From NCBI RefSeq assembly GCF_900129545.1, contig NZ_FQWB01000001.1:744001-808000 (forward strand): 64,000 nt of DNA, in the 5' to 3' direction. Position 1 is the first letter of the stretch. Each line of letters opens with the position of its first letter. This document shows positions 1 to 64,000 of this stretch, one piece after another. The stretch is from Flavobacterium fluvii (lineage in GTDB: Bacteria; Bacteroidota; Bacteroidia; Flavobacteriales; Flavobacteriaceae). Position numbers and translations under genes: made by a program. Under the pieces are notes generated by a model that saw only the letters and a list, made by a program, of their open reading frames with translations, made no database searches and was not told where the DNA came from.

Positions 1-1
1 A

Positions 2-1003
2 AAAACTAAAAAAGCATTCGATGTTTTGGTGGCTTATACCGACCAAGAATTCCAGGGGTATTTGTTTACGTATTTCGAGGGTTCGGGACCGCGAAGCAGT
101 GATGAGCAAATCCGTTTTGGCGCCAGTGTTGACGCAGTAAATTGGTTTGCGTTGAACAACAACCAACCCATTATTTCTTCGGAAAAAATATCGGGAACTG
201 GCGGAATCCGTGATCCCCATATTTTGAGGGGCGAGGACGAAAAAAGTTTCTATATGGTGGCCACCGACATGAATACAGGCAAAAATGGTTGGGCACACAA
301 TCCCGGAATCGTAATGCTGCAATCGGGCGATTTAATCGATTGGAAGCATTCGTTTATTGATCTCGAAAAAATTTATCCTGTCAAGTTTGCCAATATCCAA
401 TGGGTTTGGGCACCGCAAACTATTTATGATCCCGCTGCCGACAAGTATTTAGTTTATTTCACGGTGAAATACAAAGACGACTTGAAACTCGATTTTTATT
501 CCGCTTACGCCAACAAAGATTTTAGCGGATTTGAGAACGAACCCAAGCTGCTGTTCAGTCCAAAATACGGTGCGATAGATGGCGACATTATTTACAAAGA
601 TGGCATTTATCATTTTTTCTTGAAAGGAAACACCAAGGACGAAAACGGAAAAGAAACCAAAAACGGAATTCGTCAGGCCATTGGAAAAACGCTTCAAGGA
701 CCGTGGACAGAAAATTTCAACTATCTTGACGCTTATTCCGACAAGAAAATAATGGTCGAAGGTTCGAGTATTTTCAAATTAAACCAATCCGATACCTACA
801 TTTTGATGTACGATTTATACACCAGTCATCGCTATGAATTTCAGCGAAGCAAAGATTTATACCAGTTCACGCCCACACCCGAATCGTTTACCAAAAATTT
901 CTATCCCCGTCACGGAAGCGTTATCGGAATAACGGTTGAAGAAGCCAAACGATTGAACGAAAAATGGGGCGGTGTTCCTGAAAATTTATTAAAAACCAAA
1001 TAA
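2..1003 (+). CDS. Glycoside hydrolase family 43 protein (5' truncated by window edge)
   Basis: The frame is open from base 2, so the start and any signal peptide lie outside the window. GH43 enzymes are five-bladed beta-propellers that remove arabinose or xylose from plant polysaccharides. Visible signatures are the blade-I general base in GIRDPHI, a second acidic residue in APQTIYDP, and the likely acid glutamate in IMVEGSS, the three-acid pattern of the family. The chain ends with a short KWGGVPENLL tail. It is followed 18 bp later by another GH43 gene and then a GH51 gene, consistent with an arabinan or arabinoxylan locus. Exact substrate is not readable. Family call is firm. Confidence 0.85.
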   Translation, partial: KTKKAFDVLVAYTDQEFQGYLFTYFEGSGPRSSDEQIRFGASVDAVNWFALNNNQPIISSEKISGTGGIRDPHILRGEDEKSFYMVATDMNTGKNGWAHNPGIVMLQSGDLIDWKHSFIDLEKIYPVKFANIQWVWAPQTIYDPAADKYLVYFTVKYKDDLKLDFYSAYANKDFSGFENEPKLLFSPKYGAIDGDIIYKDGIYHFFLKGNTKDENGKETKNGIRQAIGKTLQGPWTENFNYLDAYSDKKIMVEGSSIFKLNQSDTYILMYDLYTSHRYEFQRSKDLYQFTPTPESFTKNFYPRHGSVIGITVEEAKRLNEKWGGVPENLLKTK

Positions 1004-1021
1004 TTATTTAATCGAAATAAA

Positions 1022-1972
1022 ATGAAAAAAAATCTCCTGATTCTAATTGTTCTCGTGCTTTCTGCCAATTTGTATTCTCAAAAGGACACTTTGAATGCAC
1101 CCAAAGCGGTGTTGCCGAACGTTTATGCCGATCCTCATATTGCCGCTTTCGGCAAGAAATTCTACATTTATCCAACGACCGATGGCTCCGAAGGATGGAA
1201 AGCCACGAGTTTTACCTGCTGGTCTTCCAATGATTTGGTGAAATGGAAATCCGAAAAAGTAATCCTGGATTTACCCAAAGACATCAGTTGGGCAAAAGAA
1301 CGGGCTTGGGCTCCGGCCATAGCTTACAAAAACGGAAAATATTATTACTATTTCTCGGCAGACGTGAATATTGGCGTGGGGGTTTCAGACAAACCAACTG
1401 GGCCTTTCAAAGATGCTTTGGGAGTTCCTTTGGCAAAAAAAGGAATGCTCAAAGGGCAAATGATCGACCCGATGGTTTTTGTTGATGATGATGGCTCGGC
1501 TTATTTATATTTTGGACAAGGCAATTGCAATATCGTAAAACTAAACGACGACATGATTTCGTATGATGCCACCAAAATTGTTTCCATCAAGCCAAAAGGC
1601 TACAACGAAGGTTCGTTCGTGTTCAAAAGAAACGGAAAATATTACCTGATGTGGTCGGAGTATGATACCCGTGATCCAAGATATTCGGTAGCTTATGCCA
1701 CTTCCGATTCGCCTATGGGCCCTTTTACAAAAGCGGAAGGTTTTCCAGTTTTGAAAGGTAAAGGCATCGTTAAAGGTGCCGGACATCATTCGGTTGTAAA
1801 AGTTCCCGGCAAAGATGAATGGTACATTTCGTATCACCGTTTCAAAATTCCTGACGGCAACGGCTACAATCGCGAAACCTGTATTTCGCCAATGCGATTT
1901 GACAAGGATGGTAATATTTTGCCGGTGGATGTTTTTGAAACAGTGAAACCGGTTAAAATTAAAGGGAAGTAA
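1022..1972 (+). CDS. Secreted glycoside hydrolase family 43 protein
   Basis: A 316-residue GH43 beta-propeller enzyme with a signal peptide (residues 1-19, cut before QKDT), so it acts in the periplasm or outside. The catalytic triad is visible: base Asp37 in YADPHI, pKa-modulating Asp149 in MIDPMVF, acid Glu196 in YNEGSF. Tandem position after another GH43 gene (18 bp gap) and before a GH51 arabinofuranosidase suggests arabinan or arabinoxylan side-chain removal. The gene may be cotranscribed with its upstream neighbour. The specific activity (arabinofuranosidase, arabinanase or xylosidase) cannot be told from sequence alone. Confidence 0.9.
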   Translation: MKKNLLILIVLVLSANLYSQKDTLNAPKAVLPNVYADPHIAAFGKKFYIYPTTDGSEGWKATSFTCWSSNDLVKWKSEKVILDLPKDISWAKERAWAPAIAYKNGKYYYYFSADVNIGVGVSDKPTGPFKDALGVPLAKKGMLKGQMIDPMVFVDDDGSAYLYFGQGNCNIVKLNDDMISYDATKIVSIKPKGYNEGSFVFKRNGKYYLMWSEYDTRDPRYSVAYATSDSPMGPFTKAEGFPVLKGKGIVKGAGHHSVVKVPGKDEWYISYHRFKIPDGNGYNRETCISPMRFDKDGNILPVDVFETVKPVKIKGK

Positions 1973-2054
1973 TAGTATTTAGATAATCCATGGTTAATTT
2001 ATATCCATCCATATTTGAGGTGTAATCGTCCATTTAATTTTCTAATGTAAACCC

Positions 2055-2062
2055 TATTTTTG
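2055..2062 (+). promoter_or_regulatory. Candidate -7 box for the GH51 gene
   Basis: TATTTTTG fits the Bacteroidota -7 consensus TAnnTTTG and lies about 40 bp before the GH51 start codon, in an AT-rich gap after the GH43 stop. No clear -33 TTG was found at the expected distance, so this rests on the -7 element only. Confidence 0.4.
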
Positions 2063-2103
2063 TGTTTGTAAAAAGAGACACCATAATAATCAAGAATAAA
2101 AAC

Positions 2104-4089
2104 ATGAAACACAATCTTATTTCAAAAATCACGCTTTGTGGTTTATTGTTTACCGGCTTTTTTGCCAATGCCCAAAAGACCACTTTGGAAGTTGATGTTA
2201 CAAAATCCATTACCAAAATCCAGCCAACGATGTTCGGCTTGTTTTTTGAAGACATCAATTTTGCCGCGGACGGAGGTTTGTATGCCGAAATGGTTAAAAA
2301 CCGTTCTTTTGAGTTTGACAAACCTTTGATGGGATGGGAACAACCCAATACTAAAAGACTTTCCCAAAACAAGCAATCGGGTTATGCGACGCCCATCAAT
2401 ATATTGGAAAATAAAACCAATCCTAATTTTTGCAGGGTTTTGGTTAATGATGACAAAGGATATGCCCTCGTTAATGAAGGATTCAGGGGAATGGGAGTCA
2501 AGAAAGACGCAAAATACAATCTTTCTTTAAAGGCTGCCAATCACGATGGTGCCATCAAAAAAATAATTGTCCAATTGATTGACAAAGACAAAAAAGTGTT
2601 GGGTGAAACCAGCATCATTCCAACATCGAATGCTTGGAAAACCTATTCCGCACAATTCACGGCGACCCAGACCGAAGCGAAAGCCAAATTGAAAATCACT
2701 TTCGAAGGAACGGGAACTATCGACTTGGACATGATTTCCTTGTTTCCGGAAGACACTTGGAAGAACAGAAAAAACGGCTTGCGCAAAGATATTGTGCAAC
2801 TTTTATATGACATGAAACCGGGTTTTTTGCGTTTTCCGGGTGGTTGCATTGTCGAAGGAAGAACTTTGGCAGATCGCTACCAATGGAAAAATTCGGTGGG
2901 CGAAATCGAGAACAGAAAAACGATGATCAACCGTTGGAATGTGGAGTTTCCTAAAAAACAAACACCCGATTATTTTCAAAGTTTTGGATTGGGATTTTTT
3001 GAATATTTCCAACTTTCCGAAGATATTGGCGCAGCAGCATTGCCGGTTTTGAGTTGCGGAATGGCATGCCAATACAATACGGGCGAATTGGCTCCAATAG
3101 AAGAATTAGACCCTTATGTACAAGATGCTTTGGACTTGATTGAATTTGCCAACGGTTCAGAAGCGACTGCTTGGGGAAAATTACGCTCGGATATGGGACA
3201 TCCAAAACCGTTTAATTTGAAATACATTGGTGTTGGAAACGAGCAATGGGGTCCCGATTACATCGAAAGATATAAAGTATTTGAAAAAGCCATAAAAGCA
3301 AAATATCCAAAAATTATTATTGTTTCCGGAAGTGGGCCATCGCCAGATGGAGAATATTTTGATTATGGAATGCAGGAGCTCAAAAAGTTGAATGCCGAAC
3401 TCGTGGACGAACATTATTATAAAAGTCCGCAATGGTTTAGGGATAATGCCACGCGTTACGACAATTACGACCGAAAAGGGCCTAAAGTATTTGCAGGTGA
3501 ATATGCTGCTCACAGTACAATTGATAATAATTTAATTACCAAAAACAACTGGGAATCTGCCTTTTCCGAAGCGGCTTTTATGACCGGATTGGAACGAAAT
3601 GCCGAAGTGGTTCACCTCACTTCTTATGCTCCGTTGATGGCACACGAAGAAGCTTGGCAATGGGCGCCGGACATGATTTGGTTCAACAATTTGGAAGCGT
3701 ATGGTTCGGCGAATTATCAAGTGCAAAAGTTGTTTGCCACCAACAAAGGAACCGATTTATTGGCCATTACCAATGACGGAAAACCGCTGACAGGACAAAA
3801 CAACCTCTATGCATCAGCCGTAAAAGATGTGAACACGAAAGAAGTAATCATAAAAGTGGTCAATACAACTGCCACGGAACAAGAAGTTACGGTTGATTTA
3901 AAAGGAAGTAAATTAGAATCCAAAGGAACTGTCATAACACTTGCCAGCCCGAATTTGACAGATGAAAACAGTTTTGCCACGCCCAAAAAAATCATCCCTA
4001 CAGAAAGCGAATATAAATTGAAAGGCGACAAGGCGCCAATGAATTTGCCTGCTTATTCGGTTACCGTTTTGAAACTGAAACTGAAATAA
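2104..4089 (+). CDS. Alpha-L-arabinofuranosidase, GH51 family
   Basis: GH51 retaining enzymes release terminal arabinofuranose from arabinan, arabinoxylan and arabinogalactan. The start is set at MKHNLISKI, which gives a clean signal peptide ending ...FFANAQ; the longer open frame adds a hydrophilic leader with no support. An N-terminal carbohydrate-binding-like beta domain (about residues 70-210) precedes the TIM barrel. The acid/base is Glu380 in GVGNEQWG and the nucleophile Glu466 in FAGEYAAH. A C-terminal beta-sandwich ends the 661-residue protein. It follows two GH43 genes, forming an arabinose-releasing trio, and ends at a hairpin facing the bacilliredoxin gene. Confidence 0.93.
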   Translation: MKHNLISKITLCGLLFTGFFANAQKTTLEVDVTKSITKIQPTMFGLFFEDINFAADGGLYAEMVKNRSFEFDKPLMGWEQPNTKRLSQNKQSGYATPINILENKTNPNFCRVLVNDDKGYALVNEGFRGMGVKKDAKYNLSLKAANHDGAIKKIIVQLIDKDKKVLGETSIIPTSNAWKTYSAQFTATQTEAKAKLKITFEGTGTIDLDMISLFPEDTWKNRKNGLRKDIVQLLYDMKPGFLRFPGGCIVEGRTLADRYQWKNSVGEIENRKTMINRWNVEFPKKQTPDYFQSFGLGFFEYFQLSEDIGAAALPVLSCGMACQYNTGELAPIEELDPYVQDALDLIEFANGSEATAWGKLRSDMGHPKPFNLKYIGVGNEQWGPDYIERYKVFEKAIKAKYPKIIIVSGSGPSPDGEYFDYGMQELKKLNAELVDEHYYKSPQWFRDNATRYDNYDRKGPKVFAGEYAAHSTIDNNLITKNNWESAFSEAAFMTGLERNAEVVHLTSYAPLMAHEEAWQWAPDMIWFNNLEAYGSANYQVQKLFATNKGTDLLAITNDGKPLTGQNNLYASAVKDVNTKEVIIKVVNTTATEQEVTVDLKGSKLESKGTVITLASPNLTDENSFATPKKIIPTESEYKLKGDKAPMNLPAYSVTVLKLKLK

Positions 4090-4140
4090 TCAGGACATAT
4101 ATTTAGATAGTCTGAATTAAGTATACCCAAGCCCATAAAC

Positions 4141-4185
4141 AAATACGTCTGAACCCAAATTTTATATTTGTGTCCAGACGTATTT
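4141..4185. terminator. Bidirectional hairpin between convergent genes
   Basis: A perfect 11-bp stem (aaatacgtctg at 4141-4151 pairs with cagacgtattt at 4175-4185) encloses a partly self-complementary loop. It sits between the GH51 gene and the convergent bacilliredoxin gene and has A/T runs on both sides. Confidence 0.65.
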
Positions 4186-4218
4186 AATTTTAGTGTTTTG
4201 TCTTAATCCAATTGGATT

Positions 4219-4629
4219 TTAGCAATATTCGTTGAAAGCGTCTTTCAAGTTGTCGGCAATCAATTCAGCTGGACGACCTTCGATGTGATGACGTTCCAAC
4301 ATGTGAACCAATTCTCCATTTTTGAACAAGGCAATGCTTGGCGAAGACGGAGGAAAAGGGAACATGTGTTCTCTTGCTGAAGCTACGGCTTCTTTGTCAA
4401 CTCCTGCAAAAACAGTGATCAAATGATCTGGTTTTTTAGCGCCTTCTAAACTCATTGCTGCTCCTGGACGTGCATTTCTTGCAGCACAACCACAAACAGA
4501 ATTCACAACCACCAATGTTGTGCCTTCGGCTTTTATGGCATTATTAACTTCTTCTGCACTATGTAAATCTTGAAAACCAACTGATGTCAATTCGGCTTGC
4601 ATTGGTTTTACCATTTCTTCTGGATACAT
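4219..4629 (-). CDS. Bacilliredoxin, BrxA/BrxB (YphP/YqiW) family
   Basis: A 136-residue thioredoxin-fold protein of the bacilliredoxin family, which removes bacillithiol from S-bacillithiolated protein cysteines. The family's characteristic CGC active site is at residues 46-48 (NSVCGCAARNARPGA), in place of the usual CxxC. Length and the N-terminal YPEEMVKPMQAEL are typical. It has a candidate -7 box (TAACTTTG, minus strand, 4671-4664). A DinB protein of the bacillithiol transferase type at 25742-26290 supports use of bacillithiol by this organism. No biosynthesis gene (bshA, bshB, bshC) is in the window. Confidence 0.92.
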   Translation of the reverse strand: MYPEEMVKPMQAELTSVGFQDLHSAEEVNNAIKAEGTTLVVVNSVCGCAARNARPGAAMSLEGAKKPDHLITVFAGVDKEAVASAREHMFPFPPSSPSIALFKNGELVHMLERHHIEGRPAELIADNLKDAFNEYC

Positions 4630-4769
4630 ATTTTTTATTTTAAGATTACTAATTGAATAACTGCAAAGTTACAAAGTTTCAAATCAAGATGTAAGTTTGA
4701 ATTATAAAGTTTTGTTATAGTTTGATTAATGTTTCTTGATTTCAGAAAATTTGCTCCATAAGAGCCTAA

Positions 4770-5234
4770 TTATTTTATTTTTTCGAGAATGACAAGCAAG
4801 TCCTTGGCGTTTAAAAAAGAATGCTTTTGGAATGCAATTGAAAAATCAGTTTGCAAAATAGCAATCGTTGGATAAACCACTTGGGAATCGATGGTGGCCA
4901 ATTCCGTGGCGAGTTCGTGAATCCCCGTGTTTTGGCCATTTGGCTTGAATTGAAACTTGTGGTTGTTGAAATGAATGTCTTTTTTGGTTTCGGCATCCAA
5001 TGGAATGAAGTAAAAATCAGTGTTTAAAATGGAGATGATTTCCGAGTTTTTGAAAGTCGAATTTTCCATCATCTTGCAGTAGTTGCACCAAGAAGTATGG
5101 ATGAAAATCACAAATGGTTTTGGATTCTCCTTGGATAGTTTTTCGGCTTCTTCAAAAGTATAGGTTTTCAGTTGGGAAAAACCGGATGGAATTGCCCAAA
5201 AGAAAATCAATACTATGTAAATCCAGTTTTTCAT
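4770..5234 (-). CDS. Secreted thioredoxin-like protein (thioredoxin_7/DUF255 type)
   Basis: A 154-residue protein with a signal peptide (about residues 1-20) and a thioredoxin fold. The active-site pair is Cys50 and Cys53 in SWCNYC, preceded by FVIFIHTS, as in periplasmic thioredoxins of the thioredoxin_7 group. It should act as a thiol-disulfide reductase or isomerase in the periplasm. It lies downstream of the TonB receptor on the same strand, separated by a structured repeat. That receptor carries a CxxC in its plug, so a functional link is possible but not shown. Confidence 0.85.
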   Translation of the reverse strand: MKNWIYIVLIFFWAIPSGFSQLKTYTFEEAEKLSKENPKPFVIFIHTSWCNYCKMMENSTFKNSEIISILNTDFYFIPLDAETKKDIHFNNHKFQFKPNGQNTGIHELATELATIDSQVVYPTIAILQTDFSIAFQKHSFLNAKDLLVILEKIK

Positions 5235-5251
5235 TTAAGGTAGTTGTTTTA

Positions 5252-5395
5252 CTCGTCACTTCGAGTGATTTTGAGCCGTAATGCGATAGCTTTACGATTC
5301 GAAATTGTATCGAGAAGTATTAATACATTAGGGTTCTCGATACATTTTATTAAAAAAAGCTATCGCATTTTTAATAAAACACTCGAACTGACGAG
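5252..5395. repeat. Nested inverted-repeat element (three paired arms)
   Basis: Three sets of arms are nested. The outer 16-bp arms at 5252-5267 and 5380-5395 have one mismatch. A middle perfect 12-bp pair is tgcgatagcttt (5282-5293) with aaagctatcgca (5356-5367). An inner perfect 11-bp pair is tgtatcgagaa (5306-5316) with ttctcgataca (5334-5344), with the palindrome gtattaatac between. The whole 144-bp unit can fold into one long cruciform or RNA hairpin. It carries no convincing gene and lies between the thioredoxin-like gene and the TonB receptor gene. Similar units are common between Flavobacterium genes (from memory, not searched). Confidence 0.8.
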
Positions 5396-5421
5396 CTCGT
5401 GCTTGTTTTTTCGTATCAACT

Positions 5422-7698
5422 TTAAAATAAATTATAACGCAGCCCAAAGAAACCCCTGATTCCCTGATTTGGACCATAAACGTAAGTCGTATCGAAAGTT
5501 AAACCATAAGGATTGTCGGGTATTACCAATACTTTTCCGTTTGTGTCGTATTGTACATTTTTGTCAAAGGGGTCTTCTATTCTCGAAATCAGGAAGGGAT
5601 TGTTTTGCTTGGGAGTAAAGTTGAGCAGGTTTTTTATTCCGGCATATAATTCAAAATTTTTCCAGCCGGTATAAGTAAATTGAATGTTTTGCAAACTATA
5701 CCAAGGCGAATTCGGGTTTCTTGGATCGGTGTCGCTCAACAAAGGCAGTTTCATCGGGCTGTATATGTTTCCTGTATAATCCACAGTTAAATCAATTGGA
5801 TTTATTTTATAGGAAACGCTCCAAGTTGCCGTGAATTTTTCGGTCAAAAAAGGTCTTTCTTTAACCCCGTTTTGCACATTGGAAACATCCATGAATGTCG
5901 CTCCGGTAATTAGTTTTAATCCGTTATTGAAGTTCAGGTCAATATTGGTGCTGATTCCCTGGCTTAGGGCATAACCATCAATGTTGTCGTAAATAATTTT
6001 GTTGGGGTCGGCTTCGTAATCGGATACAATCTTGTTGCTGAATCGGGTGTAAAACGCAGTGGTTTCGATCCCTAAAAAGGTACCGCTCGAAAAGTATATT
6101 TTCTTGATATAATTCAAATTGGCATTTATTGATTTTTCGGGGTCTAAATTGTTTGCAATAACCACTTCACGCGAACCGGTTAAAGCAGCGTGGTCTTCGG
6201 TAAACAAATTGACAACCCTGAATCCGGTTCCAGCATTGAAACGAAGAATATTGTTTTCGTTGAATTTTAATTTATAGGCAAATCTTGGCGTGAAAATATT
6301 TCCGTGAATGGAATTGTAATCGTAACGAAGTCCTAAAAGCAGTTTGTGTTTTTCGTTAAAAGCAATTTCATCTTGAAGAAAAATCCCGGGAAGCCAAGTT
6401 TTTTCGGGATTGTTTTCGTTCGAAAGTGCCGTGGACGGCGTGTTGTCGTCATAATAAGTATAACGGGAAGCAAGTCCGGCCAACAAATCATTTTTTCCTA
6501 TTTTCTTGTCCCAACTCAGTTGCAAAAACCCTATTTTTTGATTGGCAATATAAGAAGTTGTCCCGTAACGACTGTCTTGATAATGCATCGTTCCCGAAAA
6601 AGAAAGCATTAGTTTTTCGGTTGTCGGCAATTGATAACTTCCCAAAAGTTCGCCTCGTTTGGTATAAATACTTTCGCCGTAAATTTCATCGCCACCACGG
6701 TATTTTTTCTCCCAACGCACATCGCCACCCCAACGATCTTCGTACATTCCTCGAACGGCAAACGTGAACAATCGGTTTTGTTGTCTGGCAAAATTCCATT
6801 TGTTAAAAACCGAAATTCTATTTTGTGCCGTCACATCGGTAAATCCATCATGGTCATTGTCTATTGTTTGTCCGTAATTGTAATAATTTAATCCCAATAA
6901 GGAAGTTGCTTTTGAGCCAGCATTGAATTTTACGCCTAAATCAGCATTGGTCTCCAGCCAAGAAGTGGTAAACACGTCGACAGAAAACAGGGGAGCTTTA
7001 ATCGGGTTTTTGGTGATAATGTTGATTAATCCTCCCACGGCTTCGCTTCCATACAAAGAAGAGGCGGGACCTTTCACGATTTCGATACGTTCCACCAATG
7101 AATTTGGAATTCCGGACAATCCATACACGGTTGATAAACTGCTGACAATGGGCATTCCGTCGATCATTACCGAAGTATAAGGTCCTTCCAGCCCATTGAT
7201 GTGAATGTCTCCCGTGTTGCATACACCGCAGTTGAGTTGGGGACGTACTCCATTTACATTTTGCAAAGCTTCGTAAATACTGGCCGTTGGGTTTTTCTTG
7301 AAAAAAATAGGTGAATATACTTCAACCGGAACGGCGCTTTCCAGTCGTTTCACGGCCTTTAGAGTTCCCGAAACCACTACTTCGTTGAGCTCGTTTTCTT
7401 CGTTTTTTAATTCAAAGTCAAGAACAAGATGCTCCTTTTCTTTGAGGACAATATTTTTGGTCACCGTTTTCAGTCCAAAGGATGCAATTTTAATTTTATA
7501 ATTGCCTGCGGGAATATTTTCAAGTCTATAATTGCCTAAACTATCCGTTTGGGTTTTGTGATTGGTTTTTAGTAATTCAATAGTAGCTTGTTGCATTTCT
7601 TTGTTTTCAACAGCTATTTCCCCAGATATAGAAGTGCTATTCTGTGAAAATGAATGGTGAAAAACAAAAAACGACAGTATTAAAAATAAATGTTTCAT
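5422..7698 (-). CDS. TonB-dependent outer-membrane receptor, probably for a metal or metal complex
   Basis: A 758-residue receptor: signal peptide (1-18), CarboxypepD_reg-like domain (about 22-103), linker with LNEVVVSG, plug domain (about 115-230) and a beta-barrel ending in FGLRYNLF with the terminal aromatic residue needed for barrel assembly. The plug contains LNCGVCNTGDI, a CxxC at Cys157 and Cys160, seen in a subset of Bacteroidota receptors. It is divergent from an Nramp transporter operon, with 92 bp between the genes that include a palindrome overlapping its -7 box. This context suggests manganese, iron or another transition metal as cargo; the ligand itself is inferred. Confidence 0.9.
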   Translation of the reverse strand: MKHLFLILSFFVFHHSFSQNSTSISGEIAVENKEMQQATIELLKTNHKTQTDSLGNYRLENIPAGNYKIKIASFGLKTVTKNIVLKEKEHLVLDFELKNEENELNEVVVSGTLKAVKRLESAVPVEVYSPIFFKKNPTASIYEALQNVNGVRPQLNCGVCNTGDIHINGLEGPYTSVMIDGMPIVSSLSTVYGLSGIPNSLVERIEIVKGPASSLYGSEAVGGLINIITKNPIKAPLFSVDVFTTSWLETNADLGVKFNAGSKATSLLGLNYYNYGQTIDNDHDGFTDVTAQNRISVFNKWNFARQQNRLFTFAVRGMYEDRWGGDVRWEKKYRGGDEIYGESIYTKRGELLGSYQLPTTEKLMLSFSGTMHYQDSRYGTTSYIANQKIGFLQLSWDKKIGKNDLLAGLASRYTYYDDNTPSTALSNENNPEKTWLPGIFLQDEIAFNEKHKLLLGLRYDYNSIHGNIFTPRFAYKLKFNENNILRFNAGTGFRVVNLFTEDHAALTGSREVVIANNLDPEKSINANLNYIKKIYFSSGTFLGIETTAFYTRFSNKIVSDYEADPNKIIYDNIDGYALSQGISTNIDLNFNNGLKLITGATFMDVSNVQNGVKERPFLTEKFTATWSVSYKINPIDLTVDYTGNIYSPMKLPLLSDTDPRNPNSPWYSLQNIQFTYTGWKNFELYAGIKNLLNFTPKQNNPFLISRIEDPFDKNVQYDTNGKVLVIPDNPYGLTFDTTYVYGPNQGIRGFFGLRYNLF

Positions 7699-7713
7699 TT
7701 GTTTAAATTAAAT

Positions 7714-7750
7714 TTTAGGCAAATCTAAAAAAATTATTACTCAAACAAAA
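7714..7750 (-). promoter_or_regulatory. TonB-receptor promoter with overlapping palindromic operator candidate
   Basis: On the minus strand, TTTTG (7750-7746) and TAGATTTG (7727-7720) form a Bacteroidota -33/-7 pair with an 18-bp spacer. The -7 box lies inside the imperfect palindrome TTTAGGCAAATCTAAA (7714-7729), whose TTTAG/CTAAA arms resemble DtxR/MntR operators. A DtxR-type regulator is encoded 2.6 kb away in the divergent operon. Repression by bound metal-regulator is inferred. Confidence 0.5.
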
Positions 7751-7760
7751 GTTTTTTACA

Positions 7761-7777
7761 TATATTTGCCTTGGTAA
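7761..7777 (+). promoter_or_regulatory. Promoter -7 box of the Nramp operon
   Basis: TATATTTG at 7761-7768 matches TAnnTTTG and is followed by CCTTGG. The string TATATTTGCCTTGG resembles the opposite-strand TAGATTTGCCTAAA of the receptor promoter at 11 of 14 positions. The two divergent promoters could thus share a regulator half-site, although TTTGC after the -7 box is common in this group. Confidence 0.45.
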
Positions 7778-7790
7778 TTCAAATTCAGTT

Positions 7791-9662
7791 ATGGGCAAAT
7801 CTTTAGAAGAAGTAAACCAATCGGTTTCCACACAAAATAAAAAAACAGTTTTCAGAAAAATACTGGCTTTTTTTGGCCCCGCTTATTTGGTCAGTGTGGG
7901 TTATATGGATCCGGGAAATTGGGCGACTGATATTGCGGGAGGAAGCCAGTTCGGTTATACCTTGTTGTGGGTATTGTTGATGAGTAATATGATGGCCTTG
8001 CTTTTGCAAAGTTTGAGTGCAAGATTGGGAATCGTTACCCAACGTGATTTGGCACAAGCTTCCCGAGAAACCTATTCTCCATTTATCAATTACATTCTTT
8101 ATTTTCTTGCCGAAATTGCCATTGCAGCCTGTGATTTGGCCGAAGTTTTGGGAATGGCTATCGGTATTAATCTATTGTTCGACATTCCTTTGGTAGAAGC
8201 CGTAATGATTACTGTTTTGGATACTTTTTTATTGCTTTTCCTCATCAACAAGGGTATTCGCAAAATGGAAGCTTTTATTATTGCCTTGGTAATGATTATT
8301 GGTATGTCCTTTATCTTCGAAATGATATTTGCCCAACCCGAAATGGGAAAAGTGATGTATGGTTTAATTCCTTCGATACCTAGTGAAACGGCACTTTATA
8401 TCGCAATCGGAATAATTGGTGCCACGGTAATGCCGCACAATTTGTACCTGCATTCTTCCTTGGTGCAAACCCGAAAATACAGTCGCAATGAGGCAGGAAT
8501 CAAACAAGCCTTGAAATACAATTTCATCGATTCGGCTATCGCCCTGAATCTTGCATTTTTTGTAAATGCCGCTATTCTGATATTGGCAGCAGCCACGTTT
8601 TACAAACACGGAATGCACGAAGTGGCCGAAATACAGGATGCGTACCGATTTCTACAACCTTTGTTGGGAACCAAATGGGCACCTATTTTATTTGCCGTGG
8701 CCTTGATTGCCGCAGGGCAAAGTTCTACCGTAACGGGAACATTGGCCGGGCAAATTGTTATGGAGGGCTATTTGAATTTAAGAATCCAGCCTTGGGTGCG
8801 AAGAATCATCACGCGATTGATTGCGATTGTTCCAGCCGTCATTGTCATTTTAATTTATGGCGAAAGTGTAACCGGAAAATTATTGATTTTAAGCCAAGTG
8901 ATTTTGAGTTTGCAATTGGGATTTGCCATCATTCCGCTGATTCATTTTGTGAGCGATAAATCTAAAATGAAGGGTTTTCACATTGGCAAAGCGACCCAAG
9001 TTGCGGCTTGGTTAATTGCCGTTATTATAGTTTCATTGAATGCCAAATTGGTTTATTCCGAAATTCAAGGATGGTTGGAAACTTCGGATAATCCAATTGT
9101 TCTATGGTTAACGGTTGTTCCTTTGACCTTTGGGTTTTTATTTTTGTTGCTTTACATCGTCATAAAACCGTTCTTTTCCAAGCCAAGATTGAACATCGAA
9201 AACCATTCGCCTCATGACATGAATTTAAAATTTACGGAAACGGCTGTTCAAGACAACAAGAACATTGCGATAACCGTTGATTTTTCGTTTGCCGATGAAA
9301 ATGCGATTAATTATGCTTTCAAAATGGGTGGCAAAGAGGCAAAATACACCTTGATACACGTTGTGGAATCCGTTGGAGCGATGATGTATGGCAAGCAAAT
9401 TGACGATCACGAAACCACGATTGACGAAAAATTATTAAAGGAATACAAATTGATGTTCCGAGAAAAAGGATTTCACGTCAAAACGGTGCTTGGTTTTGGC
9501 GAGCCCAACAAAGTCATTCCGAATTTGGTCAACAAGGGAGATTTTGATATTCTAATCATGGGAACCCACGGTCATACGGGGATGAAAGATTTGCTTTTTG
9601 GCACCACCGTTGACCGATTGAGACACAAAATAACAATACCTTTGCTTATTGTAAAAAAGTAA
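7791..9662 (+). CDS. mntH: Nramp family divalent metal transporter with C-terminal universal-stress domain
   Basis: A 623-residue inner-membrane transporter. The Nramp core (residues 1 to about 465) has the TM1 metal-site motif DPGNW at residues 40-44 and the TM6 motif MPHNLYLHSS. It imports Mn2+ or Fe2+ with protons. A UspA-like domain follows (about 484-623), with IAITVDFS at its start and GTHGHTGMKDLLFGTT near its end, the usual nucleotide-site region. Stand-alone MntH proteins are about 400-450 residues, so this is a genuine domain fusion. It is first gene of an operon with an SGNH hydrolase (14 bp gap) and a DtxR-type regulator. Confidence 0.93.
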   Translation: MGKSLEEVNQSVSTQNKKTVFRKILAFFGPAYLVSVGYMDPGNWATDIAGGSQFGYTLLWVLLMSNMMALLLQSLSARLGIVTQRDLAQASRETYSPFINYILYFLAEIAIAACDLAEVLGMAIGINLLFDIPLVEAVMITVLDTFLLLFLINKGIRKMEAFIIALVMIIGMSFIFEMIFAQPEMGKVMYGLIPSIPSETALYIAIGIIGATVMPHNLYLHSSLVQTRKYSRNEAGIKQALKYNFIDSAIALNLAFFVNAAILILAAATFYKHGMHEVAEIQDAYRFLQPLLGTKWAPILFAVALIAAGQSSTVTGTLAGQIVMEGYLNLRIQPWVRRIITRLIAIVPAVIVILIYGESVTGKLLILSQVILSLQLGFAIIPLIHFVSDKSKMKGFHIGKATQVAAWLIAVIIVSLNAKLVYSEIQGWLETSDNPIVLWLTVVPLTFGFLFLLLYIVIKPFFSKPRLNIENHSPHDMNLKFTETAVQDNKNIAITVDFSFADENAINYAFKMGGKEAKYTLIHVVESVGAMMYGKQIDDHETTIDEKLLKEYKLMFREKGFHVKTVLGFGEPNKVIPNLVNKGDFDILIMGTHGHTGMKDLLFGTTVDRLRHKITIPLLIVKK

Positions 9663-9676
9663 ATCCTGAATAAATT

Positions 9677-10336
9677 ATGAGGTTTAAAAAAACACTGTTG
9701 TTTTCTTTGCTAGCTTTTTTCATTCTCAATACGGTACAATCCCAGAAATTTAAAGCCGATGTTTTGGCATTTAAAAAACAGGATTCCATTGCGTTTCCGC
9801 CCAGTAATGCCATCCTTTTTATAGGTAGTTCTTCTTTTACCAAATGGAAAGATGTTTCGTCTTGTTTTCCGGGTTACACCATTATCAATAGAGCTTTTGG
9901 CGGATCTACTTTATTGGATGTCATCCATTATGAAAAAGAAATAATTTTTCCTTACAAGCCCAAACAAATTGTAATTTATTGCGGAGAAAATGACATTGCT
10001 TCCTCAGATACTATCAGTGGAAAAACGGTGTTCGAAAGATTCAAAATTTTATATGGTGACATTCGAAAAGTTTATCCAAAAACATCCATTGTTTATCTCT
10101 CCATGAAGCCCAGTCCCAGTAGATGGAAAATGAAGGAAAGGATGATAAACGGTAATGAATTGATAAGAGACTTTATTAAAAAGCAAAAAAACACGGTTTT
10201 TGTTTCTGTTTGGGAAAAGATGCTCGACAGCAACAATCAACCGATACCAACAATTTTCCTGGAAGACCGTTTGCACATGAATGCCCAAGGGTATTCCATT
10301 TGGCAAAAAATTCTGGAACCCGTGTTATTAAAATAA
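9677..10336 (+). CDS. Secreted SGNH/GDSL-type hydrolase
   Basis: A 219-residue protein with a signal peptide (about 1-22) and the SGNH hydrolase fold. Block I is IGSSSFTKW with the nucleophile serine, followed by a glycine block (RAFGGST), the asparagine block YCGENDIA, and the C-terminal catalytic pair in EDRLHMNAQGY. Such enzymes deacetylate or deacylate carbohydrates or lipids; the substrate is not evident. It sits between the Nramp transporter and the DtxR-type regulator genes with short gaps (14 and 24 bp), so it is probably cotranscribed, but no metal-related role is obvious. Confidence 0.85.
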   Translation: MRFKKTLLFSLLAFFILNTVQSQKFKADVLAFKKQDSIAFPPSNAILFIGSSSFTKWKDVSSCFPGYTIINRAFGGSTLLDVIHYEKEIIFPYKPKQIVIYCGENDIASSDTISGKTVFERFKILYGDIRKVYPKTSIVYLSMKPSPSRWKMKERMINGNELIRDFIKKQKNTVFVSVWEKMLDSNNQPIPTIFLEDRLHMNAQGYSIWQKILEPVLLK

Positions 10337-10360
10337 TTTTAGTTTAAAATATTTACCTGA

Positions 10361-11014
10361 ATGACTTTTTCCGAAGAGAATTATCTAAAAACCATCTATC
10401 ACCTCACCACCATTTCAGAATCGGGAGTGAGCACGAATGCCATTGCTGAAATGATGGAAACCAAAGCATCTTCTGTAACGGACATGCTCAAGAAATTGGC
10501 CGAGAAAGATTTGGTCAACTACAAAAAATACCAAGGCGTTTCCTTGACGGAAAAAGGAAAATTGAACGCCAAAATGATTGTGAGAAAACACCGTTTATGG
10601 GAAGTTTTCTTGGTGGACAAATTGGATTTTTCATGGGATGAGGTTCACGATATTGCCGAACAATTGGAACACATAAAATCCGAAAAACTCATTAACAAAC
10701 TGGATGATTTTCTGGGAAATCCTACCGAAGATCCCCACGGAGACCCAATTCCGGATGCCAATGGACAAATTATCAATACCGAGAAACACTTGCTTTCCGA
10801 ACTGTCCGAAAACCAAAACGGAATTTGCGTGGGAGTGAAAGATACCTCGCCGGAATTCTTGAAATATTTGGACAAACAGGAAATTTCCCTTGGATCAAAA
10901 ATTGAAATTATGGGAAAAGAAAGTTTCGATTTGTCCCTGAAAATTAAATTAAATGGAAGGGAATTAACCATTTCGAATAAGATAGCAAGCAATCTTTTCG
11001 TGAAAGTGGTTTAA
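10361..11014 (+). CDS. DtxR/MntR family metal-dependent transcriptional regulator
   Basis: A 217-residue regulator: N-terminal winged helix (about 1-65, EENYLKTIYHL...ASSVTDMLKKLAEKDLV), then the dimerisation and metal-binding helices (RKHRLWEVFL, WDEVHDIAEQLEHI, NPTEDPHGDPIPD) that supply His, Asp and Glu ligands, and a C-terminal FeoA/SH3-like domain (about 140-217). It is the last gene of the Nramp operon and is convergent with feoB. It probably represses metal uptake when Mn2+ or Fe2+ is bound. TTTAGATT-type sequences near the Nramp/TonB promoters and feoA are candidate sites. MntR and IdeR-like functions cannot be separated by eye. Confidence 0.9.
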   Translation: MTFSEENYLKTIYHLTTISESGVSTNAIAEMMETKASSVTDMLKKLAEKDLVNYKKYQGVSLTEKGKLNAKMIVRKHRLWEVFLVDKLDFSWDEVHDIAEQLEHIKSEKLINKLDDFLGNPTEDPHGDPIPDANGQIINTEKHLLSELSENQNGICVGVKDTSPEFLKYLDKQEISLGSKIEIMGKESFDLSLKIKLNGRELTISNKIASNLFVKVV

Positions 11015-11136
11015 TTGCATCCACAATCAGGACCGCCACAATTTTTACTTGATTTTTTCTTTTTGAAAAAGTATTTTTTAATCAAAAATCCAACTGCGAT
11101 TCCAAGAATGGTAAAAGCTATAATTTCCTGAACCAT
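11011..11136 (-). CDS. FeoB-associated Cys-rich membrane protein (41 aa)
   Basis: A 41-codon frame starts 6 bp after the feoB stop on the same strand. It begins MVQEIIAFTILGIAVGFLIK, a single membrane segment, continues with a lysine-rich stretch and ends SKNCGGPDCGCN with three cysteines. This matches the small FeoB-associated Cys-rich proteins found after feoB in many genomes (Pfam FeoB_associated). They may bind or hand over Fe2+ at the pore; the role is unproven. Its last 4 bases overlap the 3' end of the convergent DtxR-type gene. Confidence 0.85.
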   Translation of the reverse strand: MVQEIIAFTILGIAVGFLIKKYFFKKKKSSKNCGGPDCGCN

Positions 11137-11142
11137 ACTATT

Positions 11143-13242
11143 TTATTTTAAAATTTGAAAGGCAATCAAGGCTACAAAATAAGCCAATCCGCTCATCAGC
11201 ACGAGTTGCATGGCTGGCCATTTCCAAGAGTTGGTTTCTTTTTTGGTAATCGCCAATGTACTGGCACATTGCATCGCAAAAGCGTAAAAAAGCAACAAGG
11301 ATATTCCGGAAGCAAAATTGAATATTTTTTGACCCGTTACCGGATTGACTTCTTCCTGCATTTTACTTTTTATCGTGGCTTCGTTATCGCTGTTTCCAAC
11401 GCTGTAAATGGTGGCCAACGTACCCACAAAAACTTCTCTGGCAGCAAAGGAACTGATAATAGCAATGCCTATTTTCCAATCGTATCCTAAAGGCGAAATG
11501 GCAGGTTCGATGGCTTTACCCATAATTCCGATATAGGAATTCTCCAGTTTTTGGGAAGCTACGGCGTTTTCAAATTCGACTTTGTTCAATGGCTTTTCAA
11601 TCGTTCTTTCTTTTACGATAGTTTCTGCGTCATTAAAATCTTTTCCAGATCCGTAAGAAGCCAAAAACCATAAAATAACGGATATCGCCAAAATGATTTT
11701 CCCGGCACCAACAACGAATGCTTTTGTTTTCTCGACCACATTGATGCCAACGTTTTTGAAAAGAGGTAATTTATAGCTTGGCATTTCGACCACAAAATAG
11801 GTTTTGGAATCTAATTTCAATATTTTATTCAAAATATAAGCGGAAAAAATCGCCGTTCCAAATCCTATTAAATAGAGCAACATTAAGGTTAATCCTTGTA
11901 AATTTAGAAAGCCGAAAATATAGTGTTGTGGAATTATAAGTCCAATGATGATGGCATAAACAGGTAATCTCGCCGAACAGGTGGTGAAAGGCGTTACCAA
12001 TATTGTAATCAAACGTTCTTTCCAGTTTTCGATGTTTCGGGTAGCCATAATCGCCGGAATCGCACAAGCCGTTCCTGAAATTAAGGGCACCACACTTTTG
12101 CCGGAAAGTCCAAATCGGCGCATAATTTTATCCATCAAAAAGACGACACGACTCATATAACCGCTTTCTTCCAGAATGGAAATAAACAGAAATAAAAAGG
12201 CGATTTGTGGAATGAAAATCAAGATTCCGCCAATCCCCGGAATGATTCCCTGCGAAAGCAAATCGGTTAAAATTCCGCTTGGTAATTCTTGGGCAGCCCA
12301 ACTGCTCAAAGAAGCAAAGCTGCTGTCAATAAAATCCATGGGAATGGTTGACCAGCTAAATATTGATTGGAAAATGATAAATAAAATGGCTAAGAAAATG
12401 AAATAGCCCCAAATTTTGTGGGTTAGAATATTGTCTAATCTGGTTCTAAAATCTTTTGCCATCGAGGCATCCACTTTTAAACCTTCTTTTAAAACATCAT
12501 TGATAAATTGATAACGCTTTATGGTTTCTTTTTGCTGTAAACGTTTGAGTTCCGAATGCGGTTTGGTAAACGTGCTTCGGATTTCATTTCGTTCCAAGTT
12601 CAAAAAGTTGACGTCTTGCGTGATCACCAACCATAATTTGTACAACAGCTGGTTGGGAAAAGCTTTTTGCAAGTTTTCAAAATAGACAGAATCAATTACT
12701 GAAGCATTCAAACACGGCTCGTGCGGAATGGTTTTATAGGAAACAATTAAATCTTTCAATTCTTCGATTCCCGATCCTTTTCTGGAACTGACCAAAGCAA
12801 TTTTAGTTTTGAGTTGTTCTTCAAGGTAAGGAATATCAAGCGTAATGCCTTTGCTTGCCATTCGATCGGCCATGTTGATGACTAAAATCGTCGGGATTTC
12901 AAGGTCTTTTATTTGGGTATAAAGGAGTAAATTTCGTTTCAAATTCTCCACGTCGGTAACCACGATGGCTACATCTGGAAACAATTTGTCGTTTTTGTTC
13001 AGCAAAAGTTCAATAACCACGCTTTCGTCCATCGAACTGGCATTCAAACTATAGGTTCCGGGTAAATCTAGAATATTGGCTTTAATGTTTTGTGGCAATT
13101 TGCAGAAACCCATTTTTTTCTCAACGGTAATTCCGGGATAATTCCCCACTTGTTGGTTCAAACCGGTAAGCTGGTTAAAAACCGAAGTTTTCCCCACGTT
13201 AGGATTTCCAATTAAAGCGACATTGATATTTTGCTTGGTCAT
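11143..13242 (-). CDS. feoB: Ferrous iron transport protein B
   Basis: A 699-residue Fe2+ permease. The N-terminal G domain has G1 GNPNVGKTS (residues 12-20), G3 DLPGTYS and G4 NMAD (in place of the usual NKxD). A helical insert follows (about 170-275). The C-terminal membrane part has two Gate/nucleoside-recognition modules with conserved cysteines (ACAIPAI, TTCSARLPVY). Its start overlaps the feoA stop by 1 bp, so translation is coupled, and a small Cys-rich protein follows. FeoC is absent, as usual outside gammaproteobacteria. Confidence 0.96.
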   Translation of the reverse strand: MTKQNINVALIGNPNVGKTSVFNQLTGLNQQVGNYPGITVEKKMGFCKLPQNIKANILDLPGTYSLNASSMDESVVIELLLNKNDKLFPDVAIVVTDVENLKRNLLLYTQIKDLEIPTILVINMADRMASKGITLDIPYLEEQLKTKIALVSSRKGSGIEELKDLIVSYKTIPHEPCLNASVIDSVYFENLQKAFPNQLLYKLWLVITQDVNFLNLERNEIRSTFTKPHSELKRLQQKETIKRYQFINDVLKEGLKVDASMAKDFRTRLDNILTHKIWGYFIFLAILFIIFQSIFSWSTIPMDFIDSSFASLSSWAAQELPSGILTDLLSQGIIPGIGGILIFIPQIAFLFLFISILEESGYMSRVVFLMDKIMRRFGLSGKSVVPLISGTACAIPAIMATRNIENWKERLITILVTPFTTCSARLPVYAIIIGLIIPQHYIFGFLNLQGLTLMLLYLIGFGTAIFSAYILNKILKLDSKTYFVVEMPSYKLPLFKNVGINVVEKTKAFVVGAGKIILAISVILWFLASYGSGKDFNDAETIVKERTIEKPLNKVEFENAVASQKLENSYIGIMGKAIEPAISPLGYDWKIGIAIISSFAAREVFVGTLATIYSVGNSDNEATIKSKMQEEVNPVTGQKIFNFASGISLLLFYAFAMQCASTLAITKKETNSWKWPAMQLVLMSGLAYFVALIAFQILK

Positions 13243-13481
13243 TATAAGTTGCTTTTAATAAGTTCAACTTCAATGTCACGGGCAGTTTCTAAACGAATGG
13301 CAAGATGCGAACCGTTGATGTCCAAAAACAAAGGATCACCAAAGGGTGCGATTTGAAGTAATTCGACTATATATCCAGGTAAACAGCCCATTTCAAGCAG
13401 TTTTAACGGAATAACATCGACATCAAAATCCTTGATGATGGCTTTCTCTCCTTTTTTTAGGTTGGCTATCGTAGTTCGCAA
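13242..13481 (-). CDS. feoA: Ferrous iron transport protein A
   Basis: A 79-residue SH3-like FeoA protein: LKKGEKAIIKDFD...PLKLLEMGCLPGYIVELLQIAPFGDPLFLDINGSHLAIRLETARDIEVE. The LLEMGCLPG and GSHLAIR segments are family hallmarks. It is thought to bind FeoB and help Fe2+ uptake. It leads the feoA-feoB-small Cys-rich protein operon, with a -7 box and repeated TTTAGATT sequences just upstream. Confidence 0.95.
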   Translation of the reverse strand: MRTTIANLKKGEKAIIKDFDVDVIPLKLLEMGCLPGYIVELLQIAPFGDPLFLDINGSHLAIRLETARDIEVELIKSNL

Positions 13482-13487
13482 TTCTTA

Positions 13488-13515
13488 TTTAGATTGAATT
13501 TAGATTACAAAAGTA
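13488..13515 (-). promoter_or_regulatory. feoA promoter with TTTAGATT direct repeats
   Basis: On the minus strand TACTTTTG (13515-13508) fits TAnnTTTG. Just downstream lie two copies of TTTAGATT (plus strand 13488-13495 and 13499-13506), spaced 11 bp. The same octamer is one arm of the palindrome in the TonB/Nramp gap. It may be a binding site for the DtxR-type regulator; spacing about one helical turn fits side-by-side binding. The rest of the 194-bp gap to the SCO gene shows nothing else. Confidence 0.45.
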
Positions 13516-13675
13516 CAGTAAAAAAAAGAATATCAAATGACAATTATCAGATTTGCTTTTTAAAAAATAATTTGGAATATTTAAAAACCTTTTTTTTGCG
13601 ACAGGTTTTCTTATGAAGCTTAAAATGGATAGCCAAATAAATAGGCAATTAGTAGATTTTAATTAGTGTCAGCTT

Positions 13676-14347
13676 TTATTTTTCGTCTTCCACAAGCCAA
13701 TTGATGTCTTCAATCAGTCGTTGAATTTCTTCTTTTTTGGTGCCGTCATAAAAGCCTCGAACCCGTTTTTGGGAGTCCACCAAAACAAAATTCTCGGTGT
13801 GAACCATATCGTATTGTTCTTCCGGTTTCCCTTGTTTTACGGCCAAAAAGGATTTTCTTGCCATAGTATAAATCGCTTTTTTGTCGCCCGTAACCAAGTT
13901 CCATTTGCTGTCGATTACGCCGTTTATTTTGGCATAATCTTTCAAAACCGAAACGCTGTCTACGTCGGGCATAACCGTGAAGGAAAGCAATTTTACTTTT
14001 GGATTGTGAAGAAATGCCTTTTGCACATCGACTAAGTTTGTGGTCATCTTCGGGCAGATTGATTTACAGGTCGTAAAGAAAAAATCGGCCACATAAATTT
14101 TGCCTTCATACTCTTTTTGGGTAATGGTTTTGCCGTTTTGATTGGTAAATGAAAAATCGGCAATAAAATGTTTGTTGGCAATATATTGTACGGTCGTGTC
14201 CACCAATTCAGGATTTACGTCCGATGGATTGTAGATAGGAAGCGTTTTTTTGGGTTTCAATGCGGTATAAAACAAGGAAATCACGATGATGGAAAAGACC
14301 AACAAGACCCCAAAGAATTTCCGATATTTATAGAAAAAGGATTTCAT
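13676..14347 (-). CDS. SCO1/SenC family protein
   Basis: A thioredoxin-fold protein of about 223 residues anchored by one N-terminal membrane segment (FFGVLLVFSIIVISLFY). ATG at 14347 is preferred to the TTG two codons upstream. The copper-binding motif CxxxCP appears as TCKSICPKM, with the partner histidine in DMVHTENFVL. SCO proteins deliver copper to, or reduce, the CuA site of cytochrome oxidase. No oxidase genes are in the window, so the partner is elsewhere. A divergent M13 peptidase gene follows upstream. Confidence 0.92.
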   Translation of the reverse strand: MKSFFYKYRKFFGVLLVFSIIVISLFYTALKPKKTLPIYNPSDVNPELVDTTVQYIANKHFIADFSFTNQNGKTITQKEYEGKIYVADFFFTTCKSICPKMTTNLVDVQKAFLHNPKVKLLSFTVMPDVDSVSVLKDYAKINGVIDSKWNLVTGDKKAIYTMARKSFLAVKQGKPEEQYDMVHTENFVLVDSQKRVRGFYDGTKKEEIQRLIEDINWLVEDEK

Positions 14348-14441
14348 GAACAAATTTTGGCAAAAATACAGAAAGGTCGCTTGTATTGGACTAACAAATA
14401 TTTTTTTAACAAATGTAGATACAATTGTTGAATTTTATCAA

Positions 14442-14449
14442 TAGTTTTG
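14442..14449 (+). promoter_or_regulatory. Candidate -7 box of the M13 peptidase gene
   Basis: TAGTTTTG fits TAnnTTTG and lies 26 bp before the start codon in the 128-bp gap shared with the divergent SCO gene. A TTG occurs 14 bp upstream, shorter than the usual spacer. Confidence 0.35.
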
Positions 14450-14475
14450 TGGCAATAACCAACCCATTTTAATAG

Positions 14476-16539
14476 ATGAAAATACATTTAAAAAAACAGC
14501 TGATTTTTGTTGTTCCTGCAATCATTGGATTTGCAACTATTCAAGCTCAAGATGTTTACGTGAAGAAAGAACCAGGCATCAATGTTTCTAACATGGATAA
14601 AAAGATAAAGCCAAATGACAACTTTTTTAGATTTGTAAACGGAAGCTGGCTTGATAAAACTGAAATTCCCGCAGATAAAACAACATGGGGAAGTTTTAAT
14701 GAATTGCGTCTGAAAACAGACAAGGATGCTTTGGAAATTTTGGCAGAAGCCGCAAAAAACCCAAAATATAAATCCAATACAGACCAAGGCAAAGCCTTAA
14801 ATCTATACAAAACCATTTTGGATACCGTTGGCAGAAACAAACTTGGTTTGTCCCCGTTGAAACCGTATTTGGCAAAGATTAACGCAGTGAAAAATGTCAA
14901 GGATTTGCAGACATTGTTGATTGAAATGGATCCCATCGGCGGCATCGGATTTTTTGGTTTTGGAATTGGTGCAGATGCCAAGAATAGTAACAAAAACGTG
15001 GTTTATGTTGGACCAGGAAGTTTGGGTTTGCCAGATCGTGATTATTATGTTTCCGACGAAAAGGATTCCAAGGAGAAAAGAGACAAGTATGTTTTGCATG
15101 TGGCTAGAATGTTGCAGTTTTTAGGCGAAAAACCATTAAATGCAAAAGCTGATGCCAACAGGATTTTGGCATTGGAAACCGCCATGTCTAAGCCAAGATT
15201 TGATAGAGTGGAAAGACGCGACCGAAGAAAATCATACAATCCAATGACTGTTTCCGACTTGCAAAAATTGACGCCTTCCATAGATTGGAAAGGATATTTG
15301 ACAAAAATTGGGTTGGCAAAAACAGATTCATTGATTGTGAGTCAGCCCAAATATATGGCTGCACTGGAAACTATTCTTAAAGAGAACAAGGTTGAAGACT
15401 GGAAAACCTATATGCGTTGGACTTTGTTAAATAGATCAGCATCAAAACTATCAACAAGTCTCGAAATGGCGAACTGGGAATTTTATGATAAAACCTTGAC
15501 AGGAGCCATCAAGCCAAGACCGCGTGACGAAAGAGCGTTGCAAGTAATCAATGGATCAGTTGGAGAGGCACTTGGAAAATTATATGTTGAGAAAAAATTT
15601 CCAGTCGAAGCTAAAGCTAAAGCGGAGAAGATGATCAATAATATTTTTATTGCATTCGAAAACCGCATCAATAATTTGCCTTGGATGTCGGCTGAAACGA
15701 GGGTAAGTGCCATTGCTAAATTGCACAAATCTCAGATAAAAGTTGGTTATCCCGACAAATGGAAGGATTATTCAGCCTTGGCTATTAAAAGTCCAGAAGA
15801 AGGAGGAACTTATTTTGAGAATTCATTGAATCTTTCTCGTTGGAGAGTAAAAGAAGACATCGATAAACTTTATAAACCTGTTGATAAAACGGAATGGGGA
15901 ATGTCGCCACAAACAGTCAACGCCTATTACAATCCTTCGTACAATGAAATCGTGTTTCCAGCGGCGATTTTGCAACCTCCTTTTTATAATTATCAAGCTG
16001 ATGAAGCGGTAAATTATGGCGGAATTGGAGCCGTAATTGGTCACGAAATCTCACACGGATTTGATGATTCCGGAGCACGATATGATGCTGATGGTAACTT
16101 AAAAGATTGGTGGACGGCAGATGACCAGAAACAATTTGCGGCTTTGACGGGCGCACTTGCGGATCAATATAGCGCTTTGCAACCTTTGCCGGGAACTTTC
16201 GTTGATGGAAAATTTACTTTGGGAGAAAACATTGGGGATTTAGGAGGAATAAATGCCGCTTATGATGGTTTGCAACTCTATTTGAAAGAGAATGGAAATC
16301 CTGGATTAATCGATGGTTATACACCGGAACAGCGTTTCTTTATTTCTTGGGGCACGGTTTGGAGAACCAAAATGCGTGATGAAGCCATTAAAAATTTGGT
16401 AAAAACCGATCCGCATTCACCGGGAATGTACCGTGCTTATGTTCCTTTGCTGAACATAGACACCTTTTATGAAGCCTTCAACATTAAGCCGGGAGACGGG
16501 ATGTATGTTGCTCCAGAAAAACGAGTGAAAATTTGGTAA
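14476..16539 (+). CDS. M13 family zinc metallopeptidase (neprilysin/PepO-like)
   Basis: A 687-residue secreted endopeptidase with a signal peptide (about 1-24, ending IQAQ). The N-terminal M13 domain (about 50-430) caps the catalytic domain. The zinc site is HEISH at residues 523-527 with the third ligand Glu584 and Asp588 in GENIGDLGG. NAYYNPSYNEIVFPAAILQPPF is the substrate-binding segment, and the C-terminal CxxW of eukaryotic members is replaced by ...KRVKIW. It degrades oligopeptides in the periplasm. It is convergent with an S9 peptidase gene across a strong terminator. Confidence 0.95.
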   Translation: MKIHLKKQLIFVVPAIIGFATIQAQDVYVKKEPGINVSNMDKKIKPNDNFFRFVNGSWLDKTEIPADKTTWGSFNELRLKTDKDALEILAEAAKNPKYKSNTDQGKALNLYKTILDTVGRNKLGLSPLKPYLAKINAVKNVKDLQTLLIEMDPIGGIGFFGFGIGADAKNSNKNVVYVGPGSLGLPDRDYYVSDEKDSKEKRDKYVLHVARMLQFLGEKPLNAKADANRILALETAMSKPRFDRVERRDRRKSYNPMTVSDLQKLTPSIDWKGYLTKIGLAKTDSLIVSQPKYMAALETILKENKVEDWKTYMRWTLLNRSASKLSTSLEMANWEFYDKTLTGAIKPRPRDERALQVINGSVGEALGKLYVEKKFPVEAKAKAEKMINNIFIAFENRINNLPWMSAETRVSAIAKLHKSQIKVGYPDKWKDYSALAIKSPEEGGTYFENSLNLSRWRVKEDIDKLYKPVDKTEWGMSPQTVNAYYNPSYNEIVFPAAILQPPFYNYQADEAVNYGGIGAVIGHEISHGFDDSGARYDADGNLKDWWTADDQKQFAALTGALADQYSALQPLPGTFVDGKFTLGENIGDLGGINAAYDGLQLYLKENGNPGLIDGYTPEQRFFISWGTVWRTKMRDEAIKNLVKTDPHSPGMYRAYVPLLNIDTFYEAFNIKPGDGMYVAPEKRVKIW

Positions 16540-16564
16540 TAGAGAATGTTTAGTATAAAAAAAT

Positions 16565-16594
16565 TCCCAAGTGTGAGCTTGGGATTTTTTTTTT
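16565..16594 (+). terminator. Rho-independent terminator
   Basis: The stem tcccaag/cttggga (16565-16571, 16578-16584) with a 6-nt loop is followed by ten T residues. It ends the M13 peptidase transcript just before the convergent S9 gene. Confidence 0.85.
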
Positions 16595-16597
16595 GAA

Positions 16598-18543
16598 TTA
16601 TTTTATCAAATATTCCTGCATATATCGAATCACCGCCAATCGTTGAAAATCCACATTGGATTTCTTTTTAAATCCATGACCTTCATCTTTGGCTTCAAGA
16701 TACCAAACCACATTTCCATTCGCTTTTAGTTTGTCGCGCATTTGAATGGCTTCGGTTACGGGAACTCTAGGATCATTCGTGCCTTGAATGATAAACATTG
16801 GTTTTTTGATTTTATCAATATTGTTTAATGGAGCCATTTTTTCAAAAAAAGCTGCCATTTCAGGGATTCTCTCATCACCATATTCTACTCTTCTTAAATC
16901 TCTTCTATATTCTTCAGTGTTTTTCAAAAAGGTATTAAAGTTGGAAATTCCAACAACATCCACGGAACATTTGATTCTATCCGCATAATGAAAGGCTGTT
17001 GCCAAGGTCATATAACCACCATAACTTCCGCCCATTATCATAATTCTGTCTTTGTCTAATTCAGGTTGTTGGGCAATCCAGTCCAATAATGCGCCAATGT
17101 CCTTAACCGAATCTTCTCTTAAAAAACCATTGTCTTTAGCAATAAATGTTTTTCCAAAACCAGAGGAACCACGAACATTTGGAAAAATTATGGCAACTCC
17201 CATTTCATTGGTATAATAATTATTGGAACCCAGAAAGGAAGCCATAGATTGCGCTTCTGGCCCACCGTGAATATTGATTATAACAGGTCTTTTTCCGGTG
17301 AATTTTGCGGCAGCAGGATAATAAAAGCCAGATATTTTAAGATTGTCGAAGCTTTTCCATTCGATAAATTTTGGCACAGACATATCCGATTGTTGCATTT
17401 CGCCCAATTCGCTTTCTGTCCAGCGTTGAATATCTCCTGTTGCAAGGTTTAGTTTATAAACATCCGATGCTGATTGTGCGGTAGATTGGGTGAAGAATAC
17501 AGCCTTTTTGTCTTTTGTGAAATTTGCGCCTCCAATCAATCCTATGGGAATATTTTTTACTGCCGAATACGATTTGTTATTGGTATTCATCAAATACATT
17601 TTGTTCAAACCGGCTTCATTGGTGATAAAAACAATCGTTTTTTTATCTTCGGATAAATTGTAGTTTTCAACATTCCAAGGGATTTTGGATGTGTGATAAG
17701 CAACTTTTTTTGTATTTAAATTTAATGTGGCAAGACGTTCAAACTCATTGTCTTTGTCCGTAACCAACCAAATTTCATCATTTTTATCCGAAAAGGATGC
17801 ACCCGATTGAATGATTCCAGTTGATTTTCTATCCGTAACTTCGGATAATTTTCCAGAGGCGGTTTCTAATATCCAAATATGAGATTCATTAGCCGAAACA
17901 TATTCGCTAATTAAAAGTTTTTGACCATCCGTTGAAATATCAGATATTCCCCATCCCCCACCTTTTACTTGCAGGATTAGTTTATCGGATTTTGGATTAT
18001 TGGGATCCATATAATAAATATCGCGGTCTCCTCCATTTCTCTTGGTCGAGGAATAATAGAAACCTTTTCCGTCTTTACGCCAAGTTGGACCTCCATTTTG
18101 TGAACGACCACCATCAGTCAAAAGAGTGGATTGCAGCGTTTTTAAATCAAGTTTGTATAATTGTCCAAATTCATTGCCGCCAATGTCCTTGGAATATACA
18201 AGATATTCGCCCTTCAAAGGTTCGTAGGAAGCACCACTGACTGGTTCGTCAAAAAATGTTATTTGCTTTCTTGCTCCCACTGGTTGCGAAACACGATGCA
18301 ACTGGGCAGTAGATCCAAAACGAGTACTGATAATAATTTCGTTTTTTGTTGGATGAATTTCGGCCAAAGATGCACCACGGGCTTCGGAATATTTTTTTAC
18401 CTGATTAGCTAGTTCTTTGGGGATTTCGGCAATATTCTCGGTTATCAAATTTTCATTTGGAATCACGATATCTTCTTTTCTTGAGCACAAACTACGCATA
18501 GGGACAGGAGTGCAGGAATCAAAATAATTTTTTTCATTTTCAT
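16598..18543 (-). CDS. S9 family prolyl oligopeptidase-type peptidase, apparent frameshift after the signal peptide
   Basis: The main open frame (16598-18499) encodes an N-terminal beta-propeller of WD40-like TolB repeats and a C-terminal alpha/beta hydrolase with nucleophile GGSYGG, an aspartate near TNDPRVP and histidine in EGHGF. It starts MRSLCSRKEDIV, with no export signal. In another frame just upstream, ATG at 18543 begins MKMKKIILIPALLSLCVVCAQEK, a proper signal peptide, which then hits a stop. One extra A in the AAAA run (plus strand 18476-18479) would join the two as ...CAQEKEDIVIP. So a 1-base deletion or a sequencing error separates signal and enzyme. As read, the product would stay in the cytoplasm. 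It lies 30 bp after the EamA gene on the same strand. Confidence 0.8.
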
Positions 18544-18573
18544 AATGTATAAATTAATTGGTTTATAATAGAA

Positions 18574-19497
18574 TTAAACACGAGCTTTCCGAATCGAATA
18601 ATTAACCAAATACAAGCCGAACAATGTGACTGCACCTCCTATTGCAATTGCTACTGTGAGCGGTTCCCCAAAAATCAGGGCACCCAACAAAACAGCAACG
18701 ATAGGGTTGACGTATGCATAAATACTGTTCAATTCCGGCGGAAGTTTTTGCAAAGCATAAATAAACGCAATAAAAGTCAATATGGAGCCAATGATTGTTA
18801 AATAAGCAATCGCCCACCACGAATTTGCGGGAATGGAAGTGATGCTGATTCCAGTTCCCGTTGCTCCAGTAATGGCCAAAAGGACGATGCTTGAAATCAA
18901 CATTTGTAATCCTAAACTAAAATAGGGGTTGAAGCTGGCCGCTTTTTTCTTGGTATATAAACTTCCAAAAGCCCAAGTTAAGGTGGACAGTAGAGACAGG
19001 AAAATTCCAAATCTAAAATCAGGTTTCAAGAAATCACCAAGATAATCGTAGAAAATAACGCAAACCCCGGCAAAACTTACTACAAGTCCCAGTATCGACA
19101 AGCGAGCGATTCTTTCTCCCCTGAAAAGGGTGATAAAAACAATCCACAAAGGAAAAATGGCTCCAATGATGGCACCCAAACCACTGCTGATATATTTCAC
19201 TCCCCAAGTGCTCAGCGCATTACTAAACACAAAATTAAGGACAGTCAGGATCAATATTGTTTTCCATTGTTTTCCTTTTGGCCAAGGTGCTTTTTTATAC
19301 AAAAAGAAGGCAACATAAAGAAAACCGGCGATAAATTGTCTAATTCCCACAAGTTGTAAAGCCGGCATATGCCGTACGCCCTCTTTTGAAGCAATCCAGG
19401 TGGTGCCCCAAAAAAAGCACACCCAGCACAAAGCCAAAATAGGCAATCCCACAGCATTTATTTGGGTTGAAACGGCATTTTTTATTCTAGCTTTCAC
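18574..19497 (-). CDS. EamA/DMT family transporter
   Basis: An inner-membrane protein with ten predicted membrane helices in two EamA repeats (about residues 15-145 and 160-295), as in RhaT/YdcZ-type metabolite exporters. Hallmarks are WGTTWIASKEG in TM1-2 and the second-repeat LPPELNSIYAYVNPIVAVLLGALIFGEP. GTG at 19497 is chosen: it follows the upstream SDR stop by 1 bp and gives a normal 307-residue protein, whereas the longer frame would overlap that gene. Substrate unknown; the family exports amino acids and other small metabolites. Confidence 0.88.
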   Translation of the reverse strand: MKARIKNAVSTQINAVGLPILALCWVCFFWGTTWIASKEGVRHMPALQLVGIRQFIAGFLYVAFFLYKKAPWPKGKQWKTILILTVLNFVFSNALSTWGVKYISSGLGAIIGAIFPLWIVFITLFRGERIARLSILGLVVSFAGVCVIFYDYLGDFLKPDFRFGIFLSLLSTLTWAFGSLYTKKKAASFNPYFSLGLQMLISSIVLLAITGATGTGISITSIPANSWWAIAYLTIIGSILTFIAFIYALQKLPPELNSIYAYVNPIVAVLLGALIFGEPLTVAIAIGGAVTLFGLYLVNYSIRKARV

Positions 19498-19498
19498 A

Positions 19499-20323
19499 TT
19501 ATAAATTTGGTTTCGTAAATGTGTATCCCAAAACAGTTTCAATTTTAGAACTCGAAATTGTCTTTCCAAATGTAGTAATTTCTGGATTAAAATATGGTAA
19601 AGACAAGTTTAAATCGACAGCTTTTTGGGTGTAATATTCCTTTCGGCTGGGATGAAAAGGAGTCACGGCATTGAAGATTTCATTCCAAAGCAATTTGTCA
19701 TTCTGGGCTTGTCGAAGAATCTCCAGAATTATTCCAATGCAATCCTCTTGGTGAATCAGGTTTATGGGTGCATTTGGATTGTCAAGATTGGTTTTTCCAG
19801 CCAAGAATTTTATCGGATGTCGGTCTTCGCCAATCAATCCTCCAAAACGTAAAATGGTGGTTTTAAAATTCGGATTGCTTTGCAAAAGTTGCTCTGCTTC
19901 CAATAATTGTCTGCCGCTTTCCGTTTCCGGACAGGTTTTAGTTTCCTCTGTCACACTGAGCGCAGACGAAGTGTCGCCATAAACAGCAGTCGAACTGATG
20001 AAAAGCACATTTTCAACCGATGATTTTTCTATGAACGGAATCAGGTTTTTAATCTTGGAAACAAAGTTTTCTTTTTCGGGACCACGAAGTTTTGGCGGAA
20101 CATCAATTATCAAAATTTTCGAATTTTCTAGAAAATCGTCAAGTTTTCCTTTTGTTTTGTCTTCTGAAAGGGCAATCAGAAAAGGCTTGATTCCCGAGTT
20201 TTCCAAAACAGAAATCTTCTCATTTGAAGTCGTCGAACCTTTTACCGAAAATCCATTTGCCAGCAAGGCTTTCGCCAAAGGCAAGCCCAACCAACCGCAA
20301 CCGAGAATACTAATTTGTGTCAT
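19499..20323 (-). CDS. NAD(P)-dependent SDR/epimerase family protein (YeeZ-like)
   Basis: A 274-residue Rossmann-fold protein. The nucleotide-binding loop reads ISILGCGWLGLPLAKALLANG, typical of YeeZ-type extended SDR proteins, which have GCGWLG in place of the usual GxxGxxG. SSTAVYGD and RFGGLIGEDRHP are further family segments; the classical YxxxK is not evident. Its substrate is unknown. It is the first gene of a likely operon with the EamA transporter (1 bp gap) and the S9 peptidase. Confidence 0.8.
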   Translation of the reverse strand: MTQISILGCGWLGLPLAKALLANGFSVKGSTTSNEKISVLENSGIKPFLIALSEDKTKGKLDDFLENSKILIIDVPPKLRGPEKENFVSKIKNLIPFIEKSSVENVLFISSTAVYGDTSSALSVTEETKTCPETESGRQLLEAEQLLQSNPNFKTTILRFGGLIGEDRHPIKFLAGKTNLDNPNAPINLIHQEDCIGIILEILRQAQNDKLLWNEIFNAVTPFHPSRKEYYTQKAVDLNLSLPYFNPEITTFGKTISSSKIETVLGYTFTKPNL

Positions 20324-20385
20324 TATGAGAAAAATAGAGTGTTCAAAAGTAGTTTAAAAACACTCTATTTGGAAATCGATTGGGG

Positions 20386-21234
20386 TTAAGATTTCTTCTT
20401 TTTTTCCTGTTCCTTTAAAATAGTGCTTAAAAAAGGCGTGGTAACTTTTTCAATTTCACTTTCTGAAATAGTTAGGGCTTTTGGGTTTTGAACGAGTTGC
20501 AACCAAGGTTTGGGTGCATCAAAATTATAACTTCCAAAGACAACTACGGGAGTTCCCTTGAATTTTACGTTTTCTTCATCGGCAAGAACCCATTGGTCCG
20601 CCCATTCGTATAGATATTTGGCGTCTTTTTCTTGTAACCTCAGGCAGGAATGCGATGCTGGATAACCCGGCAAATCATATTGATGAAACCCAACTCCTTT
20701 TTTGTTTTCGATGTTGAAATTCCAAAGCAATTTCCATTCATCATCAAAAGTGCTCGTTGTTTCTTCGGCTTTCCAATTGGTGAAAAACAATCCCGTGGGC
20801 GTTTGATCATTTTTTCTACCCATGTTGGTTGGACCAGTGTAAATCAAAATTCCATTTTCATACGCCGCAAAAGTTTGGGTAGGATAAGAAAAGAAAAGAA
20901 TTTTATCGACCTTGTCCAAATAAGACACTTGAAGTGGAAAGGGTAAATAATAGGCTATATCACCAGTTAAATCTGTTGGAACTATGACAGAATCCATTTT
21001 GGCAAAAAACGCTTTGTCGGTTCTGTTTATGGCAAGGGCAATTTCCAGATTTGTGGAACTATCCCTTGTTTTCAGCCATTCTTTCGTGTTTACCAACGTA
21101 TAGGAAACGTTTTTGGGTTCTATTCGAACAGGCATTTTTCGGGCAGTTGTTTTTTCAGCAGTTGTTTCTTCCCCTTTTTTACAGGACAAGAATATAAGGG
21201 CAATAATTCCGAATAGTATAATCGATTTTTTCAT
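20386..21234 (-). CDS. Lipoprotein L,D-transpeptidase (YkuD domain)
   Basis: A 282-residue lipoprotein: the lipobox is LIFLSC with Cys18. The YkuD catalytic domain (about 105-230) includes YTGPTNMGRKNDQTPTG and the active-site segment PASHSCLRL, with the catalytic cysteine in the SHxCxR-type motif. L,D-transpeptidases cross-link peptidoglycan at meso-DAP or attach proteins to it. HSC replaces the more common HGC, a tolerated variation. It stands alone in front of the SDR-EamA-S9 genes, 62 bp away. Confidence 0.87.
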   Translation of the reverse strand: MKKSIILFGIIALIFLSCKKGEETTAEKTTARKMPVRIEPKNVSYTLVNTKEWLKTRDSSTNLEIALAINRTDKAFFAKMDSVIVPTDLTGDIAYYLPFPLQVSYLDKVDKILFFSYPTQTFAAYENGILIYTGPTNMGRKNDQTPTGLFFTNWKAEETTSTFDDEWKLLWNFNIENKKGVGFHQYDLPGYPASHSCLRLQEKDAKYLYEWADQWVLADEENVKFKGTPVVVFGSYNFDAPKPWLQLVQNPKALTISESEIEKVTTPFLSTILKEQEKKKKS

Positions 21235-21355
21235 GACGTTTTATTTTATGTAAAAATGATTAAAATGCGGCGGCAATCTGTTATATAATTATGGGTAATT
21301 ATTATGTCTTTTACGGTGGCGGAATCTTCCAAGTATTGCTAAAAAGCACTGTGAA

Positions 21356-21976
21356 TTAATCATAATTCGGAGAGAAAAGTATCTCTTCTTTACGGTTAGT
21401 TTGAGTCGAAATTCTAATCTCTTTCAAGCAAGCACCCTTTTCATCTTTGGTAGCACAGTGTATTAAAACCTCGTCGACAAGGTTGCTGTTTTTGTCCCTG
21501 ATGACAATTTTAGAGAGTTCTTTGTTGGTGTAATAAAAATACTGTGTGTGGAAAGTCGTGAAATTATCTACTATTTTATCAATGGTTCCATCGGTATTAT
21601 AATGATAAATGGCTTCGTTTTGTTTGTATTGTTTCTTGGTGTAGCAGCTGATGCGTTCACGTTGTTTGGGTTTCCAACGTGTTTTGCAGTAATAGGGTTC
21701 TTTGTCTGGGTACAATTCCACCACAAACCATAATTTCTTTTTGGTTTCTTGCAAAAGATTGCCAAGGGAATCAACCGTTTTGGAGTATTTGATGCGGCCA
21801 TTTCCAGTGAATATCATTTCCTTTTTGTGCAAAAGCTTTTTCTGATTATTCACGACTACAAATGTTTCTTCGGTTCCAGATTTTATTCCTTCAGGCAGCA
21901 ATCGTTTGTTGCTGTCCTTTTTTGTGGCACAGGATTGTACTGTCAAGAGTAGGATTAAAAAAAATAAAACTCTCAT
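21356..21976 (-). CDS. Hypothetical lipoprotein (206 aa)
   Basis: The protein has a lipoprotein signal (LLTVQSC, Cys16) and a beta-rich body with charged, repeated strand-turn segments (KYSKTVDSLGNLLQETKK, YHYNTDGTIDKIVDN), reminiscent of MORN-like or YD-type strand repeats, but no family was recognised. It should sit in the outer membrane facing the periplasm or surface. Codon use resembles the neighbours. Its 121-bp downstream gap to the L,D-transpeptidase gene shows no clear signal. Confidence 0.65.
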   Translation of the reverse strand: MRVLFFLILLLTVQSCATKKDSNKRLLPEGIKSGTEETFVVVNNQKKLLHKKEMIFTGNGRIKYSKTVDSLGNLLQETKKKLWFVVELYPDKEPYYCKTRWKPKQRERISCYTKKQYKQNEAIYHYNTDGTIDKIVDNFTTFHTQYFYYTNKELSKIVIRDKNSNLVDEVLIHCATKDEKGACLKEIRISTQTNRKEEILFSPNYD

Positions 21977-22096
21977 AATCGTAAAGTTTAGTGGTGTACT
22001 AAGTTACGGATTTTTAGATATTTAAAAAAGAAGTATGGTATTAGAAGTTTGTTGTGAGAAGTTTAGTCTTTTTTATGATGATTGGTTTTGTCTGCT

Positions 22097-22168
22097 CTCG
22101 TAAGTGGGCACAGTTTACTTCGTCAATTCGCTATTGCTCGTGTGCAAAACTGCGCCTTCCGTTACGAG
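22097..22168. repeat. Imperfect intergenic inverted repeat
   Basis: The arms ctcgtaagtgggcacagttt (22097-22116) and 22146-22168 pair imperfectly: ctcgtaa/ttacgag at the base and cagttt/aaaactg near the loop. The loop includes cacgagcaa when read on the minus strand, similar to the loop of the elements at 44586 and 47270. It lies in the 225-bp gap between the two hypothetical genes; the rest of the gap shows nothing else. Confidence 0.55.
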
Positions 22169-22201
22169 GATATTTTGTATGTTTCTAATCGATCGGGATC
22201 A

Positions 22202-22750
22202 TTATTTTAATTCTCGTATTTCTCTTTTTGTGTTTTTATTCTTGGTTTTAAAAGCTTTATCAACGTTATGTAAATTATATAATCCTTTTTTTGTTGAATT
22301 TTCTAAATGAAATCGTAAGTCAGAAATTTTTTGATAATATTTTTTTCCGACTTCAATAATTTCAGTTTTAGATTTTTTATGGGTTTTTATATTTAAATTA
22401 TAGAACAATTCATTCAGCTTTTCTAATGAATTTGTTGTGTCATCATCAATCCACAAACTTAAACTTATAGCCATTAATAAATTTTTTTGGTAATCAAAAA
22501 ACTCTTTATCACCGTAGGAAAACATTAAGTGATATGGCTTACCATCAGTCTCATCTAAAACTACTGTTTTTAAAACACCCAATTGCGCTTCAATATATTC
22601 ATATGCAGTTAATCTCTTTTTTAGGATTTCTTTATAGTACTCATTTTTAAAATCTAACTTTTTAAGACGTATAGAAATAATATAAGAAACAAAAGTTGAA
22701 ACAATACCAGCAACTAAAGTACTCGTCAAAATGAGGTTTATGTTTTCCAT
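22202..22750 (-). CDS. Hypothetical membrane-anchored protein (182 aa)
   Basis: The protein begins MENINLILTSTLVAGIVSTFVSYIISIRLKK, one membrane segment followed by a positive patch, so the bulk is cytoplasmic. The rest is helical and charged (EYYKEILKKRLTAYEYIEAQLGVLK..., KTEIIEVGKKYYQKISDLRFHLENSTKKG). An upstream ATG at 22783 would add 11 residues. Base composition is clearly more AT-rich than the neighbours and third positions favour A/T, so it may be a recent arrival. No family was recognised; proteins of this general design occur in accessory regions. Confidence 0.65.
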   Translation of the reverse strand: MENINLILTSTLVAGIVSTFVSYIISIRLKKLDFKNEYYKEILKKRLTAYEYIEAQLGVLKTVVLDETDGKPYHLMFSYGDKEFFDYQKNLLMAISLSLWIDDDTTNSLEKLNELFYNLNIKTHKKSKTEIIEVGKKYYQKISDLRFHLENSTKKGLYNLHNVDKAFKTKNKNTKREIRELK

Positions 22751-22842
22751 TTTAATATAGTTTGGTTTTTTATAATGTTGCATAAGTGTAATAACACATT
22801 TTATTCATCTAAAACTATTAAGTTCTTGCTGAAATTATATTA

Positions 22843-25227
22843 TTATGGCTTTCTCAAACTGTCTTTAACAATCCCTAAGCTGTCTTTTTGAATAGTATTT
22901 TCAGGATTCAAAGGAATTTGTCTAACTGCCGATGTTTTTATTTTCTGTTTAATAATAACGGCATCATTCAAAACAAAAGGCGTTGGCATCATCCAATCGG
23001 CTCTTTTTGTCATTGAAAACAGGGGATTGTTCATCAAATCGAAGGAACTTTCCATTAAATCCAAATCCAAGACACTCGAAGCGGCGACGCTGAATTCTAT
23101 TTCCAGCGGAAGTTGATCCACCACATAATAGCTCAACAATTTCTTGCCTTTTCGCTCGTATTTGGAACCTTTTTGCCCCAATAAAGACAAACCATTGGCC
23201 TTGAAATTTTGGATAACCAAAGCTTCATGGGCAAAAACATCATAGCGATTGACTTTTCGGGTTGGCGTGATTCTGATTTTCAAATAGCGATTGGCGCCAA
23301 CAACGCTGTCTTTCAGGAATTCCACTATGGGTCTCGAAAGTGCTTTTATTGGTGCATCGGCGGTAAAAGTAAATCCTGTTTTGTATTTGCTCGGCAACGA
23401 AATGGAACTTAATGCTTTGGCATCTCTAGGGTTTTGGCCTAAATAGTTTTTTGTCCATTCGTCCAGATTGGTGTCGTAAGTCGCCCAAGTTGCCTTGTTT
23501 TTGTCGGCATCCAAAATATAAACCAAACTGTTTGATTTGGCTTTGCCCAATTCATAACCCGAATAATAATGGGCTTTGGCAAAAAAGCAAATCGCAAGCA
23601 CCAACAAAATCACGGATGACATTCCTTTTCGCACAAACGACCCAAAAACAGGCAGCAATAAACCAAATGTGAACACTGTGAGAATGGCACTTCCAAACAA
23701 TATTTTCAGTCCCAAACCTATCGGGAACATTTGGATGAATGGTGCTATGAGCAGTAATGCCGGAATGCTCAAAAAGAGGTTCAAAATCCATTTTGATCTT
23801 TGGGTAAGCACAAAAGAAGCCAACATCAGCAATCCTGCAAAAGCGGGAATAATCAAAAATCCGGCACCTTTCAGGAAGAAAGCCAGCAATCCATTGATGA
23901 GAATCCAAAGGAACAATGGCGCCACATAATGGTTTAGGGTCACTTTTTTGGCAGAGAAACGTTGGTAAAAAGCAAAACAAATCGACAAAGTCAACAGCGT
24001 GAAAGCCGCAATGTAATCGTGTCCGTTATAGGTGAATCCGTTGAGCAAATCGTTGTATTGGGGATAGAGTAGCAGCAATAATTTCCAGCCTAAAAACGTG
24101 ATTAATCCCGCAGTAATCAACGAACCCAAAAACGGAATAAATCCTTTTCCGATTTCTGGAAAGGATAAAATTCGTTTGGCAAATCCCAAAAACAGTAAAA
24201 ACAGCAAGAGTACAAAGGCAAGAATTACCATTGGCAAAACCCAACTAAACGGATAACTGATGAAGGTAAATGGAATCGAAAAATAGACATCATCTTCGGT
24301 GGCTTGTGTCGAGTTCAAATCAGCATTCGAAAAATAATCCAACAACGGCATCAAGTATTTTCCTTGGTGTGCCAAGGTGTTTTTATCCAAATGATTGAGG
24401 TCGTCTTGTTCCGTGTGGTAGTTGTAATGACCGTCGATGAAAGCAAAATTGTAGCCTTGAATATTGCCTTGTTCCCTGAAAACTGTCAAATCGGTGTCGT
24501 TGGGCAACATTTTGTAAACGCTGTACATCAATGAATTGGAAACGGGATATTGCGCGTTTGCAGCAGCAAATTCTTTGACCAATCCTGCATTTCCAGCATT
24601 GGTTTCCATCAACATATAACTTGGACCGGAGCTTCCCCTAGCTTCAAAATTCAATACCAAACCGACTTCTTTTGCCCAATTGTGTTGGGTTACAAAAAGT
24701 GCGGCACCATTCAATCCCAATTCTTCTGCATCCGAAAACAGGATAATGATATCGGTTTTGGGTTGTTTTTTGTTGTAAACGAAAGCACGAACACTTTCGA
24801 GAATAGTTGCCACGCCTGAACCTGCATCGCTTGCGCCTTTTGAATAGGAATGTGGCGCGCTGTCATAATGCGAAAGCAGGAGCAAAGCTTTACCGTTGTT
24901 GCTGCCTTTTATTCGAGCCAGAATGTTTTTGCATTTGGTCAATGTTCCCCAATCCGAAAAGGAATATCCTTCTTGAATGGAAGTTTGCAAACCCATATTT
25001 TGCAATTCTTTCACCAAATAATTGGCGACAACATCGTGATTTTGGGAACCCACAAAATGGGGTTTTTGCGAAATATTTTTGACTTGTTCCAAAGCTCTTT
25101 TGGTCGAAAATTCCGAAAGGGGAGCATCGTCATCGGATGTCCATTGCGGCATCATCGTGAAGAAAATAAATCCAAGCATTCCCAGGAGGAACAACACGGA
25201 TGAAATGGAGGAATAACTTTTTTTCAT
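22843..25227 (-). CDS. M28 family zinc aminopeptidase with C-terminal membrane domain
   Basis: A 794-residue membrane protein. One N-terminal membrane helix (about 10-27) is followed by an extracytoplasmic M28 domain with two-zinc ligands in LLLLSHYDSAPHS, the bridging DAGSG, FSDAEELGLNG and a later histidine (YNYHTEQDD). From about residue 310 to 570 there are eight or nine membrane helices, then a soluble beta-rich C-terminal domain. The layout resembles the ER metallopeptidase ERMP1/Fxna architecture. It probably trims peptides in the periplasm; the role of the membrane domain is unknown. Confidence 0.9.
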   Translation of the reverse strand: MKKSYSSISSVLFLLGMLGFIFFTMMPQWTSDDDAPLSEFSTKRALEQVKNISQKPHFVGSQNHDVVANYLVKELQNMGLQTSIQEGYSFSDWGTLTKCKNILARIKGSNNGKALLLLSHYDSAPHSYSKGASDAGSGVATILESVRAFVYNKKQPKTDIIILFSDAEELGLNGAALFVTQHNWAKEVGLVLNFEARGSSGPSYMLMETNAGNAGLVKEFAAANAQYPVSNSLMYSVYKMLPNDTDLTVFREQGNIQGYNFAFIDGHYNYHTEQDDLNHLDKNTLAHQGKYLMPLLDYFSNADLNSTQATEDDVYFSIPFTFISYPFSWVLPMVILAFVLLLFLLFLGFAKRILSFPEIGKGFIPFLGSLITAGLITFLGWKLLLLLYPQYNDLLNGFTYNGHDYIAAFTLLTLSICFAFYQRFSAKKVTLNHYVAPLFLWILINGLLAFFLKGAGFLIIPAFAGLLMLASFVLTQRSKWILNLFLSIPALLLIAPFIQMFPIGLGLKILFGSAILTVFTFGLLLPVFGSFVRKGMSSVILLVLAICFFAKAHYYSGYELGKAKSNSLVYILDADKNKATWATYDTNLDEWTKNYLGQNPRDAKALSSISLPSKYKTGFTFTADAPIKALSRPIVEFLKDSVVGANRYLKIRITPTRKVNRYDVFAHEALVIQNFKANGLSLLGQKGSKYERKGKKLLSYYVVDQLPLEIEFSVAASSVLDLDLMESSFDLMNNPLFSMTKRADWMMPTPFVLNDAVIIKQKIKTSAVRQIPLNPENTIQKDSLGIVKDSLRKP

Positions 25228-25244
25228 GATAGTAGATTTGGGAT

Positions 25245-25595
25245 CTAAATTTCTTTTTTGACAAGCATGTAATAGTCGTCTTCTAAAACACGGTATCCTT
25301 GATCATAAACGAAAAAATAGGTGTTTCCTGTTTTAGTTTCCAAAATATTGGTAAAAAATTCAAAATCGAATCCCTTGCTCATCAGTTTGGATTTGGTGGT
25401 TTTTCCTTTTCCATCGACATTCAATGCCGAAAGAATGCGATAATTTTTGCGCAATTTGTTGTTGACGTTGCGCATAAAATTGGTGCTGTCTTTGTTTATT
25501 TTGTTGTTGTAGGCATTACGACAACCATCGCTGCAAAACTTTTTGTCTTCGCGACCCACAATTTTGTCTCCACATTCCAGGCAGGTTTTGTCCAT
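25245..25595 (-). CDS. Small zinc-ribbon protein (DUF2116-like)
   Basis: A 116-residue protein whose N terminus CLECGDKIVGREDKKFCSDGC carries four cysteines in CxxC-(n)-CxxxC spacing, a treble-clef/zinc-ribbon similar to DUF2116 and MYND-like fingers. The remaining 90 residues form a mixed alpha/beta domain ending in YFFVYDQGYRVLEDDYYMLVKK. No enzymatic motif was seen. It sits 17 bp upstream of the M28 peptidase gene, same strand, so cotranscription is likely. Confidence 0.75.
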   Translation of the reverse strand: MDKTCLECGDKIVGREDKKFCSDGCRNAYNNKINKDSTNFMRNVNNKLRKNYRILSALNVDGKGKTTKSKLMSKGFDFEFFTNILETKTGNTYFFVYDQGYRVLEDDYYMLVKKEI

Positions 25596-25631
25596 AGTTT
25601 TTCGTTTTTCTGAAATTGTTGTTTTTTTTCA

Positions 25632-25698
25632 AACCATTTTGAGGTTAAGGGCTATTAAGAGAATTTCGAGCTTAATTTTCTTAAATCTCTTAATGGTT
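25632..25698. repeat. Intergenic inverted repeat, possible terminator
   Basis: aaccatt (25632-25638) pairs with aatggtt (25692-25698), and attaagagaattt (25654-25666) pairs with aaatctcttaat (25683-25694) with one bulged base. It lies between the DinB-type gene and the zinc-ribbon gene, both minus strand, in a 146-bp gap with nothing else. Confidence 0.5.
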
Positions 25699-25741
25699 CA
25701 AAATTTTTGACTTTTTTTATAGAACTTAATAGATTCATTTT

Positions 25742-26290
25742 TTAAAATTGACCTTTGTGCAACAAGGCCTGTTCTATATGTGCCAAATGATGGTTGCAAT
25801 GCCAGGCATAAACTCCAATTGTTTCTTCTAAAGTTGATATTTTGAGGTTTTCTGGATGAAAAAATTGCCGTTTTAATTCTGTTGAACCTAAGCTTTTCAA
25901 AAGCAAAACCCAACGAGCGTGAACTCCTTCTATGATTTGAAGGGATGGCAAAATATCGTTCGAATTGCTGTCGGCGAGTTCAGCCCACAGTCCTTCTTCG
26001 TATGGTTTTATGGTTGGGACTTCTTCGGTCAAAGCCAGCTTGAATCGTACAAAACTATTGATGTGGCTGTCGGCGCAATGATGCACGACTTGTTTGATAC
26101 ACCAACCTTTTGGACGGTAAATCCAATTCAATTCTTCGGCAGAAAGGGTTTCGGTCAGTTTTTTTATTTTGGATGGGAAATTTTCAATGGTTGCAATCCA
26201 AGTTTCCAAATCATTTTCGGTTATGGGATCTGGTCTGTGAAATTTTCCAATCGGAAATTTTAGTTTTTCTATGTCGAGATTATTTTTCAT
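25742..26290 (-). CDS. DinB/YfiT family protein, putative bacillithiol S-transferase-type metalloenzyme
   Basis: A 182-residue four-helix-bundle protein of the YfiT group. Typical segments are YRPKGWCIKQVVHHCADSHINSF and YAWHCNHHLAHIEQAL, whose three histidines form the metal site. Members related to BstA conjugate bacillithiol to toxins or antibiotics. The bacilliredoxin at 4219-4629 agrees with a bacillithiol-using host. Its start overlaps the stop of the GNAT-nitrilase gene by 1 bp (TAATG), so translation is coupled. Confidence 0.88.
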   Translation of the reverse strand: MKNNLDIEKLKFPIGKFHRPDPITENDLETWIATIENFPSKIKKLTETLSAEELNWIYRPKGWCIKQVVHHCADSHINSFVRFKLALTEEVPTIKPYEEGLWAELADSNSNDILPSLQIIEGVHARWVLLLKSLGSTELKRQFFHPENLKISTLEETIGVYAWHCNHHLAHIEQALLHKGQF

Positions 26291-27822
26291 TAGGCTTTAT
26301 TCACTCTTTTGATTTCATATAAATCGGTTCTACGGTCTTTCAGGATTCGGGCACTTCCGTGCTCGTGCAGTTCTTTCAATAAATCCAAATCGACATCCAC
26401 AATCAAGGTCATTTCGGTATTGGGCGTCGTTTCGGCTTTTATTCCGGTACTTGGAAAGGCAAAATCAGATGGCGTGAACACGGCAGTTTGCGCATATTGG
26501 ATGTCCATATTGTTTACTTTTGGAAGATTTCCAACGCATCCGGCAATGGCCACATAGCATTCATTTTCGATGGCGCGGGCTTGCGAGCAGTGTCTTACCC
26601 TGGTGTAACCGCTTTGGGTATCGGTCAAAAACGGCACAAATAAAATGTTCATTTCCTCGTCGGCCAGTAGTCTGGAGAGTTCCGGGAATTCAATGTCATA
26701 GCAAATCATAATGCCAATTTTCCCACAATCGGTATCGAAAGTTTTAATTTGCGAACCGCCTTTCATTCCCCAATGCAGGACTTCGTTCGGGGTAATGTGA
26801 ATTTTATAATACATTTCAGAAGTTCCGTCTCTTTTGCAGAGAAAACCAACATTGTACAAAGTGCCATTCTCCAAATAAGGCATGCTTCCCGAAATGATGT
26901 TGATATTGTATGAAATGGCGAATTCTTGAAATTTTTTGCGAATTGGGTCGGCATATTTCGCCAATTCCCTGATGGCGTCCGGTTCCGATAAATGATTGTA
27001 ATCCGCCATCAATGGGGCAATGAACAACTCGGGGAAAACGGCAAAGTCACTTTTGTAACCAGAAACGGCATCAATAAAAAATTCGGCTTGTTCGAACAAA
27101 GCATCCAAATTTGCCAACGGACGCATTTGCCATTGGATTAATCCGAGCCTGATTACACTTTTTTGGGTGTTGATTAATTGTGGACTTTCGTCATAATAAA
27201 TATTGTTCCATTCCAATAAAACGGCAAATTCTTTGGAATCGGCATCTCCTTCAAGATAGTTTTTCATGATTCTCATCACGTGAAAATCATTGCTCAACTG
27301 AAAAGAAAGCACAGGATCGTGCAATTCTTTTCGCTTTACTTTGTCGATATATTTTTTTGGGCTTAGTTCATTGGCGTGTTTGCTGTAATTTGGAATTCTT
27401 CCGGCAAAAACGATGGCTTTTAAATTTAGTTTTTCGCACAATTCTTTCCGGGCATCATACAATCTTCTTCCAAGCCGCAATCCTCTATAATCAGGGTTGA
27501 TAAAGACATCGATTCCGTATAGAATTTCGCCTGCTGGATTGTGTGTCGAGAAAGTATAGTTTCCCGTTATTTTGGCATAATTGGGATTCTTGTCAACTAA
27601 AACTTCGTCAAGAATTAAGGATAAGGCGGCACCAACCACTTTTCCATCGGCCAATATTACTAATTGCCCATCAGGAAATAGTCCCAGTAATTTTTCGATA
27701 TCTGACTCTCTCCAATAGGAATCCTCAATTTCGGGATAGGCCTTTTTCATTGATTTTTTCAGCTCTTTGTAGTCTTCAATTTGCAGATTTCGTAATTCTA
27801 CTTTCTTTATCTTGGTTTGCAT
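26290..27822 (-). CDS. Bifunctional GNAT acetyltransferase / carbon-nitrogen hydrolase (nitrilase superfamily)
   Basis: A 510-residue fusion. Residues 1 to about 200 are a GNAT domain with the acetyl-CoA loop region PDYRGLRLGRRLYDARKELCE. Residues about 224-510 are a nitrilase-superfamily amidase with the Glu265 (VFPELF), Lys340 (YYKIH), Cys374 (MICYDIEFPE) triad. The hydrolase part resembles amidases of the NitX type. The fusion is widespread in bacteria but its substrate is unknown; a coupled deamidation and acylation is plausible. A DinB-type gene follows with a 1-bp overlap. Confidence 0.93.
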   Translation of the reverse strand: MQTKIKKVELRNLQIEDYKELKKSMKKAYPEIEDSYWRESDIEKLLGLFPDGQLVILADGKVVGAALSLILDEVLVDKNPNYAKITGNYTFSTHNPAGEILYGIDVFINPDYRGLRLGRRLYDARKELCEKLNLKAIVFAGRIPNYSKHANELSPKKYIDKVKRKELHDPVLSFQLSNDFHVMRIMKNYLEGDADSKEFAVLLEWNNIYYDESPQLINTQKSVIRLGLIQWQMRPLANLDALFEQAEFFIDAVSGYKSDFAVFPELFIAPLMADYNHLSEPDAIRELAKYADPIRKKFQEFAISYNINIISGSMPYLENGTLYNVGFLCKRDGTSEMYYKIHITPNEVLHWGMKGGSQIKTFDTDCGKIGIMICYDIEFPELSRLLADEEMNILFVPFLTDTQSGYTRVRHCSQARAIENECYVAIAGCVGNLPKVNNMDIQYAQTAVFTPSDFAFPSTGIKAETTPNTEMTLIVDVDLDLLKELHEHGSARILKDRRTDLYEIKRVNKA

Positions 27823-28009
27823 AAGTTTTTGATATTCAACAAATATAACGAATAAATTTCCATTTACAAACGGTTACAAATAGTTACAACCGAAAGTAAG
27901 CAGTTATCAACCGAATAATTTTTGAAAGCTGTCGCATCTTTGCCCTGTTGATTTGGACGAACAATTCAGCAAAAAATAATTATACACCAACAATTTAAAT
28001 TTACACGCC

Positions 28010-28342
28010 ATGAATGCAATGAAAAACACAGTACAGTTAATCGGTCACGTAGGACAAGAACCAGAAATCAAAAATCTTGATGGAGGGAAAAAAGTAGCCA
28101 ACATCACATTGGCCACCAACGAAGTTTATTACAAAGAAAACGGGGACAAAGTGGAACAAACTGAATGGCACAGACTTGCCGCTTGGGGAAAAACGGCCGA
28201 CATCATCGAAAAATATGTAACCAAAGGGCTCCAAATCGGTATCGAAGGAAAATTAACCCACAGAAGTTACGATGATAAAAACGGGGAAAAAAGATATATC
28301 ACGGAAGTGCTCGTGAATGAAGTCTTGCTTTTGGGTAAATAG
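28010..28342 (+). CDS. ssb: Single-stranded DNA-binding protein (short form)
   Basis: A 110-residue OB-fold SSB: NTVQLIGHVGQEPEI, ANITLATNE, TEWHRLAAWGKTADIIEKYVTKGLQIGIEGKL. It ends in VLLLGK right after the OB fold and lacks the flexible tail and acidic C-terminal tip (DDDIPF type) by which housekeeping SSB recruits partners. It may be an accessory paralogue. A second ATG three codons in (28019) is an alternative start. It stands alone, with a hairpin after the stop. Confidence 0.93.
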   Translation: MNAMKNTVQLIGHVGQEPEIKNLDGGKKVANITLATNEVYYKENGDKVEQTEWHRLAAWGKTADIIEKYVTKGLQIGIEGKLTHRSYDDKNGEKRYITEVLVNEVLLLGK

Positions 28343-28368
28343 TCTTTACAATTTGAATTTATATGAAA

Positions 28369-28391
28369 ATGCCCTCTCAATCGGAGGGCAT
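28369..28391 (+). terminator. Hairpin after ssb
   Basis: atgccctc (28369-28376) pairs perfectly with gagggcat (28384-28391) around a 7-nt loop. The following T-run is weak (tcgtatttc), so termination strength is uncertain. Confidence 0.6.
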
Positions 28392-28403
28392 TCGTATTTC
28401 GAA

Positions 28404-28586
28404 TTAGTAAACTATTTTAAATAAATCGTACATAGGACAACGCTCGCAGCGTTTCTTCTCGCTTTTTTTATATTTTTCGCAACAGCTAGACTTGCAGTTT
28501 TCAACTTTCTTGATTTTGTCAAGAATGTCTTTTTTCTTTTTCTTCTTTTTTTTATCTTTTTCTTTTTCCTTTTCTTTCTTGCTCAC
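28404..28586 (-). CDS. Small lysine-rich protein with cysteine cluster (60 aa)
   Basis: From GTG at 28586 the protein has an N-terminal run of about 20 residues that is almost all Lys with Glu/Asp, then DILDKIKKVENCKSSCCEKY and RCERCPMYDLF, five cysteines in a CxxxCC...CxxC layout that could bind a metal. A -7 box (TATCTTTG, minus strand, about 28618-28611) overlaps the possible upstream TTG start, so the GTG start is preferred. The Cys cluster and its YKKSEKKRCERCP segment look conserved rather than random. Function unknown. Confidence 0.65.
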   Translation of the reverse strand: MSKKEKEKEKDKKKKKKKKDILDKIKKVENCKSSCCEKYKKSEKKRCERCPMYDLFKIVY

Positions 28587-28667
28587 TTTGTAAAGAATTA
28601 AAAACCAATACAAAGATATATTATTTTTATCTATTCTAAATAAACTTTAACTTTTTTTGATAAAAAA

Positions 28668-28704
28668 AAGTGCCTTAAAGAATTTTAGTTTCTTTAAGGC
28701 ACTT
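28668..28704 (-). terminator. Ferritin gene terminator
   Basis: A perfect 14-bp stem (aagtgccttaaaga at 28668-28681, complement at 28691-28704) with a 9-nt loop. On the minus strand it is followed by a run of T (plus-strand A run 28662-28668), as expected for termination of the ferritin gene. Confidence 0.88.
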
Positions 28705-28727
28705 ACTTATTGCTGTTAGGATAACAA

Positions 28728-29243
28728 TTATTTTGGACTGGCAGCACTTGCAGCTACTGCAATTTGTTGAATGTCTCTGTCAAACAAGTACAAACCACCT
28801 TTGTCATCGCCAATCAAATTGATTTTGTCCAAAATGGTTTTGGCAGTGGCTTCTTCTTCAATTTGTTCGGCAACATACCATTGAAGAAAGTTGTGGGTGG
28901 CATAATCCTTTTCTTCGAAAGTGATGTGAACCAATTCATTGATTGAGTTTGAAACAAAAATTTCATGCTTGTATAGTTCTTCAAACATTCCTTTGAATGT
29001 TTCGTAAGTGGTTTTTGGTGCTTTCAAATCGGTGATTTGTGCATGGCCACCGCGCTCGTTCACGTATTTTATTAGCTTGAGCATGTGCATACGTTCTTCA
29101 TCTGATTGCGCATACATAAACTTGGCAATTCCTTCCAAGCCACTAACTTCAGACCAACACGCCATTGACAAATAAATTTGGGAAGACTCTGCCTCAATAC
29201 GTATTTGTTTGTTTAAAGCGATTTCTATATTTTTTGACAGCAT
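28728..29243 (-). CDS. ftnA: Non-haem ferritin
   Basis: A 171-residue ferritin subunit. Ferroxidase-site residues appear in the four-helix bundle: IRIEAESSQIYLSMA (Glu ligands), SDEERMHMLKLIKYV (EExxH) and EQIEEEATAKTI. Twenty-four subunits store iron as ferric mineral in the cytoplasm. It sits alone between two terminators. It complements the Feo and Nramp uptake genes elsewhere in the window. Confidence 0.95.
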   Translation of the reverse strand: MLSKNIEIALNKQIRIEAESSQIYLSMACWSEVSGLEGIAKFMYAQSDEERMHMLKLIKYVNERGGHAQITDLKAPKTTYETFKGMFEELYKHEIFVSNSINELVHITFEEKDYATHNFLQWYVAEQIEEEATAKTILDKINLIGDDKGGLYLFDRDIQQIAVAASAASPK

Positions 29244-29349
29244 AATTGTAAGTTTTTAGTAAAGTTAAAAAAAAATATTTAGAACCGATTCAGGCTTTAG
29301 GAAAAGTTTTTTCTTGTCGTGAACTTTTCAAGACGACATTGAAATAAAA

Positions 29350-29379
29350 AAGCCCTAAAAGAAATTTCCTTTAGGGCTT
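29350..29379 (-). terminator. Terminator of the OmpA-family gene
   Basis: aagccctaaa (29350-29359) pairs with tttagggctt (29370-29379). The plus-strand A run before it becomes a T run on the minus strand, so it terminates the 29403-30602 gene. Confidence 0.85.
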
Positions 29380-29402
29380 ATATGTGCTAAAAAAAGATTA
29401 GC

Positions 29403-30602
29403 TTATTTTATTTTAAAAGTAACTTTTCTAACTAGACTTCTAGCAGCATCAGAATCTTTGCTTACTGAAGTATCTTCTCCAGCTCCAACTATTGTCAATC
29501 TTGATGCATCAATATTAGCTTTAACTAAAGTTTCTTTTACATTATTAGCTCTTGCATTTGATAATGTATTGTTGTAAGAAGTACTTCCAATTTCATCAGC
29601 ATATCCTGTAATTTCAACATTAGCAGAAGGATTGTTTCTAAGGTAAGTTAAGATAAAATCAATATTCCCAGTAGAATCTCCAGTAGGTGTAGATTTGTTA
29701 AAGTCATAATAAACTCCAACATATCCACCATTAATTAATGTTTTAAGGTCTGATTCTGTCTTAACAACAGTACCTTGAGCATCTTTTACTACAATAGTTT
29801 TCCCTTTTGTATTAACCACCGCACCAGGAGCAGAGTTAGGCTCTTCGTCTTTAAAGTCAGCTACACCATCATTATCGGTATCTTGAGTTAATTTAGCTTC
29901 TAAAGCAGCCAATTTGTTTTCCAACTCATCTGTTACATTGATAACAACCCAGTCAGCATGTTTTGTGTTTTTACCTAAGTAATAAGTTAAACCTGCAGTA
30001 CCTGTGAAAAGAAATCCTTGAAGTCCACTAGTTCCATTGAAATTACTTCCGTCAAAATTAAGGTCTTGTTTTGCAGTAACAATGGTAGTGAAATCTCCTG
30101 TTAAAGCAAATCTGTCACTTAATCTAATTTGACCAGTTACACCTCCAATAAAATTACCGATTTTGTCTTTGCCAGCAGAATTTTGGTCTTCAAGTTGAGC
30201 AACACCAACACCAGCATGAAATAACAAACCAATTGTATTTGTCCAATCTTCAAAATTTAAAACTCTACCTGCGTTTATTACTCCTTGTACCGCTACTCTG
30301 TAAAGTTTAGTGTCAAAATCAACCGATCCAGTTTCTTCTTGAAAAGAGTTATAACCAAAATCAGCTTTCAAACCGAATTTGTTGTTGAACATGTATCTAG
30401 CACCAAGATTAACCACATAAGGACTAACTATTTCAGTGTAAGCACCCGCGCCCATTGGTCTTTGCGGTTTGTTAAATCCACCGTCTAATTCAACAGACCA
30501 TTGATTAAAGTCGGTGTTGTTTTCTTTTTTTTCAGTTTCAGTTTGAGCGCTTAAGCTTGAGAATGAAGCGGCAAAAACTAATGTCAGTATAAGTTTTTTC
30601 AT
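29403..30602 (-). CDS. OmpA family outer-membrane protein
   Basis: A 399-residue porin-like protein: signal peptide (1-19, ending SLSAQ), an eight-stranded beta-barrel (about 30-215), a calcium-binding thrombospondin type 3-like segment DTDNDGVADFKDEEPNS, and a C-terminal OmpA domain (about 285-399) with NVEITGYADEIGSTSYNNTLSNARANNVKETLV that binds peptidoglycan. It is a structural outer-membrane protein. Codon use is unusually biased and A/T-ending, as in highly expressed genes. A candidate -7 box TAAATTTG lies at 30636-30629 (minus). Confidence 0.93.
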   Translation of the reverse strand: MKKLILTLVFAASFSSLSAQTETEKKENNTDFNQWSVELDGGFNKPQRPMGAGAYTEIVSPYVVNLGARYMFNNKFGLKADFGYNSFQEETGSVDFDTKLYRVAVQGVINAGRVLNFEDWTNTIGLLFHAGVGVAQLEDQNSAGKDKIGNFIGGVTGQIRLSDRFALTGDFTTIVTAKQDLNFDGSNFNGTSGLQGFLFTGTAGLTYYLGKNTKHADWVVINVTDELENKLAALEAKLTQDTDNDGVADFKDEEPNSAPGAVVNTKGKTIVVKDAQGTVVKTESDLKTLINGGYVGVYYDFNKSTPTGDSTGNIDFILTYLRNNPSANVEITGYADEIGSTSYNNTLSNARANNVKETLVKANIDASRLTIVGAGEDTSVSKDSDAARSLVRKVTFKIK

Positions 30603-30628
30603 AATTTTTTTGTTTTAAGATTCAGAGA

Positions 30629-30636
30629 CAAATTTA
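30629..30636 (-). promoter_or_regulatory. Candidate -7 box of the OmpA-family gene
   Basis: TAAATTTG on the minus strand, 27 bp before the start codon, fits TAnnTTTG. No matching -33 element was seen. Confidence 0.4.
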
Positions 30637-30890
30637 CAACATATAGTTTAATAAGAAATTTAATCAGTAAATTATATAATAATTTGTAATTATTTTGTAA
30701 AAATGCGGGCTTTGAGAGGTTTTTATTGATAATTTAGTTTTTTTAAAATATAAAAAGTTTTGATTTCATAAATTTATCCCAAAAAATTTTTATTCCAAAA
30801 TGGTCAAAATAATAATTTTGGGAATAATTTTCTTAATAAAAAATAAAAAGAAGCTTCAGCCGTCTAAAAATCAGTCAATTTCCTGTGAAT

Positions 30891-31060
30891 TCAGCCTTTT
30901 CAAGACGTTCGTAATCTTTCGAAAGTGTAAAAGTTTTTGTGTTCTATTTTATGGTTAAATTTTTGTTTTGCCAAGTATTGTGAAATAGAATATCGGTAGC
31001 AAAACCGACAATAACCAAAACAGGTAATACATCCGATTTTAAGGAATCGTAATATTCGAA
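30891..31060 (-). pseudogene. Decayed 3' fragment of a HAD hydrolase (paralogue of 32658-33344)
   Basis: The DNA at about 30895-31049 aligns colinearly with the 3' end of the HAD gene at about 32667-32822, roughly three quarters identical by eye. In frame it reads YYDSLKSDVLPVLVIVGFA against IGNSLKSDVLPVLAIGGYA, then LFHNTWQNKNL against PFHTTWEHEKI, and reaches a TAG where the intact protein continues. After that stop, NTKTFTLSKDYERLEK still mirrors HKNFWTFEKITDVLKK. No start or catalytic aspartate remains. It begins within 10 bp of the stop of the 477-residue gene. The remaining part of the 464-bp gap (30640-30890) is AT-rich with nothing recognisable. Confidence 0.85.
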
Positions 31061-31066
31061 ATAAAT

Positions 31067-32500
31067 TTAATTTCCATTTGGGGAAGATTTAGAAAAGAAT
31101 ATGGATTTGGGTATCAAATACTGATTTTCCCAATTAAATCCATCAGTAAATTTACGCATGACGTATTGTTTTGCAGTATTGTCGTAATAGCCTAAAATAT
31201 AATAATCTTTATATTTTAATATGTTTTTTGATGTTACTTTTTTATTCAAACTTAAAAAATAGAGAATATTGTCAATGGCAAGAGGCTGTTCTTCTTGATG
31301 TAAGAACTCAAAATTAGAATCCAATATGCTTTCAAAATAAACACTTTCGGACTGATAGATTGGCGCAAAATCTTCTTCAAAAAGTGTATAATCCAAATAG
31401 GATAAATCAACTGTTTTAGGGGTTCCTCCTACGGTAATAAAAGTGTTTTGTTTGTTTTTAAAAACTGATAAACCTATGTCTAAAAGATACAGATGTTTAA
31501 GAAATTTTTTTGTTTTTTTTAATTCTGTTGGTTTTCTGTTGTCTTTTTGAATTACTAATGGGGAGTTTTTAAAATGTATCGTGTCATTTTTGGAAACTTT
31601 AATGCTTTTTATGGTTTGGCTGGAATTGTAATCTTTTATATCGAGTAAAAGTTCGGATTCACTGGCGGTAATTTGGTAAAGTTTGTCTTCTTGATAAAAA
31701 GAATTAGTTATTTTTTTTGGATCTTGAATACTCGATTGTGTGAAGTTTTTTTCGGTTAAATCATGACTTTCCAAGTTAATGTCAAATACTTGGGTCTTTT
31801 TGGGATTATGGTCCAATGTCAAGATAATATGGTCTTTCAGCATATATACTTTGCTTTTTTTGGTGCTTTTGAACAAAGGATTATATTCGTCTATTTCAAT
31901 TTTTTCAATTGGATTCCTCCCAATAATTTGATTAAATGTTACGAATTGAGTGTTTTCATCTTGGAAATTAAAAGAAGAAAAGTCAATTATTTTTTGTTCT
32001 ACCTTTTCATCTCTAAAAGTATAGACAATTAATGCCTGTTTAAATCTGTCTTTAGCAAGAATGTGAAATAAATTATTATTCTGAAATTGTGTTACCACAT
32101 ACTGGCTCGCGAAAGGAAATGTAAAATTTAAAATTTTATGAGTTTTGCTTTCCAAATAATATTTGATGACTAAAATGTTTTTAAATCCTTCCGAGGACCA
32201 ATAGAGAGTTGGGTTTCCATCTTCACTAAAGCTGTACCCAATTAATGATTTATAGGCTAAAGTTTTCAGTGGACCAGTATATTGGTTGGTCAGAAATAGA
32301 GCACTGTTGTATTTTAAAATGGTAATATTATTGTCGTCTGTCGCAAAGACAAACACATCATGCGTTCGCACATTCTCGACACTTAGTGATTGAATGTTTT
32401 CTTTCGAATTTTTTAAATCCAAAGGAAAAGAAGTCAATATTGTTTGACTGAACAATGTTGATTTGCAGGTTAGAAGCAAAAATAGAAGTAATTTTTTCAC
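31067..32500 (-). CDS. Hypothetical secreted protein (477 aa)
   Basis: A signal peptide (about 1-19, ending TLFSQ) precedes a beta-rich chain with repeated strand patterns of about 45-60 residues (VFVFATDDNNITILKYN, NPTLYWSSEGFKNILVIKYY, KLYQITASESELLLDIKDYN), which suggests a propeller-like fold. No family or catalytic motif was recognised and no T9SS sorting tail is present. It is more AT-rich than nearby housekeeping genes. It lies exactly between an intact HAD gene and a decayed copy of that gene's 3' end, so it may have arrived by the same rearrangement. Confidence 0.7.
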   Translation of the reverse strand: MKKLLLFLLLTCKSTLFSQTILTSFPLDLKNSKENIQSLSVENVRTHDVFVFATDDNNITILKYNSALFLTNQYTGPLKTLAYKSLIGYSFSEDGNPTLYWSSEGFKNILVIKYYLESKTHKILNFTFPFASQYVVTQFQNNNLFHILAKDRFKQALIVYTFRDEKVEQKIIDFSSFNFQDENTQFVTFNQIIGRNPIEKIEIDEYNPLFKSTKKSKVYMLKDHIILTLDHNPKKTQVFDINLESHDLTEKNFTQSSIQDPKKITNSFYQEDKLYQITASESELLLDIKDYNSSQTIKSIKVSKNDTIHFKNSPLVIQKDNRKPTELKKTKKFLKHLYLLDIGLSVFKNKQNTFITVGGTPKTVDLSYLDYTLFEEDFAPIYQSESVYFESILDSNFEFLHQEEQPLAIDNILYFLSLNKKVTSKNILKYKDYYILGYYDNTAKQYVMRKFTDGFNWENQYLIPKSIFFSKSSPNGN

Positions 32501-32657
32501 ACTTTTTTACTAGCCAAAACCTTGCCAATTTTTTAATGTGTTTTCTGTAATTAAATTTTTGAGGAAACAATTAAAAAGAGTGTATTCAAACTTTTTGCAA
32601 TTTAATACGTTTTGATTCAATGAGTTTCAAAGATTGCCCAAAAAAACGTTTTCATTG

Positions 32658-33344
32658 TTAGGTTAATTTTTTCAAGACATCTGTAATTTTTTCGAAAGTC
32701 CAAAAGTTCTTGTGTTCCACTTTATGGTTAATTTTTTCGTGTTCCCAAGTAGTGTGAAAAGGAATGTGAACAGCATAACCACCAATGGCCAAAACCGGCA
32801 AGACATCCGATTTTAAGGAATTGCCAATCATGAAAAATTCTTCGGGTTGTATTTCTAAACGTTTTAACAAATCGGTATAATCTACTTCTTGTTTGTCCGA
32901 CATTACCTCGATATGGTGAAAATAATGTCCCAAGCCCGAATTGTGTAATTTTCGGCGTTGGTCTAGCAGGTCTCCTTTGGTGGCGACAACCAATTTGTAT
33001 TTTCCGTTTAAAGCTTGCAAGGTTTCTTCAACACCGTCCAATAATTCAATTGGTTTTTCCAATAATTCTTTTCCGTATTCGATGATTTTTTCAATGACTT
33101 CAACAGGAATGGTGTTGTTCGAAATTTTCATAGCCGCTTCAATCATCGAAAGAATGTAAGCTTTGATTCCATAACCGTAGATTTTCAAGTTATCGATTTC
33201 AACCCTAAAAAGTTCTTGCGAAATACCCTGATGCGACAAATAATCCTCCATCAAAGCACAGAATTTTTGTTCCGTTTCCTGAAAATAAGGTTCGTTTACA
33301 AATAAGGTGTCGTCAGCGTCGAAGGCAATTACTTTTAGGTTCAT
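32658..33344 (-). CDS. HAD family hydrolase
   Basis: A 228-residue haloacid-dehalogenase-type phosphatase. Motif I is FDADDTLF with nucleophile Asp9 and Asp11, motif II is VVATKGD, motif III is the lysine near SDKQEVDY, and motif IV is MIGNSLKSDVLPVLAIGG. The helical cap lies at about 18-95, as in YjjG/phosphoglycolate phosphatase-like (subfamily IA) enzymes. Substrate unknown, probably a nucleotide or sugar phosphate. A decayed copy of its 3' end lies 1.6 kb downstream. Confidence 0.9.
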   Translation of the reverse strand: MNLKVIAFDADDTLFVNEPYFQETEQKFCALMEDYLSHQGISQELFRVEIDNLKIYGYGIKAYILSMIEAAMKISNNTIPVEVIEKIIEYGKELLEKPIELLDGVEETLQALNGKYKLVVATKGDLLDQRRKLHNSGLGHYFHHIEVMSDKQEVDYTDLLKRLEIQPEEFFMIGNSLKSDVLPVLAIGGYAVHIPFHTTWEHEKINHKVEHKNFWTFEKITDVLKKLT

Positions 33345-33358
33345 TTTTATTTATTTTG

Positions 33359-33401
33359 CCGCTGATTCACAGATTAATAAAAATAATCAGCGAATCAGCG
33401 G
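33359..33401. repeat. Inverted repeat between metG and the HAD gene
   Basis: ccgctgattc (33359-33368) pairs with gaatcagcgg (33392-33401) over an AT-rich loop that itself contains gatta/taatc. Flanking A/T runs allow it to act as a transcription terminator for metG. Confidence 0.6.
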
Positions 33402-33411
33402 TTAATTTTTT

Positions 33412-35472
33412 TTAATTTATCGTCTCTCCATTCGCAACACCATCCGCATCCGGATTTACAAAAACCAGTTTTCCTTCGGCATTATTGGTCATCAAAATCA
33501 TTCCCTGGCTTTCCACGCCACGAAGGTTTCTTGGCGCCAAATTCACGAGAACGGTTACGCGTTTTCCAATGATGTCTTCGGGTTTGAAACTCTCTGCAAT
33601 TCCTGAAACAATAGTACGAATATCAATTCCGGTGTCTACTTTCAAAATCAAGAGTTTATTGGCTTTCGGCATTTTTTCTGCTTCCAGAATTGTTCCTGTG
33701 CGCAAATCCATTTTTGCAAAATCCTCAAACTGAATCAAATCTTTTTGAGGTTCAGCTACTTTGTTTTCGGCATTATTAGCAGTTTTGGTCGCTTCCAGCT
33801 TGTCTATTTGTTTTTGAATTTCTTCATCTTCAATTTTGGCAAACAATAATTCTGCTTCGCCAATCGTATGTCCGGCAGGAATCAAATCGGAATCATCAGC
33901 AACTGTTTTCCAATCAATTGGGTTTTCCAGTTTAAGAATTCTAGATAATTTTGCAGCCGTGAAAGGCAAGAAAGGTTCGCAAAGTGAACTCAAAGCCGCA
34001 GCAATCTGCAATGCCACATACATTTGGGTTTGCACACGAGCTGGATCGGTTTTTACCATTTTCCAAGGCTCTTCGTCGGCAAGATATTTATTCCCTAATC
34101 GGGCAACATTCATCAATTCGCCCAAAGCTTCACGGAATCTGTAGCGTTCTATCGAACTCGAAATAACAGCAGGATATGCTTTTAATTCGGTCAAAGTTTG
34201 TTCGTCCACTTCTGAAAGTTCGTTTGGAGTCGGAACAATTCCTTCGTAATATTTATTGGTCAACACCACCACACGATTGATGAAATTTCCAAAAATCGCC
34301 ACCAATTCGTTGTTGTTTCTTGCCTGAAAATCTTTCCAGGTAAAATCGTTGTCCTTGGTTTCCGGAGCATTCGATGTCAAAGCATAACGTAAAACATCCT
34401 GTTGGTTCGGAAATTCTTCCAAATATTCGTGTAACCAAACCGCCCAGTTTTTAGAAGTCGAAAGTTTATTTCCTTCCAAATTTAAAAACTCATTGGCAGG
34501 AACATTATCCGGCAAAATATAACTTCCTTCGGCTTTCAACATCGCAGGAAAAATGATGCAATGGAAAACAATATTGTCTTTGCCTATAAAGTGTACCAAT
34601 TTTGTTTCTTGATCTTTCCAATAAGGTTCCCAGTCTTTTCCTTCTCTTTGAGCCCATTCTTTGGTTGAAGAAATATAGCCAATTGGAGCATCAAACCAAA
34701 CATATAATTTCTTCCCTTCGGCACCTTCAACAGGAACGTCAATTCCCCAATCTAGGTCACGGGTTACGGCACGAGGTTCCAAGCCTCCATCAATCCAGGA
34801 TTTTACCTGTCCGTAAACGTTGGGTTTCCAGTCATTTTTATGTCCAACAAGAATCCATTCCTTCAAAAATTCTTCATAACGATCCAAAGGCAAAAACCAG
34901 TGTTTCGTCGATTTCAAAACAGGAGTTTCTCCCGTAATGGTAGATTTTGGATTGATCAAATCCGTGGCGTTCAAAGTCGAACCACACTTTTCGCATTGGT
35001 CGCCATACGCTTCTTCGTTTCCACATTTCGGGCAAGTTCCAACAACAAATCGGTCTGCCAAGAATTGATCTGCTTTGGCATCATACAATTGTTCGGTCAC
35101 TTCTTCGATAAAATCACCTTTGTCGTACAGTGCTTTAAAGAATTCCGAAGCCGTTTCGTGATGAATCTTGGCCGAAGTTCTGGAATAATTATCAAACGAA
35201 ATTCCAAAATCCGAGAATGATTTCCTGATAATTCCATCATATTTATCGATTACTTCCTGAGGTGTAACTCCTTCTTTTTTGGCTTTCATCGAAATCGCCA
35301 CGCCGTGTTCGTCGCTTCCACAAACAAACAAAACGTCTCTTCCCTGCAATCTTAAATATCTGGAATAAATATCCGAAGGCACGTAAACACCCGCCAAATG
35401 CCCAATATGAATAGGTCCGTTGGTATAAGGCAATGCCGCCGTAATGGTATATCTTTTAGGATTCTGTAACAT
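33412..35472 (-). CDS. metG: Methionyl-tRNA synthetase
   Basis: A 686-residue class I synthetase. The HIGH signature is at residues 22-25 ([10 protein letters not shown]); the zinc-knuckle has [18 protein letters not shown]; the KMSKS loop is KLSTSKNW. The anticodon-binding helical domain follows, and a C-terminal tRNA-binding EMAP/Trbp111-like domain (about 585-686, [24 protein letters not shown]) ends the protein, giving a dimeric long-form MetRS. It charges tRNA-Met in the cytoplasm. Length matches the long form. Confidence 0.97.
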
Positions 35473-35785
35473 AATTCAGTTTAATTTTGGGCAAAAATAA
35501 GGAATTATTTATTGTCATTGCGAGGAACGTGATAAACAAGGTTCACGGAACACATTTGAAAATATTTACAAGTGAAGTAATCAAAAGCTATTTAGCTTCG
35601 CTAAATCTGTGATGTTCCACTATGCGTCATAATCTTTTGCCTCTTAAAGAAAAACTATAAAAATCTCCACTACTAGGAATTGCACACACATCAAGTAATA
35701 ATATAATTTATACCGATAATTGTGTAACATTCTTCGGCAACTATAAAGCTAATTTAGCCATTATTAATTTTAAATAAATATTAGG
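35473..35785. other. Intergenic region with decayed repeats
   Basis: This 313-bp gap holds tgtcattgcgaggaacg at 35513-35529, which resembles the left arm of the 47270 element, and a decayed copy (35587-35678) of the repeat at 36296-36378. No start codon with coding support or RNA gene was found. The final 60 bp lead the small lipoprotein gene. Confidence 0.6.
35587..35678. repeat. Degenerate copy of the 36296-36378 repeat
   Basis: The core aatcttttgcctcttaaag followed by aaaa...ctccactactagg parallels aatcttttgctttttaaag...ttcactactatcggg in the downstream copy, in the same orientation. The two copies flank the 139-residue lipoprotein gene as direct repeats. Confidence 0.6.
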
Positions 35786-36205
35786 ATGAAAATTAAAAGC
35801 ATATTATTTGCATTAGCATTAAGTATCGGATTATTTGCAACGTCTTGTAATCCTAGTGAAGCAAACGAAGGGGATACATTAGCTCCTATAGTAGGGAAGT
35901 GGGGTATTGTCAAAGTTGGTACCAATGTTAACGGTGTAGAAACATTGAGTGATCCGCCACAAAATACAATTGGCTGTGACCATGATTTTATTAATCTAAA
36001 GGTTGGTAATACAATGACTTCGGGAGATTATAGTTCTACTGTTAGCCCATGTGCACTGACAACTACGTCAGGAACTTATTCCAGAGGAGACAGTAAAGTA
36101 ACAATTGTTCTTAATGGTGTAACCACTACTTATGACATTGTTAATCTTACACTTACTGAACTAAAGTTAAGAAATGGTAACGCTATCTCGGTTTACATCA
36201 GATAA
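35786..36205 (+). CDS. Lipocalin-like small lipoprotein (139 aa)
   Basis: A lipobox LFATSC with Cys21 marks a lipoprotein. The mature part starts with an APIVGKWGIVKV segment (G-K-W near the start, as in lipocalin_4-type domains) and continues as beta strands with two cysteines (GCDHDF, SPCALT) that could form a disulfide. Function unknown; such proteins bind small hydrophobic ligands or are structural. It is flanked by direct copies of an intergenic repeat, and followed by a clear terminator. Confidence 0.75.
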   Translation: MKIKSILFALALSIGLFATSCNPSEANEGDTLAPIVGKWGIVKVGTNVNGVETLSDPPQNTIGCDHDFINLKVGNTMTSGDYSSTVSPCALTTTSGTYSRGDSKVTIVLNGVTTTYDIVNLTLTELKLRNGNAISVYIR

Positions 36206-36255
36206 TTAATTTATTCTGGTGTGATTGATCCTGCATCTTTTGGATGTAGCATAAA

Positions 36256-36295
36256 AACGGAAATGACTTTCAAAGTTGTTTCCGTTCTTTTATTT
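36256..36295 (+). terminator. Terminator of the lipocalin-like gene
   Basis: A 15-bp stem (36256-36270 with 36272-36286, two G-U pairs) has almost no loop at the sequence level and is followed by cttttattt. Confidence 0.75.
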
Positions 36296-36378
36296 GGAGC
36301 TATTTCCCGCTATTCGTTGCAATCTTTTGCTTTTTAAAGAAAAAAAGCAAAAGGATTTTCACTACTATCGGGGCTAGG
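36296..36378. repeat. Flavobacterium-type intergenic repeat with internal hairpin
   Basis: On the minus strand it begins tagccccgatagtagtg and ends gaatagcgggaaatagctcc. Its centre is a perfect 12-bp hairpin (cttttgcttttt at 36324-36335 with aaaaagcaaaag at 36342-36353). A decayed copy lies at 35587-35678. From memory, similar agccc...agctcc units are frequent between Flavobacterium genes; this was not searched. Confidence 0.7.
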
Positions 36379-36429
36379 GATTTTGGATTTCAAAATGGTT
36401 ATGTACTGAACTAATCCGCCATCTTTGTT

Positions 36430-36437
36430 TATATTTG
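36430..36437 (+). promoter_or_regulatory. Candidate -7 box before the 56-aa gene
   Basis: TATATTTG fits TAnnTTTG and lies 28 bp before the ATG at 36466. The start site would be near 36443. Confidence 0.45.
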
Positions 36438-36465
36438 CAAACTGAATTATTGAAGATAGCAGATT

Positions 36466-36636
36466 ATGGCAAAAGGACCTGAAAAAAACACCAAAAACAA
36501 GGCTTTGCATACCAAATTGCTCAGTCGAAAGAAGGCTAAACTTCAAGAAGGGAAAAAAGAAAGCGCCTTACGCTTGAAAGCTTTAGTGGCAAAAATGAAT
36601 CAGAAAAGGAACAGTAACGAATCTGATCCAAAATAA
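36466..36636 (+). CDS. Small basic protein (56 aa), unknown function
   Basis: The frame MAKGPEKNTKNKALHTKLL...KKESALRLKALVAKMNQKRNS is strongly basic and predicted mostly helical, with a polar C terminus ESDPK. A good -7 box lies upstream and the DUF4375-type gene begins 23 bp after the stop, so an operon is likely. Composition resembles small nucleic-acid or ribosome-associated proteins, but no family was recognised. The case for coding rests on promoter, position and a clean stop. Confidence 0.55.
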   Translation: MAKGPEKNTKNKALHTKLLSRKKAKLQEGKKESALRLKALVAKMNQKRNSNESDPK

Positions 36637-36659
36637 ATCCCACACTTAAAAATAATCAA

Positions 36660-37199
36660 ATGGAATTCGGTAGAATAATAGTTTCGGAAACAGCTTTTAA
36701 CAGTGAAAATCTTCAGGATGTGATTCACTCCAATATTTCAGTAATCAATTTAATGCGGGAGGAAAAAATAGACGACGAATTCATTCACGAAGATGCCCTG
36801 ATGAGTTATTATTTGGACTATTATTATTCCCAATGTGCTACGGGAAACTTTGCCCAATTTGTACATCATTCAGGTTGGAATGCCGAATTAAACGAATTGA
36901 TTGAAGAAGGTTTGGCTTTGATTGGCGCAGAAAAACATTTGGAATTATTCCAGCAACAATCCAAAAAAGTAAAATTAATGAGCAGTGTAAAGCTCAATAA
37001 ATTCCTGAAAGGAAAACTGGAAGGTGTAAATCCTGTTCGAGATTTGCTCAACAACGACACTTTTTTCGAATTGGAAGAAAACCTCATTACTTTGAACGCT
37101 AATTTTTTGAAATCACACCCCGATTTCGAAGTGCTTTCCGTTGACGAAATGTTCGCCACTTTAGAAGAATTTGTGGGTCACGAGATTAAAAGAGAGTAA
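36660..37199 (+). CDS. DMP19/DUF4375-like protein
   Basis: A 179-residue helical acidic protein. The segment ALMSYYLDYYYSQCATGNFAQFVHHSGWNAEL matches the DMP19/DUF4375 pattern (xxYYxDxxxxxxGNGxFxQFxxxxG). The family name comes from a Neisseria DNA-mimic protein, but most members are uncharacterised. The high Glu/Asp content agrees with the family. It follows a small basic protein gene, probably in one transcript. Confidence 0.7.
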   Translation: MEFGRIIVSETAFNSENLQDVIHSNISVINLMREEKIDDEFIHEDALMSYYLDYYYSQCATGNFAQFVHHSGWNAELNELIEEGLALIGAEKHLELFQQQSKKVKLMSSVKLNKFLKGKLEGVNPVRDLLNNDTFFELEENLITLNANFLKSHPDFEVLSVDEMFATLEEFVGHEIKRE

Positions 37200-37363
37200 A
37201 AATTTAATCTGTTTCAAAAAGCAATAAAATTTGTGACAATTTGTGTAATTTGTGGTTGAAAATTTTAAACCCGAATACCCTAAAACTTTTGTCTTATTTC
37301 TATCAAACATTTCCTTAAATTTGCTGACGTTATTATAAAAGTTAGCGTTTAAAAAATCAGGAT

Positions 37364-38635
37364 ATGTTACAAATTGCATTTATTAGAGAGAATCAGGAGA
37401 AAGTAATCAAGGCTTTGGCAAAAAGAAATATGGATGCCGCAAGTGTTGTTGAAGAAGTGGTACAGCTGGATGAAAGCCGTCGTGCTGCACAAGTAGAGCT
37501 GGACAATACTTTAGCCGAATCTAATAAATTATCCAAAGACATTGGCGAATTGATGAAAGCTGGCGAAAAATCAAAAGCCGCCATTCTCAAGGAAAAAACA
37601 GTTTTGTTGAAAGAAAAAAGCAAGGCTTTGTCCGAAACTGCCGATCAATTAGCTGCCGATCTTTTAGAAAAATTATACACTTTACCGAATCTTCCCGCTG
37701 ATATTGTTCCGGAAGGAAAAACTCCGGAGGAAAACTTAAACATTTTCGAAGAAGGCGATATTCCAGTTTTGCACGAAGGAGCACAGCCGCATTGGGACTT
37801 GGTAAAAAAATACGACATCATCGATTTTGAATTAGGAAACAAAATTACAGGTGCAGGATTTCCGGTTTATAAAGGAAAAGGAGCCAAATTGCAACGTGCC
37901 TTAATTAATTATTTTCTGGATAAAAATACGGCTGCAGGTTACAATGAAGTTCAGGTGCCACATATGGTAAACGAAGCTTCGGCTTACGGAACAGGGCAAT
38001 TGCCGGACAAAGAAGGGCAAATGTATCACGACAAAACAGATGATTTGTACCTGATTCCAACGGCAGAAGTTCCAGTGACAAATTTGTTTCGTGACGTGAT
38101 TTTGACCGAAAACGAATTGCCGATTTTAACCACGGCCTATACGCCTTGTTTCCGTCGTGAAGCAGGTTCTTATGGTGCCCACGTTCGTGGATTGAACCGT
38201 TTGCACCAATTTGACAAAGTAGAAATCGTGCGCATCGAACATCCTGATAAATCGTATGAAGCTTTGGAAGGAATGGTGGAACACGTAAAAAATATTCTCC
38301 AAGAATTGAAATTACCGTACAGAATATTGCGTCTTTGTGGCGGCGATATGGGATTCACTTCGGCTTTGACTTATGATTTTGAAGTGTATTCTACGGCGCA
38401 AGAACGTTGGTTGGAAATCAGTTCCGTTTCTAATTTCGAGACTTTTCAGGCGAATCGTTTGAAATTGCGTTTCAAGGACAAAGACGGGAAAAACCAATTG
38501 GCACACACCCTAAACGGAAGTTCATTGGCATTGCCAAGAGTTTTGGCAGGAATTTTGGAGAATTACCAAACTGCGGAAGGAATTGTAATTCCTGAGGTTT
38601 TGCGTCCGTATTGCGGGTTTGATATTATAAATTAG
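37364..38635 (+). CDS. serS: Seryl-tRNA synthetase
   Basis: A 423-residue class II synthetase. The N-terminal antiparallel coiled coil (about 25-105) binds the long variable arm of tRNA-Ser. Motif 2 is PCFRREAGSYGAHVRGLNRLHQFDKVEI and motif 3 is NGSSLALPRVLAGILENYQ. Length is standard. It stands alone; 164 bp upstream separate it from the DUF4375-type gene. Confidence 0.97.
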   Translation: MLQIAFIRENQEKVIKALAKRNMDAASVVEEVVQLDESRRAAQVELDNTLAESNKLSKDIGELMKAGEKSKAAILKEKTVLLKEKSKALSETADQLAADLLEKLYTLPNLPADIVPEGKTPEENLNIFEEGDIPVLHEGAQPHWDLVKKYDIIDFELGNKITGAGFPVYKGKGAKLQRALINYFLDKNTAAGYNEVQVPHMVNEASAYGTGQLPDKEGQMYHDKTDDLYLIPTAEVPVTNLFRDVILTENELPILTTAYTPCFRREAGSYGAHVRGLNRLHQFDKVEIVRIEHPDKSYEALEGMVEHVKNILQELKLPYRILRLCGGDMGFTSALTYDFEVYSTAQERWLEISSVSNFETFQANRLKLRFKDKDGKNQLAHTLNGSSLALPRVLAGILENYQTAEGIVIPEVLRPYCGFDIIN

Positions 38636-38663
38636 TACATTATATGGTAAAAAAAACGACCTT

Positions 38664-39038
38664 ATGAAATATTTGTTCGTAATTTTTTTGGCTTTCACAA
38701 TTAGTTCTTACGCCCAAAATAACAGAACAGTTTTTGGTAAAAAATATGCAAAAGAAGAATTGGATGCGGTTTTAGCAAAAAAATCTGGACATAATGTTGT
38801 CGACAACAAAGAGTTAATAGTGAAAAGCAGTAATACGGCGATTAAAATTGCAGAAGCAGTCCTTTTTGAAATTTATGGAAAAGCAAATATTGAAGAACAA
38901 AAGCCTTATGAGAAATATTTAATTAAAAACTATTGGGTTATTTCAGGAACTTTGCCGGAAAGAAGTAAGGGAGGAACTTTTTTAATTATTATTGATGCTA
39001 AAAACGCTCAGGTTTTAAAGATAACTCACGGGAAATAA
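38664..39038 (+). CDS. Secreted NTF2-fold immunity-type protein
   Basis: A 124-residue protein with a signal peptide (about 1-18). The body resembles NTF2 fold immunity domains: VKSSNTAIKIAEAVLFEIYGKANIEEQKPYEKYLIKNYWVISGTLPERSKGG then TFLIIIDAKNAQVLKITHGK. In polymorphic toxin systems such proteins neutralise toxins, but there is no toxin gene next door, so it may be a domesticated or orphan member. It is 28 bp after serS. Confidence 0.7.
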   Translation: MKYLFVIFLAFTISSYAQNNRTVFGKKYAKEELDAVLAKKSGHNVVDNKELIVKSSNTAIKIAEAVLFEIYGKANIEEQKPYEKYLIKNYWVISGTLPERSKGGTFLIIIDAKNAQVLKITHGK

Positions 39039-39125
39039 TATTTTCGTATCTAATTTTCCAATGTTTTTAATTATTTCTTATATGACCTTAAATGCCTTAT
39101 ATGGTTAAATAATGATTCTGAATCA

Positions 39126-40904
39126 ATGAAAAAACTCTTTTTACATATCGCCCTGTTTTTTTCATTGGTTTGTTTTTCACAAAACGATCAATTGGCACAG
39201 TATTACTACGAAAAAGGGGATTTCGAGAAAGCTAAAATCAGTTTTGAGGAATTATTGAAATTGGCACCACAAAATCCGCAGTATTTCCAAAAAACGATAG
39301 ACTGTTACCAGCAATTAAAGCAATTTGATGTTGCCGAAAAAGCCATTCAGGCACGATTGAATACCTACAAAAAAGGCAGCCTTTTGGTGGAATTGGGTTA
39401 TAATTTCCAGTTGCAAAAGAACGAGGCTTCCGCCAAAAAGTATTATAACGAGGCAATCGAGCTCATCAAGAAAAATCCGAATGAAGTTTATGGAATTGCT
39501 AATTCTTTCGAGAGAAAAGTCTTGTTGGAACAAGCGCTGAAAGCCTATCAAGCCGCAATTGCAGTTGAGCCGAAGTATAATTTTAATTATCAGATGGCAT
39601 TGCTTTACGGACAATTGGGCAACACGGAAATGATGATTTCCACTTTCTTGGACGAAGCTTATGCCAATCCCCAGAATTCGATACAAATCCAAAATCAACT
39701 GGCTCGTTTTATGGTGGAGGAAGGCGATGAAAACTTCAACGAAACTTTGCGAAAAGCATTAATTACAAGGGCTCAAAAAAATCAAGATGTTTTTTGGAAC
39801 GAATATTTGAGTTGGTTTTATGTACAGCAAAAAGAGTTTGGAAAAGCCTTTATTCAGGAAAAAGCAGTCTATAAACGCAATCCCGATTCACTTTCCAGTA
39901 TCGTCAATTTGGGACAACTCGCCATTGAAGAAGACGATCAGGAAGCCGCCAAAGAAATTCTGGGATTTGTTTTGGAAAATACCAAAGATTTGGAGTTGCT
40001 GATTCAGGCACATTCGTATTTGCTTGAAATGAAAATTGAAAAAGCACCCGAAAAAGATTTTACCGCCATCAATGCGGAATTAACCGCTTTGTTGACGGAA
40101 TACGGGATAACGCCAATTAGCTTATCTTTGCAACTGATTCAGGCACATTTCGTGGCATTTAATTTGAGAAAACCCGAAGAAGGAAAAGCCATGGTTAAAA
40201 AAGCACTCACATTACAACTGAAAGCTTACGAAGAGGCTAAAGCCAAAATGGAGTTGGCCGATATTTTGCTTTTTGAAGAAAAATTCAATCAGGCATTGAT
40301 TTATTATTCCCAGATTGAAGAGGATTTAAAAAACGATGCCGTGGCGCACGAAGCGAGTTTGAAGGCCGCCAAAACCAGTTATTTTCAAGGGGATTTTGTG
40401 TGGGCTTCGAAACAGTTCAAGGAATTGAAATCGGCGAGCACACAGTTGATTGCCAATGATGCTTTGGAATATTTCCTTTTAATCAGTGACAATACCGTTG
40501 CCGATTCGACGCAAACGGCCCTGAAACAATTTGCCAAAGGTGACTATCTCTTGTATCAAAACAGGGACAGGGAAGCAACAGCCCAGTTTCAGGCAATTTT
40601 GAAAGGCTTTAAAGGGCAGGAAATCGAGGCAGTAACTTTGTTGCGTTTGGGGAAAATTTACGAAAAACAAGGCGAGTATAACTTGGCATTAAACCAATAC
40701 CAAGCAATTATTGAACATCACGCAGATGGAATTTACATAGACGAAGCCCTGTTTTTTTCGGCAGAAATTGAGAATAAAAAATTACAACAACCCGAAAAAG
40801 CGAAACTGCTTTATGAGAAAATAATTTTCAATCATCAAGACAGTATTTACTTTGTAGAAGCCCGAAAGGAATACCGACAATTACGGGGAGACAAGAATCT
40901 TTAA
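39126..40904 (+). CDS. Secreted tetratricopeptide-repeat protein
   Basis: A 592-residue protein with a signal peptide (1-18, ending VCFSQ) and helical TPR units over most of its length, for example QYYYEKGDFEKAKISFEELLKLAPQNPQYF and LRLGKIYEKQGEYNLALNQYQAII. It is likely a periplasmic scaffold. No enzymatic domain. It precedes the DUF4286 and rsmA genes. Confidence 0.85.
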   Translation: MKKLFLHIALFFSLVCFSQNDQLAQYYYEKGDFEKAKISFEELLKLAPQNPQYFQKTIDCYQQLKQFDVAEKAIQARLNTYKKGSLLVELGYNFQLQKNEASAKKYYNEAIELIKKNPNEVYGIANSFERKVLLEQALKAYQAAIAVEPKYNFNYQMALLYGQLGNTEMMISTFLDEAYANPQNSIQIQNQLARFMVEEGDENFNETLRKALITRAQKNQDVFWNEYLSWFYVQQKEFGKAFIQEKAVYKRNPDSLSSIVNLGQLAIEEDDQEAAKEILGFVLENTKDLELLIQAHSYLLEMKIEKAPEKDFTAINAELTALLTEYGITPISLSLQLIQAHFVAFNLRKPEEGKAMVKKALTLQLKAYEEAKAKMELADILLFEEKFNQALIYYSQIEEDLKNDAVAHEASLKAAKTSYFQGDFVWASKQFKELKSASTQLIANDALEYFLLISDNTVADSTQTALKQFAKGDYLLYQNRDREATAQFQAILKGFKGQEIEAVTLLRLGKIYEKQGEYNLALNQYQAIIEHHADGIYIDEALFFSAEIENKKLQQPEKAKLLYEKIIFNHQDSIYFVEARKEYRQLRGDKNL

Positions 40905-40909
40905 AAAAG

Positions 40910-40961
40910 TTAATCGGTTAATTGTTTAATCGATTAACCGGTTAAATAATTAACCGATTAA
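40910..40961. repeat. Hairpin with repeated ttaatcggttaa motifs
   Basis: A perfect 14-bp pair (40910-40923 with 40948-40961) encloses two further palindromes, taatcgatta and aaccggtt. The region is built of taatcg and ttaacc units in alternate orientation. It lies between the TPR gene and the DUF4286 gene and may terminate the former. Confidence 0.65.
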
Positions 40962-40975
40962 ACTAATTCACAACA

Positions 40976-41287
40976 ATGATCATTTACAACGTTACCACAA
41001 ACATACACGAAAGCGTTCATCAGCAATGGATGATTTGGATGCAACACAAACACATTCCTGAAATGCTGGCCACGGGAAAATTCTCTTCGGCTAAAATGGT
41101 ACGTGTTCTAATCGAAGAAGAAATGGGAGGAACAACTTATTCGGTTCAATATGTCACAGACAGCAAGGAAACTTTACAAAAATATTACCTGGAAGATGCA
41201 CCGGCATTACGTGAAGAAGGAATAAAATTATTTGGAGACAAAATGCTTTCTTTCAGAACGGAATTGGAAGTGATTTCGGAGCATTAG
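40976..41287 (+). CDS. DUF4286 family protein
   Basis: A 103-residue alpha/beta protein: MIIYNVTTNIHESVHQQWMIWMQHKHIPEMLATG...YSVQYVTDSKETLQKYYLEDAPALREEGIKLFGDKMLSFRTELEVI. The pattern matches DUF4286, a ferredoxin-like-fold family often encoded next to rsmA in Bacteroidota. Function unknown. Confidence 0.82.
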   Translation: MIIYNVTTNIHESVHQQWMIWMQHKHIPEMLATGKFSSAKMVRVLIEEEMGGTTYSVQYVTDSKETLQKYYLEDAPALREEGIKLFGDKMLSFRTELEVISEH

Positions 41288-41404
41288 ATAAAAGTGTTCA
41301 GTGTTCAGTCGCAGTATTCAGTTGAGAAAAAATCCGCGACTATCCATAAAATCCGACTCATCCGCGTTCCATTGAACGCAATATTAAAATTATAGAAAAT
41401 AACA

Positions 41405-41430
41405 CTTTGCGCCTTTGCGTCTTTGCGGTT
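41405..41430. repeat. Short tandem (c)tttgcgNc units before rsmA
   Basis: The stretch reads tttgcgcc tttgcgtc tttgcggt, three 8-bp units differing only in the last two bases. It lies within the longest open frame of rsmA but before the preferred ATG. Just upstream, 41296-41330 carries repeated gttcagt words. Confidence 0.5.
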
Positions 41431-41442
41431 AAAAAAAACAAT

Positions 41443-42222
41443 ATGGAAAAAGTAACAGCCAAAAAACACCTCGGACAGCATTTCTTGAAAGACGAAAGCG
41501 TGGCAAAAAACATCGCCGACACATTGAATTTAGAAGGTTATGAGGATGTGTTGGAAATTGGACCTGGAATGGGTGTTTTGACCAAGTATTTATTGGAAAA
41601 ACCAATCAATACCTATGTTATCGAAATTGATACCGAATCGGTTGAATATTTGGGTGTTCATTATGCGAAATTGAAAGATAAAATCATTTCCAAAGATTTC
41701 CTGAAATACGATATCAATGAAGTTTTCAAAGGAAAACAGTTCGCCATCATCGGGAATTTCCCCTACAATATTTCCACGCAAATTGTTTTTAAAACATTGG
41801 AATACCGTGACCAGATTCCGGAATTCGCAGGAATGTTCCAAAAAGAAGTGGCTGAACGTATTTGCGAGAAAAAAGGAAGTAAAGCCTATGGAATTCTTTC
41901 GGTTTTGGCGCAGGCATTTTACGATGTCGAATATTTATTCACGGTAGATGAACACGTTTTTAATCCGCCTCCAAAAGTTAAATCAGGCGTGATGCGAATG
42001 CGAAGAAAAGAAGATTATAGCTTGCCTTGCGGTGAAAAATTGCTTTTTACAGTCGTGAAAACCGCTTTCCAGCAGCGTAGAAAAACCTTGAGAAATAGTT
42101 TAAAAACACTAAATTTGTCCGACATTTTGAGAGAAGACGAAGTTTTTAACCTGCGTCCGGAACAACTTAGCGTTGAAGAATTTATAGCATTGACCCAAAA
42201 AATAGAAGCCGATGGAGTTTAA
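41443..42222 (+). CDS. rsmA: 16S rRNA (adenine1518-N6/adenine1519-N6)-dimethyltransferase
   Basis: A 259-residue Rossmann methyltransferase. The SAM-binding loop is [14 protein letters not shown], the acidic residue is VIEIDTESV, and catalytic motif IV is NFPYNIST. It dimethylates two adenines in the 3' end of 16S rRNA. ATG at 41443 is chosen because [17 protein letters not shown] is the family N terminus; the longer frame adds residues encoded by tandem repeats. The gene overlaps mgtE by 11 bp. Confidence 0.96.
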
Positions 42223-43564
42223 AATCAGCAAAGAACTAATTCAAGAATTAGAGCAATTTATTCAAAGTAAAGACGACCAACAACTGGAAGTTTTATTGAA
42301 TGATTTGCACCATGCTGATATTGCAGAAATTCTCGATGAGCTTGATTTTGATGAAGCCACTTATATTTTCAAGGTTTTAGATTCTGAAAAAACTGCCGAA
42401 ATCCTTCTGGAATTAGAGGATGATTTGCGGGAGAAAATATTGAGCAGGCTTTCGCCAAAAGAAATCGCGGAAGAACTCGACGAACTCGAAACCAATGATG
42501 CCGCCGATATTATTGCCGAACTTTCGCAAAGCAAAAAGCAGGAAGTAATCTCGGAACTTCAAGACGTGGAACACGCCAAAGACATTGTCGATTTGTTGCG
42601 TTACAAGGAAGACACTGCCGGTGGGATCATGCACAAGGAATTGGTGAAGGTCAACGAAAACTGGGACGTTTTTACCTGTATCAAACAAATGCGAATCCAG
42701 GCCAAAAACATTTCCAGGGTTCATTCTATTTATGTGGTGGATGATGAAGACCGACTTTTAGGTCGTTTATCGCTCAAGGATTTATTGACAACTGCGGCAA
42801 AAACGCCTATTAGAGAAGTATATATCAAAAAATTGAATTCGGTAATCGTGGATACCGAAGATGTTGAGGTGGCTCGTATCATGCAAAAATACGACTTGGA
42901 AGCCATTCCGGTAATTGATGAATTGGGTCGATTGGTAGGCCGAATTACCATCGATGATATCGTGGATGTAATCAAGGACGAAGCAACCGAAGATTACCAA
43001 TTGGCTGCAGGTATCTCGCAAGACGTTGAAGCCGATGACAGTATTTTGGAATTGACAAAAGCCCGTTTGCCTTGGCTGGTATTGGCACTTTTGGGAGGTT
43101 TTGTGTCCGTAAAAGTCCTTGGGTTATTTGGAGGAGCAATGTCGCAACACGGAAATTTATTCTTTTTTACTCCGCTTATTGCCGCGATGGCAGGAAATGT
43201 GGGCGTACAATCTTCGGCAATTATTGTGCAAGGTTTGGCAAACGATACTTTGAGCGGTTCCTTGTTCAACCGATTGATAAAAGAAGTTTCATTGAGTTTA
43301 TTGAATGGGGTAATTCTGGCTACCATTTTGTTTTTGGGAAGCCATTTTCTTCTAAACGTAGAATTTATAATAGGAATCATTGTAACGATTGCCTTAATTT
43401 CGGTAATCATTATTGCATCGTTAATTGGGACATTTGTCCCAATATTACTGGATAAATTGGGAATTGACCCCGCACTCGCAACAGGCCCATTTATTACCAC
43501 CAGCAATGATATTTGCGGAATTCTTATTTATTTTACAATAGCAAGATTGATTTTAGGTTTTTAA
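42212..43564 (+). CDS. mgtE: Magnesium transporter MgtE
   Basis: A 450-residue inner-membrane Mg2+ channel. The N domain (about 10-130, alternating ELDELxxxDAA/EILDEL helices) and two CBS domains (about 135-195, 198-260) sense Mg2+ in the cytoplasm. Five membrane helices follow (about 285-450), with the selectivity segment [17 protein letters not shown]. The start overlaps the rsmA end by 11 bp, so translation is probably coupled. No Mg2+ riboswitch was seen. Confidence 0.96.
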
Positions 43565-43595
43565 AAAATATACAATTAACACTCTCAGTTTCGGC

Positions 43596-43622
43596 TTCAA
43601 GCTTTGGCGTGGTCGGCTGGGG
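43596..43622. repeat. Fragment of the ggcgtggtcggctgg-type repeat
   Basis: cttcaagctttggcgtggtcggctgg resembles cttccactatcgttccagcgtggtcgggctg at about 44430-44460, in the same orientation. The two copies bracket proC. Confidence 0.45.
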
Positions 43623-43635
43623 AAAATCATAAAAA

Positions 43636-44412
43636 ATGAAAGTACATATTATTGGAGGAGGAAATCTTGGTGTTTCCGTAGCATTGGGAATAGTCCGGTT
43701 TTCTAAGAATAATCAAGTTACCGTTACCAGAAGAAACACGGCAAGTATTCTGCATTTGAAAGAATTGGGAGTAACCGTTTCTACGGACAACAAACAAGGA
43801 ATACAAGAAGCAGATATCATTATTCTGACCATCAAACCGTATCAAGTAGATACTGTTTTGGCAGAGATTCTCCCAGTAATTTCCAATAAAGTAATTGCCT
43901 CTGCCGTAAGCGGATTGTCGATTGAAAACTTGCAAAAAAAGATAGGCGATTCCAACAGCGCCATCCGAATTATGCCCAATATTGCATCACAGTTTGGTGC
44001 ATCGGCGACTTGTATCGCGTTTAACGAAAAACACAAAGAAATAGCTCAAAATGTGGTGACTCTTTTCCAAGATTTGGGAACAGCGCCTATTATTGACGAA
44101 AAATTAATGGATGCGGCTACCGTTTTGGCGGCAAGCGGAACGGCTTTTGCCTTGCGTTACATTCGTGCTTCGATGCAAGCCGGAATCGAAATCGGGTTTG
44201 ATTGGCAAACGGCTTTGGCCATTTCAGCCCAAACCGTAAAAGGGGCTGCCGAAATGATTTTGGAAGAAAACATCCATCCGGAACAATTAATCGATAGAGT
44301 AACAACGCCACAAGGTTGTACCATTGCAGGTTTGAGCGAAATGGAAACACACGGATTCAGTTCCTCATTAGTTCGCGGAATCAAAGCAGCTTTGAAGAAA
44401 ATCAAGGGGTAA
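43636..44412 (+). CDS. proC: Pyrroline-5-carboxylate reductase
   Basis: A 258-residue NAD(P)H-dependent enzyme for the last step of proline synthesis. The Rossmann loop is VHIIGGGNLGVSVALGI; VIASAVSGLSIENL and RIMPNIAS are family segments; the C-terminal dimer domain has AASGTAFALRYI and DRVTTPQGCTIAGLSEME (the catalytic serine/threonine region). Length is near the family norm. The gap to mgtE holds a small repeat fragment. Confidence 0.94.
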   Translation: MKVHIIGGGNLGVSVALGIVRFSKNNQVTVTRRNTASILHLKELGVTVSTDNKQGIQEADIIILTIKPYQVDTVLAEILPVISNKVIASAVSGLSIENLQKKIGDSNSAIRIMPNIASQFGASATCIAFNEKHKEIAQNVVTLFQDLGTAPIIDEKLMDAATVLAASGTAFALRYIRASMQAGIEIGFDWQTALAISAQTVKGAAEMILEENIHPEQLIDRVTTPQGCTIAGLSEMETHGFSSSLVRGIKAALKKIKG

Positions 44413-44724
44413 TTTTTGGGCATTCCCACGCTTCCACTATCGTTCCAGCGTGGTCGGGCTGTACGTTCCCGCTTTTTTTGAGGTGAAGAAAAATTGCCTC
44501 AAAAAAGAGCTCCACTGCCATCCCTAATGCGAAAGAGCAACTTGTACGAATTGGTATTATACAGTGCTCATTGCGTTATATTTCGTTTGTCACGCTGGAA
44601 GCGTCTCAACGCACGAGAGCAACATAATTGAGACGCTTCCAGCGTGACAAATAGCAAAAATAAAGTATTACTATAAATATTCAGAAACACCAAATCTGGA
44701 ATCTTCATTCAAAAATCTACAATT
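44413..44724. other. Repeat-rich intergenic region after proC
   Basis: This 312-bp gap has no gene. It holds a cgtggtcgggctg-type repeat with an internal stem (ttttttgagg 44474-44483 with cctcaaaaaa 44497-44506), then the 66-bp perfect inverted repeat at 44586-44651. Confidence 0.7.
44586..44651. repeat. Perfect 24-bp inverted repeat with conserved loop
   Basis: Arms 44586-44609 and 44628-44651 are perfectly complementary. The 18-nt loop contains acgagagcaac (44613-44623). The arms end in TGTCA/TGACA, and aatag follows. The element at 47270-47339 has the same loop motif and the same ends, with otherwise different 24-bp arms. Confidence 0.85.
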
Positions 44725-45675
44725 TTGAACACAACCATAAAAATCCTCCACATCGACAGCAATCATCCCATACTTTGGGGACAATTGCAAGAAGCAGGAT
44801 TTACCAACCACGAAGATTTCACTTCTTCCAAAGCGGAAATTGAAGCCAAAATCCAAGAATATCAAGGCATCGTTATCCGTAGCCGATTCAAAATCGACCA
44901 AACATTTCTGGATAAAGCCACCAATTTGCAATTCATTGCCCGTGTTGGTGCTGGTTTGGAAAGCATCGATTGTGAATACGCCTTATCCAAAAACATTCAA
45001 CTGATTGCCGCACCGGAAGGAAACCGAAATGCCGTTGCCGAGCATTCTTTGGGAATGATTTTGTCGCTTTTCAACAATTTGAACCAAGCCGACAGCGAAA
45101 TAAAATCAGGACATTGGAACCGGGAAAAAAACCGTGGTCACGAACTCGACGGAAAAACCGTGGGCATCATTGGTTACGGAAACATGGGAAAATCTTTTGC
45201 CAAAAAACTGAGAGGTTTTGAGGTGGAAGTCTTGTGTTACGACATTCTGGAAAACGTTGGTGATGAAAATGCAAGACAAGTTTCACTTCAGGAATTACAA
45301 CAAAAAACCGATGTCTTGAGTCTGCATATTCCTTGGACTCCCGAAACGAACAAAATGATAAACACCGATTTCATCAATGCTTTTGCCAAACCGTTCTGGA
45401 TTATAAACACTTCCAGAGGGAAAAACATTGTCACTGCCGATTTGGTCGAAGCGATGAAAACCAAGAAAGTTCTCGGTGCGGGCTTGGACGTATTGGAATA
45501 CGAAAAATTGTCTTTTGAAACCCTTTTTCAAGACAAAGAAACACCAGAAGCTTTCCAATATTTGTTGAATGCAAAAAATGTAATTCTAACGCCACACATC
45601 GCCGGCTGGACATTTGAAAGCCACGAACGACTGGCGCAGGTTATTGTCGATAAAATCAAGAGATTGTATTTTTAG
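44725..45675 (+). CDS. D-2-hydroxyacid dehydrogenase, phosphoglycerate dehydrogenase-like
   Basis: A 316-residue NAD-dependent dehydrogenase. The substrate domain has IVIRSRFKIDQTFLDKATNLQFIARVGAGLESID, the NAD fold has GIIGYGNMGKSFAKKL, and the catalytic Arg-Glu-His set lies in INTSRGKNIV, AGLDVLEYE and LTPHIAGWT. The chain lacks the ACT domains of long SerA and fits the short group. The start is TTG; no ATG is in frame nearby upstream. It may make serine precursors or act on other 2-hydroxyacids. Confidence 0.88.
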   Translation: MNTTIKILHIDSNHPILWGQLQEAGFTNHEDFTSSKAEIEAKIQEYQGIVIRSRFKIDQTFLDKATNLQFIARVGAGLESIDCEYALSKNIQLIAAPEGNRNAVAEHSLGMILSLFNNLNQADSEIKSGHWNREKNRGHELDGKTVGIIGYGNMGKSFAKKLRGFEVEVLCYDILENVGDENARQVSLQELQQKTDVLSLHIPWTPETNKMINTDFINAFAKPFWIINTSRGKNIVTADLVEAMKTKKVLGAGLDVLEYEKLSFETLFQDKETPEAFQYLLNAKNVILTPHIAGWTFESHERLAQVIVDKIKRLYF

Positions 45676-45701
45676 TCTCTTTTAGGGTTTAATTTGAATT
45701 G

Positions 45702-45729
45702 CCTTTGGTTTTTAACCAAAGGGTTTTTT
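45702..45729 (+). terminator. Rho-independent terminator
   Basis: cctttggtt (45702-45710) and aaccaaagg (45714-45722) form a perfect stem with a 3-nt loop, followed by gttttttat. It ends the 2-hydroxyacid dehydrogenase gene. Confidence 0.88.
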
Positions 45730-45870
45730 ATGCATTATTTTGCATTAAATAACACTATTTTTCTGTAAAATTATTATATTAGCGGGCACAATGGAGTTCA
45801 GAAACCAAAAAAACGAGGAGTGTCCGAAAATCCACAAGAGTAGGTGTTATCAACTAAATATTTTTTAATT

Positions 45871-46362
45871 ATGATTGAATGGTACAAAAAAGTGGTTTTT
45901 GAAAACTACGCAAATTTTAATGGAAGAGCCAGAAGAAGCGAGTATTGGTATTTTGTATTAATGAATATGATTATATCGACCATCACAATGATGTTTGATA
46001 AGATATTAGGGATAAAATTTGGTGTGAATTTATTATATGGTATTGCAGTGTTTATCCCAACTTTGTCAGTATCGGTAAGAAGATTGCATGATATTGGTAA
46101 AAGCGGTTGGATATTGCTAATTTCATATATTACTATCATTATTTGTGCAGTAGGTTTGGTTCTTGGGATGTTGACATTAGGGACTTCTTCTTTTAATATT
46201 TGGTTTACTATCCCAATTATAGTTATGGTTGCTATTTGTATTTGGATGTTAGTTCTTTTTGTTACAGAAGGTAATGATGGGAAGAATAAATATGGTTCAG
46301 ATCCTAAAAATATTTTTGACGAGGATGACGAAATAGATGAAATTGGTACAGCTGAAGCTTAA
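45871..46362 (+). CDS. DUF805 membrane protein
   Basis: A 163-residue membrane protein beginning MIEWYKKVVFENYANFNGRARRSEYWYFVL, the typical DUF805 N terminus. Four membrane helices follow, with the family segment SVRRLHDIGKSGW and a C-terminal KYGSDPKNIF then an acidic tail. ATG at 45871 is chosen over an upstream GTG. Function unknown; it is first of three small membrane protein genes (DUF805, DUF4234, DUF2752). The 80-bp leader contains gggcac...gtgtcc, a weak stem. Confidence 0.9.
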   Translation: MIEWYKKVVFENYANFNGRARRSEYWYFVLMNMIISTITMMFDKILGIKFGVNLLYGIAVFIPTLSVSVRRLHDIGKSGWILLISYITIIICAVGLVLGMLTLGTSSFNIWFTIPIIVMVAICIWMLVLFVTEGNDGKNKYGSDPKNIFDEDDEIDEIGTAEA

Positions 46363-46435
46363 TTAAAATTCAAAAAATAATACAAAGCTTACGATAATTT
46401 TTATATTTTTACCCAAAACAAATAACTGAAAATCA

Positions 46436-46819
46436 ATGGAAACCACAAAACCTGAAGCTTGGAACACCCCAAATAATCCAATACCTGTATTCAAAGTCGA
46501 TCCAATTTTAGTATTGCTCTTCGGATTTATAACTTGCGGATTGTACTTAATTTATTGGAATATTAAAATAGCCGAAGTGTTGAACGCAGTGGCAGAACGG
46601 GAAGTTATTTCGACGCCAATTGCTGTTTTTGCTGGATGTTGTTTTCCCGTAAATATTTATTTCTTTTATTTGGCGGGAAAAGACGGATTGCCGCAAGTGT
46701 ATAGACGAATTGGTTATCCACAGAAAGACGATTCAACGTTATTGATAATTTTAGGGTTTTTCTTTCCAATGGCGGCAGCAATGATTGTTCAAAATGACAT
46801 CAACAAGTTATACAATTAA
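46436..46819 (+). CDS. DUF4234-like membrane protein
   Basis: A 127-residue protein with a soluble N terminus and about three membrane helices: PILVLLFGFITCGLYLIYWNIKIAEVLN (the DUF4234 hallmark LxxxTxGxYxxYWxxK), then FAGCCFPVNIYFFYLAGKDGLPQVYRRIG and LLIILGFFFPMAAAMIVQNDINKLY. Function unknown. Its 3' end overlaps the next gene by 26 bp. Confidence 0.8.
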   Translation: METTKPEAWNTPNNPIPVFKVDPILVLLFGFITCGLYLIYWNIKIAEVLNAVAEREVISTPIAVFAGCCFPVNIYFFYLAGKDGLPQVYRRIGYPQKDDSTLLIILGFFFPMAAAMIVQNDINKLYN

Positions 46820-47258
46820 TACCCAATCCAAACGTAAAATTTACGGAATCATCGGCGCATTTATCACGCTGATGGTTCCGTTTTTTTTAATCTTTTTTGA
46901 ACAGGGCAATCATCTCGAAACGGCTCAATCCCTATGTCCTTTGAAGTTGCTTACCGGTTTTCCGTGTCCAGGTTGCGGAATAACGAAATCCTTGGTATAT
47001 TTTTACGAAGGGGATTTGCAAAAAAGCCTGTATTATCACATTTTGGGACCATTCGTGATTCTGTTTTGCCTAGTTGCAATTGGAGTTCTTGCCACGGAAT
47101 TAATAACGAAGAAGGAATATTTCAACTCGTTGCTTTTCAACAAAAAATTGGCGTATGGATTGGCAATCTTTCTGGCGGCTTATCATTTTATAAGAATCAT
47201 TTATTTCATCAACAACAATTCCATTGACGACATTTTGCGTCAGTCGATTTGGAGGTAA
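46794..47258 (+). CDS. DUF2752 membrane protein
   Basis: A 154-residue protein with three membrane helices and the DUF2752 signature CPLKLLTGFPCPGCGITKSLVYF in the first loop. The family is uncharacterised but very conserved in Bacteroidota. ATG at 46794 lies inside the preceding gene in another frame; the 26-bp overlap implies coupled translation. Confidence 0.88.
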   Translation: MTSTSYTINTQSKRKIYGIIGAFITLMVPFFLIFFEQGNHLETAQSLCPLKLLTGFPCPGCGITKSLVYFYEGDLQKSLYYHILGPFVILFCLVAIGVLATELITKKEYFNSLLFNKKLAYGLAIFLAAYHFIRIIYFINNNSIDDILRQSIWR

Positions 47259-47269
47259 ATATATCTTTG

Positions 47270-47339
47270 TGTCATTTCGACGAAGGAGAAATCACATAAC
47301 GAGAGCAACTAATGAGATTTCTCCTTCGTCGAAATGACA
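47270..47339. repeat. Perfect 24-bp inverted repeat with conserved loop
   Basis: Arms 47270-47293 and 47316-47339 are perfectly complementary; the 22-nt loop contains acgagagcaac (47299-47309). Outer ends are TGTCA/TGACA and aatag follows, as at 44586-44651, while the inner arm sequence differs. It lies between convergent genes and could terminate both. Confidence 0.88.
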
Positions 47340-47353
47340 AATAGTAGAGGGAA

Positions 47354-49156
47354 TTACTCTTCTTTCTCTGCTAATTTTCTTTCCAATTCGGCCTGAAATT
47401 CTTCCATTACCGGTTTTACGGTGCTGTCAGGAATGTCCGAAATTCGGATGTACATTAATCCATCTATCGCATTGTTAAAAAGAGGGTCAACATTAAAAGC
47501 GACCACGCGAGCGTTTTGTTTGATGTATTTTTTAATCAAGACAGGAAGTCTTAAAGTGCCCGGTTCCAATTCGTCAATGAGTTTGTCAAATTTGTTCAAA
47601 TCGGCTTCGGCTTCGTCAAAAATAAAATCCTTGTCGGCATCTTTCAGTTTTACCCTAAATGCTTTTTTCGGATGAATATATTGGGCGATATATGGGTCGT
47701 AAAAGTTGGATTTCATGAATTCAATCATCAATGATTTCGAAAAATCAGAAAATTGATTGCTGATGCTCACACCGCCCAACAAGAATTTATGCTCTGGATG
47801 ATGCAGCGTGATATGGATGATTCCTTTCCAAAGCAGGAAAAGCGGCATCGGTTTTTGTTGGTATTCCTTGACAATGAAAGCGCGTCCCATTTCGATGGAA
47901 TGGTGCAGCATATCATATAGTTCAGGTTCAAAACGGAAAAGATCGTTCAGGTAAAATCCTTCGACTCCGTATTTTGGAAAAATTTCCGAACCCAATCCCA
48001 TTCGATAAGCACCCGCAATTTTTTGGGCATCTGCATCCCATAAAAACAGATGACGGTAATATTTGTCGTAAGAGTCAATATCGATTGATTCATTTGTACC
48101 TTCACCCACTTCCCTAAACGTAATCTCCCTCAAACGACCTATTTCGTGAAGCACATTCGGGATTTCTTTTGCTTTGGCAAAAAACACTTCGTAGTTCTTG
48201 CTTTGCAACAATCGACAGTCATTTTCCCGCAAAGTATCCACCTCATTGATAATTTTTTCAAGGCTTGCAGCAGTCACGATTTCCTTCGGATTCTTTGGCA
48301 ATTTTAAATTGGGTGTTGGTAAAAACGGCGTTTCTTTTTCGAAAGGATTGGCCAACATATAGGTTTTTCGTCTTAAAAACTCCGAATAATCTTCAATGGT
48401 GGCATATTCGTTTTGTTCCGCAACGGAAATGGGTTTGCCGATACGGACTTTGATCACGCGATTTTTTTGCGTCAACAATTCCGAAGGCAATTTGGCAGTT
48501 CGCAAGGTGTCGCTAATTTTCGAAAGATAGTAAAACAACCAACTGTTTTTCGCATGAAAATAAATAGGAACAACTGGAACTTGCGCTTTTCGGATTACTT
48601 TTATGGCTCCTTCTTCCCAGACTTTGTCCACGACCAGTTTTCCGTCTTTGTAGGTCGAAACTTCACCGGCTGGAAACATTCCCAGAGGTTTTCCGTCGCT
48701 CAAATGACGCAAGGTTTCCTTGATTCCAATTACGCTCGACTTGGCGTCTTTGTGATTTTCGAAAGGATTTACCGGCATGATGTAAGGTTTCATCGGGTCG
48801 ATGCGATGCAAAAGAAAATTGGCAATAATTTTAAAATTAGGCTCTTTTTCCAGCATTAATTTCAACAGCAAAATGCCGTCAATTCCTCCAAGTGGATGGT
48901 TTGAAATGGTAATATAAGCACCATCTTTTGGCAAACGTTTAAAATCTTCTTCGGGGATTTCAAATTTTATCTGGAATTCATCCAATATGGCATTCAAAAA
49001 CTCCACTTCACTCAAGTGTTTGTTTCTGTCGTATATTTTGTTTAAGGTCGAAATTTTTAATACTTTCATCAACAACCAACCTGAAAAAGTACCTAAAAAT
49101 CCATACTTGTCAGTGTTTATTGCTTTTGCAACTTCTTTAGCGGTTACTAAACCCAT
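47354..49156 (-). CDS. olsF: OlsF-type bifunctional acyltransferase for amino-acid lipids
   Basis: A 600-residue fusion. The N-terminal PlsC-like O-acyltransferase domain (about 30-270) has ITISNHPLGGIDG (His87, Asp93) and MFPAGEVS. The C-terminal half (about 310-540) is a GNAT-like N-acyltransferase similar to OlsB, with FLLGGVSISNQF. This layout matches OlsF, reported in Serratia and Flavobacterium johnsoniae to make ornithine lipids in two steps; related Bacteroidota enzymes make glycine lipids. It acts at the inner face of the membrane. The amino acid used here is not readable. Confidence 0.85.
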   Translation of the reverse strand: MGLVTAKEVAKAINTDKYGFLGTFSGWLLMKVLKISTLNKIYDRNKHLSEVEFLNAILDEFQIKFEIPEEDFKRLPKDGAYITISNHPLGGIDGILLLKLMLEKEPNFKIIANFLLHRIDPMKPYIMPVNPFENHKDAKSSVIGIKETLRHLSDGKPLGMFPAGEVSTYKDGKLVVDKVWEEGAIKVIRKAQVPVVPIYFHAKNSWLFYYLSKISDTLRTAKLPSELLTQKNRVIKVRIGKPISVAEQNEYATIEDYSEFLRRKTYMLANPFEKETPFLPTPNLKLPKNPKEIVTAASLEKIINEVDTLRENDCRLLQSKNYEVFFAKAKEIPNVLHEIGRLREITFREVGEGTNESIDIDSYDKYYRHLFLWDADAQKIAGAYRMGLGSEIFPKYGVEGFYLNDLFRFEPELYDMLHHSIEMGRAFIVKEYQQKPMPLFLLWKGIIHITLHHPEHKFLLGGVSISNQFSDFSKSLMIEFMKSNFYDPYIAQYIHPKKAFRVKLKDADKDFIFDEAEADLNKFDKLIDELEPGTLRLPVLIKKYIKQNARVVAFNVDPLFNNAIDGLMYIRISDIPDSTVKPVMEEFQAELERKLAEKEE

Positions 49157-49271
49157 ATTTAGTTTGTGATTTTTTTAGCAGGTAACAAAGATAGCAAAAA
49201 ACTCCATTTTCTTTCTTTTTACCCCTCAATCTTTGAAGTTTTTATTACATTTGAAACACAAAAAAATAATA

Positions 49272-50036
49272 ATGAAAATCATTTCTTATAACGTCAACGG
49301 AATCAGGTCCGCTATTTCAAAAGGGTTTATCGATTGGTTGCAACAAGCTAATCCCGACGTGATTTGTCTCCAGGAAATCAAGGCAACTCCAGAACAAATT
49401 CCGCTTTTAGATTTTGAACTCGCCGGTTATCCCTATCATTACTGGTTTCCTGCCACAAAGAAAGGCTACAGTGGCGTGGCCATTTTGTCCAAAGTAAAAC
49501 CCAACAACGTGGTTTTTGGAACGGGAATTGAGCACATGGATTTTGAGGGAAGAAACATTCGTTTGGATTTTGACGAGTTGTCGGTGATGAGTTTGTATTT
49601 GCCTTCGGGAACCAATATCGAAAGATTGGAGCACAAGTTTATGTATATGGATGATTTCCAGAATTACATTGACGAATTGAAAAAAGAAATTCCCAATCTC
49701 GTGATTTGTGGCGATTACAATATTTGTCATGAAGCAATTGACATTCACGATCCAATTCGTAACAAGAAAGTTTCGGGATTTTTGCCAGAAGAAAGAGCTT
49801 GGTTGGATGGTTTCATAAAAAGTGGATTCATCGACAGTTTCCGATTTTTGAATAAAGAACCCGGTAATTACACGTGGTGGACGATGCGATTTCCATCGGC
49901 AAGACTGGAAAACAAGGGCTGGCGCATTGATTATTGTTTAGTTAGTGAACCGTTGAAACAAAAAATAAAAAGAGCCGTTATATTACCCGAAGCCAAACAT
50001 TCTGACCATTGTCCGAGCTTGGTGGAGATAGAATAA
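49272..50036 (+). CDS. xth: Exodeoxyribonuclease III / AP endonuclease
   Basis: A 254-residue ExoIII-family enzyme that cuts at abasic sites and trims 3' ends in base-excision repair. Motifs: ISYNVNGIRSA, VICLQEIKA (metal Glu), LYLPSG, ICGDYNICHEAIDI (catalytic Asp/Asn), WTMRFPSARLENKGWRIDYCLVS and EAKHSDHCPSLVEI (catalytic His). ATG at 49272 gives the standard N terminus MKIISYNVNG. Confidence 0.96.
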   Translation: MKIISYNVNGIRSAISKGFIDWLQQANPDVICLQEIKATPEQIPLLDFELAGYPYHYWFPATKKGYSGVAILSKVKPNNVVFGTGIEHMDFEGRNIRLDFDELSVMSLYLPSGTNIERLEHKFMYMDDFQNYIDELKKEIPNLVICGDYNICHEAIDIHDPIRNKKVSGFLPEERAWLDGFIKSGFIDSFRFLNKEPGNYTWWTMRFPSARLENKGWRIDYCLVSEPLKQKIKRAVILPEAKHSDHCPSLVEIE

Positions 50037-50108
50037 TTAAAATGGCAATTTCAATGGTAATGCCAAAAATCAAATAAAAAGGTTTCAATAAAATAAAATT
50101 ATAAAAAA

Positions 50109-51050
50109 ATGATAAAAAGAATTTCCCTTGGATTGCTGATTGTAGCACTTTCCACTTCTTGTGTTTCCAAGAAAATATTCAATGATCTAGAAAGCAAATA
50201 TGCCGATTTGAAGAAAGAAAACAGAAGTATTTCAGACGAAAACGCCGATTTGTTAAAAACAAAAAGTCAACTCGAATTGGAACGTGATGGTTTGAATAAA
50301 GAATTGGCAAAAGTAAAATCGGAACGTGAAAAATTGCAGGCCGATTATGCGGCCTTGAACAAAAAAATGGATGTTTTGAAAGACTCTTACGCAGCCTTGG
50401 AGAAAAACAGCAGCGAATCCTTGAAAGCCAATATGGCAAAAAACCGCGAGTTATTAGAACAATTGGGAGCCAAGGAAAAAGCATTGGCTTTGGAACAAGA
50501 ACAATTGAACAAAAACAACCAACGATTGAAAGAGTTGGAAGACATGATTGCCGCCAAAGAAGCCAGTATGCGCAAACTAAAAGAAACGCTTTCGAAAGCC
50601 TTGAATGGTTTTGAAGGCAAAGGCTTGACGGTGGAGCAAAAAAACGGAAAAGTATATGTTTCCATGGAAAACAAATTATTGTTCAGTTCTGGAAGTTGGG
50701 CCGTGGGTTCCGAAGGAAAAAAAGCAGTTGTGGAAGTGGGAAAAGTATTGGGCGACAATCCAGATATTGCCGTTTTGATTGAAGGCCACACCGACGACGT
50801 TCCTTATGGTGGTTCAGGACCAATTGCCGACAACTGGGATTTGTCAACCAAAAGAGCGACTGCAATTGTTGCCATTTTAGGCGAAAATAAATTGGTCAAC
50901 AAACAAAATTTGACTGCTGCAGGAAGAGGTGAATTCTCGCCATTGGCCAGCAATGCATCAGCAGAAGGAAAAGCAAAAAACCGTAGAATCGAAATTATCT
51001 TGACCCCAAGATTAGACGAAATCGCCGAAATGTTGAAGGATATTAATTAA
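50109..51050 (+). CDS. OmpA-family lipoprotein with coiled coil
   Basis: A 313-residue protein: lipobox ALSTSC (Cys18), a long coiled coil (about 25-165, Lys/Glu/Leu heptads such as LELERDGLNKELAKVKSEREKLQ), then an OmpA domain (about 180-305) with LIEGHTDDVPYGG...NWDLSTKRATAIVAIL and AKNRRIEIIL that binds peptidoglycan. It likely ties the outer membrane to the wall over a distance. It ends at a strong terminator. Confidence 0.92.
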   Translation: MIKRISLGLLIVALSTSCVSKKIFNDLESKYADLKKENRSISDENADLLKTKSQLELERDGLNKELAKVKSEREKLQADYAALNKKMDVLKDSYAALEKNSSESLKANMAKNRELLEQLGAKEKALALEQEQLNKNNQRLKELEDMIAAKEASMRKLKETLSKALNGFEGKGLTVEQKNGKVYVSMENKLLFSSGSWAVGSEGKKAVVEVGKVLGDNPDIAVLIEGHTDDVPYGGSGPIADNWDLSTKRATAIVAILGENKLVNKQNLTAAGRGEFSPLASNASAEGKAKNRRIEIILTPRLDEIAEMLKDIN

Positions 51051-51065
51051 ATTTTGTCCAGAGGC

Positions 51066-51110
51066 AAAAGTCATAAAGTTTAAGAATTATCTTTAACTTT
51101 ATGACTTTTT
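51066..51110 (+). terminator. Rho-independent terminator
   Basis: A perfect 15-bp stem (51066-51080 with 51095-51109) with a 14-nt loop and T run follows the OmpA-lipoprotein gene. Confidence 0.88.
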
Positions 51111-51131
51111 GCTTTTATAACTTTAAACTTT

Positions 51132-52169
51132 ATGAAATACACCACTTTACCCAATACCGACATAAAAATCAGTAAAATTTGCCTTGGCACGATGACTTTT
51201 GGTCAACAAAACACGGAAGCCGAAGGTCACATCCAAATGGATTATGCACTCGAAAAAGGAGTCAATTTTTTTGACACTGCCGAAATGTATTCCGTTCCGG
51301 GACGCAAGGAAACTTATGGAAGTACCGAGAAAATAATTGGAACTTGGTTCAAAAAAACAGGAAAAAGAGAAGAAGTCGTTTTGGCTTCCAAAATTGCCGG
51401 ACCCAATCCTGGTTTGGCTTACATTCGAGAAAAAATGGATTTTTCTCCCGCAAGCATTGCTTTGTCTTTAGACAAAAGTTTGACTCGCCTGCAAACGGAT
51501 TATATTGATTTGTACCAATTGCATTGGCCAGAGCGCAAGGCCAACTTTTTTGGACAACGCGGTTTCAAAGTGCAACACGATGCTTGGGAAGACAATGTTC
51601 ATTCTGTTTTGGAAACGTTGGATGGTTTTGTCAAACAAGGAAAAATAAAACATATTGGGCTTTCGAACGAAACACCTTGGGGAATTATGCGTTTTTTGGA
51701 GGAAAGCAAATATCAAAATCTACCCAAAATCAAAACGGTACAAAATCCGTATTCGTTGTTGAACCGAACTTTCGAAATTGGTTCTGCCGAAGTTTGCCTG
51801 AGAGAAAATGTGGGATTGTTGGCGTATTCACCAATGGCTTTTGGCGTTTTGTCGGGTAAATTCTTGACTGGCGAAAGTCATCCTAATTCAAGAATCAAAT
51901 TATTTCCGCAATTTGCCAGATACAACAGCGCACAAAGCACCGAAGCCACGAGATTGTATCAGGAAGTGGCACGCAAAAATGGGTTGACGTTGACGGAAAT
52001 GTCCTTGGCATTCGTAAACCAACAAGCTTTTGTAACCAGCACGATTATTGGCGCCACAACAATGGAACAGTTAAAAGAAAATATCGCTACAATAGATGTG
52101 GTTTTATCGGATGAAATCTTGAAGGAAATAGAGTCTGTTCACGCTGTAATTCCAGATCCAGCACCTTAA
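51132..52169 (+). CDS. Aldo/keto reductase (Tas/YajO-like)
   Basis: A 345-residue NADPH-dependent TIM-barrel oxidoreductase. The catalytic tetrad is in NFFDTAEMYS (Asp, Tyr), VVLASKIAG (Lys) and LYQLHWPER (His). Length and the GSTEKIIGTWFKKTGKREEV segment match Tas-type reductases. Substrate unknown, probably carbonyl compounds. Alone, with a terminator before it and a repeat after it. Confidence 0.93.
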   Translation: MKYTTLPNTDIKISKICLGTMTFGQQNTEAEGHIQMDYALEKGVNFFDTAEMYSVPGRKETYGSTEKIIGTWFKKTGKREEVVLASKIAGPNPGLAYIREKMDFSPASIALSLDKSLTRLQTDYIDLYQLHWPERKANFFGQRGFKVQHDAWEDNVHSVLETLDGFVKQGKIKHIGLSNETPWGIMRFLEESKYQNLPKIKTVQNPYSLLNRTFEIGSAEVCLRENVGLLAYSPMAFGVLSGKFLTGESHPNSRIKLFPQFARYNSAQSTEATRLYQEVARKNGLTLTEMSLAFVNQQAFVTSTIIGATTMEQLKENIATIDVVLSDEILKEIESVHAVIPDPAP

Positions 52170-52184
52170 TTGTATTCAGTCGCG

Positions 52185-52222
52185 GTCACGGTTTTCATTC
52201 TAGTGAGACTGAAAACCGTGAC
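52185..52222. repeat. Inverted repeat with tandem gaaaaccgtgact units
   Basis: gtcacggttttca (52185-52197) pairs with tgaaaaccgtgac (52210-52222). Two further gaaaa(c)c(g)tgact units follow to about 52248. It lies between convergent genes and can act as a terminator for both. Confidence 0.65.
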
Positions 52223-52252
52223 TGAAAACCGTGACTGAAAACTGAGACTTTT

Positions 52253-53875
52253 TTACAAATTATCTATCACCTTGTCTTTAGGATATTTTACTCGGTAACT
52301 GATCCTGATTTTTTTGGTTTCATTGGGTTTTAAATCCAAATCCCAAGTAAGGATTCCAGTTTCTGCATTTACTTTTGCACCATCATTTTGCAGTAATTCA
52401 ATTTCAATTTCCTTGTCGGAACTGAGTGGATATTGGTCTTTCAACAGCAATTGGGCGGTTTCTTTTTTGTTGTTGCGAACAGTAATATCGTAGGTGAAAG
52501 TTTGCTCTTTTTTCGAAGACAAGAACTTTATTCCTGATTTATCAGCTACTTTCTCGCGCTTGATGGAAATTTTCTTGTCTCTTCCCATACTTAAACTCAA
52601 GGTGTCCGAAGTCTGGTTTGTGTCAATCCTTGTTTTGCCCACGTACATTCCTTCGAAAATAATATTGGCTTCGCCGGTTAACAAATTATACTTCGAATAA
52701 TCGACAATTTCTGCCAAAAGAAAGGCTTCTTTTTCCGCTTTTGGCACAGCATAATATTTGAAACTTGCCGGAATTTTTATCTCTTTCAATGCCACGCTAT
52801 GCGCTTTTCCATTGGACAAGATATCATACGGAATATCAATGTCGAATGAAATGTTGAGTTGGTTTTCGTTAATATTTGATCTTACTGAAGTCACAACAAC
52901 TTCTTTTAATTGATCATTGGAATCTGATTCTTTGGCTTTGTTATCAACTTGAATTCCAGCCAATTTTCCTTCAAGTTGTTGCGAATAACCATAATTATTT
53001 CTAGGTTCCTGATGTCTCAAAAACCAAGGATTAATTGTTGGTGCTTGATTGTTTTGGTTTGGATTTCCGGAAGATAAAGTCAATTTTACTTTTTTCCAGT
53101 CGATTCCCGTGTTTTGAATTACTTGTGCTTTATACATCATGTTAATTGGTTCGGCAACACTGTTCGAACGCAAATCATAAAACGGTCTCCAAGTTGCTGC
53201 TCCACTCAAATAATTGATTCCGAAATCCACGTTTCCGGCAAGTTCGTTCATTACTTGAATGATTATTTTTCCTTTTGAAGTTTTTTCTTCTTTTGAACTG
53301 TTGATTTCGAGTTTCGAATTCAATTTAACCAGTAGCACATTGAGTTTGATCGATTTTTCGTCTAAAGCATCGTAATTATTGTTGGCTTCAGTTCTTTTGA
53401 GCTTGTAATATTCGACCATTTTCATTAATTCAGCCACGTTCAAACCCGAATTTACTCCTGAAATTTGCTGGTTTTTATCCAATAATTCTATGGCTTTGCT
53501 TTCTGAATCACGGGCATTTTCGACTTTTTGAATTTCTTTTTTTACCAAATTGATGCTGTCACGCACTTTTTTGATGGCGGGATTGGTTTCGTCTAATTCA
53601 TATTCCGAAACATAATCCTTCGTGAATTGTACCGAAAGTACCGTGACGGTTGAAGGTGCTCCAATTTGAATCGTGTTTTGATTTGCATAATCTGAAACAT
53701 TTTTAATCACTATTTCGCTGTTTCCTTTCGGAAGTGTTGTCGAGATGGTTTGCGAAATTTCGGCAGAATTAAAATAAACGGTCACTGCTTTTACTTTGGC
53801 AGAAACAAATATTGGTTTTTGAGCAAAGGCAATTGCCGAAATCAAGAACGCAAATAGGAAATGAGCTTTTTTCAT
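52253..53875 (-). CDS. MuiA-family secreted protein (DUF4140/DUF4139) with TonB-plug-like peptides
   Basis: A 540-residue exported protein: signal peptide (1-18), DUF4140 N-terminal domain (about 28-125, AVTVYFNSAEISQTI), coiled segment, then a DUF4139 beta domain (about 205-540). Between about residues 285 and 335 lies an insert with LEGKLAGIQVDN (301-312) and LKEVVVTSVRS (323-333). These look like the Q(G/E)(K)xxG(V/I)xV and xxEVVV(T) peptides found in CarboxypepD/TonB-plug proteins. Such an insert in a soluble protein is unusual. Function of the family is unknown (name from Azotobacter mucoidy inhibitor). Confidence 0.85.
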   Translation of the reverse strand: MKKAHFLFAFLISAIAFAQKPIFVSAKVKAVTVYFNSAEISQTISTTLPKGNSEIVIKNVSDYANQNTIQIGAPSTVTVLSVQFTKDYVSEYELDETNPAIKKVRDSINLVKKEIQKVENARDSESKAIELLDKNQQISGVNSGLNVAELMKMVEYYKLKRTEANNNYDALDEKSIKLNVLLVKLNSKLEINSSKEEKTSKGKIIIQVMNELAGNVDFGINYLSGAATWRPFYDLRSNSVAEPINMMYKAQVIQNTGIDWKKVKLTLSSGNPNQNNQAPTINPWFLRHQEPRNNYGYSQQLEGKLAGIQVDNKAKESDSNDQLKEVVVTSVRSNINENQLNISFDIDIPYDILSNGKAHSVALKEIKIPASFKYYAVPKAEKEAFLLAEIVDYSKYNLLTGEANIIFEGMYVGKTRIDTNQTSDTLSLSMGRDKKISIKREKVADKSGIKFLSSKKEQTFTYDITVRNNKKETAQLLLKDQYPLSSDKEIEIELLQNDGAKVNAETGILTWDLDLKPNETKKIRISYRVKYPKDKVIDNL

Positions 53876-53991
53876 GATGTATCAATTAAGAGTATATCTC
53901 TATAGATGACAAATAACCGAAAAAGGTTGGGAGGATTAAATTTTTTTATGAAAATTGTATGAATTTTAATCTTCTATTTTAAAATATGAAA

Positions 53992-54020
53992 ACCCGACAG
54001 GCTTTAAAAACTTGTCAGGT
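53992..54020. terminator. Imperfect hairpin between vWA and MuiA genes
   Basis: acccgacagg (53992-54001) pairs with cttgtcaggt (54011-54020) with two mismatch or G-U positions. It lies after the vWA gene stop; the minus strand continues into T-rich sequence. Confidence 0.5.
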
Positions 54021-54035
54021 CTACTAGATGTATAT

Positions 54036-55196
54036 TTATTTTTCTACCGTATAACCTTTTACTTTAGCCAAAGCAACGATAGAAGTGTTGATTGCATTTC
54101 CTAAATCGTCTTGTGATTTTGATTTTTTGGCTTCGGCATCAATATATTGTTGACGTTTTTTGCCTAATTCTCCAATTTCTTTCTGAATGGCTTCTCTTTC
54201 CTTGGTTTTTTGAGTAACAATAACTTCTAATTCAGCTTCTGATTTGTTTTGAAGTTCAGCTGGCAATTCTTCTTTTTTAATTTTTGCAATAGCTTTTGGG
54301 TCTTCTTTTACCTTGTCCACTAAGTCCCAGCTTTCATTTTTGTACACCGCTTTGGATTTGCTTACGGCACGTTCGGTATAATTGGCAGACGAAACTCCTT
54401 GTGCATTTTTATCTTGTGTTTCCTGATTCGTTTTTTTGGAAGAACCCGTTGCTCCGTAGCCAATGTAGGTGTTGTTTATCTTTACATTGCATTTGGAAAT
54501 TTGGTCATCATAAGGTGTTGATACGTATTGTACGGATAAATTGGAATCAATGTTGAAGTATTTCCCTTTTCCATAATCGGCTCCGTCTTTCCAAAAGGTA
54601 TTAATTCCTTCTAAACTGCTCCCGCAGAAAATAGTGTTCACGTAAATATCATTTTTCATAGCATCACTTATGGCTTCTTTGTAGTTTATTCCACCTTGAT
54701 TGAAGGCTTCGTTTCCTGCAATATAAATGAGTTTCATATTGCTGTTTTCTTTTCCCCATTCCAATTTTTTGGTGGCATCTTGTATTACAGCTCCACAATA
54801 TTCATTACCACCATTGGTTCTTAATGCAAATAATTTTTCGGAAATCAAGTCCAAATCAGTGGTAAGAGGTGTTACTTGTCTAATATAATTGGACTGTTGT
54901 GCCAATCCATCATTGCCATATTCATATAAAGCAATTTCGATATCAGGAGTTTTCCCAGAATATTTAAGAGTAGTTAGCGTGTTTACGATATTCCAAAGTC
55001 TGGATTTAGCCTGACCGATTAATCCATCCATACTATTGGAAGTGTCTAATAAAAGTGCCACCTGAATTTTGGTGTTATCTGCTGTTTTTAGGGTTTTATT
55101 TGTATTATTCTTGTTGGATTTTGCATTCGAAGAATTACAACTTGCAAAGGATAGGGTGGTTGCCAAAAGTGCTGAGATAAATAGAGTCGATTTCAT
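54036..55196 (-). CDS. vWA-domain lipoprotein
   Basis: A 386-residue lipoprotein (LSFASC, Cys20) with a von Willebrand A domain (about 42-235). The metal-adhesion site starts DTSNS at 51-55. A low-complexity linker and a lysine/glutamate-rich coiled coil (about 290-365) follow. It is probably an outer-membrane surface or periplasmic binding protein. Its partner is unknown; MoxR-type ATPases often accompany vWA proteins but none is here. Confidence 0.88.
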   Translation of the reverse strand: MKSTLFISALLATTLSFASCNSSNAKSNKNNTNKTLKTADNTKIQVALLLDTSNSMDGLIGQAKSRLWNIVNTLTTLKYSGKTPDIEIALYEYGNDGLAQQSNYIRQVTPLTTDLDLISEKLFALRTNGGNEYCGAVIQDATKKLEWGKENSNMKLIYIAGNEAFNQGGINYKEAISDAMKNDIYVNTIFCGSSLEGINTFWKDGADYGKGKYFNIDSNLSVQYVSTPYDDQISKCNVKINNTYIGYGATGSSKKTNQETQDKNAQGVSSANYTERAVSKSKAVYKNESWDLVDKVKEDPKAIAKIKKEELPAELQNKSEAELEVIVTQKTKEREAIQKEIGELGKKRQQYIDAEAKKSKSQDDLGNAINTSIVALAKVKGYTVEK

Positions 55197-55384
55197 AATT
55201 TCTAGTTTTTAAAGGTTAATTACAGATCAAACTTAAAAACTTAAAACACTCTTTTTTTGGACAAATGGTGAAACGGTATTTCCACTTGGTGAAACAAGTT
55301 GTAAAAGGGGTTTAAAATACTTTACTTTACATTATTAATTTGAATGGGATAAGAGACTGAAAACAAGATTCTAAAAAAAGCTAA

Positions 55385-57202
55385 ATGCGATTACAAACCA
55401 TATATTTTATATTCCTTGTTACAGCGTTATTGTTTCCTTTGGGAATAATGGCTCAAGATTCTTTGCCTCATAAATCAAAGTCTATGTCAAAGATTAGTAA
55501 AGTGAGCAATGATTTAAAAAAATCTTTGGATGTAAATGACGAGGCTCAAATTGCCAAAAATTATGAACGATTGGCGAATGAATTTCTCAAAAAAGGAGAC
55601 AATGTAAAAGCTGAAGAATATTTTAAAAAAGCGATTGCTAGCTACACCAAATTAAAGCTGTCCGACGACAAAACCCGTGTGACAAGAAGTCTTGCCAAAG
55701 TGCAGGAATCACAGAAAGATTATGAATCGGCGATTAAGAATTACGAAGTAGCCGGTGAAATGTCCGAAGATAAAAGTTTGGAAAAAGTCAACTCCAATGA
55801 TGCCAATCGTTTGCGTTCTGCATCAAGCCCGGTAGTTCAGGAAAGCTATGTCAATTCCAATATCAAGATACTTAAAAAAGAAAATAAACCGGAAGAAGTT
55901 TCTGCGGCCTATGTTCAAAAAGCCGAAAATTCGTTGCAACAAAAAAATAAGGAAGTAGCCATAGAAAGTTATAACCAAGCGCTCGCTTACGCAAAAGGAA
56001 AGCCAGCCGATATCATCAAAATTAATAACGAAATTGCCAAAGTCTACGAGTCTGATAATCAGTTTGACAAAGCAATTGGTATCAATGAAAAACTTTTGGC
56101 AGAAGCCAAAACCAAGCAGGATTTTACTACCCAGATTAAGCAGTTGCAATCTTTATCAACTCTTTATTTCAAAAAAGAAGACCCGAATAAAGCGATTGCA
56201 GCTTTGAAAGAAGCCTTTGCTTTGGCAATGAAAAAGGGAAATTCTGCTGAAGCCAAAAAGAGTTTGATTTCCTTAACGCAGTATTACAATGAAAAAGGAA
56301 ACAACAAAGAAAGTCAGGCTTTATATGATCAATTTCTTCAAAATTTCGACCAATTAGTGCAATCGGATACAACTTTGATTGATGCCAAAACATTTCAGGT
56401 TAGTGAGGATAAAATTCGCCAATTAGAAAAAGAGAAATTTTTGAAAGATGAGTTAATTACTAAGAAAAACACCTTTAATTATTTTCTTTTGGGTTCGATA
56501 GGATTACTTTTATTATTGTTTTTATGGATTGTAAAAGCGCTTTTTTCTATTAAAACCAAAAATAAAGAAATAGCATTGCAATCGTTGCGCCGTGAAATGA
56601 ATCCACATTTTATTTTTAACAGTCTCAATAGTGTCAATCAGTTTATTGCAGAAAATAAGGAACGTGAAGCCAATAAATACCTGACTTCATATTCGAATTT
56701 GATGCGAAATACAATGGAAAATTCCAACAAGGATTTCATTACATTGGATAACGAATTGGAACAATTGAAAAAATATTTGGAATTGGAACATTTGCGTTTT
56801 CAGGATAAATTTGATTTCAAGATAAGTGTTGACCCGGAATTGGATTCCGAAAGAACGATGGTTCCCAATATGATTATGCAACCGCATTTGGAGAATGCCA
56901 TCTGGCACGGATTAAGGTATTTGGATACTAAAGGATTATTGCAATTACAAGTTCATTTGACTAATGGAAAAGTAACAATTAGAATCGAAGATAATGGAAT
57001 TGGTTTAACCAAAAGTCAAGAGCTAAAAACCAGTAATCAAAAAACACATCAATCGCGGGGAATGAGCAATACCAAAGAACGTATCAGTTTGCTGAATGAG
57101 TTGTATAAAAAGAATATTACGTTCAACATTTGTGAGAAAACCTTGCCAGAAACAGGAACGATAGTCGAAATTATTTTTCCATTAATTGATAAAATAGAAT
57201 GA
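55385..57202 (+). CDS. TPR sensor histidine kinase (LytS-type His_kinase)
   Basis: A 605-residue protein: signal peptide (about 1-24), TPR repeats (about 40-330), a membrane helix (about 366-388), then the His_kinase domain with REMNPHFIFNSLNSV (phospho-acceptor His408) and a GHKL ATPase with MVPNMIMQPHLENAIWHGLRYL and IEDNGIGL. The TPR region lies outside the cytoplasm and may bind a peptide or partner protein. The 4-bp overlap with the LytTR gene shows they act as a pair. Confidence 0.92.
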   Translation: MRLQTIYFIFLVTALLFPLGIMAQDSLPHKSKSMSKISKVSNDLKKSLDVNDEAQIAKNYERLANEFLKKGDNVKAEEYFKKAIASYTKLKLSDDKTRVTRSLAKVQESQKDYESAIKNYEVAGEMSEDKSLEKVNSNDANRLRSASSPVVQESYVNSNIKILKKENKPEEVSAAYVQKAENSLQQKNKEVAIESYNQALAYAKGKPADIIKINNEIAKVYESDNQFDKAIGINEKLLAEAKTKQDFTTQIKQLQSLSTLYFKKEDPNKAIAALKEAFALAMKKGNSAEAKKSLISLTQYYNEKGNNKESQALYDQFLQNFDQLVQSDTTLIDAKTFQVSEDKIRQLEKEKFLKDELITKKNTFNYFLLGSIGLLLLLFLWIVKALFSIKTKNKEIALQSLRREMNPHFIFNSLNSVNQFIAENKEREANKYLTSYSNLMRNTMENSNKDFITLDNELEQLKKYLELEHLRFQDKFDFKISVDPELDSERTMVPNMIMQPHLENAIWHGLRYLDTKGLLQLQVHLTNGKVTIRIEDNGIGLTKSQELKTSNQKTHQSRGMSNTKERISLLNELYKKNITFNICEKTLPETGTIVEIIFPLIDKIE

Positions 57203-57945
57203 GTTTTCAAAAGATAAAAAGCGTTATTGTCGAAGATGAATTGGCGGCACGAGAAGTACTCAAGAATTATTTGAGTAAATACTGTCCTCAGGTGGAAGTT
57301 ATTGGTGAAGCCCAAAACATAAAAGAAGCAGTTCCGATGTTGCACGAATTACAGCCACAATTGGTTTTTCTAGATGTAGAAATGCCTTTTGGCAATGCTT
57401 TTGATGTTCTCGAAGCCTGTAAAGATTTGCATTTTGAAACTATTTTTGTAACAGCCTTTTCCGAATATTCTTTGAAAGCTTTGAACCAAAGTGCGGCTTA
57501 TTATTTGCTAAAACCCATTAGCATTGAAGAATTAATTGTTGCAGTAAACAAAGTGCATCATCAAATCCTTAATCACGAAATTTTTAACAGGAATAAAATA
57601 ATCGTTGCCAATTTTCAGGAAACAAAACCAGAGAAGCAACAGGTTATTTTACCAACTTTGGAAGGTTTTGAAGTTGTAAAAATGGAAGAAATCGTTCGTC
57701 TTCGTGGTAACGGAAATTTCACTGATTTGTATCTTAATAATGGAAATAAGAAAATGGTCTGTCGTTTTTTAAAACATTTTTCAGAAATCCTGCCTTTGCC
57801 TTTCATCCGGGTTCACAAATCCCATATAATCAATTTGAATTGTGTCAAATCCTATAATAAAGGCGGTATTATTACCCTAAACGATACCACTGAAATAGAA
57901 GTTTCCCCAACGTATAAAGAAGATTTTCTAAAGAATTTTAAATAG
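57199..57945 (+). CDS. LytTR-type response regulator
   Basis: A 248-residue regulator: receiver domain (about 1-125) with phospho-acceptor Asp59 in LVFLDVEMP and lysine in LLKPIS, and a C-terminal LytTR DNA-binding domain (about 145-248) containing EIVRLRGNGNFTDLYLNNGNKKMVCR and FIRVHKSHIINL. It is activated by the overlapping TPR kinase. No target promoter can be named from the window. Confidence 0.95.
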   Translation: MSFQKIKSVIVEDELAAREVLKNYLSKYCPQVEVIGEAQNIKEAVPMLHELQPQLVFLDVEMPFGNAFDVLEACKDLHFETIFVTAFSEYSLKALNQSAAYYLLKPISIEELIVAVNKVHHQILNHEIFNRNKIIVANFQETKPEKQQVILPTLEGFEVVKMEEIVRLRGNGNFTDLYLNNGNKKMVCRFLKHFSEILPLPFIRVHKSHIINLNCVKSYNKGGIITLNDTTEIEVSPTYKEDFLKNFK

Positions 57946-58015
57946 TTTAATGAAAAATTGATTGTTTAATCGTGTTTGCAGAACAGAAGTTGAAATTTTA
58001 AATTATATGGCCTAA

Positions 58016-59383
58016 TTATTCGATAATCAATCTATGTGAAGAAAGTTGTCCTTGGTCATTTTTAATGGACAGAATGTAAATGCCTTTGGGTAAATGATTG
58101 GTTTTGATGCTGTTTTCGGGTTTGTCCATTGTTTTCTGTTGCAGAATTATTTTGCCGTTCAAATCAAAAAGAGTGATTTCTGCGGGATAATTTTTGTTTG
58201 ATTTTCTGATAGTAATTTCCGATTTTGTTGGGTTGGGATAAACTATAAATTGGGATATTTCAGGAGTGTTTAGGCCTAATGAAGTATCTTTAATTTTGTA
58301 AATCGTGCCGTTATTTATGGAAGCAATATAGAGTTCGCCACTATTGTCTTCCCCAAAAGTCGAAAAATTATTTCCTGTAAAAACTGTAGAATAGGTAATT
58401 GTTCCGGTTATCGTCATCATTCCTATTTTTGGATTGCAATAATCCGAAAAGAAATACAGTTCTTTAAATTTTGGATAGTTTGTGCCATTGTAAACATAAC
58501 CGCCCGTAACGGAGCAAGCGCCAGTTGAATGGTCAATGACAGCGATTGGAAATTTCATGGTGGTTTGTGAAGGACAGCCTGTCGTGTTATAGGCCGTGTT
58601 GCCTTCATAACAACGCCAACCATAATTCAATCCTGATTCTGTGGCGCTGACGATGTTGATTTCTTCGATGTTGTTTTGACCCACATCGGCAATCCATAAA
58701 TTGTTTTTGATTTTGTCAAAGGAAAATTTCCAGGGATTTCGGAGTCCTATTGCCCAGATTTCATCGGCTCCCGTAATTCCCACATACGGATTGCCAATCG
58801 GAATGCCATAAGGCGTTCCAGAATTCACGTCTATGCGAAGCATTTTGCCTAATAAATCAGTAGTGTTTTGTGCCCTGTTTCCTGGATCACCACCACTTCC
58901 ACCATCACCCATTCCAATGTACAAATAGCCATCTGTACCAAATTTCAGGGTTCCTCCATTATGATTCGCAAAGGGTTGGGCAATAGTTAAAAGAATGCTT
59001 ACGCTTGAAGGGTTGGCAATATTGGGATTTCCAATATTGACACTGTATTTGGCAATAACAGTATTTCCAGAGGTATTGGTATAATTGATGAAAAACAATC
59101 CGTTGGAAGCATAATTGGGATGAAACGCCAAGCCTAACAAACCTTGCTCTGAACCAGTACTTACTTGGCCAGAAATATTGAGAAAAGCGGTGGCATTTAT
59201 AGTTCCATTTGGATTCAAGATTTTAATTGTTCCTCCTTTTTCGACAACAAATAATCTGCTGTCTCCCGCATTTGCAATTTCCACGGGACTTGAAAAACCT
59301 GTCGCAAAAGTTTCTAATCCGATGGTTTGGGAATTGGAATAGTGTGTCGTAAACAAGGCAAGAAATAATAAAGCCGTTTTCAT
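58016..59383 (-). CDS. PQQ-dependent sugar dehydrogenase-like protein with T9SS sorting domain
   Basis: A 455-residue exported protein (start ATG 59383; signal peptide about 1-20). The six-bladed GSDH beta-propeller (about 25-345) has DSRLFVVEKGGTIKI, EQGLLGLAFHPNY, YIGMGDGGSGGDPGNRAQ and DEIWAIGLRNPWKFSFD. The C terminus (about 380-455) is a type A T9SS sorting domain: FIVYPNPTKSEITI...GIYILSIKNDQG. The protein should be displayed on or released from the cell surface. Sugar oxidation by PQQ is predicted by family only. Confidence 0.9.
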   Translation of the reverse strand: MKTALLFLALFTTHYSNSQTIGLETFATGFSSPVEIANAGDSRLFVVEKGGTIKILNPNGTINATAFLNISGQVSTGSEQGLLGLAFHPNYASNGLFFINYTNTSGNTVIAKYSVNIGNPNIANPSSVSILLTIAQPFANHNGGTLKFGTDGYLYIGMGDGGSGGDPGNRAQNTTDLLGKMLRIDVNSGTPYGIPIGNPYVGITGADEIWAIGLRNPWKFSFDKIKNNLWIADVGQNNIEEINIVSATESGLNYGWRCYEGNTAYNTTGCPSQTTMKFPIAVIDHSTGACSVTGGYVYNGTNYPKFKELYFFSDYCNPKIGMMTITGTITYSTVFTGNNFSTFGEDNSGELYIASINNGTIYKIKDTSLGLNTPEISQFIVYPNPTKSEITIRKSNKNYPAEITLFDLNGKIILQQKTMDKPENSIKTNHLPKGIYILSIKNDQGQLSSHRLIIE

Positions 59384-59473
59384 AATCAAACAGGATTGAT
59401 TAATAAACTCAAATTTACAAATAAAAACGACGTAAATTTGGTTAACTGTCTGTTTGCTAAAAAGATAGGTAAA

Positions 59474-61432
59474 TTAGAATTCAAACGGTTCTTCCACGGC
59501 CAACGAATCCACGGGAACGGTATCTTTCACTTTTATGTTCAATAAAGAATGGGCATTTCCTGTAAGTTGCAATGGAATGGATTGTCCAGTGGTGTCATCC
59601 GGAACCAAAATTCCTCTTCGCAACATCAAATTGCCCAGGAATTTTTGTTGCTGTTTGGCATAGGATTTTAGGTTTCCTTCGTTGTCGAATTGCCACATGA
59701 ATTTTTTGGGTTTTGGAATGATGGTAGCCAAAAACAAACATTCTTGCAAGGTTAAATCGGCTGGAGTTTTCTGGAAATAAAACTGTGCGGCTTCGCCAAT
59801 TCCATACACATTTGGTCCCCATTCGATAATGTTGAAATAAACTTCGAGCATTCTTTCCTTGCTGGCGATTCTGTTGTTTTCAAGGATGTAAACCAACAGG
59901 ATTTCTTCCAATTTTCGAGACGCCGTTTTTTCTCGGGTAAGAAACACGTTTTTGATTAATTGCATGCTAATCGTGCTGGCACCACGGGAGAATTTCTTGG
60001 TGCGAATGTTTTTGAGAATCGATTGTTTGAAGGCTTCGTTTATAAAACCGCGATGCGAGAAAAACGATGGATCTTCGGAGGTCAAAACGCATTTTTGCAA
60101 ATAAGGCGAAATTTGATCCAAAGGCGTGTAGTTTGGATTGCTTGAACCCACCAAAACTGGGCGTTGCTGCACGTTTTGTATGATGGCGCGATAGACGAAT
60201 TCTCCGTTGAGTTTGTTCAGGTTGGCTTCGCCATATTTGGTAATTTTCAGGTTTTCTTTCTTGAGTTTACTGTCAAAAATAAGTTTGTTGGGCTTGTTTT
60301 TGTTGAACATAAAATCCAGTTTGTATTCGAAATTGCCTTGGGCTTCCATTCCCTGGAAATGGGTAAACAAACCATCGGGAAGCGAAACAATAAAATCCTG
60401 CGCTTTCATTTTTGGAATCGCCACTTTGAGTTTGTAAATGGTGTCTTCTTCAGTTTCGTATGCCAGATAAGGATGGAATTTTATTTTGTTGAATTGGACG
60501 GTCGAATTGCTGTCAATGGAAATAAAATCCGAACCCAAGAGGAATCTATAATCGAATTTTGCATTTTTGATGACGACGTCTTTACTGGCAATTTTCGGAT
60601 GATTGATCATCAAATTGGCGATGGAAGCAAAACCGTCAATATGCAATTCACCACCTGATTTGTCTATGTTTTGAATGTTGAGTCGAATGGAATCAAAGCT
60701 CGATTTCAGGTTGTATCGTTCGTCAAGATAGGTTACTTTTACGGCACCCGTGTCAATATTGAATAACCGAATATCGGCTTTTTTGTTTCTAGGATCGGCA
60801 AAACCCTCGATTCGGATTCGCTGAGTGTAAGCTTTGTTTATTATTGTGGCGGAAGTTTCCAATTGCTTGTTGGCCAATCGCAGCTTTTGAAAAATAATGG
60901 TCGTTTTTTTGCCATTGTCATCCACTCGGAACGAAAGGTTTTCCACTTTCATGTCCGTTGGCACCAAATTCAGTAGTCTCGAAATGATTCTGTACCCTAA
61001 TTTGGCGTAATTCCTTTTTTCGTTTGAATGGGTGGTGTCGCCTTTTTTCAGGAAAGCATCAAAATTTCGACCCTGTTTGTTTTTGACCAATTGTACATAA
61101 CCATTTTCGATTTCCAAGGTTCCCAATTGTACATCGCCAACGAGCAATCGCCATAAATTGACACTGGTTTTTAGTTTATGAATATGAAAAAGCGTGTCGG
61201 CATTTTTGGGAACTAAAATAATATCAGAAAAACTCAGTCCCGAAAGTCCAATAAATGAAGCTTTTTTTATAGAAAAATTACTGTTGTAATCCTGTTCCAT
61301 TTTATTGGAAACCTTTGCAATGGCTTGTTGCAACAGAGCGTTTCGGAAAACAAAAAGTGCAACAACCATAATCAGCAAAGTCGCGATCGTGATTTTTGAC
61401 GCTAATATTATTTTTTGTTTTCGGGTTCTCAT
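59474..61432 (-). CDS. Biosynthetic peptidoglycan transglycosylase (GT51) with N-terminal extension
   Basis: A 652-residue membrane protein (ATG at 61432, 13 bp after radA). After one membrane helix (about 10-28) comes a long beta-rich extracytoplasmic region (about 30-410) with repeated strand patterns like AsmA/DUF748 proteins. The GT51 domain follows (about 420-600): EDPSFFSHRGF with catalytic Glu453, RGASTISMQLIKNVFL, KERMLEVYFNIIEWGPNVYGIGEAA. No transpeptidase domain. It polymerises lipid II glycan chains; the N-terminal region may bind lipid or partner proteins. Confidence 0.87.
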   Translation of the reverse strand: MRTRKQKIILASKITIATLLIMVVALFVFRNALLQQAIAKVSNKMEQDYNSNFSIKKASFIGLSGLSFSDIILVPKNADTLFHIHKLKTSVNLWRLLVGDVQLGTLEIENGYVQLVKNKQGRNFDAFLKKGDTTHSNEKRNYAKLGYRIISRLLNLVPTDMKVENLSFRVDDNGKKTTIIFQKLRLANKQLETSATIINKAYTQRIRIEGFADPRNKKADIRLFNIDTGAVKVTYLDERYNLKSSFDSIRLNIQNIDKSGGELHIDGFASIANLMINHPKIASKDVVIKNAKFDYRFLLGSDFISIDSNSTVQFNKIKFHPYLAYETEEDTIYKLKVAIPKMKAQDFIVSLPDGLFTHFQGMEAQGNFEYKLDFMFNKNKPNKLIFDSKLKKENLKITKYGEANLNKLNGEFVYRAIIQNVQQRPVLVGSSNPNYTPLDQISPYLQKCVLTSEDPSFFSHRGFINEAFKQSILKNIRTKKFSRGASTISMQLIKNVFLTREKTASRKLEEILLVYILENNRIASKERMLEVYFNIIEWGPNVYGIGEAAQFYFQKTPADLTLQECLFLATIIPKPKKFMWQFDNEGNLKSYAKQQQKFLGNLMLRRGILVPDDTTGQSIPLQLTGNAHSLLNIKVKDTVPVDSLAVEEPFEF

Positions 61433-61445
61433 GGTTTTTGTTTTT

Positions 61446-62807
61446 TTAGCCAAACAACTCGCTCGCCACGTCTTCAATTTTCGCCACCAATCGGATTTTG
61501 ATTAGGGTGTTTTTCAAGGCGATTTTATTGTATTTGGATACAAAAATAGTCGAAAATCCTAATTTCTCCGCTTCCTGGATGCGTTGATCCACACGATTCA
61601 CGGGGCGAATTTCGCCCGACAAACCAACTTCGCCTGCAAAGCAAAAATCCTTGTTTACCGGAATATCTTCATTTGAGGATAAAATGGCGGCAACAACTGC
61701 CAAATCTATTGCGGGATCATCTACAGAAATTCCGCCTGTCACGTTCAGGAAAACGTCTTTGGCTCCCAAACGAAAACCGGCACGTTTTTCTAAAACTGCC
61801 AAAATCATGTTCAGTCTTTTGGCGTTGTAACCCGTCGTGCTGCGTTGTGGTGTTCCATAAACTGCCGTGCTGACCAAGGATTGAATTTCAATCATCAACG
61901 GACGCATTCCTTCGAGTGTCGTGGCGATGGCAGTTCCTGATAATTCTTCGTCTTTGTGTGAAATCAATATCTCCGAAGGATTGGAAACTTCACGTAAACC
62001 ATTGCCCAACATTTCATAAATTCCGATTTCGGCAGTGGAACCAAAACGGTTTTTTAGCGAACGCAAAATGCGGTACACGTGATTTCTGTCGCCTTCAAAT
62101 TGCAACACGGTATCGACCATATGTTCCAAAATTTTGGGACCGGCAATGTTTCCGTCTTTGGTAATATGACCAATCAGAATCACGGGAATATTGGTTTCTT
62201 TGGCAAATTTTATCAGTTCTGCGGTAGTTTCCCGAATTTGGGAAATACTTCCCGGAGTCGATTCGATATAATCGGTATGAAGCGTTTGAATGGAATCGAT
62301 AATCACGATTTCAGGTTCGATGGCTTCAATTTGTTTGAAGATGTTTTGGGTTTTGGTTTCGGTAAGAATGTAGCAATTATCGCCGTTTGGCGTGATTCTT
62401 TCTGCACGCATTTTTATTTGTTTTTGGCTTTCTTCACCCGAAACATATAAAGTTTTATAAGGTAATTTTAAAGAAATTTGGAGTAAAAGCGTGCTTTTTC
62501 CGATGCCGGGTTCACCGCCCAAAAGGATTAAGGAACCGGGAACAATTCCGCCTCCCAGCACCCGATTGAGTTCGCCGTCCGTGGTGTCCATTCGGATTTC
62601 CTGGGCAGAATCAATTTCGTTGATTCGCAAGGGTTTTGGTGCTTTGGAATTGGAAACCGATTCGCTTTTCCAAGCTGATTTTTCTTCTTTCTGTATGATT
62701 TCCTCGGCTATGGTATTCCACTCTTTACAAGAATTGCACTGTCCTTGCCATTTCGAATATTGGGCACCGCAATTTTGGCAAAAAAAGGAAGTTTTTACTT
62801 TGGACAT
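61446..62807 (-). CDS. radA: DNA repair protein RadA
   Basis: A 453-residue RecA-like protein. N-terminal zinc finger with Cys10, Cys13, Cys24, Cys27; Walker A GGEPGIGKST; RadA-specific KNRFG; C-terminal Lon-like domain with GISVDDPAIDLAVVAAILSS. It promotes branch migration in recombination repair. The start overlaps the esterase gene's stop by 1 bp. Confidence 0.96.
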   Translation of the reverse strand: MSKVKTSFFCQNCGAQYSKWQGQCNSCKEWNTIAEEIIQKEEKSAWKSESVSNSKAPKPLRINEIDSAQEIRMDTTDGELNRVLGGGIVPGSLILLGGEPGIGKSTLLLQISLKLPYKTLYVSGEESQKQIKMRAERITPNGDNCYILTETKTQNIFKQIEAIEPEIVIIDSIQTLHTDYIESTPGSISQIRETTAELIKFAKETNIPVILIGHITKDGNIAGPKILEHMVDTVLQFEGDRNHVYRILRSLKNRFGSTAEIGIYEMLGNGLREVSNPSEILISHKDEELSGTAIATTLEGMRPLMIEIQSLVSTAVYGTPQRSTTGYNAKRLNMILAVLEKRAGFRLGAKDVFLNVTGGISVDDPAIDLAVVAAILSSNEDIPVNKDFCFAGEVGLSGEIRPVNRVDQRIQEAEKLGFSTIFVSKYNKIALKNTLIKIRLVAKIEDVASELFG

Positions 62808-63958
62808 TATTTCTTTTTTGGTGTTAGACTTTGCATTTCATCAAATTTCTCAAGCATAAGGTCTTTGGTCAAGTCTCCTATTTCGTTTAATTGGGCTGCT
62901 TTTTGATAGGCTTTTGCCGCTTTTTTGGTATCGCCCAGTTTTTCATACATTAAAGCCAATTCATAATCGGCAAGTATGGATTTTGGATAATTTTTCCTTG
63001 CAATTTGGGATAAATCGTCTAATTCTTGGTAAGCTTTGTTTTTTAAAATAGCCGCTTCAATGGCTTTAAAATCGGTTGACCGAATTGGAACTTTGAATCC
63101 CAAGGTTTTTTCAATTCCATCATATTTATCAGTCAAATATTTTACATATCCATTTTGGAGTACCGCGATTTTTTCGGTATACTCTGCCATTGAAATGGGT
63201 TTGTAACAGTCGAAAAATTGGTACAAGGCATTTGGTATTGAATAGAGAACCGAGGAGTAATGGGATGCGCCTTTAAACTCTTCGTATTTGTAATTAAGCA
63301 TCGGATTGACAACTTGTTTTATGTTGGTGTCCAAGGTTTTTATGCCTTCCTTGACGTCTTTTAAATCGCCTTCTCCCGAAGATTGGTAATAAAAAACGGG
63401 TTGTTTCAATTTTGCCAATTTTTCCGGGATTCGGACTTCCATTTCTGGTGCGAGTTCTGGACTTAGAGAGATGTAGGCATTAAAAACTGGGTTTTCCTTG
63501 TAGAGGTAAAAGTTTAAATAGCCTGCCGTGATGTCGTGTCCTGCAATAATTCGAAACGGGGCTACATGGTATTTTTTTTCAATGTAAGGCAACAATTCTC
63601 CGCCAATGAATTCGAAAAAACTGGCTCCTTTTTTAGAAGGAACACCATTTAAATCATCATAAGTACTGTCGTCTGTTCGTTCGTCATTTTTGTTTTGGCT
63701 GATGCCGACGATGATGGTCTCGGGTAAATCATCCCAATAAGCACCATAGTTTAAGGCTCCAAAAAAGGGGTCGAACAAGTAATCTCCATCGAGCAAAATG
63801 AGTATGGGATATTGTTTGTTTGGATTTTTTTCATAGGAAGCAGGCAATCCAATGGTGATTTCGCGACTTTCGCCCAACTTGGTTGAAACAAAGGTTTCCG
63901 TAGTTTTTTGTGAAAAAACAGTTGCGGAAAAAAACAGCAATAGTAGTAGGTGTTTCAT
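62807..63958 (-). CDS. Secreted esterase-family alpha/beta hydrolase with TPR tail
   Basis: A 383-residue protein (ATG at 63958, signal peptide about 1-16, ending TVFSQ). The putative esterase domain (PF00756-like, about 20-265) has YPILILLDGDYLFDP, DLPETIIVGISQ and RIIAGHDITAGYLNFYLY at the nucleophile elbow, where AGHDITAG has Asp at the position usually Ser (GHSxGG). KGASHYSSVLY supplies a histidine. Two TPR-like units end it (about 325-370). The Asp-for-Ser change suggests loss or change of catalysis. Coupled to radA. Confidence 0.85.
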   Translation of the reverse strand: MKHLLLLLFFSATVFSQKTTETFVSTKLGESREITIGLPASYEKNPNKQYPILILLDGDYLFDPFFGALNYGAYWDDLPETIIVGISQNKNDERTDDSTYDDLNGVPSKKGASFFEFIGGELLPYIEKKYHVAPFRIIAGHDITAGYLNFYLYKENPVFNAYISLSPELAPEMEVRIPEKLAKLKQPVFYYQSSGEGDLKDVKEGIKTLDTNIKQVVNPMLNYKYEEFKGASHYSSVLYSIPNALYQFFDCYKPISMAEYTEKIAVLQNGYVKYLTDKYDGIEKTLGFKVPIRSTDFKAIEAAILKNKAYQELDDLSQIARKNYPKSILADYELALMYEKLGDTKKAAKAYQKAAQLNEIGDLTKDLMLEKFDEMQSLTPKKK

Positions 63959-64000
63959 GTTTTCGAGATTAAAATTCACCCGACTTTTCGGGATTAAATA

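Follow-up and report, generated by a model that had tools for sequence, protein, structure and literature searches.

The two inverted repeats that rank top of the 24 inverted-repeat pairs found in the window, namely, the whole 64,000-nucleotide stretch of Flavobacterium fluvii DNA that was analyzed, are head-to-head pairs of TGTC-tagged REPs and represent a branch of the CGTC/TGTC REP superfamily (PMC3733652). Such pairs are probably dimers of mini-hairpins recognized by a protein, with arms kept alike and a spacer flipped by template switching during replication.

TGTC REP pairs in the window and in other genomes

The first inverted repeat (positions 44586 to 44651) has 24-bp arms that are 100% complementary and an 18-nt loop, and the second (47265 to 47344) is 91% complementary over 33 nt, with a 14-nt loop, and includes perfect 24-bp arms (47270 to 47293 and 47316 to 47339). 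Folded as single-stranded DNA, they gave z scores of −10.7 and −10.8, respectively, equaled by none of 200 shuffles. The features described in the first-pass annotation were all confirmed, i.e., the two sets of perfect arms, the motif ACGAGAGCAAC in one orientation in both loops (44613 to 44623 and 47299 to 47309, forward strand), the TGTCA/TGACA boundaries, and the AATAG after both elements. In particular, the REP pair at 44588 to 44649 (forward strand) is of the CGCTGG type and consists of TGTCACGCTGGAAGCGTCTCAA, the loop CGCACGAGAGCAACATAA, and the mirror arm, every arm being itself a hairpin (ACGCT-GGA-AGCGT) with a GNA triloop; its ortholog in Flavobacterium sp. ES-bin-45 (L119) occupies the same site in the same orientation, with one loop base different. 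The pair at 47270 to 47339 (forward strand), of the TTTCGA type, consists of TGTCATTTCGACGAAGGAGAAATC, ACATAACGAGAGCAACTAATGA, and the mirror arm; it sits between convergent open reading frames (ORFs), and its orthologs in L119 and L232 show an unchanged orientation.

Two further sites had been proposed as decayed members of the family. The one at 35513 to 35529 (forward strand) is indeed a half REP of the TTGCGA type (TGTCATTGCGAGGAACG), but it stands alone, with neither a 3′ half nor a partner. The site near 22130 belongs to a REP of another family (GCGCAG...GTGCCC, followed by ACGAGAGCAG) and not to a TGTC element; at 22092 to 22155 on the reverse strand, that REP reads GCGCAG...GTGCCCA and then CTTACGAGAGCAGAC, and it is a relative, with the same adjoining motif, of the REP flanking one RAYT gene of the same genome.

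The family is not confined to these two copies. With up to three mismatches, the F. fluvii genome contains 15 matches to the arm GTCATTTCGACGAAGGAGAAATC, 17 to GTCATTGCGAGGAACGAAGCAATC, and 7 to GTCACGCTGGAAGCGTCTCAA, and the reversed controls gave 0 each; 14 of the 15 TTTCGA arm matches are within head-to-head pairs, and among the 17 TTGCGA matches no two pair together. Exact CGAGAGCAAC occurs at nine sites, eight of them in or beside TGTC REPs and one (L003) elsewhere. The arm-only search found REP pairs in 31 of 150 Flavobacterium genomes and in at least 35 of 395 Bacteroidota genomes. The 24-mer search has the loop and one tail built into its query, and conservation of the loop was therefore judged from arm-only searches. 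Among 30 loci taken from these, one per genome, 20 had another loop, 8 had the motif (exactly or with one mismatch), and 2 were unparsed, one of which (L188) does carry the motif. The loop, thought at first to be fixed, is thus common only to related genomes. The 188 elements considered below were pooled from every search and do not represent a random sample; one search scored 150 of approximately 1,900 to 3,400 first-look candidates per genome and listed both palindrome strands, and its matches are not element counts.

No exact 24-mer match was found in viral contigs. A spread across orders, suggested by 11 of the 53 records from the 24-mer search being titled Lentimicrobium, was rejected on account of flanks matching Flavobacterium-type DNA: L097 is 89% identical to F. 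fluvii DNA across 1.5 kb, and both flanks of L089, L107, and L112 align with loci of Flavobacterium or Flavobacteriaceae records, so that the Lentimicrobium metagenome-assembled genome, judging from the 4 of its 11 contigs that were examined, appears to be mixed. Within the open-access literature on Flavobacterium RAYTs, REPs, and palindromic repeats, we found no description of a TGTC REP family, and the REP sequences used as a query of the same literature returned no relevant paper. The available text of two F. columnare papers deals with REP-PCR typing and CRISPR, and that of the RepRanger paper (PMC12306157) reports how many REP candidates two Flavobacterium genomes have, with no sequences given.

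Mini-hairpins, matched arms, and inverted spacers

Each arm forms a mini-hairpin of its own, TGTC-ATTnC-GA-core-GA-GnAAT, capped in most cases by a GNA triloop (161 of 177 five-nucleotide cores). The first and last bases of the core are complementary in 258 of 268 sites with the frame TGTCATTnCGA-core-GAGnAAT (C-G, 230; G-C, 18; A-T, 10) and, when distinct cores are considered, in 44 of 52 (shuffle mean, 21.2; maximum, 32). Furthermore, stem position 7 and its partner are complementary in 289 of 293 cases (T-A, 248; C-G, 30; G-C, 11), which are what is left of 341 head matches once 48 without a partner of the searched form are set aside. ATT...AAT occurs in the TTTCGA, TTGCGA, and TTCCGA arms, although the search pattern demanded ATT/AAT, and the element at 44588 has A-T and then C-G. 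In 183 elements, a T is found at position −1 of GTCA in 92% and an A past TGAC in 93%; the terminal TGTC tag is unpaired in the single REP hairpin and paired in the large palindrome. The small GNA-capped hairpin of each arm does look selected, and it would fit recognition of single-stranded DNA by some protein. The earlier suggestion of selection on the folded form is supported for this small hairpin, with its strong covariation, while the large palindrome points instead to the other possibility raised at the time, repeated repair of the arms.

The arms of the same element match more often than expected. Among elements with class I loops and readable cores, matching in cis was observed in 56 of 86, compared to 26.7 expected when all were shuffled (maximum, 35), and in 55 of 84 when the comparison was made within genomes, compared to 37.6 in shuffles (maximum of 46 in 5,000 shuffles). 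Arm repair is further supported by paired arm changes at one locus and by inverted spacers, but the matching is incomplete: the cores of the two arms, readable in 116 elements, are unlike in 44, and the CnCAT tail base next to the loop, in 117 class I elements, is paired in 46, unpaired in 40, and unreadable in 31, so that matching ends short of the loop. Unlike cores and unpaired CnCAT bases both count against template switching.

Orthologous loci, for which both flanks had to align at 72% or better for 150 bp or longer (some alignments stop 100 to 185 bp short of the element), provided 32 pairs, with the loop in the same orientation in 16, inverted in 8, and not scoreable in 8. Counted by locus, inversions are seen in 5 of 11 scoreable cases, or 6 of 12 if the weakly scored L264/L271 is included. 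Arm changes at such loci can be paired, as in CCAACGG of L092/L112 versus CCATCGG of L106, or in L280 versus L107/L116, where five changes are mirrored across both arms and the loop is unchanged; between L008 and L093, the arms changed and the loop is inverted.

Taken together, these observations lead us to infer a template-switch step, along with a single-strand-binding protein and an original dispersal of the elements. A mini-hairpin with a 5-bp stem, a tandem GA/GA, and a C-GNA-G cap would be maintained in each arm, and the two arms would make up a palindrome of 24 to 30 bp enclosing a lineage-specific spacer, between whose arms the replicating polymerase would swap its template. A switch within the arms would copy one arm onto the other, so that stems would drift yet tend to remain paired, and a switch across the spacer would reverse it; such a turnover of arms around an inherited spacer may thus account for stems that differ while the loop is common. 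The available text of PMC8604942 describes arm homogenization and spacer inversion as the outcome of template switching at inverted repeats, and these elements show matched arms, if incompletely, and inverted spacers. Template switching alone, however, leaves unexplained the wholesale replacement of stems (CGCTGG versus TTTCGA arms) and the replacement of the loop class at one locus (L160 versus L107; L184 versus L123). Moreover, no flip was seen at the population level, and the nine candidate empty sites all proved to be false or tandem arrays, leaving no clean empty site; the F. fluvii segment C13:617600-619600 is without the element seen in L122, with flank divergence too high for a footprint.

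Alternative explanations

The first-pass annotation proposed to look for a linked RAYT-like transposase, and none was found: none of 47 RAYT-like loci has a TGTC REP within 350 bp. In 36 of them, an exact inverted pair of 14 nt or longer joins the two flanks, and its sequence is not that of the TGTC REP. In approximately 1.5 kb around 54 Y1 loci, a looser pattern gave isolated, unpaired TGTC heads at four loci (L011, L014, L025, and L145, with two each at L025 and L145) and no flanking pair. Y1 transposases were detected in 26 of the 31 genomes with pairs and in 82 of the 119 others (Fisher P value of 0.12). The F. fluvii genome has three RAYT-like genes (open frames of 183 to 208 amino acids) with WQ and YIH[NL]NP motifs and inverted flanking REPs of other sequences (GCTAGTGCGAGC..., GTTAGCGCAG..., and CCGCAAAGTC...), one left end of which bears the ACGAGAGCAA motif.

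It may be that a resident RAYT moves the pairs in trans, as REPINs, by reading single-stranded ACGAGAGCAA next to a hairpin whose own sequence does not matter, so that constraint would fall on the loop and leave the stems free; we regard this as unlikely. It draws on the 16 ACGAGAGCAR sites of the F. fluvii genome, 8 of which are in or beside TGTC REPs and 3 after a GCGCAG...GTGCCYA REP, one of these serving as a RAYT gene's left end (L047/L355; ORF at about C10:58838-59401), with the other 5 in ORFs of 380 to 518 codons, and on the similar AACGAGAGCAAAC and AACGAGAGCAGGC after the left RAYT REP in L155 and L308. Against it stand the RAYT-like loci without a TGTC REP, the 5 genomes of 31 that have pairs and no detected Y1 transposase, the loops of the L025 and L335 lineages, unlike their own RAYT-end sequence by eye, the two left REPs of L156 without the motif, although that genome has class I loops, and the reversed control motif, which gives 11 sites (uninspected). 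In the 350 bp around RAYT genes, GAGCAA[AC] gives scattered matches, with no clear excess seen, as judged without a computed background; the left-REP position alone is of interest. Slightly less likely again is the more specific proposal that orphan TGTC REPs are mobilized in trans by a Bacteroidota RAYT recognizing ACGAGAGCAA next to any GNA-capped single-stranded mini-hairpin. If true, it would explain the free stems and the constant loop at once and would supply the transposase missing from the superfamily, the motif common to TGTC loops and to one RAYT's own REP pointing to a candidate for that enzyme.

Random loop orientation would also result if elements had inserted independently at a shared hot spot or if one copy had been exchanged for another, and flips at roughly half of the loci that could be scored are what this explanation expects, as is another loop class or REP type at L160, L184, and L001/L302. 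Nevertheless, boundaries are identical, by eye, in most orthologous sets, and inverted copies share spacer variants (L005/L091/L224 and L230; L002 and L305). In particular, L230 has the TGATG spacer variant of its locus in inverted orientation, and TG follows GAGCAAC in 14 of 120 elements. Mosaic intermediates, e.g., L099, argue in the same direction, and we consider repeated insertion a little more doubtful than mobilization by a RAYT.

A selected host function of the RNA or DNA (transcription end, protection of mRNA 3′ ends, or nucleoid binding), with selection keeping the large hairpin, seems improbable. The strong folds are consistent with it, as are the location just downstream of stop codons (median of 55 bp; n = 199 ORF ends) and the setting of the 188 elements (50 convergent, 99 codirectional, and 10 divergent, with respect to ORFs rather than annotated genes). 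However, the hairpin is followed by A (93% at +1, 78% at +2, and 77% at +3), and such A-runs, instead of T-runs, indicate that it is not a canonical intrinsic terminator; with an A-rich 3′ flank and a T-rich 5′ flank, the other strand reads alike. The elements are patchily present (31 of 150 genomes), and in 40 of the 86 elements where the CnCAT base could be read, it lacks a partner. Rfam, searched at a permissive threshold with five loci, returned no family at gathering score on the element; subthreshold matches on the hairpins, to microRNA families and one Streptococcus small RNA, were discarded. Lastly, an inverton, in which a site-specific recombinase flips the spacer between the arms, would account for inverted-repeat-bounded segments in both orientations but is very improbable, given a spacer of just about 14 to 30 nt, arm sequences that vary between copies, and an arm homogenization not expected from it.

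Comparison with known repeat systems

As far as the available text of the cited papers goes, the CGTC/TGTC REP superfamily (Di Nocera et al. 2013, PMC3733652), described without a transposase, resembles the Flavobacterium REPs in its TGTC tag, mostly head-to-head homo- or heterodimers, and Bacteroidetes hosts, as well as in the lack of a flanking transposase, assessed here for RAYT-like loci. Its palindromic unit opens with A-T and T-A pairs, which the Flavobacterium arms with ATT...AAT may have in common with it. Its REPs have 8- to 9-bp stems, 4- to 5-nt loops, and 3-nt tails, mostly CCA, different from the 5-bp stem plus GA/GA plus 1 to 2 bp, mostly 3-nt loops, and mostly CACAT tail of the Flavobacterium REPs, bearing in mind that stem counting may differ between the two. 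Our assignment is by the TGTC tag; these dimensions depart from those published, but the tag is what names the superfamily. The conserved spacer motif, the spacer inversion, and the in-cis turnover of arms are features of the Flavobacterium elements that we did not encounter in that text.

Pseudomonas REPINs (PMC3116915, available text) likewise comprise two inverted REPs and a spacer, predicted to form a single hairpin with compensatory changes; in Pseudomonas, conservation is lower in the spacer than in the REPs and there is a linked RAYT, whereas the Flavobacterium pairs have a spacer motif common to related genomes and no linked RAYT. The Flavobacterium pairs are inverted doublets folding as one hairpin, as REPINs are, and have no cognate RAYT with the same REP. 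The RAYTs of F. fluvii share their motifs and inverted flanking REPs with RAYT subclass 2.6, as the available text of PMC6006769 describes it together with atypical Bacteroidetes REPs, an affiliation by motif and not by a tree.

Since many Flavobacterium copies are at orthologous loci, their changes can be read singly, which makes them informative. They suggest that a long palindrome may pair perfectly without selection for a long hairpin, because matched arms and inverted spacers point to a copying mechanism. Template switching with arm homogenization and spacer inversion (PMC8604942), or with maintenance of stems (PMC8794818), is known, from the available text, in yeast coding genes and RNA genes; here, the process would operate on a dispersed bacterial REP family.

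Copies and distribution of the TGTC REP pairs

The inverted repeats at 44586-44651 (CGCTGG stem type, here the 44588 element) and 47270-47339 (TTTCGA stem type) have exactly the positions and sequence features described in the first-pass annotation, and they are genuine copies of a dispersed element whose kind, the TGTC REP dimer, is already known. Searches of the 4.13-Mb F. fluvii genome for arms of three stem types retrieved more than these two copies, with 15 TTTCGA, 17 TTGCGA and 7 CGCTGG matches and none for the reversed control patterns. Head-to-head pairs hold 14 of the 15 TTTCGA matches, and no two of the 17 TTGCGA matches in this genome pair with each other.

Named genome contigs contain 53 stretches with the 24-mer GAGAAATCACATAACGAGAGCAAC; their record titles are Flavobacterium (29), Flavobacteriaceae bacterium (7), Lutibacter (2), uncultured Bacteroidetes (4) and Lentimicrobium (11). 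The Lentimicrobium (JAEMQE) records (loci L076, L086, L087, L089, L090, L097, L107, L109, L112, L124 and L127) apparently belong to a mixed MAG, and at least 4 of the 11 (L089, L097, L107 and L112) align with Flavobacteriaceae loci. Since the 24-mer fixes the loop by construction, the loop was judged from arms-only searches, which detected the pair in 31 of 150 Flavobacterium genomes and, across Bacteroidota, in 35 of 395 genomes and 16 of 170 genera, with no reversed-control hit among the matches listed. One locus, L298 (G169:C1:1490000-1491800), carries five REP pairs in a tandem array with a spacing of about 132 bp and similar DNA between them.

In 30 loci from the arms-only search of Flavobacterium genomes, one per genome, GAGAGCAAC (at most one mismatch) occurred in 8, another loop in 20, and 2 were unparsed. 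Thus, the loop is not the fixed feature initially proposed, and is a lineage-specific spacer, which also expands via tandem duplication (e.g., L098, L103, L304 and L305).

The REP mini-hairpin within each arm

Each arm starts with the TGTC tag (of 183 elements, 92% have T at -1, before GTCA, and 93% have A at +1, after TGAC) and continues with a mini-hairpin composed of ATTnC, GA, core, GA and GnAAT. Covariation supports this small hairpin. At the stem position that varies between TTTCGA, TTCCGA and TTGCGA, 289 of 293 sites have a complementary partner base, the other 48 of 341 head matches having no partner of the searched form. Complementarity between the first and the last base of the core holds at 258 of the 268 sites that fit the frame. 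Counting distinct cores, 44 of 52 have complementary ends (shuffles: mean, 21.2; maximum, 32). A GNA triloop, a structure unusually stable in DNA, is present in 161 of 177 five-nucleotide cores (GAA, 142; GCA, 13; GGA, 3; GTA, 3).

The arm of the 44588 element fits the same plan with a different stem, ACGCT-GGA-AGCGT, and folds as lone DNA with z = -2.5. The lone TTTCGA arm gave z = 0.2 under standard DNA parameters; therefore, the case for folding of single arms of the main type comes from covariation and not from computed energy. In several pairs (L095, L040, L126 and others), one arm is replaced by an extended REP variant that contains an additional inner hairpin (e.g., GGAGACCCGAGAGCTTAGCTCGAACAGGCGAAGCAAATC).

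Gene setting and RAYT loci

The median distance from the stop codon of a neighboring ORF to the element downstream of it is 55 bp (199 ORF ends). Among 188 elements, 50 are in convergent, 99 in co-directional and 10 in divergent settings, 6 are at an edge, and 23 overlap an ORF, some of these ORFs being spurious; at these loci, adjacent ORFs form 106 convergent, 338 co-directional and 63 divergent pairs. The 3' flank is A rich, and a role as canonical intrinsic terminator is therefore unlikely.

Other features in the window are a Flavo-1 RNA (RF01705; 44448-44535, minus strand; L069:1360-1447; 53.9 bits, gathering score 42) immediately upstream of the 44588 element, and a DUF805 RNA (RF03081; 45786-45850, plus strand; 52.8 bits, gathering score 51.1) where a 172-codon ORF begins. 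At 52185-52235, an inverted repeat GTCACGG...CCGTGAC with a second right-arm copy has the GTCA tag seen in the TGTC REPs, and 40909-40961 is an adjacent palindrome of TTAATCGGTTAA-type repeats, its arms 88% complementary and the spacer absent.

Three RAYT-like genes were identified in F. fluvii, together with one stronger match to a Y1 transposase. Several different REP families flank the RAYT genes (L046, L047, L048 and other loci), and at some of these loci the left REP is followed by a partly conserved AACGAGAGCAAAC stretch. In 36 of 47 RAYT-like loci drawn from many genomes, the two flanks share an exact inverted pair of at least 14 nt. The first-pass annotation had proposed looking for a linked RAYT-like transposase, and none of these 47 loci has a TGTC REP within 350 bp; moreover, no Y1 gene was detected in 5 of the 31 pair-bearing genomes. 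Both results agree with PMC3733652, where CGTC elements are described as having no dedicated transposase.

The loop motif ACGAGAGCAR has 16 sites in F. fluvii: 8 in or beside TGTC REPs, 3 after a GCGCAG...GTGCCYA REP (including the left end of the L047 RAYT and window 22092-22101, minus strand) and 5 in open frames of 380 to 518 codons; its reversed control has a raw count of 11 sites. Two REP-side sites also lie under open frames (L356, 251 codons; L365, 224 codons). A GAGCA-containing stretch accompanies the left REP of the RAYT loci L046, L047, L155, L308, L309 and L327, and is absent from L022, L025, L156 and L330. The motif common to TGTC REPs and a RAYT left end is a lead in the opposite direction, toward a possible link with a RAYT.

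Arm matching and spacer inversion

Among class-I-loop elements, arm cores are identical in 56 of the 86 with readable cores (shuffle mean, 26.7; maximum, 35), and within-genome shuffling gave a mean of 37.6 and a maximum of 46 against 55 of 84 observed (5,000 shuffles). Heterodimers and mosaics also occur, with unlike cores in 44 of 116 elements when all loop classes are counted. At the palindrome base adjoining the loop (CnCAT), 117 class-I elements divide into 46 paired, 40 unpaired and 31 unreadable.

Orthologues were drawn from 188 unique elements and required alignment of both flanks for 150 bp or longer with a minimum identity of 72%. In 32 orthologous pairs, the loop has the same orientation in 16, is inverted in 8 and is unscorable in 8. 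Inversions occur at L001/L302, L002/L305, L005, L091 and L224 versus L230, L008/L093, L106/L112 and, weakly scored, L264/L271; another locus, where the alignment comes mostly from one side, also shows inversion (L036 and L095 versus L097 and L099). Orientation is shared at L007, L119 and L232; L089/L239; L107, L116, L126 and L280; L161/L165; L259/L270; and L278/L283, and by eye in the unscored L006/L119 (44588 element) and L040/L287/L304. Flavobacterium sp. ES-bin-45 has both window elements at the same sites in the same orientation. In L230, the locus retains its TGATG spacer variant in the inverted orientation, and L002 stands in the same relation to L305; both cases favor turning in place. 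Furthermore, arms change together at fixed sites, as in CCAACGG/CCGTTGG (L092, L112) versus CCATCGG/CCGATGG (L106) and GACGAAGG versus GATAAAGG (L008, L093), and L280 has five arm changes, each mirrored in the opposite arm, with the loop unchanged.

Polymerase template switching between the arms would homogenize them and invert the spacer. It alone leaves unexplained the replacement of stem type and loop class at one site (L160, L184, L001/L302), which possibly reflects exchange with other copies. We infer this template switch, as well as a protein that would read the REP hairpin and the original dispersal of the elements.

Arm matching and spacer inversion, of which we found no description for TGTC REP dimers in the literature searched, are a strong mutational signature of these dimers. 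Both are reported outcomes of polymerase template switching between inverted repeats in yeast genes (PMC8604942), and stems can also be maintained by template switching (PMC8794818). We therefore take the pairing of the large palindrome to be largely a copying by-product, with selection acting on the small REP hairpin.
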